From positions 109,083-173,082 of the forward strand of contig CACXIV010000001.1 in the NCBI GenBank assembly GCA_902767845.1: a stretch of DNA of 64,000 nt. The letters are read 5' to 3'. The position numbers were made by a program, and so were the translations under genes. The stretch comes from an uncultured Ruminococcus sp. (GTDB lineage Bacteria > Bacillota > Clostridia > Oscillospirales > Acutalibacteraceae). The notes under the pieces are model-generated. The model saw only the letters and a program-made list of their open reading frames with translations, ran no database searches and was not told the origin of the DNA. Below, piece after piece: positions 1-64,000 of the stretch (positions are counted from its first letter, which is position 1; each line of letters opens with the position of its first letter).

Positions 1-1
1 C

Positions 2-1039
2 GGCATGACCGTAGCTCAAAAGGCTCAGGCGCTTTATGACTATACATATAATTCTTTAAACGAAATAAAATCAGCAGGAGCAGCGATCGGAATGGTTCAG
101 ATCGGCAACGAGACCAATTCCGGAATCGCAGGGGAGAGCGGACATTCGGAGATGGCGCGGCTCTTTAATTCAGGCGCTTCGGCAGTAAGGGCTTTTGACG
201 AAAATGTACTTGTTGCGCTCCACTTCACGAATCCCGAAAACAAAAACGCGATCATATGGTTTGCCGATTACCTGAACGAATACAATGTCGATTACGACGT
301 GTTCGCGGTATCCTACTATCCCTACTGGCACGGCAGCCTTGAAAACCTAACAGCCGTGCTCGACTATGCCGCAAATACGTACAATAAATACGCCATGGTA
401 GCCGAAACCTCATACGCCAACGATCTCAGGGACACAGACGGCCATCCCAACACCGTCAGCGCGTGGAACAACAATACGGGCGACAACCTGCTCTGGGAGT
501 TCACCCCTCAGGGACAGGCGGAAGAGGTGCGCGCCGTAATGAACGCGGTCAACAATGTCAACAACGGCAGGGGACTGGGAGTTTTCTACTGGGAAGGCGC
601 GTGGATCTCCGTCGGCGATACTCGCAGACTCGGCGGCGACGCTTACGATACAAGAGTCGCGCAAAACAAGCTGCTTTGGGAGAAATACGGCTCGGGCTGG
701 GCTTCAAGCTATTCCGTAGAGTACGATCCTGACGACGCCGGAGTGTATTACGGCGGCTGTGCGGTAGAGAATCAGGCGTTTTTCGATCCGTCCGGAAAGG
801 CGCTGCCCTCGCTCGCGGTGTTCAAAATAGTCCGCGGAGACGCTTCGTTGGGCGATGTGAACGCTGACAAAGTCATAACCGTTGCCGACGCTACCCTTGT
901 TCAGCAGCACGCCGCGGAGATGATCGTCCTCGAAGGCGACAGCCTGATCGCAGCGGATACGAACCGTGACGGCGTTGTCACCGTCGCCGACGCCACGCTT
1001 ATCCAACAGTACGCGGCGGAAATGATAGACAGTTTTTAA
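2..1039 (+). CDS. Endo-beta-1,4-galactanase (GH53) with C-terminal dockerin, 5'-truncated by window edge
   Basis: C-terminal 345 codons of a secreted arabinogalactan endo-beta-1,4-galactanase; the frame is open to the left edge, so the signal peptide and first part of the barrel are missing. Counting from the Met at base 5, VQIGNETN (Glu36) matches the GH53 acid/base segment and MVAETSYA (Glu134) the nucleophile segment. Residues about 283-342 form a type I dockerin: two Ca-binding repeats, GDVNADKVITVADA and ADTNRDGVVTVADA, each followed by an amphipathic helix. The dockerin would tether the enzyme to a cohesin scaffold, so a cellulosome-like pectin/galactan degrading system is inferred; no cohesin is in the window. 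A hairpin terminator follows directly. Confidence 0.9.
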   Translation, partial: GMTVAQKAQALYDYTYNSLNEIKSAGAAIGMVQIGNETNSGIAGESGHSEMARLFNSGASAVRAFDENVLVALHFTNPENKNAIIWFADYLNEYNVDYDVFAVSYYPYWHGSLENLTAVLDYAANTYNKYAMVAETSYANDLRDTDGHPNTVSAWNNNTGDNLLWEFTPQGQAEEVRAVMNAVNNVNNGRGLGVFYWEGAWISVGDTRRLGGDAYDTRVAQNKLLWEKYGSGWASSYSVEYDPDDAGVYYGGCAVENQAFFDPSGKALPSLAVFKIVRGDASLGDVNADKVITVADATLVQQHAAEMIVLEGDSLIAADTNRDGVVTVADATLIQQYAAEMIDSF

Positions 1040-1057
1040 AATACGGCATACGGAAAG

Positions 1058-1088
1058 CGCGCCCGATTTTAGTCGGACGCGTTTTTTT
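1058..1088 (+). terminator. Terminator of the GH53 gene
   Basis: Stem 1058-1066 with 1073-1081 (8 of 9 pairs, loop TTTTAG) followed by seven T. The T-run touches the stop codon of the convergent minus-strand gene. Confidence 0.75.
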
Positions 1089-1383
1089 AGCTGTAATACG
1101 AGGCTATGGCTTTGAGCTTTTTAACAGCTCTGTTAATATGCCTGTTTACCGTGGAGGGGGATACGCCCAGCTCCGCGGCGATATCCTTCTGCATTTTTCC
1201 GCTGATGTAGTATTCGGTCAGGCAGAACCTTTGAAGCTCGGTCAGCTCGCCTTTGATGGAGCGGCACAGAACGCGTGTTATCATCTTGTGCTCGGAATCT
1301 TCCGCGCCGTTGCCGATCTTGCTGTAAATGCCGGAGATGGTATTTATGTTATCGTCCCCGATATGCACAACTGAGGTCCTCAT
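1087..1383 (-). CDS. Sigma-70 region 4-like HTH protein
   Basis: 98 aa. The C-terminal half reads ELTELQRFCLTEYYISGKMQ then KDIAAELGVSPSTVNRHINRAVKKL, the helix-turn-helix of sigma region 4 / LuxR-type families; there is no region 2, so it cannot be a complete sigma factor on its own. The start is set at the ATG that overlaps the upstream stop (TAATG), not at a longer in-frame start further up. It is translationally coupled to the small gene at 1383-1589. Such two-gene sets (short coiled protein plus sigma-like HTH) are common in mobile and phage-derived regions of Clostridia, but no integrase or phage gene is visible here. Its target is unknown. Confidence 0.7.
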   Translation of the reverse strand: MRTSVVHIGDDNINTISGIYSKIGNGAEDSEHKMITRVLCRSIKGELTELQRFCLTEYYISGKMQKDIAAELGVSPSTVNRHINRAVKKLKAIASYYS

Positions 1384-1589
1384 TACGCCACCCCGCGGTA
1401 TCTTTGCATAAGGTGGTCGGCTGTTCTCAGACATTCGCTGTAGCACGTTCGGTACTGGGCGAGCTTTGCGTCGATCTCTTTCTTTTGAGAGAGATTCGAT
1501 TTTTTGCGCTGAGCCTTGAGCCGGAGTATAACCTCGTTAAGCTTTTCGGCGGTATCGGTATATTCGCGTGACCATTCATAATAATTCAT
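1383..1589 (-). CDS. Small charged helical protein, partner of sigma-like HTH protein
   Basis: 68 aa, rich in Lys, Glu, Gln and Arg, with predicted continuous helix (AEKLNEVILRLKAQRKKSN and onward); no recognised domain. ATG at 1589 has a good ribosome site (AGAAGGA, 8 bases upstream). Its stop overlaps the start of the HTH gene by one base, so the two are made together; a protein partner or anti-sigma-like role is possible but unproven. Function not recognised. Confidence 0.6.
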   Translation of the reverse strand: MNYYEWSREYTDTAEKLNEVILRLKAQRKKSNLSQKKEIDAKLAQYRTCYSECLRTADHLMQRYRGVA

Positions 1590-1672
1590 TTATCGTCCTT
1601 CTTTCAAAACGTGGATTTGTAATTTTGTCAGACGGAGTGGGGCGGATCCGCCGCAGCATTTGCTGTAATTCT

Positions 1673-1701
1673 ATTATAACGCATTTTTCAAACAAAATCA
1701 A
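1673..1701 (-). promoter_or_regulatory. Promoter of the sigma-like module
   Basis: Minus strand TTGATT (1696-1701), 17-bp spacer, TATAAT (1673-1678), 84 bases before the ATG of the small gene. Confidence 0.6.
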
Positions 1702-2055
1702 ACGCATGTTCGATAAATAAAAGCTGATCACGGCATTGTGTCATTGTACGGACAATGCTCCCGGGTCGGGTATTATTTTTGCTCGGTTGTTCCATAATTG
1801 CCGGATTTGCCGAATAAACCTGAGCTTTACGGGCTTTTTCGCGTGAAAAAATGATAATTTTATTCCGTAAACGAATAAAAAAGTGCCAAACCGCAAAAGA
1901 TATTTTTGTACCATTTGCTGTATGAGAAAAAATGAGAATACACATTTCAAACAGTTTTTCGTTTTTATCAAAAAATAGTGCACAAAGATTTAAAGCGCTT
2001 TTTGTACAACTTGTCATTTTGCCTGTTTAGTTAGGACAAAATCACGATTTGGCAC
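1702..2055. other. AT-rich non-coding stretch, nothing clear
   Basis: About 350 bp without a credible gene: the open frames here have poor composition and no ribosome sites. The only local structure seen is a small palindrome CATTGT-ACGG-ACAATG near 1742-1757. Confidence 0.5.
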
Positions 2056-2084
2056 TTGAAAAAAGGGCTCGATAATTGTATAAT
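2056..2084 (+). promoter_or_regulatory. Promoter of candidate small RNA
   Basis: TTGAAA (2056-2061), 17-bp spacer, TATAAT (2079-2084). No coding gene follows before a terminator at 2224-2250. Confidence 0.7.
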
Positions 2085-2090
2085 ATATAA

Positions 2091-2253
2091 AAATGAACCG
2101 AGATTTATTGCTGTTTTGACTTGATTTATTGTCGAAATTTAACATCTGACGGTTCTGTAAATTCGGTAAAATGATATGATTCATTTTTGAAGCATTCATT
2201 TTCATAAAACACACAATCGCGAAAGAGGCTGCCCGCAGGCTGCCTCTTTTGCT
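2091..2253 (+). ncRNA. Candidate structured small RNA (about 160 nt)
   Basis: Bounded by its own promoter (2056-2084) and a strong intrinsic terminator, with no gene between. Folding by eye gives four helices: GAACCG 2095-2100 with CGGTTC 2150-2155 enclosing TTTTGAC 2114-2120 with GTCGAAA 2131-2137; AAAATGA 2168-2174 with TCATTTT 2181-2187; and the terminator. The longest reading frame near its 5' end has only eight codons. degV has a separate promoter downstream of the terminator, so this is not simply its leader. Family not recognised; it is not 6S, tmRNA, SRP or RNase P RNA by visible motifs. Confidence 0.55.
2224..2253 (+). terminator. Terminator of candidate small RNA
   Basis: Stem 2224-2233 with 2238-2247 (one mismatch, loop CGCA), then a T-rich tail. 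The reverse strand lacks a proper T-run, so it acts on the plus strand. Confidence 0.75.
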
Positions 2254-2269
2254 TTTAAATGAAAAAATA

Positions 2270-2298
2270 TTGCAATACAGATAAAATCATGCTATAAT
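2270..2298 (+). promoter_or_regulatory. degV promoter
   Basis: TTGCAA (2270-2275), 17-bp spacer, TATAAT (2293-2298), about 50 bases before the degV ATG. Confidence 0.75.
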
Positions 2299-2348
2299 AA
2301 AACCGCACAGTAATTTGCGCGCTAATATGAAAGATTTGAGGGATAATT

Positions 2349-3197
2349 ATGAAGATCAAAATCACATCAGACAGCACCTGCGACCTTTCACCTGAGCTTA
2401 TAAAAAAATATGATATAGACATCCTTCCTCTGTATGTCGTCATGGGCGACGACACGCTAAAGGACGGTATCGAGGCCACCCCAAAGGATATTTATGAATT
2501 TGTAGACAAAACCGGAGTTCTTCCAAAGACCTCCGCGCCCAATCTCAGTGACTTTATCGATTTGTTCAAAAAATACACCGAACAGGGCTTTGAGGTCATC
2601 CACTTCAATATCAGCTCTGATTTTTCGAGCTCCTACGCTACGGCGTGTCTTGCCGCCGCCGAGGTAGGCGGAGTAAGGATCGTCGATACCCGTAACCTCT
2701 CCACAGGCTCCGGACTCGTCGTCCTCCATGCCTGCGAGATGGCTCAAAGCGGCGCTTCCGCCGAGGAGATCGCCAAGGAATGTTCAGAGCTCACCGGAAG
2801 GGTAGAGGCGAGCTTCGTCGTCGACAGCATTGATTATCTCCACAAGGGCGGCAGATGCTCGTCGGTAGCGGCTTTGGGCGCTAATCTCTTAAAGCTCAAG
2901 CCCTGTATCGAGGTTATCGACGGCAAGATGAAGTCCGCCAAAAAGTACCGCGGACTGATCGACCGCGTAATCCTCAATTATGTTACCGACAGGCTGCTCG
3001 GCAGGGATGATATCGACAAGCACAGGATCTTTATCACTCATACAAAGTGCAGCAAGCATATCGTGGACGACGTAAGGAAAAAGATCAGCGAGCTCAGCCC
3101 CGGCTTTGATGAGATACTCGAAACGACCGCCGGATGTACTATCACCAGTCACTGCGGTCCTTATACGCTGGGAATACTGTTTATCCGCAAGGGCTGA
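2349..3197 (+). CDS. DegV family fatty-acid-binding protein
   Basis: 282 aa, the usual length for DegV proteins, which hold a fatty acid between two EDD-fold domains; in Gram-positives related FakB proteins present it to the kinase FakA. Signature segments: SDSTCDLSPELIKKY at the N-terminus, ISSDFSSSYATA around residue 88 (lipid head-group serines) and VDTRNLSTGSGL. ATG preceded by GAGGG. Own promoter and terminator, so monocistronic; no fakA is in the window. The family assignment is firm, but whether this copy serves a FakA kinase is inference. Confidence 0.92.
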   Translation: MKIKITSDSTCDLSPELIKKYDIDILPLYVVMGDDTLKDGIEATPKDIYEFVDKTGVLPKTSAPNLSDFIDLFKKYTEQGFEVIHFNISSDFSSSYATACLAAAEVGGVRIVDTRNLSTGSGLVVLHACEMAQSGASAEEIAKECSELTGRVEASFVVDSIDYLHKGGRCSSVAALGANLLKLKPCIEVIDGKMKSAKKYRGLIDRVILNYVTDRLLGRDDIDKHRIFITHTKCSKHIVDDVRKKISELSPGFDEILETTAGCTITSHCGPYTLGILFIRKG

Positions 3198-3252
3198 TCA
3201 TTCGCGGCGGGTCTGTTTTGACAGACAATGTTTCCATATAAATAACATAAAA

Positions 3253-3291
3253 ACGGGAGTTGAAAGTAATTCTTTCAACTCCCGTCGCTTT
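3253..3291. terminator. Bidirectional terminator between degV and yebC
   Basis: 14-bp perfect stem 3253-3266 with 3272-3285, flanked by A-run and T-run, so it can end transcription from both sides. Confidence 0.85.
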
Positions 3292-3320
3292 TTATTGATT
3301 TGATTAATAACCGCGTTGGC

Positions 3321-4055
3321 TTACTCTTCCTCCCAGTTGTGCCAGACGTTCTGGATATCGTCGTTATCCTCGAACATGTCGAGCATTTTCTGCATCTTTG
3401 TCGCGGTGTCCTCGTCCTCGAGCTTAACGTAGGTATCGGGAACCATCTCGAGCTCCGCTGAGGCGAAAACATAACCGAGCTTTTCGAGCTCTTCTCTTAC
3501 GGCGCTGAAATCCTCGGGCTCGGTGTAGATGGTGAAGATATCCTCGTCGGCCTCAAAGTCAGCCGCTCCGACTTCGAGAGCGTCCGTCATAACGGTGTCC
3601 TCATCCTTTTCGAGATCCTCGCGCTCGATCACGATAACGCCCTTCTGGTTGAACATAAAGCTAACGCAGCCCTGCGCGCCCATGTTGCCGCCGAATTTAT
3701 CAAAGTAATGGCGAACCTCGCCGGCTGTTCTGTTGCGGTTGTCGGTCAGAGCCTCAACTATAACGGCAACGCCGCTGGGACCGTAGCCCTCGTATGTAAC
3801 GGCCTCGTAGTTGGTCGAATCGCCGTCGCTTGCGGCCTTTTTGATGATACGCTCGATATTGTCGTTGGGAACGTTGGCGGCCTTAGCCTTTGCGATAGTA
3901 TCTCTGAGCTTTGAGTTTACGTTAGGATCGGCGCTGCCGCCGGTCTTGATCGCGACGATCAGCTCTCTGCCGATCTTGGTGAAAACCTTGGCGCGGGCGG
4001 CGTCGTTTTTACCTTTTTTCTGCTTGATGGTACTCCATTTGTTATGTCCTGACAT
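3321..4055 (-). CDS. YebC/PmpR/TACO1 family protein
   Basis: 244 aa, full length. Begins [19 protein letters not shown], the invariant N-terminus of the family, followed by [12 protein letters not shown]. YebC proteins act in the cytoplasm and were long called transcription regulators; recent work shows that members help ribosomes through proline-rich stretches. The two functions cannot be told apart from sequence. ATG has AAAGGGA upstream. Monocistronic, sharing the bidirectional terminator with degV. In this bacterium Pro-rich proteins such as the linker of the kinase at 15165-17240 would be natural clients (inference). Confidence 0.95.
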
Positions 4056-4141
4056 ATAATCATCCCTTTTGTTTTTTCTATCTTAAAAAGTATATCATAA
4101 TAACATTTATCAGTCAAGAAGCTATTTGAGCTAAAATAATA

Positions 4142-4166
4142 AAGCTCCCGGAAAAGGGAGCTTTAT
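4142..4166 (-). terminator. Terminator after the lipocalin-like gene
   Basis: Stem AAAGCTCCC/GGGAGCTTT with a TTATTATTTT tail on the minus strand. Confidence 0.7.
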
Positions 4167-4172
4167 GCTTTG

Positions 4173-5207
4173 TTATTGAGCCTGAGCTGCGGCGACCTGA
4201 TCGGGTGTAGCCGCGCCTTCCCTTACGAAGGGATAGTCGTTGATGTAAAGCGTGTCGCCGTCGAGCCTGAACTTCATATCCTTGTCAGACTGCTCGAGAA
4301 CGATGTAGCTTATCGTCACTGTGTCGTCCTTAACCGTGTAGATGCCCGACATCTCGATGTTGATGCTCACGGGGGTGTAGGTGTAGGGGTTGATGGTCAT
4401 AGCCGTCTCATAATACTTGGCTGTGCCGTCCTTGTTGAACTCATAGATCAGAGTGTACTCGCCGGTGCTGTTGACCCATCGTCCGACGATATCGTCGTTG
4501 CCCGTAAAATCGTCCTCGCGCTTGATCTCGGGAGCGGAGTAGGCTTCCGCGGTAAACTCATATGTCTTTTCGGTGTTTTCAACGCTCGTAAAGGTCATTG
4601 TCCTTCCGGTGAATATGTTTCCGCTGAGCTCAACGGTGTATTCGCCGTCAAGGAAATACTGGGTAAGAAGATCGGAAAGCGTCACTGTAACAACGGTTTT
4701 GCCGTCCTCGTTCTTGGCTGTGGTGTAAGTGCCCTTGCCGGTGACGGTGCCGATGGTCGATTTAACCGTTCCGTCGCTCTCAAATGTAAAGTAGTAGTCG
4801 ACGTCAAGCGTCTTTGTAGCCTCGTCTGAGGTCGCGTTGTCGTCCATTACCTGTATCTGTCTTACAAGGTGCCAGGTGCCCGTGATGTCGTTGTTGAAAA
4901 ACAGCTTGATCACAAGCGCCGCGAGCGCCGCTATGACAACTATGACGATCGAAATCAAGATCGTTTTCTGGATGAGCGGCTTTTTGGAGACGGGAGCGGG
5001 AGCGATTTCGGTTTCCTCAACAGCTTCCGCTTCGGCGTCCTTAACAGCTTCTGCTGCGGCTTCCTCAGCAGCTTCCGCTGTTGCTTCTTCAGCGGTTTCC
5101 GCTGAGGCTTCTTCGGTCGCTTCCACAGCGGCTTCCTGTGTATCTTCTGTCAATGTATCGTTTTCCGTGATTTCTTCGGGGGTCTTTAGATCCTTATTTT
5201 CGTCCAA
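4173..5207 (-). CDS. Membrane-anchored protein with acidic Ala/Glu stalk and two lipocalin-like repeats
   Basis: 344 aa, no named family recognised. Residues 1-75 are an acidic, low-complexity Ala/Glu/Thr tract; about 79-104 is one membrane helix (TILISIVIVVIAALAALVI); the rest is outside the cell if the N-terminus is inside. The outer part holds two similar beta-rich units, ITGTWHLVRQ...YYFTFESDGTVK and IVGRWVNST...LIYEFNKDGTAKY, each followed by GxYT and TVTxSY strands, as in lipocalin-like/META-type domains. The start is TTG at 5207, set by a perfect AAGGAGG eight bases upstream; an ATG nearby is out of frame. Own promoter and terminator. Confidence 0.8.
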   Translation of the reverse strand: MDENKDLKTPEEITENDTLTEDTQEAAVEATEEASAETAEEATAEAAEEAAAEAVKDAEAEAVEETEIAPAPVSKKPLIQKTILISIVIVVIAALAALVIKLFFNNDITGTWHLVRQIQVMDDNATSDEATKTLDVDYYFTFESDGTVKSTIGTVTGKGTYTTAKNEDGKTVVTVTLSDLLTQYFLDGEYTVELSGNIFTGRTMTFTSVENTEKTYEFTAEAYSAPEIKREDDFTGNDDIVGRWVNSTGEYTLIYEFNKDGTAKYYETAMTINPYTYTPVSINIEMSGIYTVKDDTVTISYIVLEQSDKDMKFRLDGDTLYINDYPFVREGAATPDQVAAAQAQ

Positions 5208-5238
5208 GACATATACCTCCTTAAATATACTAAACTAT

Positions 5239-5267
5239 ATAATACTACTTTTTTAAAATAAAATCAA
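5239..5267 (-). promoter_or_regulatory. Promoter of the lipocalin-like gene
   Basis: Minus strand TTGATT (5262-5267), 17-bp spacer, TATTAT (5239-5244). Confidence 0.6.
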
Positions 5268-5351
5268 GCGCAAAAAGGGTGAAAATAATTCTGATTTAGA
5301 ATTATCACCTAAATTTCAGAATTATTAGATTACAGTTTTGTAATAACTCCA

Positions 5352-5380
5352 TTGTCAAATACGGCGCGTAGTGGTATAAT
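5352..5380 (+). promoter_or_regulatory. Promoter of the yicC-remA-gmk operon
   Basis: TTGTCA (5352-5357), 17-bp spacer, TATAAT (5375-5380); heads the long plus-strand gene run. Confidence 0.75.
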
Positions 5381-5424
5381 AATGAGAAATGAAAATACTA
5401 TAAATAGGAAAGAAGGTCGTTGTA

Positions 5425-6309
5425 ATGATTAAATCAATGACGGGCTTCGGCAGGTGCGAGACCGAGATCAACGGCAGAGAGATCACCGTTGAGATCAAAA
5501 GCGTTAATCACCGCTTTTTTGAATTTTCGGCGCGCACCCCGAGGGGCTACAACTTTCTTGACGACAAGCTAAAGAGCTTTGTGAACTCATATGTTGCCAG
5601 AGGCAAGATAGATGTGTTCGTAAGCGTGAGCCAGAGCGAGCAGACCCCGTCCGAGGTCACGGTCAATCACCAGCTCGTGTCGGGCTACCTCAACGCGATG
5701 AAGGAGATTTCCGGTACCTACGGTATCGAAAACGACGTCACCGTCGTATCTCTCGCGAGGTTCCCGGATGTGTTCACGGTGCACAAGGCTCCCGAGGATG
5801 AGGAGCAGATCACCGCAGACGTGCTTACTGCCGCCAAGCAGGCGATCGACTCGTTCATAGCGATGCGCGAGGCGGAGGGAGAAAAGCTTAAAGCGGATAT
5901 CCTCAGCCGCGCCGAGGTGATCCTCGGAATAGTCGAAAAGATAGAGGAGCGCTCGCCGCAGACCGTAAAGGAATACGAGCAGAGGCTGCTCGAAAGGATC
6001 CGTCAGACGCTCGAGAGTTTCAGTGTTGAGATCGACGAGCAGAGGGTGCTGACCGAGGTCGCCGTATTCTCGGACAAGGTCGCGGTGGCTGAGGAGACCG
6101 TAAGGCTCAGGAGCCATTTTGACCAGTTGAAGAAGATACTCGAGCTCAACGAGCCGGTCGGCAGAAAGATCGACTTTATTATCCAGGAGATGAACCGCGA
6201 GGCGAACACGATCGGCTCAAAGGTTCAGGATTCCACTCTCGCGCACATGGTCGTTGAGATCAAAGGCGAGATCGAAAAAATCAGAGAGCAGGTTCAAAAC
6301 ATCGAATAA
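5425..6309 (+). CDS. YicC/YloC family endoribonuclease
   Basis: 294 aa. Starts MIKSMTGFGRCE, the family hallmark, and ends with the conserved segment GRKIDFIIQEMNREANTIGSK. YicC/YloC proteins are metal-dependent endoribonucleases that work in RNA decay in the cytoplasm. First gene of the yloC-remA-gmk-rpoZ-priA run seen across Bacillota, which supports the call. RBS AGAAGG eight bases before the ATG. The central coiled-coil region (about residues 150-215) is rich in Glu, Arg and Lys as usual. Confidence 0.93.
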   Translation: MIKSMTGFGRCETEINGREITVEIKSVNHRFFEFSARTPRGYNFLDDKLKSFVNSYVARGKIDVFVSVSQSEQTPSEVTVNHQLVSGYLNAMKEISGTYGIENDVTVVSLARFPDVFTVHKAPEDEEQITADVLTAAKQAIDSFIAMREAEGEKLKADILSRAEVILGIVEKIEERSPQTVKEYEQRLLERIRQTLESFSVEIDEQRVLTEVAVFSDKVAVAEETVRLRSHFDQLKKILELNEPVGRKIDFIIQEMNREANTIGSKVQDSTLAHMVVEIKGEIEKIREQVQNIE

Positions 6310-6311
6310 TA

Positions 6312-6337
6312 GTTTCTGTCATCCCGGTCGGATGACG
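6312..6337. repeat. Short hairpin sharing a 15-mer with the 44852 repeat
   Basis: GTTTCTGTCATCCCG at 6312-6326 is identical to 44865-44879. Here it forms GTCATCC-CGGTC-GGATGAC between yicC and remA. Confidence 0.5.
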
Positions 6338-6361
6338 GCGTTTATCAATGAGGGTATTTTT

Positions 6362-6613
6362 ATGAAGCTGTTAAACATCGGGTTCGGTAATCTTGTCAGC
6401 CTCGACAAGCTTGTCGCTGTCGCGGCGCCGGATTCCGCCCCCGTAAAACGAATCGTGCAGGAGGCAAAGGCAAACGGAATGCTCATAGATTCCACCTGCG
6501 GCAGAAAATGCAAGGCGGTGCTGATCTGCGAGAGCAATCACGTAGTGCTTTCGGCCGTTTCCTGCGAGACCATTCAGAACAGAGCTGAAGAAAGTGAGGA
6601 CAAAGATGAGTGA
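6362..6613 (+). CDS. remA: RemA/DUF370 family DNA-binding regulator
   Basis: 83 aa. MKLLNIGFGNLVSLDKLVAV and DSAPVKRIVQEAK are typical of RemA (YlzA), the ring-forming DNA-binding protein that activates matrix and osmoprotection genes in Bacillus. Start chosen at ATG 6362 with GAGGG upstream; a longer frame from 6254 would run back into yicC. Lies between yicC and gmk, its conserved position in Bacillota. Reads ISCGRK-like DSTCGRKCKAVLICESNH in the C-terminal half, then an acidic tail. Its targets here are unknown. Confidence 0.9.
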   Translation: MKLLNIGFGNLVSLDKLVAVAAPDSAPVKRIVQEAKANGMLIDSTCGRKCKAVLICESNHVVLSAVSCETIQNRAEESEDKDE

Positions 6614-7169
6614 GAAAATGGGTAGACTGGTTTTGTACTCGGGATGCTCGGGAGTAGGCAAGGGTACGATCCTTAAGGAGCTTATGAAAAGGGACGACAA
6701 CATCAAGCTGTCCGTTTCAAATACAACAAGGGCTCCCAGACCCGACGAGGTCGACGGAGTTGATTATAACTTTGTCACAAAGGAAGAGTTTGAAAAGGTG
6801 ATCGCAGAGGACGGTTATCTTGAATACGCCAAATACTGCGACAATTATTACGGTACTCCCATCAAGCAGGTAAACGACATGCTTACCCGGGGCTACAACG
6901 TAGTGCTCGAGATCGAGGTAAAGGGAGGCCTCCAGGTAATGGAGAACTTCCCGAACATTTTGAGCATTTTCATCATGCCGCCGTCGCTCAAGGTCCTTGA
7001 GGAAAGACTCAGGGGCAGAGGAACAGAGGACGAGGACACTATCAAAAAGCGCCTCAAGGAGGCTGAGCATGAGCTCAAATACAAGGATCGCTACAAGCAT
7101 ATCGTGGTCAACGACAAGCTTGAGGACGCGATCGAGGAGATCCACAACATTATTTTAAACGGTAAGTAA
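6606..7169 (+). CDS. gmk: Guanylate kinase
   Basis: 187 aa. Phosphorylates GMP to GDP with ATP. P-loop SGCSGVGKGTI near the N-terminus, then SVSNTTRAPRPDEVDGVDYNF (GMP-binding) and YYGTP; the lid region has RLRGRGTEDEDTIKKRL. Start at ATG 6606, overlapping the remA stop by eight bases, with GAGG seven bases upstream; this is preferred over GTG 6594. Cytosolic, and part of the operon supplying nucleotides next to the RNA polymerase omega gene. Confidence 0.96.
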   Translation: MSEKMGRLVLYSGCSGVGKGTILKELMKRDDNIKLSVSNTTRAPRPDEVDGVDYNFVTKEEFEKVIAEDGYLEYAKYCDNYYGTPIKQVNDMLTRGYNVVLEIEVKGGLQVMENFPNILSIFIMPPSLKVLEERLRGRGTEDEDTIKKRLKEAEHELKYKDRYKHIVVNDKLEDAIEEIHNIILNGK

Positions 7170-7182
7170 AAGGAGATTTATT

Positions 7183-7389
7183 ATGCACAAGGTTGACGTA
7201 GACGAGTTATTCCAGGGCAAGCAGAGCAAGTACGCGCTTGTTGTAGGCGTGTCCAAAAGAGCGAGAGAGATCACCCAGAAGTTTGAGGAGGAGGGCACCG
7301 TTACCGAGGATAAGCCCGTGCTCCTCGCTATTGACGAGATAAAAAATCACGACATAAGCATCCTTGAGCCGGACGAAGATGAGCTCTGA
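7183..7389 (+). CDS. rpoZ: RNA polymerase omega subunit
   Basis: 68 aa. Short omega homologue: KYALVVGVSKRAREI corresponds to the conserved core helix (RYxLVxxAxKRARQ), and PVLLAIDEI to the second motif. Omega wraps the beta' C-terminus and aids polymerase assembly. Fixed position between gmk and priA. AAAGGAG precedes the ATG. In many Bacillota coaBC follows rpoZ; here it is absent and priA follows directly. Confidence 0.9.
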   Translation: MHKVDVDELFQGKQSKYALVVGVSKRAREITQKFEEEGTVTEDKPVLLAIDEIKNHDISILEPDEDEL

Positions 7390-9820
7390 TCCGATCGCCA
7401 AGATCGCGATCGAAAATACCGCGTTCAGCTTTGACCGTGAATTTTCATACTCCGTACCCGAGGCTCTGCGGCAGGAATGTCAGGCAGGCAAGCGTGTGCT
7501 CGTGCCGTTCGGCAGGGGAAACCGCAGACGGCAGGGTATAATCACTGAGATCACGGAGCAGGAAGCGGACGTTTCCGAATTAAAGGAGCTGATCGCCGTG
7601 CTCGACAGCGAGCCGGTGCTGAGCCCCGAGCTGCTAAAAACCGCGCGCTTCATGAAGGAGCACTACTTTTGCACGCTTTACGAGGCGGTCAAGACCATGC
7701 TCCCGGCCGGCGTGAACTACAGGCTCACAACGGTGTACGGAGTCAGGCTCAACGACGAGGGCTTTGACCTCAGCGACGAGGAACAGCGGCTTTACAATTA
7801 CCTGCTTCAAAAAAAGAAGGCGGTAAAGCTCGACAGGATACTTGACGACTTCGGCTTTACGGACAGCACGGTTTTGGACAGGCTCGTCGAGCTCGGTCTG
7901 CTCTATAAATCCGACGAGGCGTTCAGGCGGATAAACGACGCGGTCATGAAGATGGCTGCGGTCAGCCCCGACGCCGACGAAGCGGCGGAAAAGCTCACCC
8001 CAAAGCAGAGCGAGGTGTTCGAGCTGATCAAAATGTCCGGCGGAGTTTCGGTCAAGGAGATACGCTATTTTACCGGCGTCACGACCTCGGTGATCGACGC
8101 GCTCCGAAAAAAGGGACTGATATATTTTTACGACGAAGAGGTTTTCAGGATCGACAGCCGCGTGCGCGACAGCGCCGCAGCGGAAATAACGCTTTCTGAG
8201 GAACAGCAGCGCGCCTGCGATGATCTGTACGCGGATTACATCGACAAAAAGCCCAGGGTGAGCCTTCTTTACGGAGTCACCGGCTCGGGCAAGACCAGCG
8301 TGTTCATGAAGCTGATCGAGCGCGTTATCGACCGCGACGAGGGCATAATCGTAATGGTTCCCGAGATCTCGCTGACGCCTCAGTTCGTGTCGCTTTTTTC
8401 GCGCAGGTTCGGCGACAAGATCGCGGTTTTCCACAGCGCGCTGTCGCTCGGAGAAAGGCTCGACGAGTACAAGCGCGTAAAAAAGGGCTTGGCAAAGATC
8501 GTGATCGGAACCCGCAGCGCGGTGTTCGCTCCGTTTAAAAAGACGGGGCTGATCATAATGGACGAGGAGCAGGAGTACAGCTATAAATCAGAGAGCTCTC
8601 CGCGCTATCACGCGCGCGAGATCGCGATGTTCCGCTGCGCTCAGAGCAACGGGCTGCTCGTGCTCAGCTCAGCAACCCCCGGCGTAGAGAGCTATTACTA
8701 CGCCAAAACAGGCAGATATTCGCTCAACGTACTGACAAAGCGCTTCGGCAGCGCGGTGCTGCCCGAGGTGATCACGGCGGATATGAACGCGGAGCTTCAA
8801 AACGGCAACGCCACGGGCTTTTCCGACGTTCTGCTGCAAAATATCGAATACAATCTCGAGCACGGCAATCAGAGCATACTGCTGCTCAACCGCAGGGGAC
8901 ACAATTCCTTTGTCACCTGCTCAAGGTGCGGCGACGCCATGACCTGCCCCAACTGCTCGATATCGCTTACATACCACAGCCGCAACAACCGCCTTATGTG
9001 CCACTACTGCGGCTATTCCGTACCTTTTACCGGCGAGTGCGCCACCTGTCACAGCCGCTCGCTGAGGCTCGGAGGAACGGGCACCCAAAAGGCGGAAAAG
9101 GATATCGCCGAGATATTCCCCGAGGCGAGGATACTGCGAATGGACACCGACGCGGCGTCCTCAAAATCCGCTTACGAGAAGATGATCACAGCGTTCTCAA
9201 ACGGCGAGTACGATATCCTCGTAGGCACTCAGATGGTCGCAAAGGGACTCGATTTTCCGAACGTAACGCTCGTGGGCGTGCTCAACACCGACCACGCGCT
9301 GTACGCGGACGATTACCGCAGCTATGAGCGCGCCTTTTCTCTGCTGACTCAGGTGGTCGGCAGAAGCGGAAGGGGAGAGCGCCGGGGGATCGCCGTTATC
9401 CAGTCCTTCACCCCGGACAACCTGATAATCTCTATGGCGGCAAGGCAGGATTACGACGCCTTTTTCGACACCGAGATCAAGATCAGAAAGGCTATGCTTT
9501 ATCCGCCGTTCGCCGATATTTGCCTGATAGGCTTTGTCGGCGCCGATCAGAAAAAGACGCTCAACGCGGCGAAGGACTTTTTGTCCGAGTTCGCTAAGCT
9601 GGCCGAGAACGAATACCCAACGCTCCCGATCAGGGTGCTGGGACCATCTCCGGCTCTCGTGATAAAGGTTAGCAATAAATACAGATACAAGCTTATAATA
9701 AAATGCAAGAATAACCGCGCGTTCAGGGAGCTGCTCTCAAGGGTGCTTGTCAGCTTCGGAACAAGCCGCGGACACGCGGACGTCACCGCCTACGCGGATA
9801 TGAACGCGCTCGTATGTTAA
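7379..9820 (+). CDS. priA: Primosomal protein N' (replication restart helicase)
   Basis: 813 aa, full length. Binds stalled forks and unwinds the lagging arm to reload DnaB. Helicase P-loop GVTGSGKTSVF (about residue 304), Walker B reads DEEQ where most PriA have DEEH, and QVVGRSGRGERRG matches motif VI. The zinc-binding insert has CSRC...CPNC...CHYC...CATC (eight Cys, two sites). Start ATG 7379 overlaps rpoZ by 11 bases, implying coupling; the upstream sequence has no strong ribosome site. Ends before def with a 39-base gap. Confidence 0.95.
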   Translation: MSSDPIAKIAIENTAFSFDREFSYSVPEALRQECQAGKRVLVPFGRGNRRRQGIITEITEQEADVSELKELIAVLDSEPVLSPELLKTARFMKEHYFCTLYEAVKTMLPAGVNYRLTTVYGVRLNDEGFDLSDEEQRLYNYLLQKKKAVKLDRILDDFGFTDSTVLDRLVELGLLYKSDEAFRRINDAVMKMAAVSPDADEAAEKLTPKQSEVFELIKMSGGVSVKEIRYFTGVTTSVIDALRKKGLIYFYDEEVFRIDSRVRDSAAAEITLSEEQQRACDDLYADYIDKKPRVSLLYGVTGSGKTSVFMKLIERVIDRDEGIIVMVPEISLTPQFVSLFSRRFGDKIAVFHSALSLGERLDEYKRVKKGLAKIVIGTRSAVFAPFKKTGLIIMDEEQEYSYKSESSPRYHAREIAMFRCAQSNGLLVLSSATPGVESYYYAKTGRYSLNVLTKRFGSAVLPEVITADMNAELQNGNATGFSDVLLQNIEYNLEHGNQSILLLNRRGHNSFVTCSRCGDAMTCPNCSISLTYHSRNNRLMCHYCGYSVPFTGECATCHSRSLRLGGTGTQKAEKDIAEIFPEARILRMDTDAASSKSAYEKMITAFSNGEYDILVGTQMVAKGLDFPNVTLVGVLNTDHALYADDYRSYERAFSLLTQVVGRSGRGERRGIAVIQSFTPDNLIISMAARQDYDAFFDTEIKIRKAMLYPPFADICLIGFVGADQKKTLNAAKDFLSEFAKLAENEYPTLPIRVLGPSPALVIKVSNKYRYKLIIKCKNNRAFRELLSRVLVSFGTSRGHADVTAYADMNALVC

Positions 9821-9859
9821 GGGCAGCGGAGGCAAACCGCTGCTTTAAGGAGATATAAA

Positions 9860-10345
9860 ATGGCAATCAGAAATATTGTAAAGGACGGCGACCCGATCCT
9901 TAAAAAGAAATGCCGTCCCGTAGAAAAATTCGATCAAAAGCTGGCTGTCCTGCTCGACGATATGGCGGAGACCATGCACATGGCAAACGGCGTAGGCCTT
10001 GCCGCTCCGCAGGTAGGAATGCTCAGAAGAGTAGTTGTTATCGACGTCGGCGAGGGCGTGATCGAGCTTGTCAACCCCAAGATAGTCGCATACAGCGGCA
10101 AGCAGGAGGGGCTGGAGGGCTGCCTGTCATTCCCCGGCGAATGGGGTCTGGCGACCCGCCCTAACTATGTAAAGGTCAGGGCTCAGGACAGAAACGGAGA
10201 CGAGTTTGAGATCGACGGCGAGGAGCTGCTCGCAAGGGCTTTCTGCCACGAGATCGACCACCTCAACGGCGTTGTGTTCAAGGACGTAGTCGACAGAATG
10301 CTCTCCGCCGCCGAAATAGAAGAAATGGAAAGAAATCAAAAATGA
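9860..10345 (+). CDS. def: Peptide deformylase
   Basis: 161 aa. Removes the N-formyl group from nascent proteins. All three motifs present: GVGLAAPQVG, EGCLSFPG and HEIDHLNG (Cys, two His bind Fe; Glu catalytic). AAGGAGATATAAA upstream of the ATG. Its stop overlaps the fmt start (ATGA), the usual def-fmt pair that removes and adds the formyl group. Confidence 0.97.
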   Translation: MAIRNIVKDGDPILKKKCRPVEKFDQKLAVLLDDMAETMHMANGVGLAAPQVGMLRRVVVIDVGEGVIELVNPKIVAYSGKQEGLEGCLSFPGEWGLATRPNYVKVRAQDRNGDEFEIDGEELLARAFCHEIDHLNGVVFKDVVDRMLSAAEIEEMERNQK

Positions 10346-11259
10346 AGATAGTATATATGGGTACGCCCGACTTCGCCGTACCCGCGCTGAAAAAACTCGC
10401 AGGATCAGAGGAGCACTCGGTGATCGCGGTCTTTACTCAGCCTGACAAGCCGAGAGGCAGGAAGATGATCCTCACCCCTCCCGACGTTAAGGTCTGCGCT
10501 CAGCAGCTCGGTATCCCGGTGTATCAGCCGGCTTCCATGAGGACAGAGGAAGCGTATGGTTCTTTGAAAGAATTAAACCCCGACGTTATCGTGGTTGCCG
10601 CTTACGGACAGATCCTTCCCAAAGCCGTTCTTGATCTGCCTAAATACGGCTGCGTAAATATCCACGGCTCGCTGCTGCCAAAGTACCGCGGAGCCGCGCC
10701 TATCCAGCAGAGCGTGCTCGACGGCGAGAAGATCACCGGCGTAACGACAATGCTCATGGACGTCGGACTCGACACCGGCGATATCCTGCAAACTGCTCAG
10801 ACCGAGATAGGTGAGAACGAGACCTCAGGCGAGCTTTTCGACCGTCTCGCGCTGCTCGGAGGCGAGCTTATCATAAAAACGCTCGCCGCGCTCGAAAACG
10901 GAACGGTCACTCCGCAAAAGCAGGACGATTCCCTCGCGACCCATACGTCAAAAATTGACAAGGCGCTGTGTCCTGTGGATTTTAATAAAACCTCAAACGA
11001 GGTTCACAATAAGGTAAGAGGGCTCAATCCGTGGCCGGTCGCCTCGGCGATAATTGCCGGCAAACGCGTAAAGGTCTATTCTACAAGGCTTTGCGACAGA
11101 TCGGGCGAGCCCGGTACGATCCTGAGCCTTAAGCCCCTGATAATCGCCTGCGGCAGCGGCTCGGTAGAACTCAGGGAGCTTCAGCCCGAAGGCAAAAAGC
11201 GAATGACCGCGGAAGCGTTTGTCGCCGGTCATAAGCTGAATATAGGAGATCGCCTGTAA
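10342..11259 (+). CDS. fmt: Methionyl-tRNA formyltransferase
   Basis: 305 aa, typical length. Formylates Met-tRNAi with 10-formyl-THF. MKIVYMGTPDFAVPALKKL at the start, ihGSLLPKYRGAAPIQ (catalytic loop, with NIHGS) and DTGDILQT are diagnostic; the C-terminal OB domain (from about residue 205, VRGLNPWP) binds tRNA. Overlaps def by four bases. Confidence 0.97.
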   Translation: MKIVYMGTPDFAVPALKKLAGSEEHSVIAVFTQPDKPRGRKMILTPPDVKVCAQQLGIPVYQPASMRTEEAYGSLKELNPDVIVVAAYGQILPKAVLDLPKYGCVNIHGSLLPKYRGAAPIQQSVLDGEKITGVTTMLMDVGLDTGDILQTAQTEIGENETSGELFDRLALLGGELIIKTLAALENGTVTPQKQDDSLATHTSKIDKALCPVDFNKTSNEVHNKVRGLNPWPVASAIIAGKRVKVYSTRLCDRSGEPGTILSLKPLIIACGSGSVELRELQPEGKKRMTAEAFVAGHKLNIGDRL

Positions 11260-11319
11260 CAGCGATCCCGCGGCTTCTCAGGGAATCTAATGCCCGTTTT
11301 TTGAACACAGGAGGTAATT

Positions 11320-12021
11320 ATGCGGTTTTTATACGGCTTTGACTACACATATTTAATTTTCATAGTGCCGTGCATCATTCTTTCTCTGGTCTGCCAGATA
11401 AGAGTGAAGTCGGCTTTTTCAAGGTATTCAAAGGTGCGCAATTCGCGCAATATGACAGGCGCTCAGGCGGCTGAGTATGTGCTTAGGCAAAACGGCGTGA
11501 CCGGAGTGCGCATCGAGCATGTTGCCGGTTCGCTGTCAGACCACTTTGACCCGAGGTCAAATACCATCAGACTTTCCGATACGGTATACGGCTCCGCGTC
11601 GGTTGCGGCTGTCGGAGTCGCGGCTCACGAGGCCGGTCACGCTGTACAGCACGCCCAAAATTATATCCCCAACAAAATCAGGGGAGCTATCCTTCCGGCG
11701 GCGCGCGTTGGCTCAACGCTGAGCTGGATATTCATTATGTTTGGCTTGATCTTTTACTACCGCGTGGGCACGGCGCTGCTCTACGTCGGAATAATCCTTT
11801 TTTCGGCGTCGGTGCTTTTTACCTTGGCAACGTTGCCGGTAGAGTTCGACGCGTCAAGACGAGCGCTAAAGACATTCAGAGATACAAACCTGCTGCCTCC
11901 TGAGGAATACAGCGGAGCGAGAAGCGTGCTTCGGGCGGCGGCGATGACATACGTAGCGGCGGCGGTCACGGCAATCATGCAGCTTTTGAGGCTGGTGCTG
12001 ATCGCGCGGCGAAGAAATTAA
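11320..12021 (+). CDS. Membrane zinc metallopeptidase, YugP family
   Basis: 233 aa. N-terminal membrane helix (about residues 7-26), HEAGHAVQHAQ zinc motif near residue 106, then two more helices (about 130-180) and the LPVEFDASRRAL segment that can supply the third zinc ligand (Glu). This layout is that of YugP / Zn_peptidase_2 proteins, membrane-bound with an internal active site; substrates are unknown. RBS CAGGAGG nine bases before the ATG. Inserted between fmt and rsmB, as in many Clostridia, so it is probably co-transcribed with translation genes. Confidence 0.88.
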   Translation: MRFLYGFDYTYLIFIVPCIILSLVCQIRVKSAFSRYSKVRNSRNMTGAQAAEYVLRQNGVTGVRIEHVAGSLSDHFDPRSNTIRLSDTVYGSASVAAVGVAAHEAGHAVQHAQNYIPNKIRGAILPAARVGSTLSWIFIMFGLIFYYRVGTALLYVGIILFSASVLFTLATLPVEFDASRRALKTFRDTNLLPPEEYSGARSVLRAAAMTYVAAAVTAIMQLLRLVLIARRRN

Positions 12022-12042
12022 AAGGAATAAAAGGAAATTCAA

Positions 12043-13374
12043 ATGGCCGATCCGAGAAACATCGCCCTTGGGGTACTGCTGAAAATTGAAAACGACAACG
12101 CGTACTCCAACCTCGCGCTGAATAACGCCGCGAGGGAGAACAGGCTCGATCCCCGTGACAGCTCGTTCGTCTCGGCGCTTGTTTACGGAGTGCTGGAGCG
12201 TAAGCTCACGCTTGACTACATCATCAGGCAATATTCTAAAATTCCATTAAGGAAAATTGAATCAAAAACAAAACAGATACTCCGCCTCGGTGTGCTGCAG
12301 TTGCTTTTTATGGACAAGATCCCCGAAAGCGCCGCGGTCAACGAGAGCGTCAACCTCGCGAAAAAGCATAAGCTTCAAAAATCCGCCGGCTTCATAAACG
12401 GAGTCCTGCGCAGCATAACCCGCGCCGAGGTCAAGTATACCCTGCCAGACAAAAGCGACGCGGAATACTATTACAGCGTCAAATATTCCGTTCCGCGAGG
12501 TCTGGTAAAGCTTTGGATCGACTCCTACGGCGAATCAAACGCCGTGGAGCTTTTCAAAAGCCTCAGCGGCAGGCCGAAGCTCTGCGCGAGGGTTAACACA
12601 CTTAAAACCGATACCGACAGCCTTATTTCTATCCTCGAGAAAGAGGGAGCGAAGGCGGAGCGCTCGAGTTTGCTGAAAAACGCGGTCTGCCTAAATAACA
12701 CCGGTTCTATCGAAAGACTCGGCGCTTACAAAAGCGGACTGTTCCATATTCAGGATCTGTCCTCGCAGCTATGCGTGGATATCCTCGACCCCAAGCCGAG
12801 GGACATAATGCTCGACGTCTGTTCCGCTCCGGGAGGCAAAAGCTTCACGGCGGCTCAGTACATGGAGAACCGCGGCAAGATCTTCGCCTGCGACCTGTAC
12901 GATCATAAGCTTAGGCTGATCAACGACGGCGCAAAAAGACTCGGCGCAGGAATTATACATACATTAAAGCGCGACGGCGCGAACGGCGCCGTGCTTCCGC
13001 TCGCGGACAGGATACTTTGCGACGTTCCGTGCAGCGGACTCGGGATACTCTCGCGCAAGCCCGAGATCAGGTACAAGGAGGATCTCATCGGCAGCGACCT
13101 GCCCGAGCTTCAGTACGCGATACTCTGCAACAGCGCGAAGAGCTTAGCCGTCGGCGGTAGACTGGTCTACTCCACCTGTACGCTGAATCCCGAGGAGAAC
13201 AACCGTAACGCGGCTAAGTTCCTCAAGGAACACCCGGATTTTGCCGGAGTGAAATTAGAGCTGCCAAACGGCGTTGAGCGCATGGTCGGCGAGCGCGAGT
13301 ACGAGATCACACTTTCGCCGCACAGAGCCGGCACCGACGGCTTTTACGCGGCGGCGTTTACGAGGAGGGCTTAA
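12043..13374 (+). CDS. rsmB: 16S rRNA m5C967 methyltransferase
   Basis: 443 aa. NusB-like RNA-binding N-terminus (about 1-140: RENRLDPRDSSFVSALVYGV) and SAM methyltransferase C-terminus with DVCSAPGGKSF (SAM loop), CDVPCSGLG and YSTCTLNPEEN, the two catalytic Cys motifs. Methylates C967 (E. coli numbering) in helix 31 of 16S rRNA. Short gap after the peptidase; RBS AAGGAAA. Confidence 0.95.
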   Translation: MADPRNIALGVLLKIENDNAYSNLALNNAARENRLDPRDSSFVSALVYGVLERKLTLDYIIRQYSKIPLRKIESKTKQILRLGVLQLLFMDKIPESAAVNESVNLAKKHKLQKSAGFINGVLRSITRAEVKYTLPDKSDAEYYYSVKYSVPRGLVKLWIDSYGESNAVELFKSLSGRPKLCARVNTLKTDTDSLISILEKEGAKAERSSLLKNAVCLNNTGSIERLGAYKSGLFHIQDLSSQLCVDILDPKPRDIMLDVCSAPGGKSFTAAQYMENRGKIFACDLYDHKLRLINDGAKRLGAGIIHTLKRDGANGAVLPLADRILCDVPCSGLGILSRKPEIRYKEDLIGSDLPELQYAILCNSAKSLAVGGRLVYSTCTLNPEENNRNAAKFLKEHPDFAGVKLELPNGVERMVGEREYEITLSPHRAGTDGFYAAAFTRRA

Positions 13375-13375
13375 A

Positions 13376-14419
13376 ATGAGCTCCGTGGTCGATATAAAAT
13401 CGCTTACGTCCGACGAGCTTAAAGCGTTTCTTACAGAGAACGGCTTTAAGGCGTTTAGGGCTAAGCAGGTAGAAGATTGGCTTAAAAAGGGCGTTTTGTC
13501 CTTTGACGAGATGAAAAACCTCCCGTCTGAATTAAAAGACTTTTTAAAAACAAGATGTTACATTTCTGTTGCATATATTGAAAAAAAGCTCAAATCAAGG
13601 TATGATAAAACAGTAAAGTACCTTTTTGCGCTTCGCGACGGCGAATATGTCGAGAGCGTTGTGATGAGCTACAGACACGGGATGTCTATGTGCATTTCCA
13701 CTCAGGTGGGCTGCAAAATGGGCTGTACCTTCTGCGCCACGGGCAAAAGCGGCTTTTCGCGCGATCTTACCGCGTCGGAAATGCTTGCCCAGATCGAGGC
13801 GGCGCAAAGGGATCTTGACATAAGGATCTCAAACGTCGTTTTGATGGGGATGGGCGAGCCGCTCGATAATTTCGACAACGTGCTGCGCTTCCTCGAGCTC
13901 GTCACCTCCGAGCAGAGCCTGAACATAGGCGCTCGGCACATCACGCTTTCGACCTGCGGCATCGTTCCGAGGATATACGAGCTTGCCCGACATGATCTGC
14001 AGATCAATTTAGCTGTTTCGCTCCACGCGCCGAACAACGAGATCAGGCGTAAGACCATGCCTGTCGCAAGGGCGTACCCTATGGACGAGCTCATAAAGGC
14101 GTGCCGCGATTACTTTGATACGACCGGCAGGCGCGTGACTTTTGAATACGCGCTCATCAGCGGCGTTAACGACGGCGACGACCACGCGCGCGAGCTCGCG
14201 CAGAGGCTCAAGGGTATGAACTGCCACGTTAATTTGATCCCCGTTAACTCGGTCGAGGGTGCGGGCTACACTAAAAGCGATATTAAAAGACAGCAGTCTT
14301 TTGTAAATATACTTGCCGCAAAGGGAATCGCGGCAACCGTAAGACGGACGCTGGGCAGCGACATAAACGCTTCCTGCGGCCAGCTAAAGAGAAATCATAA
14401 AAGTAAGGAGGATAAATAA
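13376..14419 (+). CDS. rlmN: Dual-specificity 23S rRNA/tRNA A2503/A37 methyltransferase
   Basis: 347 aa. Radical SAM enzyme making 2-methyladenosine in 23S rRNA and tRNA. CKMGCTFCATGKSG holds the CxxxCxxC cluster motif, VLMGMGEPLDNFDNV the GEP motif, and the late Cys (NASCGQL) is one of the two catalytic cysteines. Start ATG 13376, one base after the rsmB stop, with GAGGAGGG upstream; a longer frame would overlap rsmB by 100 bases. Confidence 0.96.
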   Translation: MSSVVDIKSLTSDELKAFLTENGFKAFRAKQVEDWLKKGVLSFDEMKNLPSELKDFLKTRCYISVAYIEKKLKSRYDKTVKYLFALRDGEYVESVVMSYRHGMSMCISTQVGCKMGCTFCATGKSGFSRDLTASEMLAQIEAAQRDLDIRISNVVLMGMGEPLDNFDNVLRFLELVTSEQSLNIGARHITLSTCGIVPRIYELARHDLQINLAVSLHAPNNEIRRKTMPVARAYPMDELIKACRDYFDTTGRRVTFEYALISGVNDGDDHARELAQRLKGMNCHVNLIPVNSVEGAGYTKSDIKRQQSFVNILAAKGIAATVRRTLGSDINASCGQLKRNHKSKEDK

Positions 14420-14420
14420 C

Positions 14421-15146
14421 TTGGAAGTATTCAGCAAGAGCGATATCGGGCTTGTCCGGACTCAGAACCAGGACGATTTTCGCTTCGGAGTTATTTCTCC
14501 AAGCTGCGTATGGGCAGTGGTATGCGACGGTATGGGCGGCGCCAACGGCGGCAACATAGCCAGCGCTGCCGCGGCTCAGTACATCAGCACAAAAATTACG
14601 GATTTATATAAGGACGATATGACCAAGGATCAGATCGGGGAGCTCATGGCGGAGATAGTGATGAACGCCAACCTAAAGATCTTTGAGCTTGCCTCAAAGG
14701 ATCCCGAGCTCGCCGGAATGGGCACCACCTGTGAGTTTGTCTTTGTAAAGGACACCACGGTACACGTCGTCCACGTCGGAGACAGCCGCACATACGCCAT
14801 CCGCGGCGGCAAGATCAAGCAGCTTACCGAGGATCACTCGGTGGTTCAGGAGATGGTGCGGCGCGGCGAGCTCACCTACGACGAGGCGCAGAACCATCCC
14901 AACAAAAACTTCATCACCAGAGCGCTGGGCATTAAGCCCTCCGTAAGGCTCGACTACATAGAGGCGAACTTCATCTACGGAGACGTGCTTTTGATTTGCA
15001 CAGACGGACTTTCAAACTGCGTATCCACAGGCGATATGGTAAAGATATGCCACGAAAACCGCGGCGACGGTCTTATCAACAAGCTTGTTGAGTGCGCCAA
15101 AAAGGGCGGCGGCTCAGACAATATCACCGCCACTGTAATTTACTGA
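14421..15146 (+). CDS. prpC: PP2C-type Ser/Thr phosphatase (PrpC/Stp)
   Basis: 241 aa. Dephosphorylates targets of the adjacent PASTA kinase. Metal-binding motifs: NQDDFRFG, VCDGMGGANGG, VHVGDSRTYAI and LLICTDGLSN. Start codon is TTG at 14421, positioned by AAGGAGG nine bases upstream and directly after the rlmN stop. Followed 18 bases later by prkC, the standard phosphatase-kinase pair. Confidence 0.95.
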   Translation: MEVFSKSDIGLVRTQNQDDFRFGVISPSCVWAVVCDGMGGANGGNIASAAAAQYISTKITDLYKDDMTKDQIGELMAEIVMNANLKIFELASKDPELAGMGTTCEFVFVKDTTVHVVHVGDSRTYAIRGGKIKQLTEDHSVVQEMVRRGELTYDEAQNHPNKNFITRALGIKPSVRLDYIEANFIYGDVLLICTDGLSNCVSTGDMVKICHENRGDGLINKLVECAKKGGGSDNITATVIY

Positions 15147-15164
15147 GGAAGGAAGGCTTAGGTT

Positions 15165-17240
15165 ATGGATAAATATATAGGAAAGCGTCTTGACGGACGC
15201 TATGAGATCCACGAGCTTATCGGCGTGGGCGGAATGGCTAACGTATACCGCTGCAACGATACCGTTGACGACAGGGAAGTTGCGATCAAGATCTTAAAGG
15301 ATGAATACCTCAACAACGAGGAGTTTATACGCCGTTTCAAAAACGAGTCAAAGGCTATCGCCATGCTCTCGCACCCGAATATCGTAAAGGTGTATGATGT
15401 AAGCTTCGGCGATATGATCCAGTATATCGTAATGGAGTATATCGACGGCATCACTCTAAAGGAGTATATCGAGAGTCAGGGCATCATCGAGTGGAAGGAC
15501 GTTATCCACCTCACCACACAGGTGCTCAAGGCGCTCCAGCACGCGCACGAGTGCGGTATCGTCCACCGCGACATCAAGCCCCAGAACATCATGCTTTTGC
15601 AGGACGGCACCATCAAGGTGACTGACTTCGGAATCGCGAGGTTCTCTGACAAGGCTACGCGCACCATGACCGATCAGGCGATCGGTTCGGTTCACTATAT
15701 AGCTCCCGAGCAGGCGAGGGGAGCCTCTACCGACGGCAAGACCGACATCTATTCTGTCGGCGTAATGCTTTATGAAATGCTCACCGGCAGACTTCCGTTC
15801 GACGGCGACAGCGCGGTGACGGTCGCTCTGATGCAGCTGCAGTCCACCCCTAAGCGCCCGCGCGAGGTCAACCCCGCTATTCCTATCGGACTTGAGCAGA
15901 TCACCATGCGCGCCATGCAGAAGCAGCCCGAGGATCGCTATACCTCGGCGGCGGAAATGCTCAGCGATATCGAGCGTTTCAGGCTCAACCCGTCTATCGT
16001 TTTCGACTACGGCAATTCCTTTGTCGATCACCAGCCTACCAAGCATGTAGGCTCTATCAGGCATGCTGATGAGGGCAACAGGGTCGACAAAAAGAAGGTC
16101 ACCATGCCTGAGCCCGAATACGCTTTTGAGGACGAGCCGATCAAGGAGCACAAGCCTATTTTCCACGTTATCAAGGGCGTGCTTATCTCGGCGGCTATTA
16201 TGTGTTTGATCTTTGCCGGACTCGCGGTTTTCCAGGCGCTCAATTCGGATCGCGCAAAGGATGTCGACGTTCCCGATTATGTCGGCAAGACTGTTGTTCA
16301 GGCAAAGGAGGACAATCCCGAGAACTTCCAGTTCGATATCAACAGCAAATTTGTTGAGGGTCAGGAGATCGGCGTTATCCTCTCTCAGGAGCCCGAGGCC
16401 GGATCAATGAAGATCAAGTCAGGTTCGACCATCACCCTTACCGTCAACGGCACTGATACAGAGATCACAGTCCCGTTCATACAGAATTTAAGCGAAAACG
16501 AATCTATAAAGACCCTTAAGGAAAAAAATCTTATTCCTCAGATAGTTTATGTAGAAAACACTAAGACTCCCAAGGGTTACACAATTGATTCTTTCCCGTC
16601 AGCCGGCGCAAAGGTCACGATCGGCTCAACAGTATTTGTGTATATCGCCAACGGAGAGCGTGCCGGAACAGCCCAGATACCCGCGGTGATCGGCATGAAT
16701 GTTGACGATGCAAAGTCAAAGCTCGAGGAGCTCGGGCTTACGGTCGAAACCGTGTATGACGATGAAAGCAAGGAGCAAAAGGACTCGGTCGTCAGCTCAA
16801 GCCCGTTGCCCTACGGCAAGGTCGAAAAGGGTACGGTAGTCACACTGACGGTAAGCTCCGGAAAGGGAGACAAGCGCACCGTTGAGGTTTATGTGGATCT
16901 TCCGTCCAATGTTCAGGGAGATGTTGAGATGACGGTTATCGTCGACGGCGAGGTCGACAGCAGCCTGTCAAGGACGCTTAATCCTTCTTATAACAGCACC
17001 TGTACACTATCCTTTGAGGGAACAGGTAAGTCGAATATAGTCATTGAGCTTGACGGTCAGATTTATCGCGAGTACACAATAGATTATACTCTCGGCGCTG
17101 TTACAAATACAGTTGCCCATGATTATGCGGCTCCCACAGAGGCTCCTACCGAGGCTCCCACTGAGCCGGATACCTATTACACCGAACCGCCTGTCGAAAC
17201 GGAGCCGTCTACCGACAACTACGTTGACAACGGGTTCTAA
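15165..17240 (+). CDS. prkC: PASTA-domain Ser/Thr protein kinase (PrkC/StkP family)
   Basis: 691 aa membrane receptor kinase. Catalytic domain about 1-275 with GVGGMANVY loop, AIKIL lysine, HRDIKPQNI, DFGIARF and APEQARG, all intact. One transmembrane helix about 331-355 (VLISAAIMCLIFAGLAVF). Outside lie three PASTA repeats (about 368-437, 438-504, 505-573), which bind muropeptides, then a beta-rich unit and a Thr/Pro/Glu tail (APTEAPTEAPTEP). Links cell-wall state to growth and, in spore formers, germination. PrpC just upstream is the cognate phosphatase. Confidence 0.96.
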   Translation: MDKYIGKRLDGRYEIHELIGVGGMANVYRCNDTVDDREVAIKILKDEYLNNEEFIRRFKNESKAIAMLSHPNIVKVYDVSFGDMIQYIVMEYIDGITLKEYIESQGIIEWKDVIHLTTQVLKALQHAHECGIVHRDIKPQNIMLLQDGTIKVTDFGIARFSDKATRTMTDQAIGSVHYIAPEQARGASTDGKTDIYSVGVMLYEMLTGRLPFDGDSAVTVALMQLQSTPKRPREVNPAIPIGLEQITMRAMQKQPEDRYTSAAEMLSDIERFRLNPSIVFDYGNSFVDHQPTKHVGSIRHADEGNRVDKKKVTMPEPEYAFEDEPIKEHKPIFHVIKGVLISAAIMCLIFAGLAVFQALNSDRAKDVDVPDYVGKTVVQAKEDNPENFQFDINSKFVEGQEIGVILSQEPEAGSMKIKSGSTITLTVNGTDTEITVPFIQNLSENESIKTLKEKNLIPQIVYVENTKTPKGYTIDSFPSAGAKVTIGSTVFVYIANGERAGTAQIPAVIGMNVDDAKSKLEELGLTVETVYDDESKEQKDSVVSSSPLPYGKVEKGTVVTLTVSSGKGDKRTVEVYVDLPSNVQGDVEMTVIVDGEVDSSLSRTLNPSYNSTCTLSFEGTGKSNIVIELDGQIYREYTIDYTLGAVTNTVAHDYAAPTEAPTEAPTEPDTYYTEPPVETEPSTDNYVDNGF

Positions 17241-17248
17241 GGAGCTAT

Positions 17249-18133
17249 ATGCAAAAGCTACAGGGTATCTTGATGAAGTCCATAGGCGGATTCTATTATG
17301 TCCGCTGCGGCGATAAAGAATACGAGTGTAAGGCAAGGGGAAGCTTCCGAAAAAAAGGCAGCTCCCCCGTAGCCGGCGACAGGGTCGAGATTTCGGTTCC
17401 CGACGAGGGCTTTTGCGCGGTCGAGCAAATACTTCCGCGCAAGAACAAGCTGAAGCGACCCGCGCTTGCCAATATAGACGCGCTGATAATCGTGTGTTCA
17501 ACGGTGGATCCTCTGCCGAACTACACGGTTATCGACAAAATGACCGCGGCGGCGGTCAACAACAACATGATCCCGGTGCTGGCTGTTTCAAAGAACGATA
17601 TCAAAAACGGCGACGAGATCTGCAATATTTACCGCAAAAGCGGTATCAGGGTATTTCAGTGCTCTCCCGACGACCTTTCTCAGGTGGATGCTCTCAGGGA
17701 TTTTCTCAGGGGGAAGGTCTCCGCGTTCACCGGCAACAGCGGCGTAGGCAAGTCAACTCTGCTCAATCTGCTGTTCCCTTCGCTCGAGCTTGCCACAGGC
17801 CAGATCAGCGAAAAGCTCGGCAGGGGCAGACACACCACAAGAGTAGTAGAATTGTTTGAGCTTGACGGCTGTTTTGTAGCGGACACGCCCGGTTTTTCGA
17901 CCGTCGATCTTCAGCGCTACGAGATGATCGACAAGGATAAGCTCGCGTATTGCTTCCCCGAGTTTGAAAAATATCTCGGTCAGTGCCAATTCACCTCCTG
18001 CTCGCACACCTGCGAAAAGGGCTGCAGGATCCTTGAGGCGGTCAAAAACGGCGAGATATCCGAATCGCGCCACAAGAGCTATGTACACATGTACAACGAG
18101 GTCAAGGATATTAAGCACTGGCAGGTAAAGTGA
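17249..18133 (+). CDS. rsgA: Ribosome small subunit-dependent GTPase A
   Basis: 294 aa. OB fold at the N-terminus, circularly permuted GTPase with VSKND (G4), TGNSGVGKSTLLNLL (G1) and DTPGFS (G3) in that order, then a zinc-binding helix (CQFTSCSHTCEKGC). Checks late 30S assembly. AAGGAG before the ATG overlaps the end of prkC. prkC-rsgA adjacency is widely conserved. Confidence 0.96.
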   Translation: MQKLQGILMKSIGGFYYVRCGDKEYECKARGSFRKKGSSPVAGDRVEISVPDEGFCAVEQILPRKNKLKRPALANIDALIIVCSTVDPLPNYTVIDKMTAAAVNNNMIPVLAVSKNDIKNGDEICNIYRKSGIRVFQCSPDDLSQVDALRDFLRGKVSAFTGNSGVGKSTLLNLLFPSLELATGQISEKLGRGRHTTRVVELFELDGCFVADTPGFSTVDLQRYEMIDKDKLAYCFPEFEKYLGQCQFTSCSHTCEKGCRILEAVKNGEISESRHKSYVHMYNEVKDIKHWQVK

Positions 18134-18134
18134 T

Positions 18135-18767
18135 ATGAGGTGTTTGATAATAGCGGGTTCCCCGGAATATGACGCTGAGCTGATCCGCGCTCAGGCAAAG
18201 CTCCATGACCTTGTCATCTGCGCCGACAGGGGCTATTCCCACGCGAAAGCGGCAGGGATCGCTCCCGACATCGTGATCGGCGATTTTGATTCATATACCG
18301 ACGAGGTCGACTGTCCCGAGATAATAAGACTGAATACCGACAAGGATTTTACCGATACCCTTATCAGCGCCGACAAGGCGATCGAAAAGGGTTGCGATCA
18401 GATCACCGTGCTATCTGCCACGGGCGGCAGGCTCGACCACACTCTCGCCAATATTTTCCTTTTGGAATACATATCAAAAAAGGGCGTCGCGGGTGCGCTG
18501 CTCTCGAATAAAGAGAGGATCGAGCTGCTTGGTCGGGGAGAGCATCTTTTCAGCGGATATGACGGCATGACCTTTTCGCTCTTTCCGCTCGGATGCGAAA
18601 GCGTTTCTCTGAGCGTTAGGGGGGCGCGCTGGGAGCTTGATAATTACAGGCTTAAAAGCATCGTTCCGATCGGCGTGTCGAATGTCTTTAAGGACGGCGA
18701 ATGTTCAATACGAGTGACCGACGGCACGGCGGTCATAATCATCAATTTAAGCGATGAATATTTATAA
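18135..18767 (+). CDS. thiN: Thiamine pyrophosphokinase
   Basis: 210 aa. Converts thiamine to TDP with ATP. ICADRGYSHAKAAGI, VIGDFDS and LNTDKDFTDTLISADKAIEKG give the Asp-rich catalytic core, and ATGGRLDHTLANIF the nucleotide/thiamine motif. Last gene of the run, starting one base after rsgA; rpe, often between them in Bacillota, is absent. A terminator follows. Confidence 0.95.
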   Translation: MRCLIIAGSPEYDAELIRAQAKLHDLVICADRGYSHAKAAGIAPDIVIGDFDSYTDEVDCPEIIRLNTDKDFTDTLISADKAIEKGCDQITVLSATGGRLDHTLANIFLLEYISKKGVAGALLSNKERIELLGRGEHLFSGYDGMTFSLFPLGCESVSLSVRGARWELDNYRLKSIVPIGVSNVFKDGECSIRVTDGTAVIIINLSDEYL

Positions 18768-18798
18768 CGAAGCATAAATAAAAGGTTACAAAAGAAGT

Positions 18799-18841
18799 AT
18801 CGGTACAATACCACATTATATTGTGTAAAAACCGATTTTTT
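18799..18841 (+). terminator. Terminator of the yicC-thiN run
   Basis: ATCGGT 18799-18804 with ACCGAT 18831-18836, inner stem ACAATA/TATTGT, T-run after. Confidence 0.7.
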
Positions 18842-18941
18842 ATGAAAATCTGTCAAAATATCACTTTGTTTTATAGTACAGTTGACCTACAGAAATTTAC
18901 TGTCAATAACAAAACTGTAATTAAAATGACACTTGATTATC

Positions 18942-18971
18942 TTGAAAAGAATAAATATTATATGATATAAT
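18942..18971 (+). promoter_or_regulatory. Promoter of the PASTA pseudokinase gene
   Basis: TTGAAA (18942-18947), 18-bp spacer, TATAAT (18966-18971). The rest of the 264-bp gap shows only AT-rich DNA. Confidence 0.55.
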
Positions 18972-19031
18972 TCTTTTTAGAAAAAATACGAAGTTTGAAT
19001 AACGGAAGAAATAATTTGGAGTGAGCGAAGT

Positions 19032-20672
19032 ATGTCATTGTGTATGGGATGTATGCAGGAAAAAGGCGAAAATGTTATTTGTCCGTCCTGCGGGTTTGAC
19101 AATTCCGAAAAGCAGCAGGCGCCGTTTTTGCCCTACGGCACTGTTTTAATGAATAGATATATCGTCGGAGCCGGCATTGACAACAACGGCGAAAGCACGC
19201 GTTACCTTTGCTATGATAAACAGACCGGCGAGGTTCTTATTGTCTGCGAATTTCTGCCTATCGGTCTTATCGGCAGGGGACAGGGCGAGACTCAGGTAAA
19301 GGTCAATTATGAAGACCGAAACGTCTACAACAAGCTGAAAGACGATTTTATCAATTATTACAAGGTGCTTTCCGAGCTAAGAGAGCTTTCCGCTCTGCTT
19401 AACGTTCATAATATTTTTGAAGAATACAACACCGCCTACGTTATTGAGGAGAACGAGGATCTTATTCCCTTTGAGGAGTATGTTCAGCGCAGCAACGGCA
19501 ACCTTGAGTGGGATATCGCGAGACCGCTCTTTATGCCGGTCATCTCCGCTCTCGAGGCTCTCCACAAAAGAGGCGTCGGTCATTACGCCATCTCTCCGAA
19601 AAACATGTTCATCACCGCTTCGGGCAAGATAAAGATCAGCGGCTTCGCAACAGAGAACGAGCGCAAGCGCGGAACTCCGCTTAAATCTCAGCTCTTCTCG
19701 GGCGCGGCTGCTCCCGAGCAGTACGAGAGGAATTTTCCGCTTGACGATATTACCGATATCTACGGATTTTGCGCGACCCTTTTCTTCGCGCTGACAGGCA
19801 ATATGCCCAAGAGCGCTCCCGATAGATTAAAGGACAGCCGCCTGCTGATGAGCACCACGACAGTCAAGAGGCTTCCTCCTCATGTCGTATCCGCTCTCGC
19901 GAACGGCTTACAGGTCGAGCGCGAGAATCGAATCACAGATTTTGACGAGCTTCGTTCTCAGCTTTCCGTTGCTCATACCGCCAAGGCGATCCAGGATGAG
20001 ATCTCCCGAACGGCGAGCATGAACATCTCAAGGAGCGCGGACGACAAAAAGACCCAAAACGGCATGTCGCCTGCGACGATAACGATTATTTCCGTGATCG
20101 CAACGGTTCTTGTGCTCGGAATCGTTTTTGCTCTGCTGTTTTTTAACAACATAAATCCGTTTATGAATATGCTGGGAGGTGATACCTCCGCAACAGTCGA
20201 ATCAACCGCCAGCACCGAATGGACAGGTCCCACGATCCCGAGCTATATCGGCAAGACCTATGAGGAGGTCATGAAGGAGGCAGAGGGTCAGCCGGGCATA
20301 ACTATCCTGCGCAATTTCACGGACGAATACAGCGACGAGTACAAAGAAGGCGTCGTTATTAGCCAGAGCCCGACGGCGGGTTCAAAAGTGACTCAGGAGG
20401 ATAACTTGATTATCAGCGTCACTGTAAGCAAGGGTCCTAAAATGCGCGAGCTTCCCGCGATCGAGGGTCTTACAATCGATCAGGCCGCTGCCGCCATAGC
20501 CGATCAGGGTCTGCTCGCTACCGCGGAGTATCAGTATTCCGACAAGTACGCCGAGGGCAGGGTCATCGGCTACAAGAGCCAGCAGAAGGGCGATACCGTT
20601 GAGTACGGCACCAATGTTATCGTTATCGTCAGCAGGGGCAAGGAGCCTCAGGACAGCAGCAATAATAACTGA
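19032..20672 (+). CDS. Zinc-ribbon PASTA pseudokinase, single-pass membrane receptor
   Basis: 546 aa. Zinc ribbon with Cys4, Cys7, Cys17, Cys20; kinase-like fold about 35-320; membrane helix about 350-376 (TIISVIATVLVLGIVFALLF); two PASTA repeats about 400-540. The fold is recognisable (EALHKRG, PKNMFI, AAAPEQYER) but the catalytic residues are gone: the ATP-binding Lys position reads LIVCEFLP where active relatives read AIKEFFP, HRD is HYA, and DFG is GFA. No glycine loop is seen. It therefore should not phosphorylate; a scaffold or allosteric partner of PrkC at 15165-17240 is inferred from the shared PASTA repeats and the short distance. GTG-AG ribosome site before ATG 19032. Confidence 0.85.
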   Translation: MSLCMGCMQEKGENVICPSCGFDNSEKQQAPFLPYGTVLMNRYIVGAGIDNNGESTRYLCYDKQTGEVLIVCEFLPIGLIGRGQGETQVKVNYEDRNVYNKLKDDFINYYKVLSELRELSALLNVHNIFEEYNTAYVIEENEDLIPFEEYVQRSNGNLEWDIARPLFMPVISALEALHKRGVGHYAISPKNMFITASGKIKISGFATENERKRGTPLKSQLFSGAAAPEQYERNFPLDDITDIYGFCATLFFALTGNMPKSAPDRLKDSRLLMSTTTVKRLPPHVVSALANGLQVERENRITDFDELRSQLSVAHTAKAIQDEISRTASMNISRSADDKKTQNGMSPATITIISVIATVLVLGIVFALLFFNNINPFMNMLGGDTSATVESTASTEWTGPTIPSYIGKTYEEVMKEAEGQPGITILRNFTDEYSDEYKEGVVISQSPTAGSKVTQEDNLIISVTVSKGPKMRELPAIEGLTIDQAAAAIADQGLLATAEYQYSDKYAEGRVIGYKSQQKGDTVEYGTNVIVIVSRGKEPQDSSNNN

Positions 20673-20681
20673 TATACCGGA

Positions 20682-20783
20682 GCTGTCGCAATAAGCCTAT
20701 AATTACCAAACCGTTTTTTCTGCCAAGCGAATCGCGCGGAGGAATGACAATGGTATTTCCGGGTTTATTGCGGCAGCCCCTTT
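20682..20783 (+). terminator. Large hairpin with T-run after the pseudokinase gene; contains a repeat-like segment
   Basis: GCTGTCGCAATAAGCC 20682-20697 pairs with 20762-20777 (16 bp, two wobble pairs), then CCCCTTTTT. The 64-base loop holds a GTCATTCC-like segment in reverse (about 20724-20751) as in the other intergenic hairpins, so this looks like a repeat recruited as a terminator. Confidence 0.65.
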
Positions 20784-20898
20784 TTATCGCCATTTAAAAA
20801 GTTTTGTTTATAATCAATAATTTGTTCAGTGTAAATTTTACGCTCAGGCGGCAAAATCGTTGCAAATGCAACTGAATTATTTTTTGCTTGGTTGTATA

Positions 20899-20999
20899 AT
20901 AGCATTAAAGTAAGTTAGTGACTTACCGTAAATATGCTATTCCTTCTATAACCCAATATACCCCCTAAAACAACCGAGTGACAACTCGGTTGTTTTTCT
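20899..20999 (+). ncRNA. Candidate short RNA or operator-terminator element
   Basis: Nested inverted repeats ATAGCAT/ATGCTAT (20899-20905, 20934-20940) and GTAAGT/ACTTAC (20910-20915, 20921-20926), a C-rich single-stranded part (ACCCCC), and an 11-bp perfect terminator stem 20970-20980 with 20985-20995 plus T-run. A TATAAT sits at 20895-20900 but its -35 is poor, so the start of any transcript is uncertain. No coding sequence. It could be a roughly 90-nt RNA or the end of a longer transcript. Confidence 0.4.
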
Positions 21000-21001
21000 T
21001 T
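20970..21001 (+). terminator. Strong intrinsic terminator
   Basis: AACAACCGAGT with ACTCGGTTGTT, loop GACA, then TTTTCTTTT. No coding gene ends nearby. Confidence 0.8.
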
Positions 21002-21017
21002 TATTTATTTTTCAGTG

Positions 21018-21046
21018 TTGATTATTTTGCTTTTTCGTGATACTAT
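21018..21046 (+). promoter_or_regulatory. Promoter of zinc-ribbon membrane protein gene
   Basis: TTGATT (21018-21023), 17-bp spacer, TACTAT (21041-21046). Confidence 0.55.
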
Positions 21047-21075
21047 TAAATTAAATAAATAACGGAGGGATATTT

Positions 21076-22071
21076 ATGTCGAGAATTTGCGGAAGATGCG
21101 GTAATGTGTGCGACGACAGAGCGGCGTTTTGCGAACGCTGCGGAATGCCTCTCGATACTCTGCCGCTTAACGAACCCACTGCGCGCAATCCGCGCATTTA
21201 CAATGATAACTTCACCCGGCAGCCCGTAGAGCCGTCGCGCTCTCCTCAGCCGCCGCAAAGCAGCTTTCAGCCGCCGAGGAATACTCCCGAAAATCTGATC
21301 ACGCCTCAGCCTAAAAAAAGCAACACCGGCATGATAATCGCGATCGTCGCTACGGCAGGCGGAGTGGTTCTTATCTTGCTGATTATTTTACTTATTCTGC
21401 TTATGCCGAGCTGTAATAAGAAAAACGATCCGCAACCTGTCGCTACTTCCTCGGTAGTGCAGACCCAGCCCGTGACCTACGCCGCGCCGACAACCAAAAA
21501 GCCTTACTACGCGGTACCGAACAATAATCCAATGCCCACAAACGGGAATAAATACCGTCCCGAGTTCGACACAACCGAGGAGCCTTCCACTGAGGAGCCC
21601 ACAGACGCTACAGAGCCAACCGAGGCTCCGCCGGACTACACCTCGGTAGAAGAGCCTACCGACGACGATTTTTCGGGATGGTTCCTCAGAGCAACGGGAT
21701 CCGGCGCGCAGCCCTCGGGTGCCGAAACGATGAGCGGCGGAGATGAGGTAAGCGGAGCGTGGAAGGCGCTGTTCTACTATACCGATACCAACGTTATGGA
21801 GTATAAAAAGGCGAACGTTTCTGCCGGTGACCGCGCGGCGACAGTGAACCTGATCCACTGCCGGGTAAAGGTCAACGGCGAGTACCATGACGACAGCACG
21901 CCCGACTCCGTGCTTGAGGGCGCGATAAACGGCGGCGAGCTTGCCGCCTACAGTCAGTCGGGCAAGCTCACCATAACCACATTCTACAGGTACGAGGGCA
22001 AGCAGTACGCTATCGGAACCTTTGTAAATCCGAGCGGAGAGACCGCTCAGGTGGGCTTTGTAAGGCCGTAA
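21076..22071 (+). CDS. Zinc-ribbon single-pass membrane protein with Thr/Pro/Glu linker
   Basis: 331 aa, function not recognised. Cytoplasmic zinc ribbon (CGRC at 5-8, CERC at 19-22), Pro/Gln-rich spacer, membrane helix about 95-118 (IIAIVATAGGVVLILLIILLI), a low-complexity outer linker (TTEEPSTEEPTDATEPTEAP), and a C-terminal domain of about 110 residues beginning SGAWKALFYYTDTN that should be beta-rich. The linker resembles the tail of the PrkC protein. RBS CGGAGGG before ATG. Own promoter; lies between the pseudokinase and CarD genes. Architecture suggests a surface sensor or carrier with an inner zinc ribbon. Confidence 0.8.
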   Translation: MSRICGRCGNVCDDRAAFCERCGMPLDTLPLNEPTARNPRIYNDNFTRQPVEPSRSPQPPQSSFQPPRNTPENLITPQPKKSNTGMIIAIVATAGGVVLILLIILLILLMPSCNKKNDPQPVATSSVVQTQPVTYAAPTTKKPYYAVPNNNPMPTNGNKYRPEFDTTEEPSTEEPTDATEPTEAPPDYTSVEEPTDDDFSGWFLRATGSGAQPSGAETMSGGDEVSGAWKALFYYTDTNVMEYKKANVSAGDRAATVNLIHCRVKVNGEYHDDSTPDSVLEGAINGGELAAYSQSGKLTITTFYRYEGKQYAIGTFVNPSGETAQVGFVRP

Positions 22072-22176
22072 AACTTTTCGTTGATAATATATAAAAACTT
22101 CAAAACTTTTTGTTAAACACTAAATTTTAGCTGTTTATACGCATACAGCGGCGGCGTATGTTTAGTTATTTTGCCT

Positions 22177-22206
22177 ATGTCATTTTTGCCCGAAATATGC
22201 TATAAT
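22177..22206 (+). promoter_or_regulatory. carD-like gene promoter
   Basis: ATGTCA (22177-22182), 18-bp spacer, TATAAT (22201-22206). Confidence 0.5.
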
Positions 22207-22245
22207 ATTACCATTAGGACACTGATAAACCAATGGGGGATAATT

Positions 22246-22731
22246 ATGTTCAGCGTAGGGCAAAATGTTCTTTACGGTACAAACGGTGTTTGCGTCATTA
22301 ATGACATCACCGAAAAAAAGGTCGGCAAGATTTCCATGGAGTACTACGTCTTAAAGCCGCTCGGTGCAAATTCATCAACTTTGTTTGTTCCCACAAAAAA
22401 CGAGCAGCTTGTAAAAAGGATACGAGGTGTGCTCACAAAGGATGAGATCGACTCTATCCTTGCGGATCTGCCGGAGGCAGGCGAGTGGAACGACAACAAG
22501 CAGGAGCGCTCCGAGGAATTTAAAAACACTATCTCAAACGGAGAATGTGTGGAGCTTATCAGGATGATCCGCCTGATAAAATCTCATTCCGAGTTGATAT
22601 CGCGCAGCGGAAGAAGGCTGCACATGTCGGACGAGCGCTATCTAAAGGAGGCGGAGAAAATGGTCTCCGAGGAGATATCTTTCGCGCTCGGTGTCGACAG
22701 GCAAACAGCAATAGAAATGGTTTTAAAATAA
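22246..22731 (+). CDS. CarD family transcription regulator
   Basis: 161 aa. N-terminal RNA-polymerase interaction domain as in CarD and Mfd/TRCF (FSVGQNVLYGTNGVCVI, then YYVLKPLGANSSTLFVP), followed by a helical DNA-contacting half. CarD proteins bind the polymerase beta lobe and stabilise open complexes, often at ribosomal RNA promoters. Start ATG 22246 with GGGGGATAATT upstream; a longer frame from 22171 would begin before the promoter. Ends at a bidirectional terminator. Confidence 0.92.
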   Translation: MFSVGQNVLYGTNGVCVINDITEKKVGKISMEYYVLKPLGANSSTLFVPTKNEQLVKRIRGVLTKDEIDSILADLPEAGEWNDNKQERSEEFKNTISNGECVELIRMIRLIKSHSELISRSGRRLHMSDERYLKEAEKMVSEEISFALGVDRQTAIEMVLK

Positions 22732-22733
22732 TT

Positions 22734-22762
22734 ATGGGCGGTCGTTGACCGCCCATTTTGTT
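22734..22762. terminator. Bidirectional terminator between carD-like gene and tex
   Basis: Stem ATGGGCGGTC 22734-22743 with GACCGCCCAT 22747-22756, T-rich on the plus side. Confidence 0.75.
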
Positions 22763-22783
22763 GTATATGGATATGCGTCTGCG

Positions 22784-24934
22784 TCAGATCCCCTTCATTG
22801 TAAGCGAGATCCTGTTTTTCCCGACATCGACCGAAAGTATCTTGACCTTCACGATATCGCCGACCTTGAGCACCTCCGACGGGTGCTTTATGTATTTGTC
22901 GCAGATCTGAGAGATATGCACGAGTCCGTCCTGATGGACGCCGATATCAACAAACGCGCCGAAGTCGATAACGTTTCGCACGGTGCCCTTGAGCTCCATG
23001 CCTTCCTTTAGATCCTTAATGTCCAAAACGTCGCTCCTGAGCATGGGCTTAGGCATCTCGTCGCGAGGATCGCGTCCGGGCTTTGAAAGTTCCTTGACGA
23101 TATCGTCGAGGGTGGGTAGGCCTACGCCGAGCTTTTCCGCGAGGCTTTTTGTGCCGAGCTTTTTGATCCTCGCCTGCAAGTCGCCGAATTTGGCGGATTT
23201 TATTTCTTTATCAGAATAATCAGCGAGCTTCAACAGTTCCTTTGCGGTCGCGTAGCTCTCGGGATGGACTCCCGTGTTGTCGAGCGGATTGCGGCTTTCG
23301 GGAACTCTCAAAAAGCCTGCGCACTGCTCAAACGCCTTCGGTCCCAGCTTGGGGACTTTTTTTAATTCAGCCCTTGAGCCGAACGCGCCGTTTTCCTCGC
23401 GGTAGGCGACTATATTCTTGCAGACCGTCGAATTTAGTCCCGAGACTCTCAGCAGCAGGGCAGGGGAGGCTGTGTTCAGGTCGGCTCCGACCGAGTTAAC
23501 GCAGTCCTCTACAACGCCGTCAAGAGTTTCTCCGAGCCTTTTCTGCGGCATATCGTGCTGGTACTGACCCACGCCGATCGCCTTTGGTTCGATTTTTACA
23601 AGCTCCGCGAGCGGATCCTGCAGCCTTCTGGCGATAGACACCGCGCTCCTGAGCGTAAGGTCAAGCTCGGGCAGCTCCGCGGCGGCGAGTTTTGAGGCGG
23701 AGTAGACCGAAGCTCCCGCTTCGCTGACCACCATGTAATAAACCGTGTGATCGGCTTCCTTTATGGCGTCGGCGGCAAACATTTCAGTCTCCTTGCTCGC
23801 GGTTCCGTTTCCGATAGAAATTATGTCTACATTGTGTTTTTTGATAAGCTCAAGCAGCTTTCTTTTTGACTGAGCGATTTTCAGCTCGGAGTGAGTGGGG
23901 TAGATAACGGCTGTGTCGAGCACCTTGCCGGTGTCGTCGACGACGGCTACCTTGCAGCCGGTGCGGTAGCCAGGGTCGAGTCCGAGCACCGTCTTGCCTT
24001 TTACGGGAGGCTGCATCAGAAGCTGCTTTAGATTGACCGCAAAGACTTTCATGGCGTTTTCGTCGGCGGTCTCGGTCAGCTCCGAGCGTATCTCGCGCTC
24101 GATAGAGGGGAAGATCAGCCTTGAATAAGCGTCCTCGCCGGCGGCTCTGAGTATGTCCGAGCACAACGGATTTGTGCCCTTGTCAAGAGCCTTGAAGATG
24201 ACCGCGAGCGGCTGAGCGCTGTCAAGCTCGATACCGACCTTTAAAAAGCCCTCTTTTTCGCCTCTGTTGACGGCGAGCACGCGGTGACCTGCTATCTTTT
24301 TTACGGGCTCGCTGAAATCATAGTAATTTGTGTATACGCTGTCCTGCTCCTCGTCGGCGGCTGTCGATTTGAGCGAACCGCTGTTCCTGAAAATAACGCG
24401 CAGGCGCTTGCGTATCTCAGCGCTGTCGGATAGCTGCTCGGCGATAATGTCCATAGCTCCGTTGACCGCGTCCTGAGCGGTAAGGACTTCCTTTTCCTCG
24501 TCAACGAAGCGCTCGGCGAAATTGATCGGATCAAAGCCCTTTTCCTGTTTGATTATCTCAAGCGCGAGCGGTTCAAGCCCTCTCTGCTTTGCCACCGAAG
24601 CCCTCGTCTTTCTTTTTGGCTTGAACGGACGGTAAATATCTTCGAGCTCGCTGAGCGTCTGAGCCTTTTCCAGCGCCGCGACTATCTCGTCGGTAAGCTT
24701 CTCCTGAGCTTCGATAAGCGCTTTTATTTCCTCTCTGCGCTTGTCAAGTCCGCGCAGATAATCGAGCTTGTCGCTAAATTCACGGATAAGCTGGTCGTCC
24801 ATTGAGCCGTGCATTTCCTTGCGGTAACGGGCTATAAAGGGGATTGTATTGCCGTCGTCGAGCAAAGCGATAATGTTTTTTGCGTATTCCTCTTTTATGT
24901 TGAACAGTTGTGAAAGTGTGGCTGAATAATCCAT
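22784..24934 (-). CDS. tex: Tex-like S1 RNA-binding protein
   Basis: 716 aa, full length. Helical N-terminus with YRKEMHGSMDD, YqgF/RNase H-like domain around 320-420 (VLGLDPGYRTGCKVAVVD), helix-hairpin-helix repeats about 480-560, and a C-terminal S1 domain (GTVRNVIDFGAFVDIG). Tex binds nucleic acids and is linked to transcription stress and RNA degradation. RBS AAGGAGATAAT before the ATG. Preceded closely by the GH3 gene on the same strand. Confidence 0.95.
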   Translation of the reverse strand: MDYSATLSQLFNIKEEYAKNIIALLDDGNTIPFIARYRKEMHGSMDDQLIREFSDKLDYLRGLDKRREEIKALIEAQEKLTDEIVAALEKAQTLSELEDIYRPFKPKRKTRASVAKQRGLEPLALEIIKQEKGFDPINFAERFVDEEKEVLTAQDAVNGAMDIIAEQLSDSAEIRKRLRVIFRNSGSLKSTAADEEQDSVYTNYYDFSEPVKKIAGHRVLAVNRGEKEGFLKVGIELDSAQPLAVIFKALDKGTNPLCSDILRAAGEDAYSRLIFPSIEREIRSELTETADENAMKVFAVNLKQLLMQPPVKGKTVLGLDPGYRTGCKVAVVDDTGKVLDTAVIYPTHSELKIAQSKRKLLELIKKHNVDIISIGNGTASKETEMFAADAIKEADHTVYYMVVSEAGASVYSASKLAAAELPELDLTLRSAVSIARRLQDPLAELVKIEPKAIGVGQYQHDMPQKRLGETLDGVVEDCVNSVGADLNTASPALLLRVSGLNSTVCKNIVAYREENGAFGSRAELKKVPKLGPKAFEQCAGFLRVPESRNPLDNTGVHPESYATAKELLKLADYSDKEIKSAKFGDLQARIKKLGTKSLAEKLGVGLPTLDDIVKELSKPGRDPRDEMPKPMLRSDVLDIKDLKEGMELKGTVRNVIDFGAFVDIGVHQDGLVHISQICDKYIKHPSEVLKVGDIVKVKILSVDVGKNRISLTMKGI

Positions 24935-24943
24935 ATTATCTCC

Positions 24944-26137
24944 TTAAGAATCAAGTAGTCCGAGCTTTTGCTTCCATTTGAGTATCCTCATTACCGACTG
25001 GTCTATCTGCTCAATCGGTATCTCCTCGTTTTCGATAGCGCTAATCACCGCCGGACACATGCTCTCAAAGTCAGTGCAGCAGACAAGGTCGTTGCCGCCT
25101 TTTACCGCAAGCACCGCGGCGTTTTCATCTCCTGCAAAGTCGGCGATAGCCTCCATGCTCAGGTCGTCGGTCATGATTACGCCCTTAAAGTTTAGGTCGC
25201 GCCTCAACACCTGATGTATCTTATCTGAAAGCGAAGCAGGGAGGTCGGGGTCAATCGAGGTAACGATGTTGTGCGAGACAAGCACAGAATCCGCTCCGGC
25301 GTTTATTCCGTTTTCAAACGGGATAAAATCATTGTTCGCCAGCTCGGAATAGCTGCGGTCATCGACCGCCGAGCCGGTATGGGTATCGGCGTTGTCGCCG
25401 TATCCGGGAAAGTGCTTGAGCACGCTGCCGAGCTTTTTGTCCGAGTAGATGCCGACCGTCCGGACGACAAATAAGCTGACGTCCTTTGGATTGTCGGCGA
25501 ACGAGCGGTCGTACATGAACGAATCCTCGTTTTTCGTAATGTCGCACACGGGCGCGAGGTTGACGTTGATCCCCAGCGATAAAAGCAGGTCGGCCTTGTC
25601 GCTCTCGGATTTTTCCACAGTGTCCCAGTTGTCGCCGTCATGAGGGTAATCCTTCGGCGCGAGGAACGGCGAGGGATAAAGCTTTGGATTTGAGCTCACG
25701 CGCACCACTGTGCCGCCCTCCTCGTCGACCCCGATAAGCATAGGGATTTTTGAAGACTGCTGCAGCTCTGAGGTCGAGGCGATCACCTCGTCCTTGGTCT
25801 TGCCGTCAAAGTCTTTTCCGAACATTATGTATCCGCCGAGTCCGTACTCGGCCGCAAGCCCTGCTGCGTTTTCATCCGGGTATCGCGCTATGAACATCTG
25901 ACCGACCTTTTCCTCGAGGCTCATAGAGTTTAACAGCTCGTAAAGATGATCGGGATCCGGCTCCGACGGCTCGGTAACTATCTCGGTAACAGGCTCCGAG
26001 GTCAGCTCGGCGGTAGTGACCTGAATGGTGTCTTGCTCGGTCTGAGACGAGCTGTTCCCGGATTCCTTTGCGCAGGCGGCGAGAGCAAGCGTTATCACCG
26101 CTGCGATAATTACCGGTATGCTTTTGCATTTTTTCAT
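24944..26137 (-). CDS. GH3 family beta-N-acetylhexosaminidase-like lipoprotein
   Basis: 397 aa. Lipoprotein signal (IIAAVITLALAACAKE, Cys about residue 21), a Ser/Thr/Glu linker, then a GH3 barrel: YIMFGKDFDG, DEEGGTVVRVS, KHFPGYGDNADTHTGSAVDD (catalytic His loop) and MTDDLSM with the nucleophile Asp. It is NagZ-like, cleaving GlcNAc from peptidoglycan fragments at the outer face of the membrane. Start ATG 26137 is chosen for the GGAAGTG ribosome site and the Lys-rich n-region; an upstream ATG at 26158 would lack one. Probably read with tex. Confidence 0.88.
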   Translation of the reverse strand: MKKCKSIPVIIAAVITLALAACAKESGNSSSQTEQDTIQVTTAELTSEPVTEIVTEPSEPDPDHLYELLNSMSLEEKVGQMFIARYPDENAAGLAAEYGLGGYIMFGKDFDGKTKDEVIASTSELQQSSKIPMLIGVDEEGGTVVRVSSNPKLYPSPFLAPKDYPHDGDNWDTVEKSESDKADLLLSLGINVNLAPVCDITKNEDSFMYDRSFADNPKDVSLFVVRTVGIYSDKKLGSVLKHFPGYGDNADTHTGSAVDDRSYSELANNDFIPFENGINAGADSVLVSHNIVTSIDPDLPASLSDKIHQVLRRDLNFKGVIMTDDLSMEAIADFAGDENAAVLAVKGGNDLVCCTDFESMCPAVISAIENEEIPIEQIDQSVMRILKWKQKLGLLDS

Positions 26138-26154
26138 GATATCACTTCCGAAAA

Positions 26155-26186
26155 ACAACTGAGCCTGCTCTTGTGAACAGGCTCTT
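26155..26186 (-). terminator. Terminator after the cyclophilin gene
   Basis: GAGCCTG 26161-26167 with CAGGCTC 26178-26184, followed on the minus strand by AGTTGTTTTT. Confidence 0.6.
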
Positions 26187-26203
26187 ATTTCTGTTAAAGA
26201 ATT

Positions 26204-26905
26204 TTATTTGATTTCGATCTTCTCGATAACAGGCTGCTGATCCTTGGGGATCGTTCCGTTGTTATCGGTGGGCTTGGCGTCCTTAGCGATCTTGTCAACA
26301 ACGCTCATGCCCTTTGTAACAACTCCGAATCCGGCGTACTGGCCGTCGAGGAAGGTGCTGTCGTCCTGTACGATAAAGAACTGCGAGCTTGCGCTGTCAA
26401 AATCCTGCGAGCGAGCCATTGACATTACGCCTCTGACGTGGCTGAGATTGTTGTTCACGCCGTTAGCTGTGAATTCGCCCTTGATCTTCTCGTCGTTGCC
26501 GCCTGTGCCGTTGCCGAGAGGATCGCCGCCCTGGATCATAAAGCCCTCCATTATCCTGTGGAAGGTCAGACCGTTGTAAAAGCCGCTTTTTGCGAGCTTT
26601 GTAAAGTTCTCAACGGTGATAGGGGCGATATCGGGAAGAAGTGCGAACTCGATCTCGCCGTAATCTTTTACGGTGATCGTGCCCGTTACCGCGTTGTCGG
26701 GGATCTTAACGTCGCCGGTGTAAGCGTCTCCGGCTGTGGATTTTGCTGATTTGGGCGAAGCCGAGATCGCCGAGGTCTGGCTTTCCGTCTTTTCTGATTT
26801 TGAAGATGAATCTTTGCCGCAGCCTGCGAGCGCCAATGCGGAGAACGCGAGCATGATCACAAGCAGCAGAGCTGTGGCTTTGGTTGCCGTGGATTTGATA
26901 TTCAT
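26204..26905 (-). CDS. Cyclophilin-type peptidyl-prolyl isomerase lipoprotein
   Basis: 233 aa. Lipoprotein signal with AFSALALAGCGKD, Ser/Lys-rich linker to about residue 70, then a cyclophilin domain: FHRIMEGFMIQGGDP, NNLSHVRGVMSMAR and SQFFIV, including the catalytic Arg of FHRI. Assists folding of exported proteins at the membrane surface. RBS AAGGAAG, own promoter and terminator. Confidence 0.93.
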   Translation of the reverse strand: MNIKSTATKATALLLVIMLAFSALALAGCGKDSSSKSEKTESQTSAISASPKSAKSTAGDAYTGDVKIPDNAVTGTITVKDYGEIEFALLPDIAPITVENFTKLAKSGFYNGLTFHRIMEGFMIQGGDPLGNGTGGNDEKIKGEFTANGVNNNLSHVRGVMSMARSQDFDSASSQFFIVQDDSTFLDGQYAGFGVVTKGMSVVDKIAKDAKPTDNNGTIPKDQQPVIEKIEIK

Positions 26906-26936
26906 ATTAACTTCCTTCCTTTTTTAGTCGGATACT

Positions 26937-26965
26937 ATTCTATCATTTTTTTAAAAACAAATCAA
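26937..26965 (-). promoter_or_regulatory. Promoter of the cyclophilin gene
   Basis: Minus strand TTGATT (26960-26965), 17-bp spacer, TAGAAT (26937-26942). Confidence 0.6.
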
Positions 26966-26970
26966 CCTAT

Positions 26971-26999
26971 TTGACACAAAAATGTTATTATGATAAAAT
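26971..26999 (+). promoter_or_regulatory. Promoter of the polysaccharide ABC exporter
   Basis: TTGACA (26971-26976), 17-bp spacer, TAAAAT (26994-26999). Transcription would begin near 27006, after the ATG at 26990, which decides the start of the next gene. Confidence 0.65.
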
Positions 27000-27031
27000 T
27001 TAATACAGATTTTGATTCGGAAGTGAAGCTT

Positions 27032-27871
27032 GTGAATAACGATATAACATATGTCAGCTCCAAACACAAACTGTTTAACGTAAATTTAAAGGAGATATGG
27101 CAGTACCGCGACCTGATACTACTGTTTGTAAAACGCGATCTCACTACCTCGTACAAGCAGACTATCCTGGGACCGCTGTGGATTTTGATTAATCCCTTGC
27201 TCTCTACAACGGTGTTCACGGTTATATTCGGAATCATCGCCGGTATCCCGACCGACGGCATGCCGCAGTTTTTGTTCTACATGTCCGGCAATATCCTGTG
27301 GGGATTCTTCTCAAGCTGCCTTAACCGCGGCTCGGGAACATTTTTGGGTAACGTAAGGCTGTTCGGAAAGGTGTATTTTCCGAGGCTCGTAATGCCGATC
27401 TCAGGTATAATCTATAATCTCGTGAACTTCTTTCTGCAAACGTCCGTATTCGTAATACTTGTTATCGTCTACGCCGTGATCGGCGCGAACGTTCATCCCA
27501 ACTGGCTTATCGCGCTTACGCCGCTTTTGGTGCTTCAAACCGCGATGCTCGGCACCGGAATGGGGCTTATTATCTCCTCGATCACCACAAAGTACAGGGA
27601 TCTTAATGTGCTTGTCGGTTTCGGAGTATCGCTTTTGATGTACATTACGCCGGTGGTTTATCCGATCTCTCAGGTGCCCGTGAATTTCCGCTGGCTCATG
27701 CTTTTGAACCCGGTCGCGCCTATAGTGGAGACCTACCGCTGCGCGTTTTTGGGCAGGGGAAGCTTTGAATGGCCGTTTTTGCTTATCAGCCTTGCGGTCA
27801 CGGCAGGACTGCTCTTCTGGGGCGTAGTTGTGTTTAACAAGGTAGAGAAGAACTTTATTGATACGGTGTGA
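27032..27871 (+). CDS. ABC-2 type permease, polysaccharide export
   Basis: 279 aa with six predicted membrane helices; the segment RDLTTSYKQTILGPLWILI is the cytosolic interface motif of the TagG/Wzm/RfbA group, which exports lipid-linked teichoic acid, O-antigen or capsule chains. The frame is open from ATG 26990, but that codon lies before the predicted transcription start and lacks a ribosome site; GTG 27032 has GGAAG eight bases upstream and is preferred. Translationally coupled to the ATPase gene. No glycosyltransferases are near. Confidence 0.88.
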   Translation: MNNDITYVSSKHKLFNVNLKEIWQYRDLILLFVKRDLTTSYKQTILGPLWILINPLLSTTVFTVIFGIIAGIPTDGMPQFLFYMSGNILWGFFSSCLNRGSGTFLGNVRLFGKVYFPRLVMPISGIIYNLVNFFLQTSVFVILVIVYAVIGANVHPNWLIALTPLLVLQTAMLGTGMGLIISSITTKYRDLNVLVGFGVSLLMYITPVVYPISQVPVNFRWLMLLNPVAPIVETYRCAFLGRGSFEWPFLLISLAVTAGLLFWGVVVFNKVEKNFIDTV

Positions 27872-27873
27872 TT

Positions 27874-29151
27874 ATGTTGGAAATGAGAGAAAACTGCGTT
27901 ATTAAAACCGAACATCTTTCCAAGGAATACCGCCTCGGGGTTATCGGCACGGGCACGCTCAGGCGCGACCTTCAAAGCTGGTACGCTAAGCGCCGCGGCA
28001 GGGAGGATCCCAACTCGATCATCGGCACGCCCGATTATGAAAAAGGCGACAGCTTTTTGGCGCTTGACGACGTTAATATCGAGATCAACCGCGGAGAGCG
28101 CGTCGGGATAATCGGCGCTAACGGAGCCGGCAAATCAACTCTTTTAAAGCTTTTGTCGCGCGTTACCTCGCCGACTGACGGCAGCTTTCAGTTCAGGGGA
28201 AGGATCGCCAGCATGCTCGAGGTCGGAACAGGCTTCCACGCAGAGCTTACCGGCAGGGAGAATATTTACCTCAACGGCGCAATCCTCGGCATGAACCGCT
28301 CCGAGGTAAGCGCTAAGATCGACGATATCATCAGCTTTTCCGAGTGCGAGAAGTTCATTGACACCCCAGTAAAGCGGTATTCAAGCGGAATGTTCGTAAA
28401 GCTCGCTTTCTCGGTTGCGGCGCACCTCGACGCCGAGATAATGATAATGGACGAGGTTTTGGCGGTGGGCGATATGCGCTTCCAGAGAAAATGCCTGAAA
28501 AAGATGCGCGAGCTCGCCGAGCAGGAGGAGAGGACGGTTCTCTACGTCTCGCACAATATGAGCACCATCCAGGAGCTTTGCAACCGGTGCATCGTGCTCG
28601 AACAGGGCAAGGTGATCTTTGACGGCGATGTCGACGAGGCGATCAAGTGCTACCTCGGAGGAGAGAACGACGAGTTTTTCTCCGCCGAATATGAAGACGA
28701 CAAGTACAAGGACAAGGTAAACAACAATCTGCTCTGCCTTGAGCGTGTAAAATACAACGGAAGAACGACCAATATCTTTTATCCCGGAGAAAAAATGCTT
28801 CTCCAGCTCGAATGGAAAAACCTTATGGATATCGACAACCTCAATCTCAGGATAGAGGTGTACGATTACCGCAGGTATCCGATCACGTCCTTCCTCGCGG
28901 AGAATATTTACAAGGGTAAAAGCGGAGAAAACGGTTCGCTGCGCCTCGGTCTTGATATTGACATGCTCACTCAGGGCGTCTATTATACGAGGTATGTTTT
29001 CACCAGCAGCCTAAAGCCGGACGCGGAGCCCGAGACAGTCGAGGCGGCTTCGGGACTTGTGTTCAGAAAAACAAGGCGCAACGTCGGCTCGCAGCCGTGG
29101 AAAAAGTCATGGGGCAGCGTAGTTTTGGGCGAGGCTGAGATAATAGAGTAA
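27874..29151 (+). CDS. ABC exporter ATPase with C-terminal carbohydrate-binding-like domain
   Basis: 425 aa, longer than a bare ATPase. Residues 1-245 hold Walker A GANGAGKST, the YSSGMFVKLAFSVA signature and Walker B IMIMDEVLAVGD, as in TagH/Wzt. About 255-425 is a beta-rich extension like the Wzt C-terminal domain that recognises the cap of the exported glycan. Start could also be GTG 27868, overlapping the permease stop, or ATG 27883; none has a strong ribosome site, so coupling is likely. The substrate glycan is unknown. Confidence 0.9.
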   Translation: MLEMRENCVIKTEHLSKEYRLGVIGTGTLRRDLQSWYAKRRGREDPNSIIGTPDYEKGDSFLALDDVNIEINRGERVGIIGANGAGKSTLLKLLSRVTSPTDGSFQFRGRIASMLEVGTGFHAELTGRENIYLNGAILGMNRSEVSAKIDDIISFSECEKFIDTPVKRYSSGMFVKLAFSVAAHLDAEIMIMDEVLAVGDMRFQRKCLKKMRELAEQEERTVLYVSHNMSTIQELCNRCIVLEQGKVIFDGDVDEAIKCYLGGENDEFFSAEYEDDKYKDKVNNNLLCLERVKYNGRTTNIFYPGEKMLLQLEWKNLMDIDNLNLRIEVYDYRRYPITSFLAENIYKGKSGENGSLRLGLDIDMLTQGVYYTRYVFTSSLKPDAEPETVEAASGLVFRKTRRNVGSQPWKKSWGSVVLGEAEIIE

Positions 29152-29185
29152 AACTGATCAAAAAACAAAATTCCTTCAAACAACA

Positions 29186-29222
29186 GCAGGGACGGTACAA
29201 AACCGCCCCTGCGTAATTTTTT
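29186..29222. terminator. Bidirectional terminator, exporter operon / maf
   Basis: GCAGGGACGGT 29186-29196 with ACCGCCCCTGC 29202-29212, one mismatch, T-run downstream. Confidence 0.7.
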
Positions 29223-29770
29223 TATCTGTCAAATAGTCTTCTTTTCAGCTCCGCAACGGGAAGCCCGACTACATTGAAGTAATCGCCTCTTATCTGCTTG
29301 ATGAGCACGCCGCCCTTGCCCTGAATACCGTAGGCGCCTGCCTTGTCCATCGGTTCGCCTGTAGCGACGTATTCAAGGATCTCCTCGTCGCTGAGCTTGT
29401 AAAACTCCACCTCGGTCACCTTTGAAAAGCTTATCGGTTCGCCTTTGCCGTAGATCGCGCAGCCGGTTATTACCCTGTGCGTCCTGCCCGACAACATCTT
29501 CAAAATATGAGCGGCGGCTTTATCGGACTTAGGCTTTCCGATCATCTGGTTATCAATAAATACGCCTGTGTCGCAGCCGATAACTACGTCGTCCGGATGA
29601 AGCCTGTAAACGGCGGCGGCCTTTTTGCGCGCCAGATATTCGGGGATATCGTAAAGTCCGACGTTTGAGTCAAGGCTCTCGTCTATATCCGCTGGGATTA
29701 TCTTAAAATTTTCGCAGATCAGATCGAGAAGCTCCTTGCGCCGCGGTGAAGCGGAAGCTAAAATAATCAT
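29222..29770 (-). CDS. maf: Maf family nucleoside triphosphate pyrophosphatase
   Basis: 182 aa. ILASASPRRKELLDL at the start, DADIDES-like DIDESLD, GCDTGVFIDNQMIGKPKS and SGRTHRVITGC are the Maf motifs. Hydrolyses dTTP/UTP or modified nucleotides; overproduction blocks septation in Bacillus. RBS AGAGGTAATATT. Divergent from cysK. Confidence 0.95.
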   Translation of the reverse strand: MIILASASPRRKELLDLICENFKIIPADIDESLDSNVGLYDIPEYLARKKAAAVYRLHPDDVVIGCDTGVFIDNQMIGKPKSDKAAAHILKMLSGRTHRVITGCAIYGKGEPISFSKVTEVEFYKLSDEEILEYVATGEPMDKAGAYGIQGKGGVLIKQIRGDYFNVVGLPVAELKRRLFDR

Positions 29771-29842
29771 AATATTACCTCTTTTCGGTATATATTTTAC
29801 TATAGAAAAAGCGGTTTGTAAATATAATTTTAAAATAGGGGG

Positions 29843-29871
29843 TTGACATATCCGTTTTGCGGTGCTATAAT
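29843..29871 (+). promoter_or_regulatory. cysK promoter
   Basis: Perfect consensus TTGACA (29843-29848), 17-bp spacer, TATAAT (29866-29871). Leaves a leader of about 127 nt before the cysK ATG. Confidence 0.85.
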
Positions 29872-29922
29872 AAACCTACCAAACACGTAGGAATAGTAAA
29901 TATTGAGAAAGGTATGTTGGTC

Positions 29923-30021
29923 ATGTTAGGTACAAAACGATGTTGGTTTTGCGGTAAATTAAAACATATCCAAAATCAAAATCAATTATTAAGGAGTAAT
30001 TATTATGAAAGTATACGATAA
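29923..30021 (+). CDS. Leader ORF with cysteine codons overlapping cysK
   Basis: 32-codon frame, [13 protein letters not shown] at its start, with Cys7 (TGT) and Cys10 (TGC), placed inside the cysK leader transcript. GAGAAAGG at 29905-29912 gives ten bases of spacing to ATG 29923 (an earlier in-frame ATG, 29914, is too close). It runs through the cysK ribosome site (AAGGAG 29991-29996) and stops 17 bases into cysK in another frame. CAAAAC 29933-29938 and GTTTTG 29946-29951 form a hairpin over the Cys codons. Cys codons in a leader before a cysteine synthase suggest translation-based sensing of cysteine. Not proven to be translated. Confidence 0.5.
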
Positions 30022-30934
30022 GATCACAGACATCATCGGCAAAACGCCTCTTTTAAGACTCAGCAACTATATTGATGAGAACAACCTCGAAGCGGATGTT
30101 TTCGCGAAGCTTGAGTATTTCAATCCCGCCGGAAGCGTCAAGGACAGGATAGCCAAGGCTATGATCGACGACGCCGAGGCTAAGGGCGTCATCAAGCCCG
30201 GCGCGGTCATTATCGAGCCCACCAGCGGCAACACTGGTATCGGACTCGCGTCCGTCGCCGCTTCGCGCGGATACAAGATCATCCTCACAATGCCCGAGAC
30301 CATGAGCGTCGAGCGCCGCAATCTTCTTAAGGCATACGGCGCAGAGCTTGTGCTTACAGACGGCGCCAAGGGAATGAAGGGCGCTATCGAAAAGGCTAAC
30401 GAGCTTGCAGCTCAGACTCCCAACAGCTTTATCCCCAGTCAGTTCAAGAATCCTGCGAATCCCGAGATCCACACAAGGACTACCGGTCCCGAGATCTGGG
30501 AGGATACCGACGGAAAGGTCGATATTTTCGTTGCGGGCGTAGGTACAGGCGGCACGCTTTCGGGCGTAGGCAAGTTCCTCAAGAGCAAGAATCCCGGAGT
30601 AAAGGTCGTCGCGGTAGAGCCCGCGGGCTCTCCGGTGCTCTCAAAGGGAACTCCCGGACCGCATAAGATCCAGGGAATCGGCGCAGGTTTCGTGCCCGAT
30701 ACTCTCGACACCGGTATCTATGACGAGATCATTCCCGTAGAAAACGAGGACGCCTTCAAAACAGGCAGGGCTCTTGCTAAAGGCGAGGGAGTGCTTGTCG
30801 GAATTTCCTCGGGCGCGGCTGTATGGGCGGCTTCGCAGCTCGCCAAGCGCCCCGAGAACAAGGGCAAGATCATTGTTGCTCTGCTTCCCGATACGGGCGA
30901 GCGCTACCTTTCGACACCTATGTTCACCGAGTGA
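30005..30934 (+). CDS. cysK: Cysteine synthase A (O-acetylserine sulfhydrylase)
   Basis: 309 aa, typical. PLP enzyme making cysteine from O-acetylserine and sulfide. [14 protein letters not shown] contains the PLP lysine, [11 protein letters not shown] the substrate loop, and GTGGTLSG the phosphate-binding loop. RBS AAGGAG nine bases before ATG. Followed by a hairpin terminator, so alone in its transcript apart from the leader ORF. Confidence 0.97.
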
Positions 30935-30960
30935 TTTGTCCCGAACTGAATAGAAAAACA

Positions 30961-30991
30961 GCGGCTCTGCCTCATGGCATGAGCCGCGTTT
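30961..30991 (+). terminator. cysK terminator
   Basis: GCGGCTC 30961-30967 with GAGCCGC 30981-30987, inner TGCC/GGCA, then TTTT. Confidence 0.75.
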
Positions 30992-31013
30992 TCATGCGTA
31001 AAACAACGGGTAC

Positions 31014-31042
31014 TTGATTTATTTGAAAAATAGTAGTAAAAT
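31014..31042 (+). promoter_or_regulatory. ilvA-ridA promoter
   Basis: TTGATT (31014-31019), 17-bp spacer, TAAAAT (31037-31042). Confidence 0.6.
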
Positions 31043-31084
31043 AGTGGGGTATAAATTTATGGAGTAAAAAAGGAAGTGTACGAA

Positions 31085-32278
31085 TTGTTAACACTTGATA
31101 AGATCTATCACGCGTCCTATGTGCTTAAGGACGTCATCAGACCGACCCACATCGTAAAGGCTCCCGCCATCACCGACGAGTGCGAGGTTTATTTAAAACC
31201 CGAGAACCTGCAGATAACAGGCTCGTTCAAGGTCAGGGGCTCGGGCTACAAGATCTCGCAGCTTTCCGAGGAGGAAAAGGCGAGGGGAGTTATCGCCTGC
31301 TCTGCAGGCAACCATGCCCAGGGCGTGGCGCTCGCCGCCACAAAGTACGGCATAAAGTCGCTCATCTGTCTGCCCGACGGCGCTCCTATCTCAAAGGTAG
31401 AGGCAACAAAGGGCTACGGAGCCGAGGTTTGCATGGTCAAGGGCGTGTATGACGACGCCTACAACGAGGCGCTGAGGCTCAGGGACGAAAAGAATTACAC
31501 CTTTATCCATCCCTTCGACGACGAGAACGTCATCGCGGGACAGGGCACCATCGGACTTGAGATACTCAACGAGATGCCCGACGTCGACGCGGTAGTCGCT
31601 GCGATAGGCGGCGGAGGACTTCTCTCCGGCGTAGCCTGCGCCATAAAGGGACTCAACCCCAACATCAAGGTCTACGGCGTCCAGGCGGAGGGAGCTCCCT
31701 CGATGTACGAGTCGATCAAACAGGGCAAGCCCGTATCGCTCGACAAGGTGTCGACCATCGCCGACGGTATCCAGGTCAAGGAGCCCGGCGAGCATACGTT
31801 TGAGTACGTCAAAAAGTACGTGGACGACATCGTCACCGTAAGCGACGACGAGATCGCCTCAGCTATATTAAAACTCATTGAGACCCAGAAAATGATCGCG
31901 GAGGGCGCCGGCGCGGCTCCGCTCGCGGCGATAATGTACAACAAGCTCCCCGTCAAGGGAAAGAAGGTCGTCTGCATCGTTTCAGGCGGTAATATCGACG
32001 TTACTATCCTCAACCGAGTTATCAAGCGCGGACTTCTCATGAGCGGCAGACAGCAGACTCTTTGCATCGAGCTCCAGGATAAACCCGGTCAGCTCCTCGC
32101 GGTTTCCAAGATCATCGCCGACCGCGGCGCGAACGTCATCTCCGTTCATCACGAGAGAGCCGGAGAGGGCTCCGACGTAAACGGCTGCTATCTCAGGATC
32201 GTGCTCGAGACAAGGAATTTCGACCACGTAAGAGAGATCTCAAAGGCTTTGACAGACAGCGGCTTCAAGCTTGTGTAA
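31085..32278 (+). CDS. ilvA: Threonine ammonia-lyase with C-terminal ACT domain
   Basis: 397 aa. PLP enzyme turning threonine into 2-oxobutyrate. KPENLQITGSFKVRG holds the PLP lysine, SAGNHAQG and GGGGLLSG the cofactor loops; an ACT regulatory domain occupies about 325-397 (LCIELQDKPGQLLAVSKII). Length and single ACT match the TdcB-like/short IlvA type. The GTG at 31076 overlaps the ribosome site AAAGGAAG, so the real start is TTG 31085, eight bases after it. ridA follows 78 bases later. Confidence 0.92.
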   Translation: MLTLDKIYHASYVLKDVIRPTHIVKAPAITDECEVYLKPENLQITGSFKVRGSGYKISQLSEEEKARGVIACSAGNHAQGVALAATKYGIKSLICLPDGAPISKVEATKGYGAEVCMVKGVYDDAYNEALRLRDEKNYTFIHPFDDENVIAGQGTIGLEILNEMPDVDAVVAAIGGGGLLSGVACAIKGLNPNIKVYGVQAEGAPSMYESIKQGKPVSLDKVSTIADGIQVKEPGEHTFEYVKKYVDDIVTVSDDEIASAILKLIETQKMIAEGAGAAPLAAIMYNKLPVKGKKVVCIVSGGNIDVTILNRVIKRGLLMSGRQQTLCIELQDKPGQLLAVSKIIADRGANVISVHHERAGEGSDVNGCYLRIVLETRNFDHVREISKALTDSGFKLV

Positions 32279-32356
32279 CGATCCGCTTGTTTCAGCCGTC
32301 CTTAAAGGCGGTTATTTGATAAAAGCAAAAATCTGATAATATACGGAGGAATCAAA

Positions 32357-32728
32357 ATGGAAAAAGTATATACTAAAAACGCTCCCGACGCGATCGGTCC
32401 CTATTCTCAGGCGGTAAAGGTAAACGGACTTGTTTTCACTTCCGGACAGATCGCCATCAACCCCGAGATCGGCGACGTCGAGGCGACCACTATCGAGGCT
32501 CAGACCGAGCAGGTCTGCACCAATCTCAAAAATGTTCTCGAGGCTTCCGGAAGTTCGCTCGACAAGGCTGTTAAGACCGTTTGCTTCTTGGCTGATATGA
32601 ACGACTTTGCTGCGTTCAACGCCGTATACGGCAAGTATTTCACCTCAAAGCCCGCGCGTTCCTGCGTGGCGGTAAAGACGCTCCCCAAGAATGTTCTTGT
32701 TGAGGTAGAGGTCATCGCCGAGGTATAA
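32357..32728 (+). CDS. ridA: RidA family enamine/imine deaminase
   Basis: 123 aa, standard size. IGPYSQAVKVNGLVFTSGQ at the start and RSCVAVKTLPKNVLVEVEVIA (with the conserved Arg) at the end are RidA signatures. It hydrolyses reactive 2-aminocrotonate/2-aminoacrylate released by PLP dehydratases, matching its place after ilvA. RBS GGAGGAATCAAA. Trimer in the cytoplasm. Confidence 0.96.
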   Translation: MEKVYTKNAPDAIGPYSQAVKVNGLVFTSGQIAINPEIGDVEATTIEAQTEQVCTNLKNVLEASGSSLDKAVKTVCFLADMNDFAAFNAVYGKYFTSKPARSCVAVKTLPKNVLVEVEVIAEV

Positions 32729-32737
32729 AATTCACGG

Positions 32738-32765
32738 CACCGCTTCGGCGGTGTCTTTTTTTATA
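32738..32765 (+). terminator. ilvA-ridA terminator
   Basis: CACCGC-TTCG-GCGGTG (UUCG tetraloop) followed by TCTTTTTTT. Confidence 0.85.
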
Positions 32766-32822
32766 TCATTTCCCGTCAGCGCGATTTATTGTTTTAATAA
32801 ATCAGCGGCGCAAATGCTTTTT

Positions 32823-32850
32823 TCACCAAACCATACCCTGCGCATAAGAT
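32823..32850 (+). promoter_or_regulatory. Sigma-K-like promoter of dpaAB
   Basis: CACC (32823-32826), 15-bp spacer, CATAAGATG (32842-32850), one base off the sigma-K -10 form CATAnnnTA. spoVF in Bacillus is sigma-K controlled and a sigK gene lies at 46995-47690. Confidence 0.4.
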
Positions 32851-32882
32851 GTACTACAAAGTTATTACGGCAGGGTGTTTTT

Positions 32883-33755
32883 ATGACAGACAGAGTTAAG
32901 ACGATCGGAATCATAGGCGGCGACAAGCGCCAGTTATATCTCGCTGATTCATTTATAAAGGACGGCCGCAGGGTTATATTGGGCGGCTTCGACGCGCTCA
33001 AAAGCGTGGGGGAGATCGCGATCACGGACGTTAAGTCGGCGCTGAGCTACGGCGATATAATCATATTTCCGCTGCCGTCGGTAAGGTCGGACGGCAGCGT
33101 CAACGCGCCGTTTTCTCAGGGGAACATCTACCTTTCCGACGAGGAGATAGAGCTTATCAGGACAAAGCCGATCTTCGCCTCCTTCACGGAAAAGCTGCTT
33201 AGGGCGTATCCAAAGCTGAAAAGCAGTCCCGTGTTCGATTACGCCTCGCGCGAGGATTTCGCAATCCTCAACGCCGTTCCCACTGCAGAGGGAGCTATCG
33301 AGTGCGCCATGTGCGCCTATGAGGGAACGATCGCAGGCAGCAGGTCGCTTGTCGCGGGCTTCGGCAGGATCGGAAAGATACTCGCGTCTAAGCTAAAGGC
33401 GCTCGGCTCGTCGGTAACGGTCAGCGCGAGAAAATTCGAGGATCTGGCGTATATCAACGCGCTCGGCTACAAGGCGGAAAACACCGCGGAGTTGAAAAAA
33501 CTCAGCGGTTACGACCTTGTTTTCAACACCATCCCCGCGCTTATTTTCGACGAGGCTCTGCTTAAAAACACCGACCGCGATACCCTGATAATCGACCTCG
33601 CCTCGGCTCCGGGAGGAGTTGATTTCGAGGCGGCAAGGTCGCTGAAAATCGACGCGCAGCGCGCTTTGTCGCTACCCGGCAAATGCGCGCCAAAGACCGC
33701 GGCGGAAATTATAAAACAAACCGTAACTTTAATTCTTAAGGAGGTAAATTGGTGA
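32883..33755 (+). CDS. dpaA: Dipicolinate synthase subunit A
   Basis: 290 aa. NAD(P)-dependent dehydrogenase-like subunit that makes dipicolinic acid in the mother cell of a sporulating bacterium. GIIGGDKRQLYLADSF at the start, PLPSVRSDGSVNAP and VAGFGRIGKILA (Rossmann motif) are typical. Start ATG 32883 with AGGGTG upstream; a longer frame from 32751 would start in the ridA terminator. Overlaps dpaB (GTGA). Confidence 0.94.
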   Translation: MTDRVKTIGIIGGDKRQLYLADSFIKDGRRVILGGFDALKSVGEIAITDVKSALSYGDIIIFPLPSVRSDGSVNAPFSQGNIYLSDEEIELIRTKPIFASFTEKLLRAYPKLKSSPVFDYASREDFAILNAVPTAEGAIECAMCAYEGTIAGSRSLVAGFGRIGKILASKLKALGSSVTVSARKFEDLAYINALGYKAENTAELKKLSGYDLVFNTIPALIFDEALLKNTDRDTLIIDLASAPGGVDFEAARSLKIDAQRALSLPGKCAPKTAAEIIKQTVTLILKEVNW

Positions 33756-34324
33756 AAAAGGCGACCGTTGGTTTTGCAATGTGCGGTTCTTTTTGCACCT
33801 TTTCAAAGGCCTTTGAGCAAATGCGGAGGCTTGCGGAATCGGGCTACGACGTGATACCGATCATGTCAAAAAACGCCTGCTCCACAGACACTCGATTTGG
33901 CAGGGCGGAGGAAACGGTAAAAAAGGCGGAAGAGATAACTGGCAAAAAAGTGCTTAAAACCTCTGTCGAGACCGAGCCGATCGGTCCTAAGGATATGTGC
34001 GACCTGCTTATAATCGCCCCGTGCACGGGTAACACCTTGGCAAAGCTCGCGCTCGGAGTTACCGACACCTCGGTGACAATGGCTGCAAAGTCGCACCTCA
34101 GGGTGCAAAAGCCGGTGCTTTTATGCGTAGCCACTAACGACGCCCTTGGCGCGTCGGCGCAGAACATCGGCAGACTGCTTAACACAAAGAACATCTATTT
34201 CGTACCGCTCAGGCAGGACGATCCCGTAAAAAAGCCAAATTCGCTCGTGGCGGATTTTGACAAGATAGAAAGCTCCGCAGAGGCGGCGCTGAAAAGGGTA
34301 CAGATACAGCCTGTTTTTGAATAA
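33752..34324 (+). CDS. dpaB: Dipicolinate synthase subunit B
   Basis: 190 aa, flavoprotein-like subunit. VGFAMCGSFCTFSKAF, PIMSKNA and IIAPCTGNTLAKLALG match DpaB (SpoVFB). With DpaA it converts dihydrodipicolinate to DPA, the calcium chelator of spore cores. GTG 33752 has AAGGAGG seven bases upstream; TTG 33749 is too close to it. A strong terminator follows, so dpaAB form their own operon. Confidence 0.95.
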   Translation: MKKATVGFAMCGSFCTFSKAFEQMRRLAESGYDVIPIMSKNACSTDTRFGRAEETVKKAEEITGKKVLKTSVETEPIGPKDMCDLLIIAPCTGNTLAKLALGVTDTSVTMAAKSHLRVQKPVLLCVATNDALGASAQNIGRLLNTKNIYFVPLRQDDPVKKPNSLVADFDKIESSAEAALKRVQIQPVFE

Positions 34325-34338
34325 TCGAATAAAATATG

Positions 34339-34368
34339 CGCGGCGGGTATTGCTCCCGCCGCGTTTTT
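34339..34368 (+). terminator. dpaAB terminator
   Basis: CGCGGCGGG 34339-34347 with CCCGCCGCG 34355-34363, then TTTTT. Confidence 0.85.
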
Positions 34369-34410
34369 GTGATAAAATCAATATGTATAATCAGGACAGA
34401 GAGGTAATTT

Positions 34411-34929
34411 ATGAAGTATTGTAAAAAATGCAGACGACTGTACGCGGACAGCGAGCAAAACTGCACCGAGTGCAAAAAACACTACGCGCTCGAGCCTATC
34501 GAGGACGACACAACGCCGGTTTATCTGACGTCGGCTTCGGGCTTTGAGCTCGACAGGATACAGGCGGCGCTTGAGGACAGCTCCATTCCGAGCGCGTCTC
34601 AGCCCCGCGCAAAGGCTCTGTCTGCCGACGCTGTCACGGGCAGCGACAAGACCGACAGGGACATCCTCGTGCCTTACTCGGCGCTTGATCAGGCTCGCGA
34701 CGTGTGTATCGGCATCGGCGCCATCAAGCCCGACGGGGAGGAACCCGTTGTCGACGAAAAGGATATCGAGGACGCTGTTGATTCGGAAATCGACGAATCT
34801 CAGCTCATTAGCCCTGCCAAGCGCACAACGATCAAGATAGTATCGGCGATCCTTTTGATCGTGATCGCGTGCCTTGTGATCTGGGGCACCGATTTCATAA
34901 CAGGTCTTATAAAGGGCTTGTTTGGTTAA
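34411..34929 (+). CDS. Zinc-ribbon protein with DUF2007-like domain and C-terminal membrane helix
   Basis: 172 aa. Zinc ribbon (CKKC at 4-7, CTEC at 18-21), a middle unit TSASGFELDRIQAALEDSSI...ILVPYSALDQARDV resembling DUF2007 (ligand-binding PII-like fold), an acidic linker and one membrane helix (about 143-166) near the C-terminus, so the domains face the cytoplasm. RBS AGAGG before ATG. metY follows after 32 bases and may be co-transcribed. Function unknown; the pattern resembles small sensors found beside many Clostridia housekeeping genes. Confidence 0.75.
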   Translation: MKYCKKCRRLYADSEQNCTECKKHYALEPIEDDTTPVYLTSASGFELDRIQAALEDSSIPSASQPRAKALSADAVTGSDKTDRDILVPYSALDQARDVCIGIGAIKPDGEEPVVDEKDIEDAVDSEIDESQLISPAKRTTIKIVSAILLIVIACLVIWGTDFITGLIKGLFG

Positions 34930-34961
34930 GCGGAAATAAATTCAGCAAGGAGAGATTCAAA

Positions 34962-36233
34962 ATGAAAATAGAAACAAAATGTCTACATTCGGGCTATGAG
35001 CCCAAAAACGGTGAGCCCAGACAGCTCCCGATCTACCAGAGCACGACATGGAAGTACGCCTCCAGCGACGACATGGGCAAGCTTTTCGACCTTGAGGCGA
35101 GCGGATATTTCTACACCCGTCTGCAAAACCCCACCAACGACGCCGTAGCAGCAAAGCTTGCGGCTCTCGAGGGCGGCGTAGCGGCAATGCTGACTTCGAG
35201 CGGACAGGCCGCAAACTTCTTCGCGCTCTTTAATATCTGCGAATGCGGCAGCCACATAATCGCTTCTTCGGCGATCTACGGCGGCACCTACAACCTGCTC
35301 GGCGTAACGCTGAAGAAAATGGGTATCGACGTCACCTTTGTAAATCAGGATCTTCCCGAGGAGGAGCTCGCCAAGGAGTTCAGACCTAACACCCGCGCGG
35401 TATTCGGCGAGACCATCACCAACCCGACCGTTACCGTGCTTGATATCGAAAAATTCGCGCGTCTCGCTCATTCCCACGGCGTACCGCTCATCGTTGACAA
35501 CACTTTTGCCACTCCGGTAAACTGCCGTCCGATCGAATGGGGAGCGGATATCGTCACACACTCTACCACAAAGTACATGGACGGTCATGCCATCAGCGTA
35601 GGCGGTGCTATCATAGACAGCGGCAACTTTGACTGGATGGCTCACGCCGACAAATACCCGGGACTCACCACTCCCGACGAAAGCTATCACGGACTCGTTT
35701 ACGCCGAGAAGTTCGGCAAGCTGGGCTATATCACCAAGGCGACCTCCCAGCTCATGCGCGATCTCGGCTCGATCCAGTCTCCTCAAAACGCCTTTTATCT
35801 CAATAACGGACTCGAGAGCCTTCATGTAAGGATGCAGCGCCACTGCTCAAACGCTCTCGCGGTCGCTGAGTTCCTGAAATCTCAGGACAAGGTCGCGTGG
35901 ATCCACTATCCCGGACTTGAGGGCGACAAATACTACGACCTCGACCAAAAATACCTGCCTAACGGCTCGTGCGGAGTTATCGCGTTCGCCGTAAAGGGCG
36001 GCAGGGAAAAGGCGATAAAGTTCATGGACAGCCTCAGGCTCGCGATCATCGCGACCCATGTTGCCGACGCGCGCACATGCCTGCTCCATCCCGCGAGCCA
36101 CACTCACCGTCAGCTCTCGGATCAGCAGCTTATCGAGGCAGGCATCGCTCCCGATCTTATCAGACTTTCGGTCGGACTTGAGAACGCGGACGACCTCATC
36201 GCCGACCTCGCTCAGGCGCTTGACAAGATTTAA
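34962..36233 (+). CDS. O-acetylhomoserine sulfhydrylase-type PLP enzyme
   Basis: 423 aa. Cys/Met metabolism PLP enzyme: TKCLHSGYEPKNGEPRQLPI at the start, YTRLQNPTNDAVA, VTHSTTKYMDGH with the PLP lysine, and the C-terminal SVGLENADDLIADL. Length and motifs fit MetY (O-acetylhomoserine plus sulfide to homocysteine) better than cystathionine gamma-synthase (about 380 aa). RBS CAAGGAGAG before ATG 34962; an earlier in-frame start would overlap the preceding gene. Links with cysK at 30005 as the sulfide-assimilation set. Confidence 0.9.
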   Translation: MKIETKCLHSGYEPKNGEPRQLPIYQSTTWKYASSDDMGKLFDLEASGYFYTRLQNPTNDAVAAKLAALEGGVAAMLTSSGQAANFFALFNICECGSHIIASSAIYGGTYNLLGVTLKKMGIDVTFVNQDLPEEELAKEFRPNTRAVFGETITNPTVTVLDIEKFARLAHSHGVPLIVDNTFATPVNCRPIEWGADIVTHSTTKYMDGHAISVGGAIIDSGNFDWMAHADKYPGLTTPDESYHGLVYAEKFGKLGYITKATSQLMRDLGSIQSPQNAFYLNNGLESLHVRMQRHCSNALAVAEFLKSQDKVAWIHYPGLEGDKYYDLDQKYLPNGSCGVIAFAVKGGREKAIKFMDSLRLAIIATHVADARTCLLHPASHTHRQLSDQQLIEAGIAPDLIRLSVGLENADDLIADLAQALDKI

Positions 36234-36339
36234 GGCGATACTGTTATTCGGGCGCGCACGGCGAAGGGCTTTCAATTCCCGCGCCGTCGCCTGACGAGCA
36301 TACTTTACTATTAAATAATAATGTGAACGGAGGGGTTTT

Positions 36340-37038
36340 ATGTCAGCATTTGTATCCGCTGTTATCGTAGCCGCGGGCGGTTCCGTAAGAATGGGAAGCG
36401 CGGAAAGCAAGCAGTTTATCCCGCTTTTGGGCAAGCCTGCGATCGAATATACGCTCAGAGCGTTTGAGGCATGCGGCCTTATCAGCGAGATCGTGGTGGT
36501 CTGCCGCGACTCGGACGCCGAACGGATAAAAACGATCGCCGCGGACAGCGGTATCGGCAAGCTCAGCGCGGTCGTTAACGGAGGCAAGAGCAGGGCGCAC
36601 AGCGTTAAGAACGGGATCTCCGCCGCAAGCGCGGAGGCGAAGTATTACGCCATCCATGACGGCGCGCGTCCGCTTATCACACCCTCGGAGATCGAATGCG
36701 TCGTTAAAGCGGCTTTTGAATCCGGCGCGGCAACGCTCGGAACAGCCGTTACCGACACCGTAAAGATCGTTGACGAAAACGGCACGATCGAAAGCACTCC
36801 GCTGCGCTCCGCGCTCAGGGCGGTGCAGACCCCTCAGGTATTCGACAGCGAGCTTTACTCCTTCGCGCTCGAAAAAGCGGAGCACAGGCTCGGCGAGTTC
36901 ACCGACGACTGTTCGCTGATAGAGGACATGGGCGGCGAAGTGACCGTTGTTGACGGCAGCGCCGAGAACATCAAGCTCACCACTCCGATCGACATCGTGA
37001 TCGCCGAGAGCATTTTGAAAGCGAGGGGAGAGTCGTAA
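36340..37038 (+). CDS. ispD: 2-C-methyl-D-erythritol 4-phosphate cytidylyltransferase
   Basis: 232 aa. Third step of the MEP isoprenoid pathway. [13 protein letters not shown] is the CTP-binding loop, HDGARPLI and TDTVK the catalytic region, and [20 protein letters not shown] the C-terminal signature. RBS CGGAGGGG. Overlaps ispF by one base (TAATG). Confidence 0.96.
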
Positions 37039-37505
37039 TGAGGATCGGCAACGGATACGACGTTCACCGCTTTGCAGAGGATCGCGACCTTATCCTCGGC
37101 GGCGTAAAGATACCATACGAATACGGTCTGCTCGGTCATTCCGACGCGGACGTGCTGCTCCACGCGATAATGGACGCGCTTTTGGGAGCGGCGGCGCTGG
37201 GCGACATCGGTAAGCTTTTTCCCGATACCGACGAGCGCTTCAAAGGCGCCGACAGCCTAAAGCTCCTCAGCGAGGTCTCGCTCGTTCTGCGCGCGAACAA
37301 TTACAGGATCGTGAATATCGACTCGATCGTGATCGCGCAGAAACCCAAGCTCGCGCCTCATATTGAGCAGATGCGCGAAAATATTGCCAGAGCCTGCCAA
37401 ATCGAGACCGATCGGGTCAGCGTAAAGGCAACCACCGAGGAAAGGCTGGGCTTTACCGGCAGACTCGAGGGTATCTCCGCGCACGCGGTATGCTTAATAG
37501 AATAA
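37038..37505 (+). CDS. ispF: 2-C-methyl-D-erythritol 2,4-cyclodiphosphate synthase
   Basis: 155 aa. Forms the cyclic diphosphate in the MEP pathway. GNGYDVHRF and [20 protein letters not shown] carry the metal-binding Asp/His, [11 protein letters not shown] and [11 protein letters not shown] the active-site loops. Coupled to ispD, with which it is fused in some bacteria. Confidence 0.96.
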
Positions 37506-37512
37506 AAATATT

Positions 37513-37543
37513 ACCTCGTTCATATTATTGAGCGAGGTGTTTT
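37513..37543 (+). terminator. Hairpin terminator of ispDF overlapping the dacF ribosome site
   Basis: ACCTCGTTCA 37513-37522 pairs with TGAGCGAGGT 37529-37538 (10 bp, one wobble, loop TATTAT), followed by GTTTTT. The 3' arm contains the dacF ribosome site GAGGTG (37534-37539). Confidence 0.7.
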
Positions 37544-37544
37544 T

Positions 37545-38681
37545 ATGTTCAAGAGAGGAATGTTATCACTGATCCTTGCCGCGGTCATGCTTTGCGCTGC
37601 AGTGCCGGTTCACGCGCTCGACGAAAACAGCGTAACGGCTCCGGCGGCGGTACTTATGGAAGCGCGGACAGGTAAAATTCTTTATGAGAAAAATGCGCAC
37701 GAGCAGCGGCCGTGCGCCTCTGTCACAAAGGTCATGACCTTGCTGCTCGTGTTTGAGGCTATGGACAGGGGAGAGCTGAGCCCCGATACCATGATCTCCG
37801 CCTCGGAGCACGCGGCGTCGATGGGCGGAAGCGACATCTGGCTTGAACCGGGCGAGACCATGTCCGCCGACGATATGATAAAGGCGACGGTGGTAGCCTC
37901 GGCTAACGACGCGGCTGTCGCGCTCGCCGAGCAGGTCAGCGGCAGCGAGGAGGCTTTTGTCGAGAGGATGAACGAGCGCGCATCAGAGCTCGGAATGAAC
38001 GACACGGTGTTCAAAAACTGCAACGGGCTCGACGAGGAGGGGCATGTCACCTCGGCGCACGACGTCGCGGTAATGTCTCGCGAGCTGACAAAGCACGGCA
38101 AGATATTCGACTACACGTCTATCTGGATAGACTATTTGCGCGGCGGCAAGACCCAGCTCGTCAACACGAACAAGCTTTTAAAGACCTACAAGGGCATAAC
38201 CGGACTTAAAACCGGCACGACCGACGATGCCGGCTGCTGCATTTCCGCAACCGCCACGCGCGACGGCATGAGCCTTATCGGCGTTGTTCTCGGCTGCGAC
38301 AACGGCAAAAAGCGGTTTGCGGAGGCTGCCGCTCTACTTGATTACGGCTTTGCTAATTATTCTGTAAAAGAATTAACAGTTCCCGAGGATATGCCTGTTT
38401 CGATCGGGGTAAACAACGGTATGCGCGATTCGGTCGGACTGAGCTGCAAGGTCGATTCCGGCTTTGTCACAGGTAAGGCCACCTCCGACGAGATCATCTG
38501 CGACGCCGATCTTCCCGAAAGCGTCGACGCCCCGGTTCAAAAGGGGCAGGTCGTAGGCAGGCTAAGCTTCACCTCGGGCGATCAAAAGCGTGATTTTGAT
38601 ATCACCGCCGACGAGGACGTGGAGCAGATCTCATTCGGAGCGGTATTCAACAAGGCTCTTAATTCTTTGCTGGCATTATAA
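37545..38681 (+). CDS. D-alanyl-D-alanine carboxypeptidase (PBP5/DacF type)
   Basis: 378 aa. Signal peptide (LSLILAAVMLCAAVPVHA), then a serine peptidase S11 domain: SVTKVMT (SxxK), SANDAA (SxN) and KTGTTDDAG (KTG), and a C-terminal beta-rich PBP5_C domain from about 275. Trims the terminal D-Ala of peptidoglycan stem peptides outside the cell. In spore formers DacF works on cortex or forespore wall; here that is only suggested by similarity and by nearby spore genes. Its ribosome site lies in the hairpin at 37513-37538. Confidence 0.92.
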   Translation: MFKRGMLSLILAAVMLCAAVPVHALDENSVTAPAAVLMEARTGKILYEKNAHEQRPCASVTKVMTLLLVFEAMDRGELSPDTMISASEHAASMGGSDIWLEPGETMSADDMIKATVVASANDAAVALAEQVSGSEEAFVERMNERASELGMNDTVFKNCNGLDEEGHVTSAHDVAVMSRELTKHGKIFDYTSIWIDYLRGGKTQLVNTNKLLKTYKGITGLKTGTTDDAGCCISATATRDGMSLIGVVLGCDNGKKRFAEAAALLDYGFANYSVKELTVPEDMPVSIGVNNGMRDSVGLSCKVDSGFVTGKATSDEIICDADLPESVDAPVQKGQVVGRLSFTSGDQKRDFDITADEDVEQISFGAVFNKALNSLLAL

Positions 38682-38724
38682 ACCGCTCAAACTCCCCATA
38701 AACAAAAATTATATCTTAAATAAC

Positions 38725-38753
38725 TTGAAATATAATCCGTTATATAGTATAAT
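38725..38753 (+). promoter_or_regulatory. pgi promoter
   Basis: TTGAAA (38725-38730), 17-bp spacer, TATAAT (38748-38753). Confidence 0.75.
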
Positions 38754-38784
38754 GGAACCAATAATAATTATGGAGGAGTAGCAT

Positions 38785-40122
38785 ATGGCAACAAAACTCA
38801 ATGATAAATATTTGACCGGCTTTGTAGCCGATCATGAGCTTGCAGGCGTCGCGGCTGAGGTCAAGGCGGCTCATCAGGCTCTTCACGACGGCACAGGACT
38901 CGGCAACGATTTCATAGGCTGGCTTCATCTGCCGACAAATTACGATAAAGAGGAGTTCGCGCGTATAAAGGCTGCCGCGGAGAAGATCAAAAAGGATACC
39001 GATGTTTTCGTAGTGATCGGTATCGGCGGATCATATCTCGGTGCTCGCGCCGCGATCGAATTTCTCACCTCGCAGAATTACAACCTTACCTGCAAGGACA
39101 CTCCGCAGATCTTCTTTACGGGCAACTCGATCAGCTCAGATTCGCTCGCTGAGGTAATGGAGCTTTGCGAGGGCAAGGACGTTTCTATCAACATGATCTC
39201 TAAGTCGGGCACGACCACAGAGCCCGCTATTGCTTTCCGCGTATTCCGCGAAATGCTCGAGAAAAAGTACGGCAAGGAAGGCGCCCGCGAGCGTATCTAC
39301 TGTACGACCGACAAGGCGAGGGGAACCCTCAAGGAGCTTGCCGACAAGGAAGGCTACGAAACCTTTGTAGTACCCGACGACGTAGGCGGACGTTTCTCTG
39401 TTCTCACGGCTGTAGGACTTCTTCCGATCGCTGTTTCCGGCGCGGATATCGACGCTCTCATGCAGGGCGCTCAGAAGGCGGAGTCTGATTTTGACAACGA
39501 CGACGTAATGACAAACGACTGCTACAAGTACGCCGCTCTGCGCAATATTCTTTACCGCAAGGGCAAGACCATGGAGATTATGGTTTCCTACGAGCCTGCC
39601 TACACAATGATGGCGGAGTGGTTCAAGCAGCTCTTTGGCGAGAGCGAGGGCAAGGACAACAAGGGCATTTTCCCCGCGAGCGTTGTATTCTCGACCGACC
39701 TCCACTCGCTCGGACAGTACATTCAGGACGGCAGACGCACCATGTTCGAGACCGTTGTTCTCTTTGACAAGGTCAAGAAGGAGGTCACCCTCGGCACCGA
39801 TCCCACAAACGTAGACGGACTCAACTTCCTTTCGGGCAAGACGATGGGCTTTGTAAACCGCAAGGCGTTTGAGGGCACCGTACTGGCTCACAACGACGGC
39901 GGAGTTCCCAATATCGCCGTAGAGGTTCCCGAGATGAACGAGAGCGAGCTCGGCTACCTGATCTACTTCTTCGAGAAGGCATGCGCGATCTCAGGCTATA
40001 TGCTCGGCGTTAATCCGTTCAACCAGCCCGGCGTTGAAAGCTACAAGAAGAACATGTTTGCCCTTCTCGGCAAACCCGGCTATGAAGATCAGAAGGCGGC
40101 GCTCGAGGCGCGCCTCGGCTGA
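38785..40122 (+). CDS. pgi: Glucose-6-phosphate isomerase
   Basis: 445 aa, the shorter Firmicute form. [19 protein letters not shown] is the sugar-phosphate loop, [13 protein letters not shown] the SIS motif, and [12 protein letters not shown] the C-terminal signature with the catalytic Lys. Interconverts G6P and F6P in glycolysis. RBS TGGAGGAG. Monocistronic promoter; no terminator seen before the next gene. Confidence 0.97.
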
Positions 40123-40199
40123 TGCTTCATACGGCAGTTATTTGACGGAGAATATAATCAGTTCATAAATATATCGTAAAAATAAAGGAGGACTTTTCA

Positions 40200-40616
40200 A
40201 TGGTTACTTTACTGATCGGCAAAAAAGGCGCCGGAAAAACAAAAAAACTCATCGCACTGGCTAACGAGGCTGTTGCGGCTTCCTCGGGCAACGTTGTTGT
40301 TATCGAGAAGGGCGCTAAGCTCACCTACGACGTTACACATAAGGCAAGACTGATCGACACAGAGCAGTACAACATCACCGGTTTTGATATGCTTTACGGC
40401 TTTATCAGCGGTATCTGCGCCGGCAACTATGACGTTACGGACATCCTTGTTGATTCTACCTTCAAGATCGCTCCCGAGGCTATCAGCGGACTCGAGGGCT
40501 TTACAAAGAAGCTTCAGGATCTCAGCGAGACTACATCGACTAACATCGTTCTTCTCATCTCTGCTGACGAGGCTGACATCCCGGATTCTATCAACGCGGT
40601 CTGCGAGACTGTTTGA
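40200..40616 (+). CDS. Small P-loop NTPase-like protein
   Basis: 138 aa, family not recognised. Starts VTLLIGKKGAGKTKKL, a Walker A (GxxGxGKT) at residues 7-14, and has a Walker B-like strand DILVDST around residue 82, then a helical end with a final LLISADEADIPD strand. This is close to the smallest size for a P-loop fold, with no room for an added domain. Strong RBS AAAGGAGG before ATG. Possible weak promoter TTGACG at 40142. Cytosolic and probably soluble. Confidence 0.75.
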   Translation: MVTLLIGKKGAGKTKKLIALANEAVAASSGNVVVIEKGAKLTYDVTHKARLIDTEQYNITGFDMLYGFISGICAGNYDVTDILVDSTFKIAPEAISGLEGFTKKLQDLSETTSTNIVLLISADEADIPDSINAVCETV

Positions 40617-40632
40617 TCTATCAGCAATTAAC

Positions 40633-40672
40633 AATGAGCCGTTGACCGCGAGGTTTTCGGCTCATTTTTTGC
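40633..40672 (+). terminator. Terminator of the P-loop gene
   Basis: AATGAGCCG 40633-40641 with CGGCTCATT 40658-40666, then T-run. Confidence 0.8.
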
Positions 40673-40864
40673 GCCGAATCTGAGGCTCGGGCGAGATCCC
40701 AAAGCGGCGGAAAAATGACGTGATCCGGCAAAATATCAAGGCTAAGTCCGCTGAGATTTTTGAATGATTTAAGAGTATGAGATAGATATAATTCTATAGA
40801 AGAATAATATATTGATTAGACAGTTTTTATCTCAAATTTCGGCTTATTTTCTGTAAATTTTCGG
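40673..40864. other. Non-coding stretch, nothing clear
   Basis: About 190 bp between the terminator and the next promoter. AT-rich in the second half; no gene or stable structure seen beyond a TTCTATAGAA palindrome near 40794. Confidence 0.4.
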
Positions 40865-40893
40865 TTGACAAAGCCCGAATCCTTTTGTATAAT
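40865..40893 (+). promoter_or_regulatory. yceD-rpmF promoter
   Basis: Perfect TTGACA (40865-40870), 17-bp spacer, TATAAT (40888-40893). Confidence 0.85.
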
Positions 40894-40939
40894 AGATAAA
40901 GCGTTTTAATATGCGTTTATGCGGTCTATGAGGTGTAAA

Positions 40940-41437
40940 ATGCTTTTTGACTTAAAATCTGTCTTTCTTAACGACGGCGAAACAAAGCGGCTCAGTTACG
41001 AGCTTGACATCTCTGATATCTCTATGGACGGAGCTTTTCCATTCACTTCTCCCGTGAGGATAACCGCTTCGGCTCACAACCGCGCAAGCCTTGTGACCCT
41101 TACGCTCGACTGCGAGTATGACTATGAGCGTTCCTGCGACCGGTGCGGAGCTTTGCTTACCGGCACCGAAAAGGTCACCTTTACGCACAGGCTTGTTCAG
41201 ACCTTGGTTGACGAGACCAACGACGATTATATTGAAACTCCCGATTTCACGCTCGAGCTTGATGAGGTCGCGGTCACCGACATAATCCTGGGATATCCCA
41301 GGAAGTTCTTATGCCGTGAGGACTGCAGGGGGCTTTGTCAAAGCTGCGGCAAAAATCTCAACGAGGGCGATTGTGACTGCGATAAGCACAGCGTCGACCC
41401 GAGGCTTGAGATTCTGAAACAGTTTATGGAAGAATAA
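40940..41437 (+). CDS. DUF177/YceD family protein
   Basis: 165 aa. Middle CDRCGALLTG and end CREDCRGLCQSCGKNLNEGDCDC give the Cys pattern of the YceD (DUF177) family, tied to 23S rRNA/large-subunit maturation and nearly always followed by rpmF, as here. Start ATG 40940 has GAGGTG upstream; the earlier in-frame ATG codons at 40919 and 40928 lack one. High-level promoter shared with rpmF. Confidence 0.9.
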   Translation: MLFDLKSVFLNDGETKRLSYELDISDISMDGAFPFTSPVRITASAHNRASLVTLTLDCEYDYERSCDRCGALLTGTEKVTFTHRLVQTLVDETNDDYIETPDFTLELDEVAVTDIILGYPRKFLCREDCRGLCQSCGKNLNEGDCDCDKHSVDPRLEILKQFMEE

Positions 41438-41459
41438 TGATATAAGGAGGTCTTTGAAA

Positions 41460-41645
41460 ATGGCAGTACCTACAAGAAAAACATCACACGCGAGAAAGAG
41501 CTCAAGACGTTCAACAGTCTGGAAGCTTGACGCGCCCGCACTCACAACTTGTCCCAACTGCGGCGAGCTTACAGCCGCTCACAAGGCTTGCACAAACTGC
41601 GGCATGTATAAGGGCAGACAGGTAGTAGAGAAGAAGGAAGCTTAA
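41460..41645 (+). CDS. rpmF: Ribosomal protein L32
   Basis: 61 aa. MAVPTRKTSHARKSSRR and WKLDAP are L32 hallmarks; the zinc knuckle CPNC...CTNC is intact, so this is the zinc-binding form. RBS AAGGAGG before ATG 41460. Follows yceD by 22 bases and ends at a terminator. Confidence 0.97.
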   Translation: MAVPTRKTSHARKSSRRSTVWKLDAPALTTCPNCGELTAAHKACTNCGMYKGRQVVEKKEA

Positions 41646-41663
41646 TTCAAGTTTGATTTAAAC

Positions 41664-41695
41664 GGGCGACAGGCTATTCTGTTGCCCTTTTAATC
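41664..41695 (+). terminator. rpmF terminator
   Basis: GGGCGACAG 41664-41672 with CTGTTGCCC 41679-41687 (one wobble), then TTTTAAT. Confidence 0.7.
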
Positions 41696-41771
41696 TGTTT
41701 GGCGGAGTTTATCCCGGATAAAGCCGCCGCCACCTAAACTGTCAACTCTAAATAAACGGAGTAAGATTATT

Positions 41772-43094
41772 ATGAACAAACCCGTAATAGCGATAGTGGG
41801 CAGGCCGAATGTCGGCAAGTCCACGCTGTTTAACAAGCTGATAGGTCAGCGCGTGTCGATAGTCGACGACACGCCCGGCGTTACCCGCGACAGGATATAC
41901 GGCGAGACCGAATGGTGCGGCAAAAAGGCCATGGTCGTCGACACCGGCGGTATCGAGCCGAAAAGCGACGACGTTATCCTGACTCAGATGCGCCGTCAGG
42001 CTCAGCTCGCGATCGACACCGCCAACGTCATTATCCTTGTTACCGACCTGAAAAGCGGACTTGTCGCGACCGATATGGACGTAGCGCAAATGCTTCAGAA
42101 GTCGGGCAAGCCGATCGTTCTTTGCGTTAACAAGTGCGACACCGTCGGCGAACCCTCAATGGATTATTACGAGTTCTATAACCTCGGGCTCGGCGAGCCG
42201 TTTCAGGTTTCCGCGGTACACGGCCACGGCACGGGAGATATGCTCGACAAGGTCTTTGAGTACCTCGACTTTGACGACAGCACCGAGGACGACGATTCCG
42301 TGATAAATGTTGCCGTTATCGGCAAGCCTAACGCCGGAAAGTCCTCGCTTATCAATAAAATAACCGATTCCGAGCGCTGTATAGTTTCAGATATCGCCGG
42401 CACCACGCGCGACACCATCGACACCCTTGTCGAAAACGGTTACGGAAGATTTAACTTTACCGACACCGCCGGACTTCGCCGCAAGAGCAAGATCTACGAC
42501 GATATCGAAAAATACAGTATTCTCCGCGCGAAAATGGCGATCGAACGCTCGGACGTCTGCGTCATCATGATCGACGCGACCGAGGGCGTCACCGAGCAGG
42601 ATACCAAGGTAGCCGGACTCGCCCATGACGCCGGAAGAGCGTGTATTCTCGCCGTAAACAAGTGGGACGCGATCGAAAAGAATGACAAGACCATGCGCGA
42701 GTTTCAAAAGAAGCTCGACTCGGAATTTGCCTTTATGTCATACGCTCCCCAGGTCTTTATCTCCGCAAAGACGGGGCAGAGGATCGACAGGCTGTTTGAG
42801 GCGATTGTCGCCGCCAACGAGAACGCGAGCCTCAGGATCAAGACCGGAATGCTCAACGATCTGCTCGCTCAGGCCACGACGCGCGTTCAGCCTCCGTCGG
42901 ACAAGGGCAGAAGGCTAAAGGTATTCTACATGACTCAGACGGGCGTTAAACCGCCTACCTTTGTCTTTTTTTGCAACGACGCTGAGCTGTTCCATTTTTC
43001 ATATCAGCGTTATCTTGAAAACCGCATACGCGAGGCGTTCTGCTTTGACGGTACGCCGATCAGGATCATCATACGCGAAAGGGGAGACAGATAG
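41772..43094 (+). CDS. der: Ribosome assembly GTPase Der (EngA)
   Basis: 440 aa. Two GTPase domains in tandem: GRPNVGKSTLFNKL with DTPGVTRDR, and GKPNAGKSSLINKI with DIAGTTRDT, then a KH-like C-terminal domain (GTPIRIIIRER end). Needed for 50S assembly. RBS CGGAG. Its stop overlaps the plsY start (TAGTG). Confidence 0.97.
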   Translation: MNKPVIAIVGRPNVGKSTLFNKLIGQRVSIVDDTPGVTRDRIYGETEWCGKKAMVVDTGGIEPKSDDVILTQMRRQAQLAIDTANVIILVTDLKSGLVATDMDVAQMLQKSGKPIVLCVNKCDTVGEPSMDYYEFYNLGLGEPFQVSAVHGHGTGDMLDKVFEYLDFDDSTEDDDSVINVAVIGKPNAGKSSLINKITDSERCIVSDIAGTTRDTIDTLVENGYGRFNFTDTAGLRRKSKIYDDIEKYSILRAKMAIERSDVCVIMIDATEGVTEQDTKVAGLAHDAGRACILAVNKWDAIEKNDKTMREFQKKLDSEFAFMSYAPQVFISAKTGQRIDRLFEAIVAANENASLRIKTGMLNDLLAQATTRVQPPSDKGRRLKVFYMTQTGVKPPTFVFFCNDAELFHFSYQRYLENRIREAFCFDGTPIRIIIRERGDR

Positions 43095-43813
43095 TGGGCT
43101 CATTACCTTTTTTCAGTTTTAACAACTACTGGTTGTGCTATTTGATCACGGCTGTGATCGCATACCTTTTGGGCAGCATCAATCCCGCGGTGATCATCAC
43201 TAAGATTTGCACCAAGGGCAAGCTTGATATCCGAACGGTAGGCAGCGGCAACGCGGGATTTACAAATGTTCTGCGCGCGGTAGGAAAAGTGCCCGCCATC
43301 ATTACCCTTGTCTGCGACGCCCTAAAGTGCGTCGCGGCGGTGCTCATCGGCGGCTTGATTTTTACATATGTCGCAAATGACGTCTCGGCGGTCTGTTCCG
43401 ATAATCCCGGCGAGATAATCAATATCGGAAAGTACATCGCCGGTATTTTCTGTATCCTCGGACATTCCTTTCCGCTGTACTTCCATTTCAGGGGAGGTAA
43501 GGGCGTAGTGTCTGCGGCGGCTCTTATGCTGACCGAGGACTGGAGAGTATTTCTTATGATACTCGGAACCTTTCTTATTCTTTTCTTTATCTCAAAGATA
43601 ATCTCCCTCGGAAGCATCGTCAGCGCGATCATGTACGGACCGTACACGTTTATAATCACGTTTTTCTTCGACTTTAACGGCATGAACCTTTGGTATGTCA
43701 TTATGTCCACCGCGTCGGCGCTGATAATCGGTATCTTCGTCACCGTCAAGCATAAGGACAATATCAGGCGCCTGCTCCGCGGAGAAGAAAAGAAGATAAA
43801 AGCAAAAGATTGA
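43094..43813 (+). CDS. plsY: Glycerol-3-phosphate acyltransferase PlsY
   Basis: 239 aa membrane enzyme moving an acyl group from acyl-phosphate to G3P, the first step of phospholipid synthesis. AYLLGSINPAVIITK, GSGNAGFTNVLR and HSFPLYFHFRGGKGV are the three PlsY motifs; about five membrane helices. GTG start overlaps the der stop; GGGGAG lies upstream. der-plsY adjacency is common in Firmicutes. Slightly longer than usual PlsY (about 200 aa), by a charged C-terminal tail. Confidence 0.95.
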   Translation: MGSLPFFSFNNYWLCYLITAVIAYLLGSINPAVIITKICTKGKLDIRTVGSGNAGFTNVLRAVGKVPAIITLVCDALKCVAAVLIGGLIFTYVANDVSAVCSDNPGEIINIGKYIAGIFCILGHSFPLYFHFRGGKGVVSAAALMLTEDWRVFLMILGTFLILFFISKIISLGSIVSAIMYGPYTFIITFFFDFNGMNLWYVIMSTASALIIGIFVTVKHKDNIRRLLRGEEKKIKAKD

Positions 43814-43819
43814 GTTTCG

Positions 43820-43860
43820 GCTGTTATCCCGGGCAAAGGCTTGGGATAACAGCTTTTTTT
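43820..43860 (+). terminator. der-plsY terminator
   Basis: GCTGTTATCCC 43820-43830 with GGGATAACAGC 43843-43853, then TTTTTTT. Confidence 0.85.
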
Positions 43861-43874
43861 GCTTTGCGCGGCAC

Positions 43875-43903
43875 TTGATTTTTCCGAAGAATAGTAGTAC
43901 AAT
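43875..43903 (+). promoter_or_regulatory. Promoter of the HIT-phosphoribosyltransferase pair
   Basis: TTGATT (43875-43880), 17-bp spacer, TACAAT (43898-43903). Confidence 0.6.
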
Positions 43904-43945
43904 TATCTACGGATATTTTATTAATAACAACAAGGAGATATCATT

Positions 43946-44287
43946 ATGAGCGACTGCGTATTTTGCAAAATCGTCGACGGCAGTATTCCGTCAAAAAAAG
44001 TCTACGAGGACGACACGATCCTTGCGTTTTATGATCTCGAGCCCCAGGCTCCCGTACATTTTCTCGTTATCCCCAAGCAGCATATTGCCAACGTGGACGA
44101 GATAAACGAGGGCAACGCGGACGTGATCGCCCATATCTTTACAAAGATACCCCAAATCGCGAAGTCCCTCGGACTTACAAACGGCTACAGGATAGTTACG
44201 AACTGCGGAAAAGAAGGGTGCCAGAGCGTGTTCCACATGCATTTCCATGTTTTGGGCGGCACTCAGCTTAACGGAAGAATGGCGTAA
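43946..44287 (+). CDS. HIT family nucleotide hydrolase (HinT-like)
   Basis: 113 aa. CVFCKIVDGSIPSKKVYED at the start and the histidine triad HMHFHVLGG near the end. HinT enzymes hydrolyse AMP-lysine and other purine phosphoramidates. RBS AAGGAGATATC. Followed after 12 bases by a phosphoribosyltransferase gene, a purine-linked pairing. Confidence 0.94.
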   Translation: MSDCVFCKIVDGSIPSKKVYEDDTILAFYDLEPQAPVHFLVIPKQHIANVDEINEGNADVIAHIFTKIPQIAKSLGLTNGYRIVTNCGKEGCQSVFHMHFHVLGGTQLNGRMA

Positions 44288-44299
44288 AGGAGATTTTTT

Positions 44300-44839
44300 A
44301 TGGAAACCTACAGAATCAACATCGCGGGCGTTGAACGCGATCTTATCAAATATCCCGTTGATGAAAAAATCGACATAGCGGCGTTTATCATGTTCGGCGA
44401 CGTTGAGGTCACGGAACGCGCTGCTGCCGAGCTGTTAAAGCTCTGTCCCGAGCACGACGTAGTTGTATCGGCTGAGGCAAAGGGAATACCGCTTTGCTAT
44501 GAGATGGCGCGTCAGGGCTGCCGCGAGTATGTAATCGCGCGCAAGAGCATCAAGGTCTACATGAAAAACTGCGCGCACGTAATGGTAAATTCAATCACCA
44601 CCGCCAAGCAGCAGAGCCTTTACCTCGGCGACACCGACGTCAATTTCCTCCGCGGAAAGAGAGTTCTGATTGTTGACGACGTTATCTCCACCGGCGAGAG
44701 CCTAAGGGCGCTTGAGGAGCTGATGGAGGTCTGCGAGGCCAATGTAGTAGGCAAGGCGGCTGTGCTTGCCGAGGGCGCGGCAAAGGACAGGGACGATATA
44801 ATCTACCTCGAGCCGCTTCCCGTGTTTATTAAAGATTAA
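44300..44839 (+). CDS. Phosphoribosyltransferase, adenine PRTase-like
   Basis: 179 aa. PRPP-binding motif VLIVDDVISTGESL with the two acidic residues; VVVSAEAKGIPLCYEMARQ corresponds to the base-specificity region of adenine PRTases and KSIKVYMKN to the flexible loop. Length matches Apt, but some loops differ from classical Apt (starting METYRINIAG), so the substrate may be adenine, xanthine or a regulator's ligand. AAGGAG before ATG. Confidence 0.85.
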   Translation: METYRINIAGVERDLIKYPVDEKIDIAAFIMFGDVEVTERAAAELLKLCPEHDVVVSAEAKGIPLCYEMARQGCREYVIARKSIKVYMKNCAHVMVNSITTAKQQSLYLGDTDVNFLRGKRVLIVDDVISTGESLRALEELMEVCEANVVGKAAVLAEGAAKDRDDIIYLEPLPVFIKD

Positions 44840-44851
44840 GAACAAATAATT

Positions 44852-44945
44852 GCCGTTTCCGGGCGTTTCTGTCATCCCGAGCGTCAGCGATGGAGCTCAT
44901 TCCCGATATGATCCGTGAGTAATTCCGTCAGTACCCCGAAACGGC
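44852..44945. repeat. Intergenic hairpin-forming repeat, about 94 bp
   Basis: Ends GCCGTTTCCGGG (44852-44863) and CCCCGAAACGGC (44934-44945) are inverted. Inside is GTTTCTGTCATCCCG (44865-44879), found identically at 6312-6326, and the TGTCAT motif shared with 59561-59657. Confidence 0.6.
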
Positions 44946-44977
44946 AGACGTATTTTCGGAAGTAAAAAGGAGCCGTC

Positions 44978-46021
44978 ATGCCATTGATCACCGAAGCCGA
45001 TTTAAAACTTCAAATAAAAGAAAAGCGTTTTTCGCCGGTTTATGTGATCTTCGGCGAGGAGCAGATGTATGTCAAAAACTACACCGAAAAGCTGATCGAG
45101 GCTATCGCCGGGAAAAACCCGTCCGATTTTTATTTTCACGTGTTCAAGGGCGAGATAGACCTCGACGAGCTTGCGGCGGCGATCAGGGTCGTTCCTTTCA
45201 TGAGCGAGTACAACTGCGTTTTGCTCGAGGATGTGTTCTTCGATATGATGACTGAATCCGACCTCAAGCTGTTAAAGGAGATCTGCGCTGTCCGCTCCGA
45301 TGGCACCGTGCTTGTTATCTCAATGCCGTCAAATATGCCCGAGCGGCGCCGCTCGGCGTTCGATTCGATCGTGAGAGCCGCCGGCAAAAGCGGCTCCGTC
45401 TGCGAATTCAAAAAGCAGGATCAGAACACGATCGAGAGGTATGTGGCAAAGTGGGCTAACCAAAACGGCAAGCTTATCTCACGAGTAAACGCCGCCAAGC
45501 TGATATCGTACGTCGGCACCGACCTGACCCGACTGAAAAACGAGGTCGATAAGATCAGCGCCTACTCAAAGGGCGAGGAGATCACGATCGAAGACATCAA
45601 CAAGCTCGCCACCGTAAATGTCGAGAGCAGGGTTTACGACCTGTCCGACGCGGTGCTCGGCGGCAACGGCGACAGGGCTTTCAGGGTGCTCGACTCTCTG
45701 CTTTACCGCAAGGAGGAGCCCATAATGCTGCTCTACGTGCTGTCGTCCGCCTATATCGACGCCTACCGCATGCGCGTGGCGTCCGAGTGCGGCATAGACG
45801 AAAAGACCGTGGCGGCTGATTTTGATTATAAAAACCGTTCCTTCGCGCTCAAAAGAGCCTCTCGCGCCGCCTCGCGGATAAGTACGGACGCGCTTAGGAA
45901 AAGCATTGATATCCTGACCGAAGCCGATCTCAGCTTAAAATCCGTAAGGGTAAATCCGCGTCTGCACATGGAACAGCTTATCGCGCGTCTGCTTATCACC
46001 GCGCAGGAGGGCAGAAGATGA
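44978..46021 (+). CDS. holA: DNA polymerase III delta subunit
   Basis: 347 aa. Clamp-loader delta: SPVYVIFGEEQMYVKNY at the start, IRVVPFMSEYNCVLLEDV, and the C-terminal helical collar (LSLKSVRVNPRLHMEQLIARL). Opens the beta clamp in the replication machine. RBS AAAAGGAG. Overlaps rnmV by four bases (ATGA). Confidence 0.93.
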   Translation: MPLITEADLKLQIKEKRFSPVYVIFGEEQMYVKNYTEKLIEAIAGKNPSDFYFHVFKGEIDLDELAAAIRVVPFMSEYNCVLLEDVFFDMMTESDLKLLKEICAVRSDGTVLVISMPSNMPERRRSAFDSIVRAAGKSGSVCEFKKQDQNTIERYVAKWANQNGKLISRVNAAKLISYVGTDLTRLKNEVDKISAYSKGEEITIEDINKLATVNVESRVYDLSDAVLGGNGDRAFRVLDSLLYRKEEPIMLLYVLSSAYIDAYRMRVASECGIDEKTVAADFDYKNRSFALKRASRAASRISTDALRKSIDILTEADLSLKSVRVNPRLHMEQLIARLLITAQEGRR

Positions 46022-46605
46022 TAAAGCTCAGGCAGGCAGTGATCGTCGAGGGCAGGTATGACAAAATAAAGCTCAAAAACCTGATCGACGCGCCTATAAT
46101 CGAGACAAACGGCTTTCGCGTCTTTAACGATAAAGAGCGCCAAAGCCTTATCCGCAGGATAGCCGACAAGCGCGGCATACTTGTGATGACAGACAGCGAC
46201 GGCGCCGGGCTTGTTATCCGCAATTTTCTAAACGGCGTTATCGACAAAAGCAAGATAAAGCACTGCTATATCCCTCAGCTTGAGGGCAAGGAAAAGCGCA
46301 AGGAAAGGATGAGCAAAGAGGGCTTCCTCGGTGTGGAGGGAGTTCCCGACGAGGTGATAATCGAGGCTGTCCGCAAAAGCGGAGCGGAGATAATCGGCGA
46401 ACAGGCGAAAAAATCCGCGGAGATCACAAAAGCCGACCTGTACTCGCTCGGACTTACCGGTTCCGAAAATTCCGCCCAAAAACGTAAACGACTTCTGCAA
46501 GAGCTCGGCATGCCCGACTACCTTTCTTCAAACGCCATGCTTACCGCGCTGAACTGTCTTTATTCTTATGAAGAATTATATAATATTATCACCGAGTTAG
46601 GTTAA
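46018..46605 (+). CDS. Ribonuclease M5-like Toprim protein
   Basis: 195 aa. Toprim domain with VIVEGRYDKIKL and LVMTDSDGAG, and a C-terminal DUF4093 part. RNase M5 trims 5S rRNA precursors in Firmicutes. Bacillus RnmV is similar in length. The Toprim acidic residues (Glu, DxD) are intact. Coupled to holA. Its last codons lie in a terminator hairpin. Confidence 0.85.
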   Translation: MIKLRQAVIVEGRYDKIKLKNLIDAPIIETNGFRVFNDKERQSLIRRIADKRGILVMTDSDGAGLVIRNFLNGVIDKSKIKHCYIPQLEGKEKRKERMSKEGFLGVEGVPDEVIIEAVRKSGAEIIGEQAKKSAEITKADLYSLGLTGSENSAQKRKRLLQELGMPDYLSSNAMLTALNCLYSYEELYNIITELG

Positions 46606-46627
46606 CACTAAACTCGGTGATTTTTTT
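46589..46627 (+). terminator. Terminator overlapping the end of rnmV and the start of the next gene
   Basis: TCACCGAGTT 46589-46598 with AACTCGGTGA 46611-46620 (10 bp), then TTTTTTT. The T-run leads straight into the next reading frame. Confidence 0.7.
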
Positions 46628-47006
46628 GAAGCTTATAAAGAATCTGACCTTGTTCGCGGTCGGCGCGGTCTGCTACCCCGTGATCGAGATACTCTGGCGC
46701 GGACGGACTCATATCTCAATGGCGTTTACCGGAGGCGCGGTGTTCGTCGCGCTGTACCGATTCTATAAAAAATACAGGGAGCTGAGGCTTGTAAGGCGGT
46801 GCGTCTGCGGCTCGCTCATCATAACCTTCTTCGAGCTTATCTGCGGCATGCTCGTCAACCGCGCGCTCATGCTCGACGTCTGGGATTATTCAAAGAACAG
46901 GTTTAATTTCAAGGGGCAGATCTGCCTCGGCTACAGCCTGCTTTGGGCTCTGCTCTGCGCTCCTGTCAGCGCGCTGTGCAGGCGTATCGCCAAATCAAAG
47001 GTTTGA
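46626..47006 (+). CDS. CmpB-like membrane protein
   Basis: 126 aa with four predicted membrane helices; YPVIEILWRGRTHISMAFTGG, CGMLVNRALMLDVWDYSK and GQICLGYSLLWALL match the putative ABC-transporter type IV / CmpB family, whose real function is unclear. The start lies against the T-run of the rnmV terminator: TTG 46626 with GGTGA upstream is favoured over GTG 46617. Its 3' end overlaps the convergent sigK gene by 12 bases. Confidence 0.8.
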   Translation: MKLIKNLTLFAVGAVCYPVIEILWRGRTHISMAFTGGAVFVALYRFYKKYRELRLVRRCVCGSLIITFFELICGMLVNRALMLDVWDYSKNRFNFKGQICLGYSLLWALLCAPVSALCRRIAKSKV

Positions 47007-47690
47007 ACTATGTTCGTATCGCCTGCGCAGGGTCTTTAGAGCCTTTGTTTCTATCCTGCTGACGTAAGACCTTGATATGTCAAGGAGAGCCGCGACGTCC
47101 TTTTGAGTCATCGGCTTTTTCCCGTTAAGGCCGTAGCGCAGGATTATCACGGTCTTTTCGCGGCCGGTCAGCTCCTCGTTTATGTACTGACCTAATTTTT
47201 TGCTGTTTAGCTTCATGTCGAGGTCGTCGAGAATATTGTCGTCGACCGCCATAATGTCCATCAGCGTCAGCGGATTGCCGTCCTTGTCGGTGTCGATCGT
47301 CTCGTTCAGCGACACGTCGCGCTCGGTCTTTTTTACCGCGCGAAGGTGCATAAGTATCTCGTTTTCGATACACCTGCTCGCGTATGAGCTGAGCCGAATC
47401 TTCTTGTCGGGATCAAAGGTGTTTATCGCCTTAATAAGCCCGATCGTGCCGATCGACACAAGGTCGTCCTGCTCGCATTTTGTACCGTAATACTTCTTTA
47501 TGATGTGCGCCACCAGCCTGAGATTATGCTCTACAAGCTTGTTTTTAGCCTCGGTATCGCCGTTTTTCATGCGCTCGAGGTACAGTTTTTCCTGCTTTTC
47601 GCTAAGCGGCTTCGGAAACGATCCTCCCGAGCAAACGTGAAGGATAAAAAAGCACACGTACTGCCCGAGCATAGCGATATAATCAAACAC
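46995..47690 (-). CDS. sigK: RNA polymerase sporulation sigma factor SigK
   Basis: 231 aa. Starts with a short hydrophobic pro-region (GQYVCFFILHVCSGGSFPKPL), which in pro-sigma-K is cut by a membrane protease, then region 2 (EHNLRLVAHIIKKYY, DDLVSIGTIGLIKAINTFDP, SSYASRCIENEILMHLR) and region 4 (PMTQKDVAALLDISRSYVSRI). Directs late mother-cell gene expression. The gene is continuous: there is no skin-type insertion. RBS GAGGTGG before the ATG. The likely sigma-K target dpaAB is about 14 kb away. Confidence 0.94.
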   Translation of the reverse strand: MFDYIAMLGQYVCFFILHVCSGGSFPKPLSEKQEKLYLERMKNGDTEAKNKLVEHNLRLVAHIIKKYYGTKCEQDDLVSIGTIGLIKAINTFDPDKKIRLSSYASRCIENEILMHLRAVKKTERDVSLNETIDTDKDGNPLTLMDIMAVDDNILDDLDMKLNSKKLGQYINEELTGREKTVIILRYGLNGKKPMTQKDVAALLDISRSYVSRIETKALKTLRRRYEHSSNL

Positions 47691-47722
47691 ATAACCACCT
47701 CACAAAAATGTATTCAAACCAC

Positions 47723-47751
47723 TTGATATTAATGACATAGTATTTTATAAT
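47723..47751 (+). promoter_or_regulatory. exoA promoter
   Basis: TTGATA (47723-47728), 17-bp spacer, TATAAT (47746-47751). Confidence 0.65.
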
Positions 47752-47795
47752 AATGTTTATAAAGCTGTGAACGAAAATTTTTAGGGGTGGAGAAT

Positions 47796-48554
47796 ATGAA
47801 AAAGTTTATTTCATGGAATGTCAACGGACTGCGCGCGTGCGTTACAAAGGGCTTTTTGGATTTTTTTAAAGAGTCAGGCGCCGACGCTTTTTGTATTCAG
47901 GAGACCAAGCTTCAAAACGGTCAGATAGACCTCGATTTGGAGGGATATCATCAGTATTGGAACTATGCCGAGAAAAAGGGATACTCGGGTACCGCTCTGT
48001 TTACAAAGGAGGAGCCGATCAGCGTAAAATACGGTATCGGTATCGACGAGCACGACAAAGAGGGCAGGGTGATAACCGCGGAGTTCGGTTCATATTACCT
48101 TGTCACCTGCTATACTCCGAACTCGCAAAACGAGCTGAAAAGGCTTGATTACCGCATGCGTTGGGAGGACGACTTCCTCGATTACATAAAGGAGCTCGAT
48201 AAATCAAAGCCGGTCATACTCTGCGGCGATCTCAACGTCGCTCACAAGGAGATCGACCTTAAAAATCCAAAGACCAACCGCAAAAACGCCGGCTTTACCG
48301 ACGAGGAGAGGGCTAAATTCACCGCCCTGCTCGGCAGCGGCTTCACAGATACATTCCGGTACTTTTATCCCGACGCGGAAGGGGTGTACTCGTGGTGGTC
48401 GTACCGCTTCAAGGCTCGCGAAAAGAACGCGGGCTGGCGTATCGACTACTTTATCACCTCAGGCTCGCTCGACGAAAAACTGATCGGAGCGTCAATTCTT
48501 ACCGATGTTTTCGGATCGGATCACTGTCCGGTCGCGCTTGAAATCGACGTTTAA
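47796..48554 (+). CDS. exoA: Exodeoxyribonuclease III
   Basis: 252 aa. AP endonuclease/3' exonuclease of base excision repair. [19 protein letters not shown] (metal Glu), [17 protein letters not shown] and GSDHCPVAL are the EEP-family motifs. Start ATG 47796 with AGGGGTGGAG upstream, preferred to GTG 47787. Monocistronic. Confidence 0.96.
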
Positions 48555-48561
48555 AATACTT

Positions 48562-48594
48562 ACGGGCTGCCGCGTGAGCGGCAGCCCGTTTTGT
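48562..48594 (+). terminator. exoA terminator
   Basis: ACGGGCTGCCGC 48562-48573 with GCGGCAGCCCGT 48578-48589, loop GTGA, T-rich tail. Confidence 0.8.
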
Positions 48595-48632
48595 CTGAGA
48601 TAAATAAAAACGCGAACGCTTTTTACATACTA

Positions 48633-49766
48633 TCATGTTTTTACGCTTTTTAGTTTGAGCTTTTCAAACTCCTTGTTTACCGGGTTGAGGTCGGAGAAAT
48701 TGTTTTTGGCGCACTTGATAAAATTCAGCAGGGTGGAGGAAAGCATGCTCCTTGTCTCTGGACTGAGATTTTTAAGCGACATCAAAATTTTTCCTGAGTC
48801 GATAAACCAGTTTGACAGTATGTCGTTAAAGGTTTTGTCCTCTGTCGTTTTAAGGATATTGAACAGCGCCTCGGTAAAGCTTTTACGCTCGTCGGTGTTC
48901 ATGTTGGAAACAAAGTCCTTCATCGTATGGTCAAAGAAAACGCTCGTTTCGGTGATCCTGTTGAGCTTTACGGGTGAGGTCGGCTCGATCTCCCACGAGA
49001 AGATATCGTGCTGCAAAAAGCCCTTTTGATTGCTCTTGACCACTGTGTAGCTCTCCTCGTGCTCAAACATCATTCCGAAGATAGACGACTGCGGGACATA
49101 GGTGTAAATTCGGTTTTTGATCAAGTCAAAGTTGCTCTCCCTGATCGCCTCGCCGTCAAACCCCGGACCGTCGAGGTTGTATATGCCGTCGATCAGCTTC
49201 TGAGTCTCGCGTTTGCAGAAAGAGCCGCTGTATATAGCCAAATTACCGCCCTTTGAGTGACCGCCGAGTATGAATCTTCCGCCGTAGCGCTTCGCGGCGT
49301 CCTCAAAGTATTCGACCGCGAGCTCCTGAGAGGGCAGAGGGAAGGTGCAGTACAGATTAAAATCCTCCTGCCAGCCGACTAAGGTATTGTCGGTGCCGCG
49401 GTAAGAGATAAAGCGGTGATCGCTGTCAAGCTCAAAGGTCACGGCAGAAAACTGTACCTGCCGCTCGTCGTCGATTATGTTTTTGTAGCAGCTTATGTTC
49501 ATGCTTCCGAAGCGCTCGCTTTTGGCGGCGTCCGCAAGCAGCTCCTTGTCGCCCTTCCAGAATATCTTTTTAAGGTTTTCCTCGCTGGCGAGCACCTTTT
49601 CGGCGACGGCTCTAAGCGGCTGCTTTTCGTCAAAGCTGTCCTTTACAAAGTTGTCGAAGGGCATATACGACAGCCTGGAGAGTATTATCGCGTCGTTGTC
49701 GTTGATAACGCCGTTTTTTATTTTCAGATCGCCGCGCCAGTATAGATAATCAAAAACATCAGCCAT
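48633..49766 (-). CDS. DUF2974 alpha/beta-hydrolase-like protein
   Basis: 377 aa. Region about 125-230 is lipase-like: SYRGTDNTLVGWQEDFNL, then LGGHSKGGNLA where GHSKG is the nucleophile elbow (Ser), matching the DUF2974 family of Firmicutes. No signal peptide, so it is cytosolic. The C-terminal third is helical with no known match. RBS GAGGAATAAGC inside the end of the upstream gene, two bases away, so the two are co-translated. Substrate unknown; acyl or phospholipid hydrolysis is plausible beside a lipid flippase-like protein. Confidence 0.85.
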   Translation of the reverse strand: MADVFDYLYWRGDLKIKNGVINDNDAIILSRLSYMPFDNFVKDSFDEKQPLRAVAEKVLASEENLKKIFWKGDKELLADAAKSERFGSMNISCYKNIIDDERQVQFSAVTFELDSDHRFISYRGTDNTLVGWQEDFNLYCTFPLPSQELAVEYFEDAAKRYGGRFILGGHSKGGNLAIYSGSFCKRETQKLIDGIYNLDGPGFDGEAIRESNFDLIKNRIYTYVPQSSIFGMMFEHEESYTVVKSNQKGFLQHDIFSWEIEPTSPVKLNRITETSVFFDHTMKDFVSNMNTDERKSFTEALFNILKTTEDKTFNDILSNWFIDSGKILMSLKNLSPETRSMLSSTLLNFIKCAKNNFSDLNPVNKEFEKLKLKSVKT

Positions 49767-49768
49767 GC

Positions 49769-50881
49769 TTATTCCTCGATTTCATTTAGCTTTTTAGCGT
49801 ATTCCTCGTCCTTTCCCTTTCCCTTGGTGTAGAACGAGAAGGGGAGAGTCAGCAGAATAGCGCCGTAGTAGGTGATAAATCTCCATAAAAGGATCGCGGG
49901 TTTGATTTTGCGGATATTGCCGAGCACAAAGAAGCTTCCGAAGTACATAGTAAAGGCGAGCTCCGCTCCTCCCGACGCGCCGGGAAGCGGCACGAGGTTA
50001 GAGGTGAACAGCACAAAGCTCTGAATACAGATAAAGTCAAACGGATTGCCTACAGGCATGCCGTGCGAAGCCGCGATCTTGGGCATGTCGAACGAAAGAT
50101 AAACAAAGTACGGCACGGATAAGATCAGCATGACCTGGATAAACACAATCGCGAAAATCAGCACGAGCCGCTTTTTGTCCGCCATAAGCATCTTGTTCGA
50201 CGTGTGGAACATATTAAATTCTCTGGCTATCTTGCGTATCTTGCCGGTGGGATTCTTAATGAATTTAAGCGCCTTGAGTATCATGAATACGAGCCTAAGC
50301 AGCTTGTCGGTGATCTTTTTCGAGAAGGATACGACCAAAAACAGCGCTGTAACGCCCAGCTGAGTGGCAAAGCCCAGCACGATAAACGCCGACGACCAAA
50401 AGTTTGTGAACGCCTCGCTGAAATACTCGAACTTGTAAATGACCGAAAAAATGCTGAAAGTGGTAGTCACGATCTGATATACGATAAATTTTTGGGTCAT
50501 ACAAGCAGAGCCGAAGCCCACGCTGACGTTCATTTTTGCCATCAGGTAAAGCTGCATAGGCTGACCGCCCGTGTTTGAGGGCGTGACAGCTCCGAAGAAA
50601 ACTCCTACGCAAGCGACCTTGACGGCGTCGATGAACCTGAACTGCGGATAGTGCGCGCGAAGATATACGAGCGTCACGATAGAATCCATGATTATGTTCA
50701 TGTCGAACGCGATAACTCCTGCAACTATCCACCAAATATTGAAGCCGTCGGGAGATTTAAGCAGGTCGATCAGCCCGTCCTCGGAAACAAAGAAGTAAAT
50801 GATCAGGTAGACCGAGACCGCAAAAACCAAAATATTAAAAATCAGCTTTCCGCTGATCTTAAATTTTCGTTTTTCTTTCAT
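49769..50881 (-). CDS. Flippase-like membrane protein (MprF N-terminal/UPF0104 family)
   Basis: 370 aa with about eight predicted membrane helices. ACVGVFFGAVTPSNTGGQP and NLVPLPGASGGAELAFT are the paired glycine/proline motifs of the lysylphosphatidylglycerol flippase-like family. It lacks the C-terminal synthase domain of MprF, so it can only move, not make, an aminoacyl lipid. RBS CGGAG. Followed by the DUF2974 gene in one operon. Confidence 0.9.
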   Translation of the reverse strand: MKEKRKFKISGKLIFNILVFAVSVYLIIYFFVSEDGLIDLLKSPDGFNIWWIVAGVIAFDMNIIMDSIVTLVYLRAHYPQFRFIDAVKVACVGVFFGAVTPSNTGGQPMQLYLMAKMNVSVGFGSACMTQKFIVYQIVTTTFSIFSVIYKFEYFSEAFTNFWSSAFIVLGFATQLGVTALFLVVSFSKKITDKLLRLVFMILKALKFIKNPTGKIRKIAREFNMFHTSNKMLMADKKRLVLIFAIVFIQVMLILSVPYFVYLSFDMPKIAASHGMPVGNPFDFICIQSFVLFTSNLVPLPGASGGAELAFTMYFGSFFVLGNIRKIKPAILLWRFITYYGAILLTLPFSFYTKGKGKDEEYAKKLNEIEE

Positions 50882-50918
50882 AAAATAATCTCCGTTAATG
50901 TATTATTGTACATCATAT

Positions 50919-50947
50919 ATCATACAATTTCCAGCGAGAAATTGCAA
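50919..50947 (-). promoter_or_regulatory. Promoter of the flippase-like/DUF2974 pair
   Basis: Minus strand TTGCAA (50942-50947), 17-bp spacer, TATGAT (50919-50924). Confidence 0.6.
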
Positions 50948-51007
50948 CAACAAACTTGTAACATTTGATATATAATAAACAAATTATCCATAGTCTACAA
51001 AAACATC

Positions 51008-51036
51008 TTGTAAATTTTGTGTATCTGTGTTAAAAT
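51008..51036 (+). promoter_or_regulatory. Promoter of the small membrane protein/CBS pair
   Basis: TTGTAA (51008-51013), 17-bp spacer, TAAAAT (51031-51036). Confidence 0.6.
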
Positions 51037-51066
51037 TAAAGCAGAATAAAGCTAAAGGAAGATTCT

Positions 51067-51516
51067 ATGGGCTTTTTTGACGTCGTCAATATCTACGGAC
51101 TCATGATCGCGGCAGTGCTTGCCGCTCCGCATATTATCTATGTCAAAACGCATACATATGATAAAAACAAGTTTTCTAACCGCGCGATGGTCTATATCGA
51201 CCGCACCGGCAGGTTTTTCAGCCTGTTTCTGATGGCGTTCAACCTCGGAGTGCTCGAGCGTGGCTTTACCGAGCCCAAGGAGCTGATGAAAAGCTTTTGG
51301 CTGATCACCGTAGGGGCGCTGACGCTTGTTTATATCCTTCTTTGGCTCTGGTTCTTCAAAACAAACAGCAAGGGCGCCGCGCTCGCGATCACCCTTGTGT
51401 CGGCATTTATTATTATATTCAGCGGCATCATTCAGGTTAAAACGCTGCTGATGACCGCGGGGATAGTCTATCTTATCGGCGAACTTTATATGTTCTCGCG
51501 GTTTTTTTCAAAATAA
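51067..51516 (+). CDS. Small four-helix membrane protein
   Basis: 149 aa, four hydrophobic helices (about 8-25, 48-65, 78-98, 103-145 with a break), function not recognised. Charged cytosolic loop YVKTHTYDKNKFSNRAMVY follows the first helix. AAAGGAAG seven bases before ATG. The CBS-domain gene follows ten bases later, so ligand control by that protein is possible. Confidence 0.75.
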   Translation: MGFFDVVNIYGLMIAAVLAAPHIIYVKTHTYDKNKFSNRAMVYIDRTGRFFSLFLMAFNLGVLERGFTEPKELMKSFWLITVGALTLVYILLWLWFFKTNSKGAALAITLVSAFIIIFSGIIQVKTLLMTAGIVYLIGELYMFSRFFSK

Positions 51517-51525
51517 GGGGCAAAT

Positions 51526-51921
51526 ATGAACGTTCTTATGCTATTAAAACCAAAGGAAACGGTACAATATGTTTTCGACCACAACACTCTTCGTCAGGGG
51601 CTTGAGAGAATGCGAACGCACAGCTACACCGCTCTGCCCGTGATCAACTCGGAGGGCAAGTATGTCGGCACGGTCAGCGAGGGCGACTTCCTCTACTATA
51701 TCCTCGACCGCCGCGAAAGCGGTATGAAATCGCAGGAAAAGCACTATATCCACGACATCCTGCGCGAAAACTTCAACCCCGCGGTCAGGATCGACGTGAC
51801 GATGGATGAGCTGTTGGAACGGGCGCAGAATCAGAACTTTGTTCCCGTGACCGACGACCTCGGAACCTTTATCGGTATTGTTACCAGACAGGACATAATT
51901 AAACATTTTGTCCAGAAATAA
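51526..51921 (+). CDS. CBS-pair domain protein
   Basis: 131 aa, one Bateman module: YTALPVINSEGKYVGTVSEGDF and NFVPVTDDLGTFIGIVTRQD are the two CBS units. Such proteins bind adenine nucleotides. There is no attached effector domain, so it must act through a partner, perhaps the membrane protein encoded just upstream. RBS AAGGGG. Confidence 0.9.
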   Translation: MNVLMLLKPKETVQYVFDHNTLRQGLERMRTHSYTALPVINSEGKYVGTVSEGDFLYYILDRRESGMKSQEKHYIHDILRENFNPAVRIDVTMDELLERAQNQNFVPVTDDLGTFIGIVTRQDIIKHFVQK

Positions 51922-51951
51922 AGCGGTGCTCTGCTTTATATGTACGTAAAA

Positions 51952-51994
51952 AGCTGCCGTCCTCGGCTCGGGCTGAGGATGGCAGCTGATTTTT
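51952..51994. terminator. Bidirectional terminator, CBS gene / trxA
   Basis: AGCTGCC...stem 51952-51964 with 51975-51987 (13 bp, one wobble), A-run before and T-run after. Confidence 0.85.
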
Positions 51995-52306
51995 TTACTT
52001 GTTGCGCTCAATGAACGCCCTCATGTCGTCGGGGGAGGCGAAGCCCACGTTTCTGTCGGCGACCTCTCCGTTCTTAAAGACGCAGACATTGGGGATAGAG
52101 AATACCTCGAACTCCTCGGCAAGCTCCTGGTTCTCGTCAATATTGACCTTGATGAACTCAAAGTCGTCGAACTCGCCCTCGAGCTGATCGAGTACCGGCG
52201 AAAGCATTTTGCAGGGACCGCACCAGTCGGCGTAGAAATCCACTACAACGGGATGCTCGGCTTTAAGCACCCTCTGCTCAAATTCTTCCTGATAAATTTT
52301 CTCCAC
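51995..52306 (-). CDS. trxA: Thioredoxin
   Basis: 103 aa. VVDFYADWCGPCKMLSPVL has the WCGPC active site; FSIPNVCVFKNGEV has the cis-Pro. Disulfide reductant of the cytosol. Start GTG 52306 is set by AAAAGGAG eight bases upstream; the GTG at 52315 overlaps that site. Downstream of the thioesterase gene on the same strand. Confidence 0.95.
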   Translation of the reverse strand: MEKIYQEEFEQRVLKAEHPVVVDFYADWCGPCKMLSPVLDQLEGEFDDFEFIKVNIDENQELAEEFEVFSIPNVCVFKNGEVADRNVGFASPDDMRAFIERNK

Positions 52307-52349
52307 AGTATACACTCCTTTTGAAATAATATTTGAAATAAACTGATTA

Positions 52350-52766
52350 TTATTCTTCTGTAGAAATATTATCCTTTAATCTCCTGTAGTATTCGGGGAA
52401 TTTTTTGCGCAGGCTCATCGGCCTGAACTCCGAGTTCACAAAGCAGTGCTCGGTGTGACCGGTCGCGGCGATATTTCCGCCGAGCCTTGCGGTGTATTCA
52501 TAGCGCATGACCGCGCCGGTGAATTTCGTCAGCTTTATTTCGATCTCCGCCGTATCGCCGAACAGTATCGGAATGATGTACCTGGCGTAGGCGTCGACGT
52601 TCGGAATGATGATCCCTTCCTTTTCCATTTGAGCCACGTCGCAGCCTATGCTCTTCATAAAGGCGATCCTCGCCTCCTCAAAATACCTGATATGGTTTGA
52701 GTGGTGGACGACGCCCATCTGATCGGTCTCGTAGTAATTGGCTGTTCTTCTGTAAATAAAACTCAT
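52350..52766 (-). CDS. Acyl-CoA thioesterase, hotdog 4HBT family (YbgC/FadM-like)
   Basis: 138 aa. YYETDQMGVVHHSNHIRYFEEAR is the 4HBT motif with the catalytic Asp (ETDQMG). Hydrolyses acyl-CoA thioesters in the cytosol. Starts two bases after the acyl-CoA ligase stop, so ligase and thioesterase are co-expressed. RBS AAGGAAA. Confidence 0.92.
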   Translation of the reverse strand: MSFIYRRTANYYETDQMGVVHHSNHIRYFEEARIAFMKSIGCDVAQMEKEGIIIPNVDAYARYIIPILFGDTAEIEIKLTKFTGAVMRYEYTARLGGNIAATGHTEHCFVNSEFRPMSLRKKFPEYYRRLKDNISTEE

Positions 52767-52768
52767 AT

Positions 52769-54430
52769 TTATTTCCTTAGCAGCAGACCGTTTTTGAGAT
52801 CTTCCTTAGCCTGCTTTTTTATTACGTAATGCTGTTTTTTACCTGTAGCGGTCGTGGGCAGCTCCTTGACGAAGCGGAAATACCTCGGGATCTGGTATTT
52901 CGACAGGTTAGGCGACTTCGAGCAGAAATCGAGCAGCTCTGACACCGTAAGGCTGTCGTCCGCCGGGATCACGTAAGCCGCGAGCGATTCGCCTCTTGTG
53001 CTGTCGGGCACGCCGGTAACGATACATTCCTCGACCTTCGTATTGGAGTTGATCACTTCCTCAATACGCGCCGGGTAAATGTTCTCGCCCTTGCTTATGA
53101 TCATATCGTCTTTTCTGCCGGCTATGGTTACGAACTGTTTTTTGTCCCATGTCGCGATATCGCCGGTGTACATCCAGCCCTTGTAGAATTTCTCCTCTGT
53201 AGCCTTTTCGTTGCCGGCGTAGCAGTAGGTCGATTTTCCGGGGCACATGATGATAACCTCGCCCTCCTCGGTATTGTCCTGAGCGACAAGCTCGTCGGGC
53301 TCGGCCTTTCTGTCCTCGTAAACCTTGACCACCCTTACCTCGTCGTCGGTGCAGGAGCGTCCCGCGGTACCAGACATCTCGGGAAGGTCAAACGGACGTA
53401 GAAATGTGTTCCAAAAGCTCTCCGTGGTGCCGTAGCCGTTGAAGATGTTGGGCGTGAGCACATTCTGGAAGCGTATGCAAGCCTCTTTTTCAAGCGGACT
53501 TCCCATTGTGATTATGCCCTTGAGCGAAGAAATGTTCTTAGGCTTTTTCTCCTGACGCGAGGCGAGCAAGGTCAGGATCGACGGCACGCCTGTGATGAAC
53601 GAGATACCGAAGCGCTCGACATACTCAAGCGTCACCTTGGGGTTGAAGGTGCGCATGATAACAAGCGTTCCTCCGATGTAAAGGGTCGGGGTGGGACCGC
53701 CGGAATGGAGTCCTCCGCGGTGGAACCACGGTGTCATGTTCATTGTGATGTCGGTGGGGTTGAGGGGGAAGTGCATGATAACGTCGTGAGCCGAAAGCAC
53801 TTCGTTGATATTGTTGAGCGGAACGCCCTTAGGAGTACCCGTCGTACCGGATGTCTGGAGCCTGACGACCTCGTCGTAGATATGAGGCTCAAAGTCAACG
53901 GGAGGATCAAGCTCGCTCTGATTTTTAACATAGTCCTCGTAAAGGACATGACCCTCGGGAACGGAAAATTCTTTTTTAGAATTATTTACAGCTATTACGA
54001 CGTCCGGCTTGTGACTGCAAAGCTCCAGCGCCTTTACCGCGGTCTCGGCGATCTCTGAGTCATAAATATATACCTTGGGCTTGTTGTGAGCCATTATCTC
54101 TGAGGTCTCGCCGGGGGATAGGTTGAAGTTCACCGGGTTCATTATCGCGCCTATCTTTTGCGAGCCGATGTACCCGAACAAAAACTGCGGCGAGTTGAAA
54201 AGCTGAGCAAAAACAATGTCGCTTTTTTTGACGCCGTCAGCCTTCATGGCGTTTGCGAGCCTGTTGCAGTCGGCGTTGAACTCAGTGTAGTTCCACTGCT
54301 TTTTGGAGGCTGGGTCGATCACCGCCGTCCTCCATCCGAAGCGGCGGACGTTGCGCATGAATCCGTTTAGATATGTGAATTGGCTTTCAAAGGTTTCCCT
54401 GAACATTTTGCTGTCATAAGTAGTAGTCAT
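52769..54430 (-). CDS. AMP-dependent acyl-CoA synthetase (ANL family)
   Basis: 553 aa. Activates a carboxylic acid to acyl-AMP and then to a thioester. LQTSGTTGTPKGVPL (A3 loop), NGYGTTESFW (A5), MYTGDIATWDK (A7) and AGRKDDMIISKGENIYP (A8) are all present, as is the C-terminal KKQ lysine (TATGKKQHYV). The acid is unknown; it is similar to medium/long-chain fatty acid ligases. Start ATG 54430 with GGAGG upstream; a longer frame from 54493 lacks one. Operon with the thioesterase. Confidence 0.92.
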   Translation of the reverse strand: MTTTYDSKMFRETFESQFTYLNGFMRNVRRFGWRTAVIDPASKKQWNYTEFNADCNRLANAMKADGVKKSDIVFAQLFNSPQFLFGYIGSQKIGAIMNPVNFNLSPGETSEIMAHNKPKVYIYDSEIAETAVKALELCSHKPDVVIAVNNSKKEFSVPEGHVLYEDYVKNQSELDPPVDFEPHIYDEVVRLQTSGTTGTPKGVPLNNINEVLSAHDVIMHFPLNPTDITMNMTPWFHRGGLHSGGPTPTLYIGGTLVIMRTFNPKVTLEYVERFGISFITGVPSILTLLASRQEKKPKNISSLKGIITMGSPLEKEACIRFQNVLTPNIFNGYGTTESFWNTFLRPFDLPEMSGTAGRSCTDDEVRVVKVYEDRKAEPDELVAQDNTEEGEVIIMCPGKSTYCYAGNEKATEEKFYKGWMYTGDIATWDKKQFVTIAGRKDDMIISKGENIYPARIEEVINSNTKVEECIVTGVPDSTRGESLAAYVIPADDSLTVSELLDFCSKSPNLSKYQIPRYFRFVKELPTTATGKKQHYVIKKQAKEDLKNGLLLRK

Positions 54431-54651
54431 AATGATCCTCCGGATTATCAAGGCAACGCCGAACGATTCGCGGCGCACGCCTTGCTTGAACATTATTTCG
54501 TCAGCCTTACTTCAATTTATCAGCACGCCCTGACGAAAAATCTTGCTTGCAATCCGCACATCTGAAATACGCGGTATTGCCTTAATCAAAATAGAAACGA
54601 ACGGCTGCGGTTTGTTCCGCGGCGCTTATATATTTATTGGTCGGAGTCCGT
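54431..54651. other. Gap between fabF and the ligase gene
   Basis: 221 bp. An imperfect GCCGCGG/CCGCAGC hairpin near 54612-54635 followed on the minus strand by a T-rich stretch may end fabF transcripts. No gene seen. Confidence 0.35.
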
Positions 54652-55875
54652 TTATTTATATCTTCCGACGATTATACTCGAGTTTTGTCCGCCGAAGCCG
54701 AAAGCGTTTGACATAGCGTAGTCGATCTCCGCTTTCTTAGCTGTATTCGCCACAAAGTCAATGCCCTCACATTCGGGATCGACTTCGTTAAGGTTAATCG
54801 TCGGCGGTATTATCCCGGTCTCGATCGCCTTTAAACACGCGATCGTCTCGGTTATTCCGCCAGCGCCCATCATATGGCCTGTAGCGCCCTTTGTGGAGCT
54901 GACGTAGGGGAGCTTGTCGCCGAATAGTGTCTTTATAGAGTTTGTCTCAACGGCGTCGCCCTTGTGGGTGGCGGTGCCATGAGCGTTGATGTAACCAATA
55001 TCCCCGGGCTCGATGCCTGCGTCGGCGAGAGCCTGTTTCATGCAGGCAATCGCGCCTCTGCCCTCGGGATGGGGAGCGGTAACGTGGTGAGCGTCGCAGG
55101 TGTTTCCGCAGCCGGCGACCACGCCGAATATCTTTGCGCCTCTGGCAAGGGCGTGTTCCTCTGTCTCGAGCACGAGAGCTCCGCCGCCTTCGCCGATAAC
55201 AAAGCCGTCGCGTGTAACGTCAAAGGGTCTGCTCGCGGTTTTTGGATCGTCGTTCCTGCGAGAGAGCGCCTTGGCGTTTGCGAGCGAGTATATAACAAGC
55301 GGACAAAGCACGGATTCCGCGCCGACCGCGAGCATTACGTCGGCCTTGCCGCCCTGCAAGCACATAACCGCGGTGTTGATAGCGTCGCCGCCGGACGAGC
55401 ACGCCGTGCTGACCGTGAAGCTGGGTCCCTGGATATTGTAGTCTATAGCGATATTAGCGGCGGCGATATTGCCCAAAATCTTTGGAATGAACCTCGGACC
55501 TACCTTTTTATGAGAAGCTCCCGAAAGCGCGTCCTGAGTGAACGCTGTGGTCGCAACGCCGCTCATGGCGGTGCCCATGATTATGCCGGTTCTCTCGGGC
55601 TCGATCTCGATTCCGCTCTGTTTGATCGCTTCCTCGGCAGCGATATAAGCGTACTGCATGAACGGATCGGTTTTTCTTATAAGATCCTTCGCAAGATAAT
55701 CCGAGGGGTTAAAGTTTTTTACCTCTCCGGCGATCTGTACCGCAAGCTCCGAGGGGTCGAAGGTCTTGATGGTGTCGATACCCGACTCGCCGGCGGTTAT
55801 GTTTTTCCAGTATTCTTCGACGCCGATCCCTACGGGTGTAACGGCGCCCATTCCCGTGATTACTATTCTTTTCAT
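54652..55875 (-). CDS. fabF: Beta-ketoacyl-ACP synthase II
   Basis: 407 aa. Condenses malonyl-ACP with acyl-ACP. Active-site Cys in VSTACSSGGDAI (about 160), His in AHGTATHKGDAVE and in KGATGHMMGAGG, so the Cys-His-His triad is complete. No ACP or fab cluster is adjacent, so this may be a stand-alone copy. Start ATG 55875 with AGGAG eight bases upstream; GTG 55884 overlaps that site. Divergent from a LysR gene. Confidence 0.95.
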   Translation of the reverse strand: MKRIVITGMGAVTPVGIGVEEYWKNITAGESGIDTIKTFDPSELAVQIAGEVKNFNPSDYLAKDLIRKTDPFMQYAYIAAEEAIKQSGIEIEPERTGIIMGTAMSGVATTAFTQDALSGASHKKVGPRFIPKILGNIAAANIAIDYNIQGPSFTVSTACSSGGDAINTAVMCLQGGKADVMLAVGAESVLCPLVIYSLANAKALSRRNDDPKTASRPFDVTRDGFVIGEGGGALVLETEEHALARGAKIFGVVAGCGNTCDAHHVTAPHPEGRGAIACMKQALADAGIEPGDIGYINAHGTATHKGDAVETNSIKTLFGDKLPYVSSTKGATGHMMGAGGITETIACLKAIETGIIPPTINLNEVDPECEGIDFVANTAKKAEIDYAMSNAFGFGGQNSSIIVGRYK

Positions 55876-55918
55876 TGTGATCACTCCTGAAAAATTTTGT
55901 AATAGCTATTTACATTTT

Positions 55919-55932
55919 GCATATTGTTATGC
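55919..55932. promoter_or_regulatory. Inverted repeat in the fabF 5' region
   Basis: GCATA-TTGT-TATGC, perfect, just after the likely fabF transcription start. Confidence 0.45.
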
Positions 55933-55941
55933 TATATTTAG

Positions 55942-55969
55942 ATTATAACAGAGTTGGAATAAAATTCAA
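55942..55969 (-). promoter_or_regulatory. fabF promoter
   Basis: Minus strand TTGAAT (55964-55969), 16-bp spacer, TATAAT (55942-55947). Confidence 0.55.
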
Positions 55970-55975
55970 TACGTC

Positions 55976-55992
55976 TGATAATGCAAATATCA
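55976..55992. promoter_or_regulatory. Possible LysR-type operator
   Basis: TGATA-ATGCAAA-TATCA inverted repeat of LysR-site size between the divergent fabF and LysR genes. Confidence 0.4.
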
Positions 55993-56049
55993 ACTTTATC
56001 GGGCGGTTGATTTCACTTTCTGCATAACACGATTCAGGAGGCTCGTTTT

Positions 56050-56961
56050 ATGGATATCAATCAGCTAAACTGCTTTATTTCTGTGGCTCAGACCCTCAAT
56101 TTTTCCGAGGCCGCGCGCAGGAATTACGTATCGCAGTCCACCGTCAGCCGCTATATCGGCGAGCTTGAAAAGGAGTTCGGTGTACAGCTTTTCACGCGGT
56201 CTCACCGCGACGTTATCATAACCAACGAGGGCAAGCTGCTGCTGCCGTACGCCATTGACATCGTCAATACCCTGAGCAAGGCAAAGACGGTCATCAAGCA
56301 AATGCGCGACGGCTCCACCGGCAAGCTCACCATCGGCTGCGACGTTACTTCGCTTAGCTTTCCGTCCAAGTGCATCGCTGATTTCAACCGCAAATATCCC
56401 GGGATCGGGGTGGAGCTCAAGCCGCTCGACGCCGCCGACCGCAGTCAGGCTATCACCGGCGGCGAATATGATTTTTGCTTTATGCCGCGCGATATGGTGC
56501 CCGAAAATTCCGGTATCGAGACCATAGTGACCCACACCGAGCCGCTCGTTTTCGTCGTTTCCAAAAGGGAGACGGGCGGCAAAAAGAACTCTCTCGGCTT
56601 TTCAAAGCTCGCGGAAAAGCGGCTGCTGCTGCTTTCGGAATCAATCGCGCCGATTTTGTTTATGGAGATCATGGATCTGCTCAGGACATTTCATATCTCT
56701 CCCGATTCCCAGCTTTCCTTCGACGACCTTTCGTCGCTGTATCTCGCGGTTTCTGCCGGAATGGGCGTCACCATACTGCCCAAATCGCTCGCCGGTTTCG
56801 CTTCCCCCGAACAGACCGTCTGCTGTCCGATCGAGGACGCGGACACCGGTATCGCCTACGTGATGGCGTGGGCAAAATCAAATTTAAATCCCGTCGCGTC
56901 GCGCTTTAAGGAAGCCGTCCGCAAGTACGCTCAGGGCGACGACAACGTATACGGCCTGTAA
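56050..56961 (+). CDS. LysR family transcription regulator
   Basis: 303 aa. N-terminal winged HTH (INQLNCFISVAQTLNFSEAA, YVSQSTVSRYIGELEKEFG) and a periplasmic-binding-like effector domain from about 90. Divergent from fabF with two inverted repeats between them, so control of fabF or of its own gene is likely; the effector is unknown. RBS CAGGAGG before ATG. Confidence 0.93.
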   Translation: MDINQLNCFISVAQTLNFSEAARRNYVSQSTVSRYIGELEKEFGVQLFTRSHRDVIITNEGKLLLPYAIDIVNTLSKAKTVIKQMRDGSTGKLTIGCDVTSLSFPSKCIADFNRKYPGIGVELKPLDAADRSQAITGGEYDFCFMPRDMVPENSGIETIVTHTEPLVFVVSKRETGGKKNSLGFSKLAEKRLLLLSESIAPILFMEIMDLLRTFHISPDSQLSFDDLSSLYLAVSAGMGVTILPKSLAGFASPEQTVCCPIEDADTGIAYVMAWAKSNLNPVASRFKEAVRKYAQGDDNVYGL

Positions 56962-57009
56962 CGGCTTTTTTGCCGCGTGTTTGCAGGCGGAGCTAATTAA
57001 AAATACCCC

Positions 57010-57038
57010 TTGAAATACTCGAACGTATGTGCTATAAT
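57010..57038 (+). promoter_or_regulatory. Promoter of Y-family polymerase operon with LexA-like box
   Basis: TTGAAA (57010-57015), 17-bp spacer, TATAAT (57033-57038). CGAACGTATGTGCT at 57020-57033 fits the Gram-positive LexA box CGAACRNRYGTTYC at 12 of 14 positions and fills the spacer, the usual place for SOS repression. Confidence 0.7.
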
Positions 57039-57066
57039 ATTTGTATCAGATAAAAGGGGTGATACG

Positions 57067-58524
57067 GTGGAAAAGCAGTACGCGGCAATAGATTTAAAAT
57101 CCTTCTACGCCTCGGTCGAGTGCGTCGACCGCGGACTGAATCCGCTCGACACCTTTCTTGTCGTAGCCGACGAGAGCCGCACCGAAAAAACGATCTGTCT
57201 CGCCGTGTCGCCTCCGCTCAAGGCTTACGGCATACCCGGCAGGGCTCGGCTGTTCGAGGTGATCGAGGGGGTCAAAAAGGCGAACGCCGTGCGCAAAAAC
57301 AGGCTTAAAAACCGCAGGTTCTGCGGCGCGAGCCAGTCCGCCTTTTATGTCGACCGCAATCCGGAAATGATGATCGACTTCATCACAGCGCCTCCGCGGA
57401 TGTCGCGCTATATGCAGGTCAGCGCCGAGATATATGAGATATATCTCGAATTTGTCGCGCCGGAGGACATCCACGTCTACTCGGTCGACGAGGTATTTAT
57501 CGACCTTACCGATTACCTCAAGGTGAACAAAATGACCGCCGTCCAGCTTTGCGAGAGGATGATAAGAACGGTCTTTGAGCGCACCGGTATCACCGCCACG
57601 GCAGGCGTCGGCACGAATATGTACCTCGCCAAGATCGCCATGGATATCGAGGCGAAGCATATCAAGGCAGGCATGGACGACGTCCGTATCGCTCAGCTCG
57701 ACGAGTACAGCTACCGCAGAAATCTCTGGAACCACCGCCCGATCACCGACTTCTGGCGGATCGGCAGGGGGATATCGGATCGCCTCGCCCGAAACGGCAT
57801 GTTCACAATGGGCGATATAGCGCGCTGCTCGGTAAATAACGAGGAGCTTTTGTACAGGCTGTTCGGAAAAAACGCCGAGCTTTTGATCGACCACGCGTGG
57901 GGAAAAGAGCCCTGCACGATCCGTGAAATCAAAAATTACCGTCCCGAAAACACCTCGATCAGCAGGGGACAGGTGCTTTCAAAGCCCTACGATTACGAAA
58001 AGGCACTGCTTATCATACGTGAAATGGCTGAGCTTTTGGCGCTCGACCTCGTCAAAAAAGGGCTCTGCTGCGATCAGATTGTTCTGTGCGTCGGTTACGA
58101 TATAGCCAATATTTCTAATAAAGAAAAATACCGAGGCGGTACAGAGGTCGACCTTTACGGCAGAGTGACTCCAAAGCGCGCCCACGGTTCGCAAAATATC
58201 GGCAGATTTACCTCGTCCTCAAGGCTTGTCGTAAATGCCGCGACAGAGCTTTTTGAGCGGATCGTAAACAAAAAGCTCCTCGTTAGAAGAATGTATGTCG
58301 TCGCCAACCACACCCGCGACGAGAACGAGTACAGATCTCAGCCCGGGCAGCTGAGCCTGTTTTCCGCAGTGGAGGAAGATCGCGATGATGAGAAAACCAT
58401 CCAGACCACCGTGCTCGAGCTCCAAAGCAGGTTCGGAAAGAATGCGGTCATCAAGGGGATGAACCTCCGCGAGGGAGGAACCGCGATCGAGCGCAACAAG
58501 ACGATAGGAGGTCACAGGGCGTGA
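57067..58524 (+). CDS. Y-family DNA polymerase (UvrX/UmuC-like)
   Basis: 485 aa. Translesion polymerase. AAIDLKSFYASVECVDRG and YSVDEVFIDLT carry the catalytic acidic residues and the steric-gate Tyr; GVGTNMYLAKIAMD and the helix-hairpin-helix region follow, then a little-finger domain. A C-terminal QLSLF (about residue 436) may bind the sliding clamp. Start GTG 57067 after AAGGGGTGAT; the frame opens at 57010, but that is the -35 box. Overlaps the YolD-like gene (GTGA). SOS control is inferred from the LexA-like box. Confidence 0.93.
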   Translation: MEKQYAAIDLKSFYASVECVDRGLNPLDTFLVVADESRTEKTICLAVSPPLKAYGIPGRARLFEVIEGVKKANAVRKNRLKNRRFCGASQSAFYVDRNPEMMIDFITAPPRMSRYMQVSAEIYEIYLEFVAPEDIHVYSVDEVFIDLTDYLKVNKMTAVQLCERMIRTVFERTGITATAGVGTNMYLAKIAMDIEAKHIKAGMDDVRIAQLDEYSYRRNLWNHRPITDFWRIGRGISDRLARNGMFTMGDIARCSVNNEELLYRLFGKNAELLIDHAWGKEPCTIREIKNYRPENTSISRGQVLSKPYDYEKALLIIREMAELLALDLVKKGLCCDQIVLCVGYDIANISNKEKYRGGTEVDLYGRVTPKRAHGSQNIGRFTSSSRLVVNAATELFERIVNKKLLVRRMYVVANHTRDENEYRSQPGQLSLFSAVEEDRDDEKTIQTTVLELQSRFGKNAVIKGMNLREGGTAIERNKTIGGHRA

Positions 58525-58943
58525 GCAGATACAACGGCGAATACGACGACATTATAAATATGGAAAGGCCGCTGTCCCCGAGGCGCGCCAAAATGCCTCT
58601 GCGCGACCGCGCGGCGCAGTTCGCGCCGTTCGCCGCTCTGACGGGCTTTGACGACCGTATAGGCGAGACCGCGAGGCTCACGGATAAAAAGCCGGAGCTT
58701 GGCGACGCCGAGACAGAACGCCTCAACGAAAAAACCGCGGCGATCCTTGAAAATATCAAAAGCCGTCCGCTGCTCGAGGTGATCTATTTTGTGAGCGACA
58801 GCAAAAAGAGCGGAGGCTCGCTTGAATACTACGCGGGCAAAATCAGAAAAATCGACTCGATTGAACGAAAATTTATTTTTGAGGATTGTAAAATAATATC
58901 CGCTGATGATATAATAAGCATAGAATCGGAAATACTATATTAA
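58521..58943 (+). CDS. YolD-like protein
   Basis: 140 aa. [24 protein letters not shown] is the YolD-like core; the second half ([17 protein letters not shown]) has beta strands. YolD-like proteins sit with UvrX/YqjW polymerases in Firmicutes and are thought to assist them, somewhat as UmuD assists UmuC. GTG start overlaps the polymerase stop, with GGAGG nine bases upstream. Confidence 0.88.
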
Positions 58944-58969
58944 AAAATATATACCGGAGGTATTTACAA

Positions 58970-59509
58970 ATGGCTAACAAATACGCAGGAACACAGACAG
59001 AAAAGAACCTGATCGCCGCCTTTGCCGGCGAATCTCAGGCTCGCAACAAGTACACCTACTTCGCCTCAAAGGCAAAGAAGGAGGGCTACGAGCAGATCGC
59101 GGCGCTGTTTTTAAAGACAGCCGATAACGAAAAGGAGCACGCCAAGATATGGTTCAAGGAGCTCGAGGGTATCGGCACCACCGCCGAGAACCTTGCCGCC
59201 GCCGCGGACGGAGAGAACTACGAGTGGACTGATATGTACGAAGGTTTCGCAAAGACCGCCGAGGAGGAGGGCTTTAACGAGCTCGCGCAGAAGTTCAGGC
59301 TCATCGCGGATATCGAAAAGAAGCACGAGGAGCGTTACCGCGCCCTGCTCAAAAACGTAGAAACAGCCAAGGTCTTTGAAAAGAGCGAGGTCAAGGTATG
59401 GGAATGTCGCAACTGCGGCCATATCGTTGTTGGCACACAGGCTCCGGGCATTTGTCCCGCATGCGCTCATCCGCAGAGCTTCTTTGAGATCCACGCGGAA
59501 AATTACTGA
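58970..59509 (+). CDS. Rubrerythrin
   Basis: 179 aa. Ferritin-like di-iron domain with [24 protein letters not shown] and EKKHEERY, and a C-terminal rubredoxin site CRNCGH...CPACAHP. Reduces hydrogen peroxide in anaerobes. RBS GGAGG. Separate from the repair genes upstream by function; no clear promoter in the 26-base gap, so partial co-transcription with yolD-like is possible. Confidence 0.96.
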
Positions 59510-59560
59510 TAAACGCTTTGCGGACGTAAAGCTTTCGGCGTTCCGCGAATAATCAACACC

Positions 59561-59657
59561 GCTGTCATTTTGAGCTGTCGCGAAGGCTTCCGCTTTGTTT
59601 TTCGCCCGCAAAGGGGTCTGAGGCAAGCGATCCTTCGCGTTACTCGGCGTGACAGCT
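59561..59657. repeat. Intergenic hairpin-forming repeat, about 97 bp
   Basis: GCTGTCATTTTGAGCTGTCG at the left end is inverted, imperfectly, in CGCGTTACTCGGCGTGACAGC at the right; CGCGAAGG/CCTTCGCG pair inside. Shares the TGTCAT start with the copies at 44852 and 6312. Confidence 0.65.
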
Positions 59658-59689
59658 TATTTTTTACCCGAACTCCGCGATTTTTTCAC

Positions 59690-59718
59690 TTGCATATTAT
59701 ACCGATTTGATATATAAT
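59690..59718 (+). promoter_or_regulatory. sufCB promoter
   Basis: TTGCAT (59690-59695), 17-bp spacer, TATAAT (59713-59718). Confidence 0.65.
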
Positions 59719-59751
59719 GTTCAAAGACTAAATAAAAGGAATGAAAAAGCT

Positions 59752-60480
59752 ATGCTTGAATTAAAAAATATCTCCTTCACCGTTGACGACAACGGCGTTA
59801 AAAAGCAGATCATCCGCGATCTGAGCCTCAAGATCGAAAACGGCAGGTTCGTCGTAATCACAGGACCCAACGGCAGCGGCAAATCAACGCTCGCGCGTAT
59901 AATCATGGGTATCGAGCGCCCGACCTCGGGCAAGATCTTTTTTGACGGCAGTGATATAACCGATTTGAGCATAACCGAGCGCGCGAGGCTCGGCATCAGC
60001 TTTGCCTTTCAGCAGCCTGTCCGCTTTAAGGGCATTAAGGTGCACGACCTTCTCAGGCTCGCTTCAGGCAAGGAACTGAGCGTAGCCCAGGCATGCAAAT
60101 ATCTCTCCGAGGTCGGACTCTGCGCGAGGGACTATGTAAACCGCGAGATCAACTCCTCGCTTTCGGGCGGCGAGCTAAAGCGCATAGAGATCGCGACTCT
60201 GCTTGCGCGCGGAACAAAGCTGAGCGTTTTCGACGAGCCAGAGGCAGGCATCGACCTCTGGAGTTTCCAGAACCTTATCAGGATATTCGAGAACATGCGC
60301 CGTGATATAAAGGACAGCTCGATAGTCATAATCTCTCATCAGGAGAGGATATTGAGGATCGCCGACCAAATCGTACTGATCTCGGACGGAGAGATAAAAA
60401 AGACCGGAACATCCGACGAGGTGCTGCCGGAGCTTATAGGAACCACGGCGGCGGTAAACGCCTGCGACAAGCTGATGTAA
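59752..60480 (+). CDS. sufC: Fe-S cluster assembly ATPase (SufC/SmsC-like)
   Basis: 242 aa. ABC ATPase of the SUF type: GPNGSGKST (Walker A), SSLSGGELKRIEIA (signature), LSVFDEPEAGID (Walker B, with SufC-typical DEPEAGID; usual SufC has DEIDSGLD, SmsC-like forms DEPEAGID). Start ATG 59752 with AAAAGGAA upstream; an ATG at 59707 precedes the predicted transcription start. Pairs with the following SufB-like protein only. Confidence 0.92.
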   Translation: MLELKNISFTVDDNGVKKQIIRDLSLKIENGRFVVITGPNGSGKSTLARIIMGIERPTSGKIFFDGSDITDLSITERARLGISFAFQQPVRFKGIKVHDLLRLASGKELSVAQACKYLSEVGLCARDYVNREINSSLSGGELKRIEIATLLARGTKLSVFDEPEAGIDLWSFQNLIRIFENMRRDIKDSSIVIISHQERILRIADQIVLISDGEIKKTGTSDEVLPELIGTTAAVNACDKLM

Positions 60481-60493
60481 GGAGGGGAACAGA

Positions 60494-61420
60494 GTGCTGA
60501 ATTTAGACGATATTCAAAAAACGCTGATGGCTGAGGTAGCCGACATCACCGACGTTCCCGCGGGAGCTTACAATTTCAGGGTGAACAGTCAGCTTGCAGG
60601 CAGAAGCACCACAGACAATATCAACATCGTCACAAAAGAAGGCATGCCCGGCATTGATATCTTCATCAAGCCCGGCACAAAAAACGAGAGCGTCCACATT
60701 CCCGTGGTCGTCAGCGAGTCGGGGATAAAGGAGAAGGTATACAACGACTTTTTTATCGGCGATAACTGCGACGTTGTTATCGTCGCCGGCTGCGGTATCG
60801 ACAACTGCGGAGCGCACGACTCCCAGCACGACGGTATCCACCGCTTTTACGTCGGCAAAAATTCAAGGATAAAGTATGTCGAAAAGCATTACGGCTCCGG
60901 CAGCGGCGAGGGCAAGCGGATCCTCAACCCGGTGACAGAGGTGTATATGGAAGAGGGCAGCGTAATGGAGATGGAGATGGAGCAGATCAAGGGCGTCGAC
61001 TCCACCGACCGCATGACCATAGCGGAGCTCAAGGCCAACTCCAAGCTGCTCGTAAAGGAAAGGCTGATGACCCACGGGAACCAGACCGCAGTAAGCGGAT
61101 ACAAGGTTTCGCTGAACGGCAGCGGCGCCAACGCGGACGTTGTTTCTCGCTCGGTAGCGCGCGACGATTCCTCGCAGACCTTCAACGCCTGCATTTCGGG
61201 CAACGCGCCGTGCAGCGGTCATACCGAGTGCGATTCGATAATAATGGACAACGGCAAGATACTCGCCATCCCGTCTCTCGAGGCGAACGACGTAGACGCG
61301 ATGCTAGTCCATGAGGCGGCGATCGGCAAGATCGCCGGCGACCAGCTCATCAAGCTGATGACCCTCGGACTAACCGAGGCTGAGGCTGAGGAGCAGATAA
61401 TAAACGGATTTTTGGGATGA
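60494..61420 (+). CDS. SufB/SufD-like scaffold (minimal SmsB type)
   Basis: 308 aa, much shorter than SufB (about 470). Right-handed beta-helix core: NIVTKEGMPGIDIFI, VVIVAGCGIDNCGAHDSQHDGI, YVEKHYGSG, and the C-terminal helices HEAAIGKI...LGLTEAEAEEQII. Together with SufC only, and without SufS, SufU or SufD, it matches the ancestral two-gene system described as SMS (minimal SUF) in anaerobes. GTG start with GGAGGGG upstream, 13 bases after sufC. Confidence 0.88.
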   Translation: MLNLDDIQKTLMAEVADITDVPAGAYNFRVNSQLAGRSTTDNINIVTKEGMPGIDIFIKPGTKNESVHIPVVVSESGIKEKVYNDFFIGDNCDVVIVAGCGIDNCGAHDSQHDGIHRFYVGKNSRIKYVEKHYGSGSGEGKRILNPVTEVYMEEGSVMEMEMEQIKGVDSTDRMTIAELKANSKLLVKERLMTHGNQTAVSGYKVSLNGSGANADVVSRSVARDDSSQTFNACISGNAPCSGHTECDSIIMDNGKILAIPSLEANDVDAMLVHEAAIGKIAGDQLIKLMTLGLTEAEAEEQIINGFLG

Positions 61421-61424
61421 TTAA

Positions 61425-61455
61425 AGGGCGGTCCGATGACCGCCCTGTTTTTTTA
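61425..61455. terminator. Bidirectional terminator, sufCB / tspO
   Basis: AGGGCGGTC 61425-61433 with GACCGCCCT 61438-61446, then TTTTTTT. Confidence 0.8.
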
Positions 61456-61911
61456 TCTGTTCAAAATATAAACGCCGAGATTAAGATAGCTTGCGAACAG
61501 CACCCAGATCAGGTACGGAAGCTGCAAAAGCGCCGCGGTTTTGTCGCGCCTGTAGAATGTGATGATCATTATTGCCACCAGCGCGTCGAGTATCAGTATC
61601 CAGATGAACGCGAACAGTCTCCATTCCAGTACGAAGAACGCGATCGGCCACAGCAGATTCACGATCAGCTGAGCGTAATAGATCAGCTTGACGTCGGGAT
61701 CCGCGAGCCCTTTGTCGCGAAGGATACCGAACGAAATACCCATCAGCGCGTAAAGGATCGTCCAGACGATCGGGAACAGTATCGACGGCGGCGACAGCGG
61801 CGGCTGATTAAGCGTATCGTAATTCATGCTGCCCGAGATCAAAAATCCCACTATTCCGCCCAGCGCGAGCGGAATGATTATCGACAGCGCGTAGTTTTTT
61901 AACTTTGACAC
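61453..61911 (-). CDS. TspO/MBR family protein
   Basis: 152 aa with five predicted helices. QPPLSPPSILFPIVWTILYALMG and QLIVNLLWPIAFF match the tryptophan-rich sensory protein family, which binds porphyrins in membranes. Start GTG 61911 after GGGTGAT; TTG 61929 lacks a ribosome site. Alone between two terminators. Confidence 0.88.
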   Translation of the reverse strand: MSKLKNYALSIIIPLALGGIVGFLISGSMNYDTLNQPPLSPPSILFPIVWTILYALMGISFGILRDKGLADPDVKLIYYAQLIVNLLWPIAFFVLEWRLFAFIWILILDALVAIMIITFYRRDKTAALLQLPYLIWVLFASYLNLGVYILNR

Positions 61912-61929
61912 AGTATCACCCGTTTTCAA

Positions 61930-62060
61930 TGTATTTGTTTATTGTGGCACCGCGCGATCTTTACGCGCTGATCGTGCGGCTGTCCTTAATAATTTATGCC
62001 GATACGCGTGGTTTTATGTATTGAATCCGACCGGATTATTTGATATAATCATAATTAAGG
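61930..62060. other. Gap between tspO and the phosphodiesterase gene
   Basis: Small divergent intergenic region; no clear promoter picked beyond AT-rich TATAAT at 62043-62048 on the plus strand, 23 bases before the next start. Confidence 0.35.
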
Positions 62061-62070
62061 GGTGAGAAGG

Positions 62071-63813
62071 ATGAAAAAACAACGTTTTCTGCCGTATAGG
62101 CAGTCCATACCGGCGCTGCTGCTATACAGGATCGTGTCTTTTTTGGTTTTGCAGGGATGGCTGCTCGCGCTGTCGGGAATATCACGGCTGATACTCAGGA
62201 GCGCAGGCAGGGTCGCCGTAACAAGCGGAGATCTGGCATTTTTGTTCACAAGCTGGCAGGGGATACTTTTGGTGATCCTCGCTTTGATAACGCTGCTGAT
62301 CTATTTCGCGGTGGATATAAATTCGCTCATAATCCTTTGCGACCGGCTCCTGAACGGGCAGAAGCCCTCGGTGCTGTACTGCGTAAAGGAAGGATTTTTG
62401 TCGCTGAGAAAATTCCTTAATCCAATCGGCTTTGTTGTCCTTATCTACCTTTCCGTCCTGTCTCCCGTGATCGGGGTCGGGGTGTCGATATCGCTGACGC
62501 GGAATTTTTATATCCCAAATTTCATCAGCTCGGTCATCTACGGGAATCCGCTGTACCTTACCGGTTTTATCATTTTGATAATAGCGCTCGCGCTGCTCGG
62601 ATTTTTCAATCTGTTCATTCTCCACGGCGCGCTGCTCGACAATAAAAAGCTCTTTCGCTCGTCAAAGGATTCGTTCAGGCTTGTAAAAAGCAACTTCAAA
62701 ACGGTGTTTTTGTCGCTGCTTATCTTCTCTGCGGTAATGCTGCTCGGCGCTTTGGCTATGATAGCGCTGTTAGCGGTCTTAACGGTAGTATATTTTGTGT
62801 TCAAGCTGCCGATGGTTTTCATCTCGGTCGTACTTGTGACGGGATTCGCCGTCATGCTTATGGTCTATTCGTTCGCGCTGCCGTTTTTGGGACTTACGGT
62901 GACAAAGCTCTATTACCGCGTCAACAGCGCCGGTGAGTGGGAGTATACTCCGAGACAAAAGCGGAAATCTCCGCTCGTTATCGTGACAGTTATCGCTTTC
63001 GTATTGCTTGCGGCGCTCAGCGCTACCGCTCTTTCGGCGTTCGCGGACACGACTTTCCCGAGCAAGATCAGGACTACGTATATCGCTCACCGCGCCGGTG
63101 GAAGCGAGGCTCCCGAAAACACTGCCGCAGGTGTTGACGCCGCGTTCAAATTCGGCGCCTCCGGCAGCGAGATCGACATCCAGCGCACGTCTGACGGGTA
63201 TTATGTAGTAAATCACGACGACAGCTTCAAGCGCGTCGCCGGTGTTGACAAAACATCTTCGGAAATGACTCTCGCGGAGGTCAAAGCGCTCAGGGTCGGC
63301 GGCGAGCCGGTCGCGACCTTCGAGGAAATGCTCGACAGCAGCAGGGACAGAGTCACCCTCTTTGTTGAGCTCAAGGGAGCTACCGCGGACAAGCGTATGG
63401 CTGACGACGCCGTCAGGATCATTAAGGAAAAGGGAATGGACGAGCAGGCGGTCATTATCTCGCTCAAATACGACCTTATCGAGTATATCGAGGACAAATA
63501 TCCCGATATGCTGACCGGCTACCTCGCGTTCGCCTCGTTCGGAGATACCGCCGAGCTAAGCTGTGATTACATAGCGCTCGAGGAGGAGAGCGTCAGGGTG
63601 GCGACCGTTTCCGAAATCCACCGCAACGGCAAAAAACTCCTTGTCTGGACAGTCAACGACGACTCCGATATCGAAGATTATTTGCAAATCGGCGCCGACG
63701 GGATAATTACCGATAATATCGCCGCTGCGCAAAGGATTAAAGAGGAGCTTTCTCAGCGTTCGACAGCAGAGAGGCTTACCGACGGCATAACGCGCCTGTT
63801 CTTCTCCGAATGA
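62071..63813 (+). CDS. Membrane glycerophosphodiester phosphodiesterase
   Basis: 580 aa. N-terminal about 320 residues hold six or so membrane helices (GPDPase membrane domain), then a GDPD barrel: IAHRAGGSEAPENT, SEIDIQRTSDGYYVVNHDD (metal Glu/Asp and catalytic His), ELKG and TVNDDSDI. HRG of most relatives is HRA here. The barrel faces outside. Cleaves glycerophosphodiesters of lipids or teichoic acid. ATG 62071 is favoured by GGGGTGAGAAGG; GTG 62062 is too near. Confidence 0.93.
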   Translation: MKKQRFLPYRQSIPALLLYRIVSFLVLQGWLLALSGISRLILRSAGRVAVTSGDLAFLFTSWQGILLVILALITLLIYFAVDINSLIILCDRLLNGQKPSVLYCVKEGFLSLRKFLNPIGFVVLIYLSVLSPVIGVGVSISLTRNFYIPNFISSVIYGNPLYLTGFIILIIALALLGFFNLFILHGALLDNKKLFRSSKDSFRLVKSNFKTVFLSLLIFSAVMLLGALAMIALLAVLTVVYFVFKLPMVFISVVLVTGFAVMLMVYSFALPFLGLTVTKLYYRVNSAGEWEYTPRQKRKSPLVIVTVIAFVLLAALSATALSAFADTTFPSKIRTTYIAHRAGGSEAPENTAAGVDAAFKFGASGSEIDIQRTSDGYYVVNHDDSFKRVAGVDKTSSEMTLAEVKALRVGGEPVATFEEMLDSSRDRVTLFVELKGATADKRMADDAVRIIKEKGMDEQAVIISLKYDLIEYIEDKYPDMLTGYLAFASFGDTAELSCDYIALEEESVRVATVSEIHRNGKKLLVWTVNDDSDIEDYLQIGADGIITDNIAAAQRIKEELSQRSTAERLTDGITRLFFSE

Positions 63814-63820
63814 TAAATCA

Positions 63821-63846
63821 AGAGCCGACCCGGTCGGCTCTTTTTG
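63821..63846 (+). terminator. Terminator of the phosphodiesterase gene
   Basis: AGAGCCGAC 63821-63829 with GTCGGCTCT 63833-63841 (loop CCG), then TTTT. Confidence 0.85.
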
Positions 63847-64000
63847 GTTTGCCCGGAATGGGTAGTAACTCGGTGGTGAAAGTCCACTACACGCTTGGCA
63901 TTAGGAAGTGATAGCTGAGGGCAAGGGTGTCCGTCGTGAGGCGGAATCTGAAGTAAGCCTAAAGCAAACTCTCGGTCTGACGAACAGGAATCGCATATAA
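63847..64000 (+). mobile_element. 5' end of a group II intron (domain I), cut by window edge
   Basis: From about 63847 (GTTTGCCCGG, a GUGYG-like 5' end) the sequence follows bacterial group II intron domain I: GGTGGTGAAAGTCCACTA, GGGCAAGGGTGTCCGTCGTGAGG and CGGTCTGACGAACAGGAA. It starts right after the terminator T-run, the insertion habit of class C introns, though the class cannot be fixed from this piece. The reverse transcriptase/maturase must lie beyond the window. Confidence 0.75.

Follow-up and report, generated by a model that had tools for sequence, protein, structure and literature searches.

The cysK locus and its leader ORF

The window, that is, the whole analysed stretch of 64,000 nucleotides, belongs to a genome (G000) with an assembly of 1.7 Mb and a completeness of 87%. 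It harbours cysK, encoding cysteine synthase A (30005..30934; TIGR01139, 475 bits, cut-off 351), which, like all features of the locus described here, lies on the forward strand. Upstream of cysK, a promoter with the -35 hexamer TTGACA (29843..29848) and the -10 hexamer TATAAT (29866..29871) was present. The two hexamers match the consensus at 12 of 12 positions with a spacer of 17 nt, and the -10 hexamer is preceded by TG. At the predicted transcription start lies a dyad, CCTACCAAACACGTAGG, of the form CCTA-N9-TAGG (29875..29891). It is followed by a ribosome-binding site recognised by sequence, AGAAAGG (29906..29912), and by a leader ORF of 32 amino acids (29923..30021), assigned from the sequence and from relatives. 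Further possible in-frame starts are TTG at 29917 and ATG at 29914, the former corresponding, by eye, to the site of the ATG in the nearest relatives.

The leader ORF possesses Cys at codons 7 and 10, and its stop ends 17 nt within cysK. Codon counts and relatives point to the Arg codon CGA (29938..29940) ahead of the putative sensing codon, the Cys codon TGT (29941..29943). At 29944..29946, TGG replaces TGA, the usual stop in the leaders of relatives, so that the frame of the window continues into cysK (KRC-W-FC-GK...). Folding predicted a hairpin across the sensing codon (29939..29983) and a weak A+T hairpin (29984..30001), whose loop contains part of the cysK ribosome-binding site AAGGAG (29991..29996), itself recognised by sequence. 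A sequence-only reading of this stretch had described the promoter, the ribosome site, the 32-codon frame, both Cys codons and the stop inside cysK, all of which were confirmed in the sequence, together with a hairpin on the Cys codons, which folding also predicts; the dyad was not part of that description. Of the 668 Arg codons in 34 mechanically chosen window ORFs of at least 250 codons, 29 are CGA, fewer than of any other Arg codon.

Leaders and codon pairs upstream of cysK and metY

Upstream of cysK, relatives share the promoter and dyad of the window, behind which lies a far smaller ORF that usually ends with Arg-Cys-stop (CGA-TGT-TGA). The encoded peptides include MVILGLMRC (L045), MVILGLTRC (L046), MVIQGSKRC (L047), MAVKRC (L049), and MNYYKVYERC (L019), and the leader of Holdemanella biformis DSM 3989 (L178) is MKRCCSSLNELY. 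The listed peptides of the other cysK and metY leaders are mostly far shorter than that of the window. NCBIfam returned zero matches for eight leader peptides, and Pfam zero matches above the cut-off for five. In cysK leaders the position of CGA ranges from codon 3 to codon 16. The codon after CGA-TGT, recorded at 17 protein-selected places, is TGA in 11 and TAA in one, the remaining codons being TGG (the window), TGC, AGC, CAA, and AAT, once each. A cysteine-sensing leader before cysK, as proposed from the sequence, is strongly supported by these relatives, in which the promoter and the in-frame CGA-TGT recur. The length of 32 codons, the overlap with cysK, the second Cys codon and the CxxC are not the conserved features, a stop following CGA-TGT in 12 of the 17 places. 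The conserved element is CGA-TGT, a pair that the sequence-only reading had not picked out.

Two kinds of loci were noted beside these. The promoter and dyad of cysK are kept and no leader ORF was detected in L300/L015, L016/L293, L052, and L063, the last two found by DNA search; there the cysK ribosome site lies just behind the dyad, and these loci are natural controls. Among 44 non-redundant leaders with RC-TGA, pattern-selected ones included, 13 possess an in-frame Cys at codon +2 past the stop, and one, five, one, zero, and two possess it at +1, +3, +4, +5, and +6, respectively. The Cys at +2 could reflect readthrough, TGA/TGG alternation, or RNA pairing.

Conservation of the codon pair was assessed in unbiased sets, composed of upstream regions picked by protein alone, from which loci found by pattern or DNA search were removed, and made non-redundant (42 of cysK and 42 of metY). 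The hexamer CGATGT was present in 16 of the 42 cysK upstream regions (200 shuffles: mean 0.80, maximum 3), so that the leader ORF exceeds chance. Likewise, CGAATG was present in 31 of the 42 metY upstream regions (200 shuffles: mean 2.04, maximum 7). Of the 17 CGATGT, 16 are in register with an ATG that follows a ribosome site and starts an open frame, as are 27 of the 32 CGAATG; the counts for the two alternative frames are 1 and 0. Many of the 26 protein-selected cysK upstream regions lacking CGATGT are distant. By coordinates, cysK lies at most 60 nt behind metY in 12 genomes.

The choice of CGA was also evident when any Arg codon before Cys or Met was allowed, a test that does not presuppose CGA. 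All 16 in-frame Arg-Cys pairs before cysK are CGATGT; other Arg-Cys hexamers occurred 11 times, always out of frame. Before metY, all 27 in-frame Arg-Met pairs are CGAATG, with zero occurrences of other Arg codons, and the in-frame Arg-Cys pairs are ten CGATGT, one CGCTGT (L247), and one AGGTGT (L282, in a longer frame). Among the protein-selected metY leaders, 11 conform to LRxN(F/Y)RxGxM, a criterion applied regardless of codons; CGA precedes Met in all 11, and their other Arg codons vary over AGA, AGG, CGC, CGG, and CGT. Across 113 leaders, including those selected by pattern, 114 Arg codons lie elsewhere than before a sensing codon, and 6 of these are CGA. Exceptions to CGA are CAA-TGT in L257, alongside CGA-ATG, CGC-TGT as second sensor in L247, and the AGG-TGT of L282. 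A T directly after the sensing codon was found in 14 of 16 cysK leaders and in 32 of 32 metY leaders. Columns of the metY leaders outside CGA-ATG-T(G) hold at most 0.88 bits (n=32).

The sensing codon differs with the pathway. Upstream of cysK, CGATGT was found in 78 out of 111 regions, a number inflated by pattern-selected loci, and CGAATG in two out of 111. Upstream of metY, CGAATG was found in 45 of 60 regions, and both CGA-TGT and CGA-ATG in 23 of 60. The window genome also possesses a metY leader of its own, MTMVLRTLTDANRKAERMCF (L273). The leaders usually carry a single regulatory Cys or Met behind CGA and sometimes one or two extra Cys; tandem runs of regulatory codons were absent from the cysK and metY leaders examined. 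Ahead of the sensing codon it is a codon, and not the residue alone, that is conserved, and the identity of the sensing codon matches the pathway. The family, its frame, its codon pair and its association with these genes are apparent in the sequences themselves.

Distribution of the leaders and the promoter dyad

The pattern CCTA-N9-TAGG-N20-50-CGATGTTG, which like its stricter version includes CGATGTTG and cannot show the invariance of CGA or TGT, as the protein-selected sets can, occurred 48 times, in 43 of the 161 genus genomes searched (reversed pattern: 8). Thirty of the 48 matches were inspected, of which 24 lie before cysK and six before metY. The stricter version with TATAAT, searched in the genome contigs of 84,980 species, detected 68 stretches: 54 before cysK, seven before metY, one before cysE (TIGR01172), three cut by contig ends, and three without these genes. 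The last three (Arachidicoccus, Paenibacillus, and Cytophagaceae) are apparently due to chance. The records of the other stretches are named Ruminococcus, Oscillospiraceae, Ruminococcaceae, Clostridia, Clostridiales, Eubacteriales, Bacillota or bacterium, and also include Holdemanella biformis DSM 3989, H. porci, and one Erysipelotrichaceae MAG.

Class-wide, 391 genomes were searched for the promoter with CGATGTTGA; 21 of them gave 22 matches in total, and the control gave 12. Two of the 22 (L114 and L116) are confirmed cysK leaders and the remainder, as listed, looked chance-like, so that the family in its strict form is not class-wide. A search for the promoter with CGA-NNN-TGA gave 70 matches in 52 of the 161 genus genomes, and zero in a control that has little weight because the promoter was reversed as well. 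The triplet was in frame in three of 30 inspected loci (NNN being Arg in two alike loci and a stop in one), and a fourth of these loci is a cysK leader missed by the frame test. An extension of the leaders to other amino acids was considered and rejected, a further amino acid not being seen in the 30 loci. A CGATGTTGC leader (..ECRCCRPCC..) was observed ahead of cysE in L145, and the leader family may reach serine acetyltransferase. Gene finders would easily miss leaders this short.

Dyads of the CCTACCAAACACGTAGG type are also present ahead of other cysK and metY genes. The pattern TATAAT-N0-15-CCTA-N9-TAGG was found 29 times, in 18 of the 35 genomes searched, compared with 16 times for the control, and single dyad matches therefore need caution. 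In the window genome (L316, G000:C2:8706) and in L294, the dyad precedes a gene for an Rrf2-family protein; both proteins match Pfam PF02082, and that of L294 is under the NCBIfam cut-off for CymR. It is possible that the dyad is the operator of an Rrf2-family regulator, and its position ahead of Rrf2 genes suggests autoregulation by the dyad-binding protein. Two layers of control, with an Rrf2 protein acting at the promoter and a leader acting in the mRNA, can reasonably be supposed.

The promoter and dyad also precede Met- and Cys-rich leader ORFs, for example MKVKAIFTMMLMGGSCMSSCLSCQK, in L321 (G000:C14:28080, in the window genome), L299, and L305. Behind these leaders follow a terminator-like hairpin and T run, found by search in L299 and L305 and by eye in L321, and a gene for a class II glutamine amidotransferase (PF13230, tested for L299). 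The three loci look like classical transcription attenuators. In L311 (G002:C33:15683), a dyad promoter is followed by a poly-Cys leader (..SNNCCCIACCIKQGG..), a strong terminator-like hairpin, and an ORF which we take to be methyltransferase-like.

Proposed sensing, output and relation to known systems

We consider it likely, from the sequence comparison, that this conserved leader family senses a shortage of charged tRNA-Cys or tRNA-Met and that a halted ribosome raises the expression of cysK or metY. The ORF of the window would be a variant of a family of very short leader peptides found in Clostridia and a few Erysipelotrichaceae. The cysK leader would sense the lack of charged tRNA-Cys. 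The leader of metY, encoding O-acetylhomoserine sulfhydrylase, carries CGA-ATG (Arg-Met), which would sense charged tRNA-Met, and often CGA-TGT as well, which would sense tRNA-Cys. The sensing unit would be a codon pair, composed of the rare CGA, probably read by inosine, and a single codon specifying the end product. When Cys-tRNA is scarce and CGA occupies the P site, the ribosome would halt at TGT, and expression of the downstream gene would increase. Stalling, the slowness of CGA and the sign of the regulation are what we infer here. The narrower proposal of a new sensor design, which we hold at about even chances, is that CGA in the P site, through its weak inosine-adenine wobble, makes the ribosome hypersensitive to the supply of the single next codon. 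Such a CGA-X module would serve Cys at cysK and Met at metY, would be doubled where both matter, and would work without codon runs, Rho or terminators.

The tRNA search in the window genome found 23 genes, a list that is incomplete, as it lacks a tRNA-Arg for AGA or AGG. Among them, tRNA-Arg ACG and CCG were present and tRNA-Arg TCG was absent, and CGA is therefore probably read by inosine. The A:I pair was reportedly addressed by Curran in 1995. In yeast, as described in the available part of PMC6301793, tRNA-Arg(ICG) decodes CGA; repeats and pairs of this codon stall ribosomes, and its presence in the P site destabilises elongation. The ICG wobble and the P-site effect would be alike, but that work, in the same part, concerns eukaryotic reporters and not a natural bacterial sensor (PMC6301793); by analogy, CGA may behave similarly in these leaders. 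Several points speak against the codon-pair sensor: a single Cys codon is few for sensing starvation, and the near-invariant T after the sensing codon is not demanded by the pure codon-pair model. The exceptions to CGA, the leaderless cysK genes, the rarity of the strict pattern class-wide and the lack of a general output structure also count against it.

Several other explanations were weighed. An unlikely one is nascent-peptide arrest, in which the Arg-Cys or Arg-Met end would sense Cys or SAM, either within the exit tunnel or on termination, similar to TnaC. The stop immediately behind the pair in many leaders and a group of metY leaders with a common LRANFRFGRM-like peptide are in agreement with it. 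However, the cysK peptides share little beyond RC, with at most 0.80 bits per base in the columns outside CGA-TGT-TGA, including those upstream of CGA (n=16), CGA can be as early as codon 3, and Cys, Trp or others replace the stop in several leaders; moreover, the choice of Arg codon should be irrelevant to a peptide. Somewhat less probable again is that conservation reflects an RNA or DNA sequence, CGA(A)UGU, to which a protein, an sRNA or the ribosome site of the gene binds, with translation being incidental. Conservation is indeed at the nucleotide level, as synonymous variants of CGA and TGT were not found in frame before cysK and a T follows, and the motif is itself base-paired next to the cysK start in L132 and L083. 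Yet the frame with the start codon is kept while leader length varies, and the extra A follows the pathway (Met versus Cys). Regulation by the promoter operator (Rrf2/CymR type) alone, with the leader ORF as a passive relic, appears very improbable: the dyad is conserved and also lies ahead of Rrf2 genes, and some cysK genes possess the dyad and no leader, but a passive ORF would not hold a rare codon pair and a frame across families. The genuine CxxC microprotein that the sequence-only reading offered as an alternative deserves hardly any credence, since, although the frame is intact in the window and a zf-FCS match was found under the threshold (18.6 bits, cut-off 22.4), the nearest relatives end after the first Cys and the 32-aa peptide has weak matches only (best beyond its own genome, among 58 relatives: E 0.145).

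Under the preferred reading, that of charged-tRNA sensing by the codon pair, the output step may differ between leaders. An unstructured region past the leader suggested Rho-dependent attenuation, a candidate that was rejected. Rho (TIGR00767) was above the cut-off in none of 22 genomes of the genus and in one of 35 overall, using a profile that matched 12 of 14 known control genomes, including B. subtilis, and exceeded the cut-off in eight. Matches of E<=0.001 were found in 14 of the 35 genomes, 13 of them far under the cut-off. A Rho route of the actinobacterial type is therefore unlikely in the genus. Intrinsic terminators were detected in none of 78 cysK leaders, in one of 49 metY leaders, and not at all on the forward strand of the window. 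The search recovered the hairpin and T run in four positive controls; the hairpin that it reported for L321 lies inside the leader.

In a subset of leaders, halting would expose a ribosome site that is otherwise masked. When folding was computed with a ribosome on the sensing codon, the freeing of the ribosome site was in the top 5% of 20 own shuffles in 16 of 41 metY leaders (about four expected) and in 12 of 66 cysK leaders (about six expected). Six of the 36 cysK leaders nearest to the window passed this test, with about three expected. The gain in the window was 1.15 kcal/mol (rank 0.05), and 0.61 (rank 0.10) with more of cysK included. Swapping partners between leaders gave a null result on average (mean ranks 0.465-0.491). 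Masking is clearest in two metY leaders, L094 and L249, whose UUGUAAUACC lies opposite GGUAUUACAA at the ribosome site. This pairing is retained in L147 and L254 with one wobble change each, and in L098 both sides have changed, UGUAACACC pairing with GGUGUUACA, the leader change being synonymous (AAT to AAC). Sequestration of the ribosome site as a general output was rejected, as it holds in a subset only and the swap test is null on average. In the models, the leader would hide the ribosome site in a subset, above all in metY leaders, and the case of the window is weak. For the clade of the window, the halted ribosome might instead shield the mRNA from 5' decay; in the window only, it might clear the cysK start of running leader ribosomes. 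Direct coupling to cysK through the ORF overlap is possible in the window genome.

In attenuators of the ermC type, known from Firmicutes, translation of the leader controls the next gene, and stalling may either make a ribosome site accessible or stabilise the mRNA (in part from PMC2965389). That kind has no amino-acid specificity, whereas the leaders described here are codon-specific and possess a predicted hidden ribosome site in a subset only. Amino-acid leader peptides are themselves an already known kind, of which a cysteine type has been proposed in Actinobacteria and a histidine type in bacilli, according to the accessible sections of PMC1262725, PMC4633059, and PMC2965389. The same portions of PMC1262725 and PMC4633059 describe short actinobacterial ORFs before cys genes with Cys codons near the end, in runs or clusters, whereas here usually one Cys lies behind CGA. 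In the available text of PMC1262725, these have no obvious terminator and Rho is suspected; here, Rho is not above the cut-off in the 22 genus genomes, and there is in addition a Met version before metY. The histidine leader peptides of bacilli came from a terminator screen and hold a stretch of His codons, as far as the text of PMC2965389 at hand goes; they share with the present family the sensing of an amino acid by a leader peptide in Firmicutes, but no codon stretch is found here. In C. perfringens, cysK is preceded by a Cys T-box with the specifier TGC and a terminator, as given in the available part of PMC2940859. Similar to the present leaders, it lets the supply of cysteine act on cysK via the mRNA leader, through a TGC specifier versus a translated TGT here. 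Rfam gave no T-box match and no matching family, with one sub-threshold sRNA match (SraB, E 0.62).

In 2010, the sensing of amino acids by leader peptides was almost unknown outside Proteobacteria and Actinobacteria, as stated in the accessible text of PMC2965389. No account of these cysK and metY leaders was found among open-licence PMC papers. As far as the open-licence literature shows, the new element is a Clostridia family at cysK and metY, free of Rho and terminators, with a fixed CGA before one sensing codon. It would represent codon-pair sensing of both cysteine and methionine in Clostridia apparently devoid of Rho. Should CGA prime the codon behind it, these leaders would provide a natural test, in bacteria, of the control that a wobble pair in the P site exerts on decoding in the A site, and could serve as a compact element of engineered starvation sensors.

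At the end of the window (63930-64000), we also found the start of a group II intron (RF02001, 62 bits), truncated by the window end.
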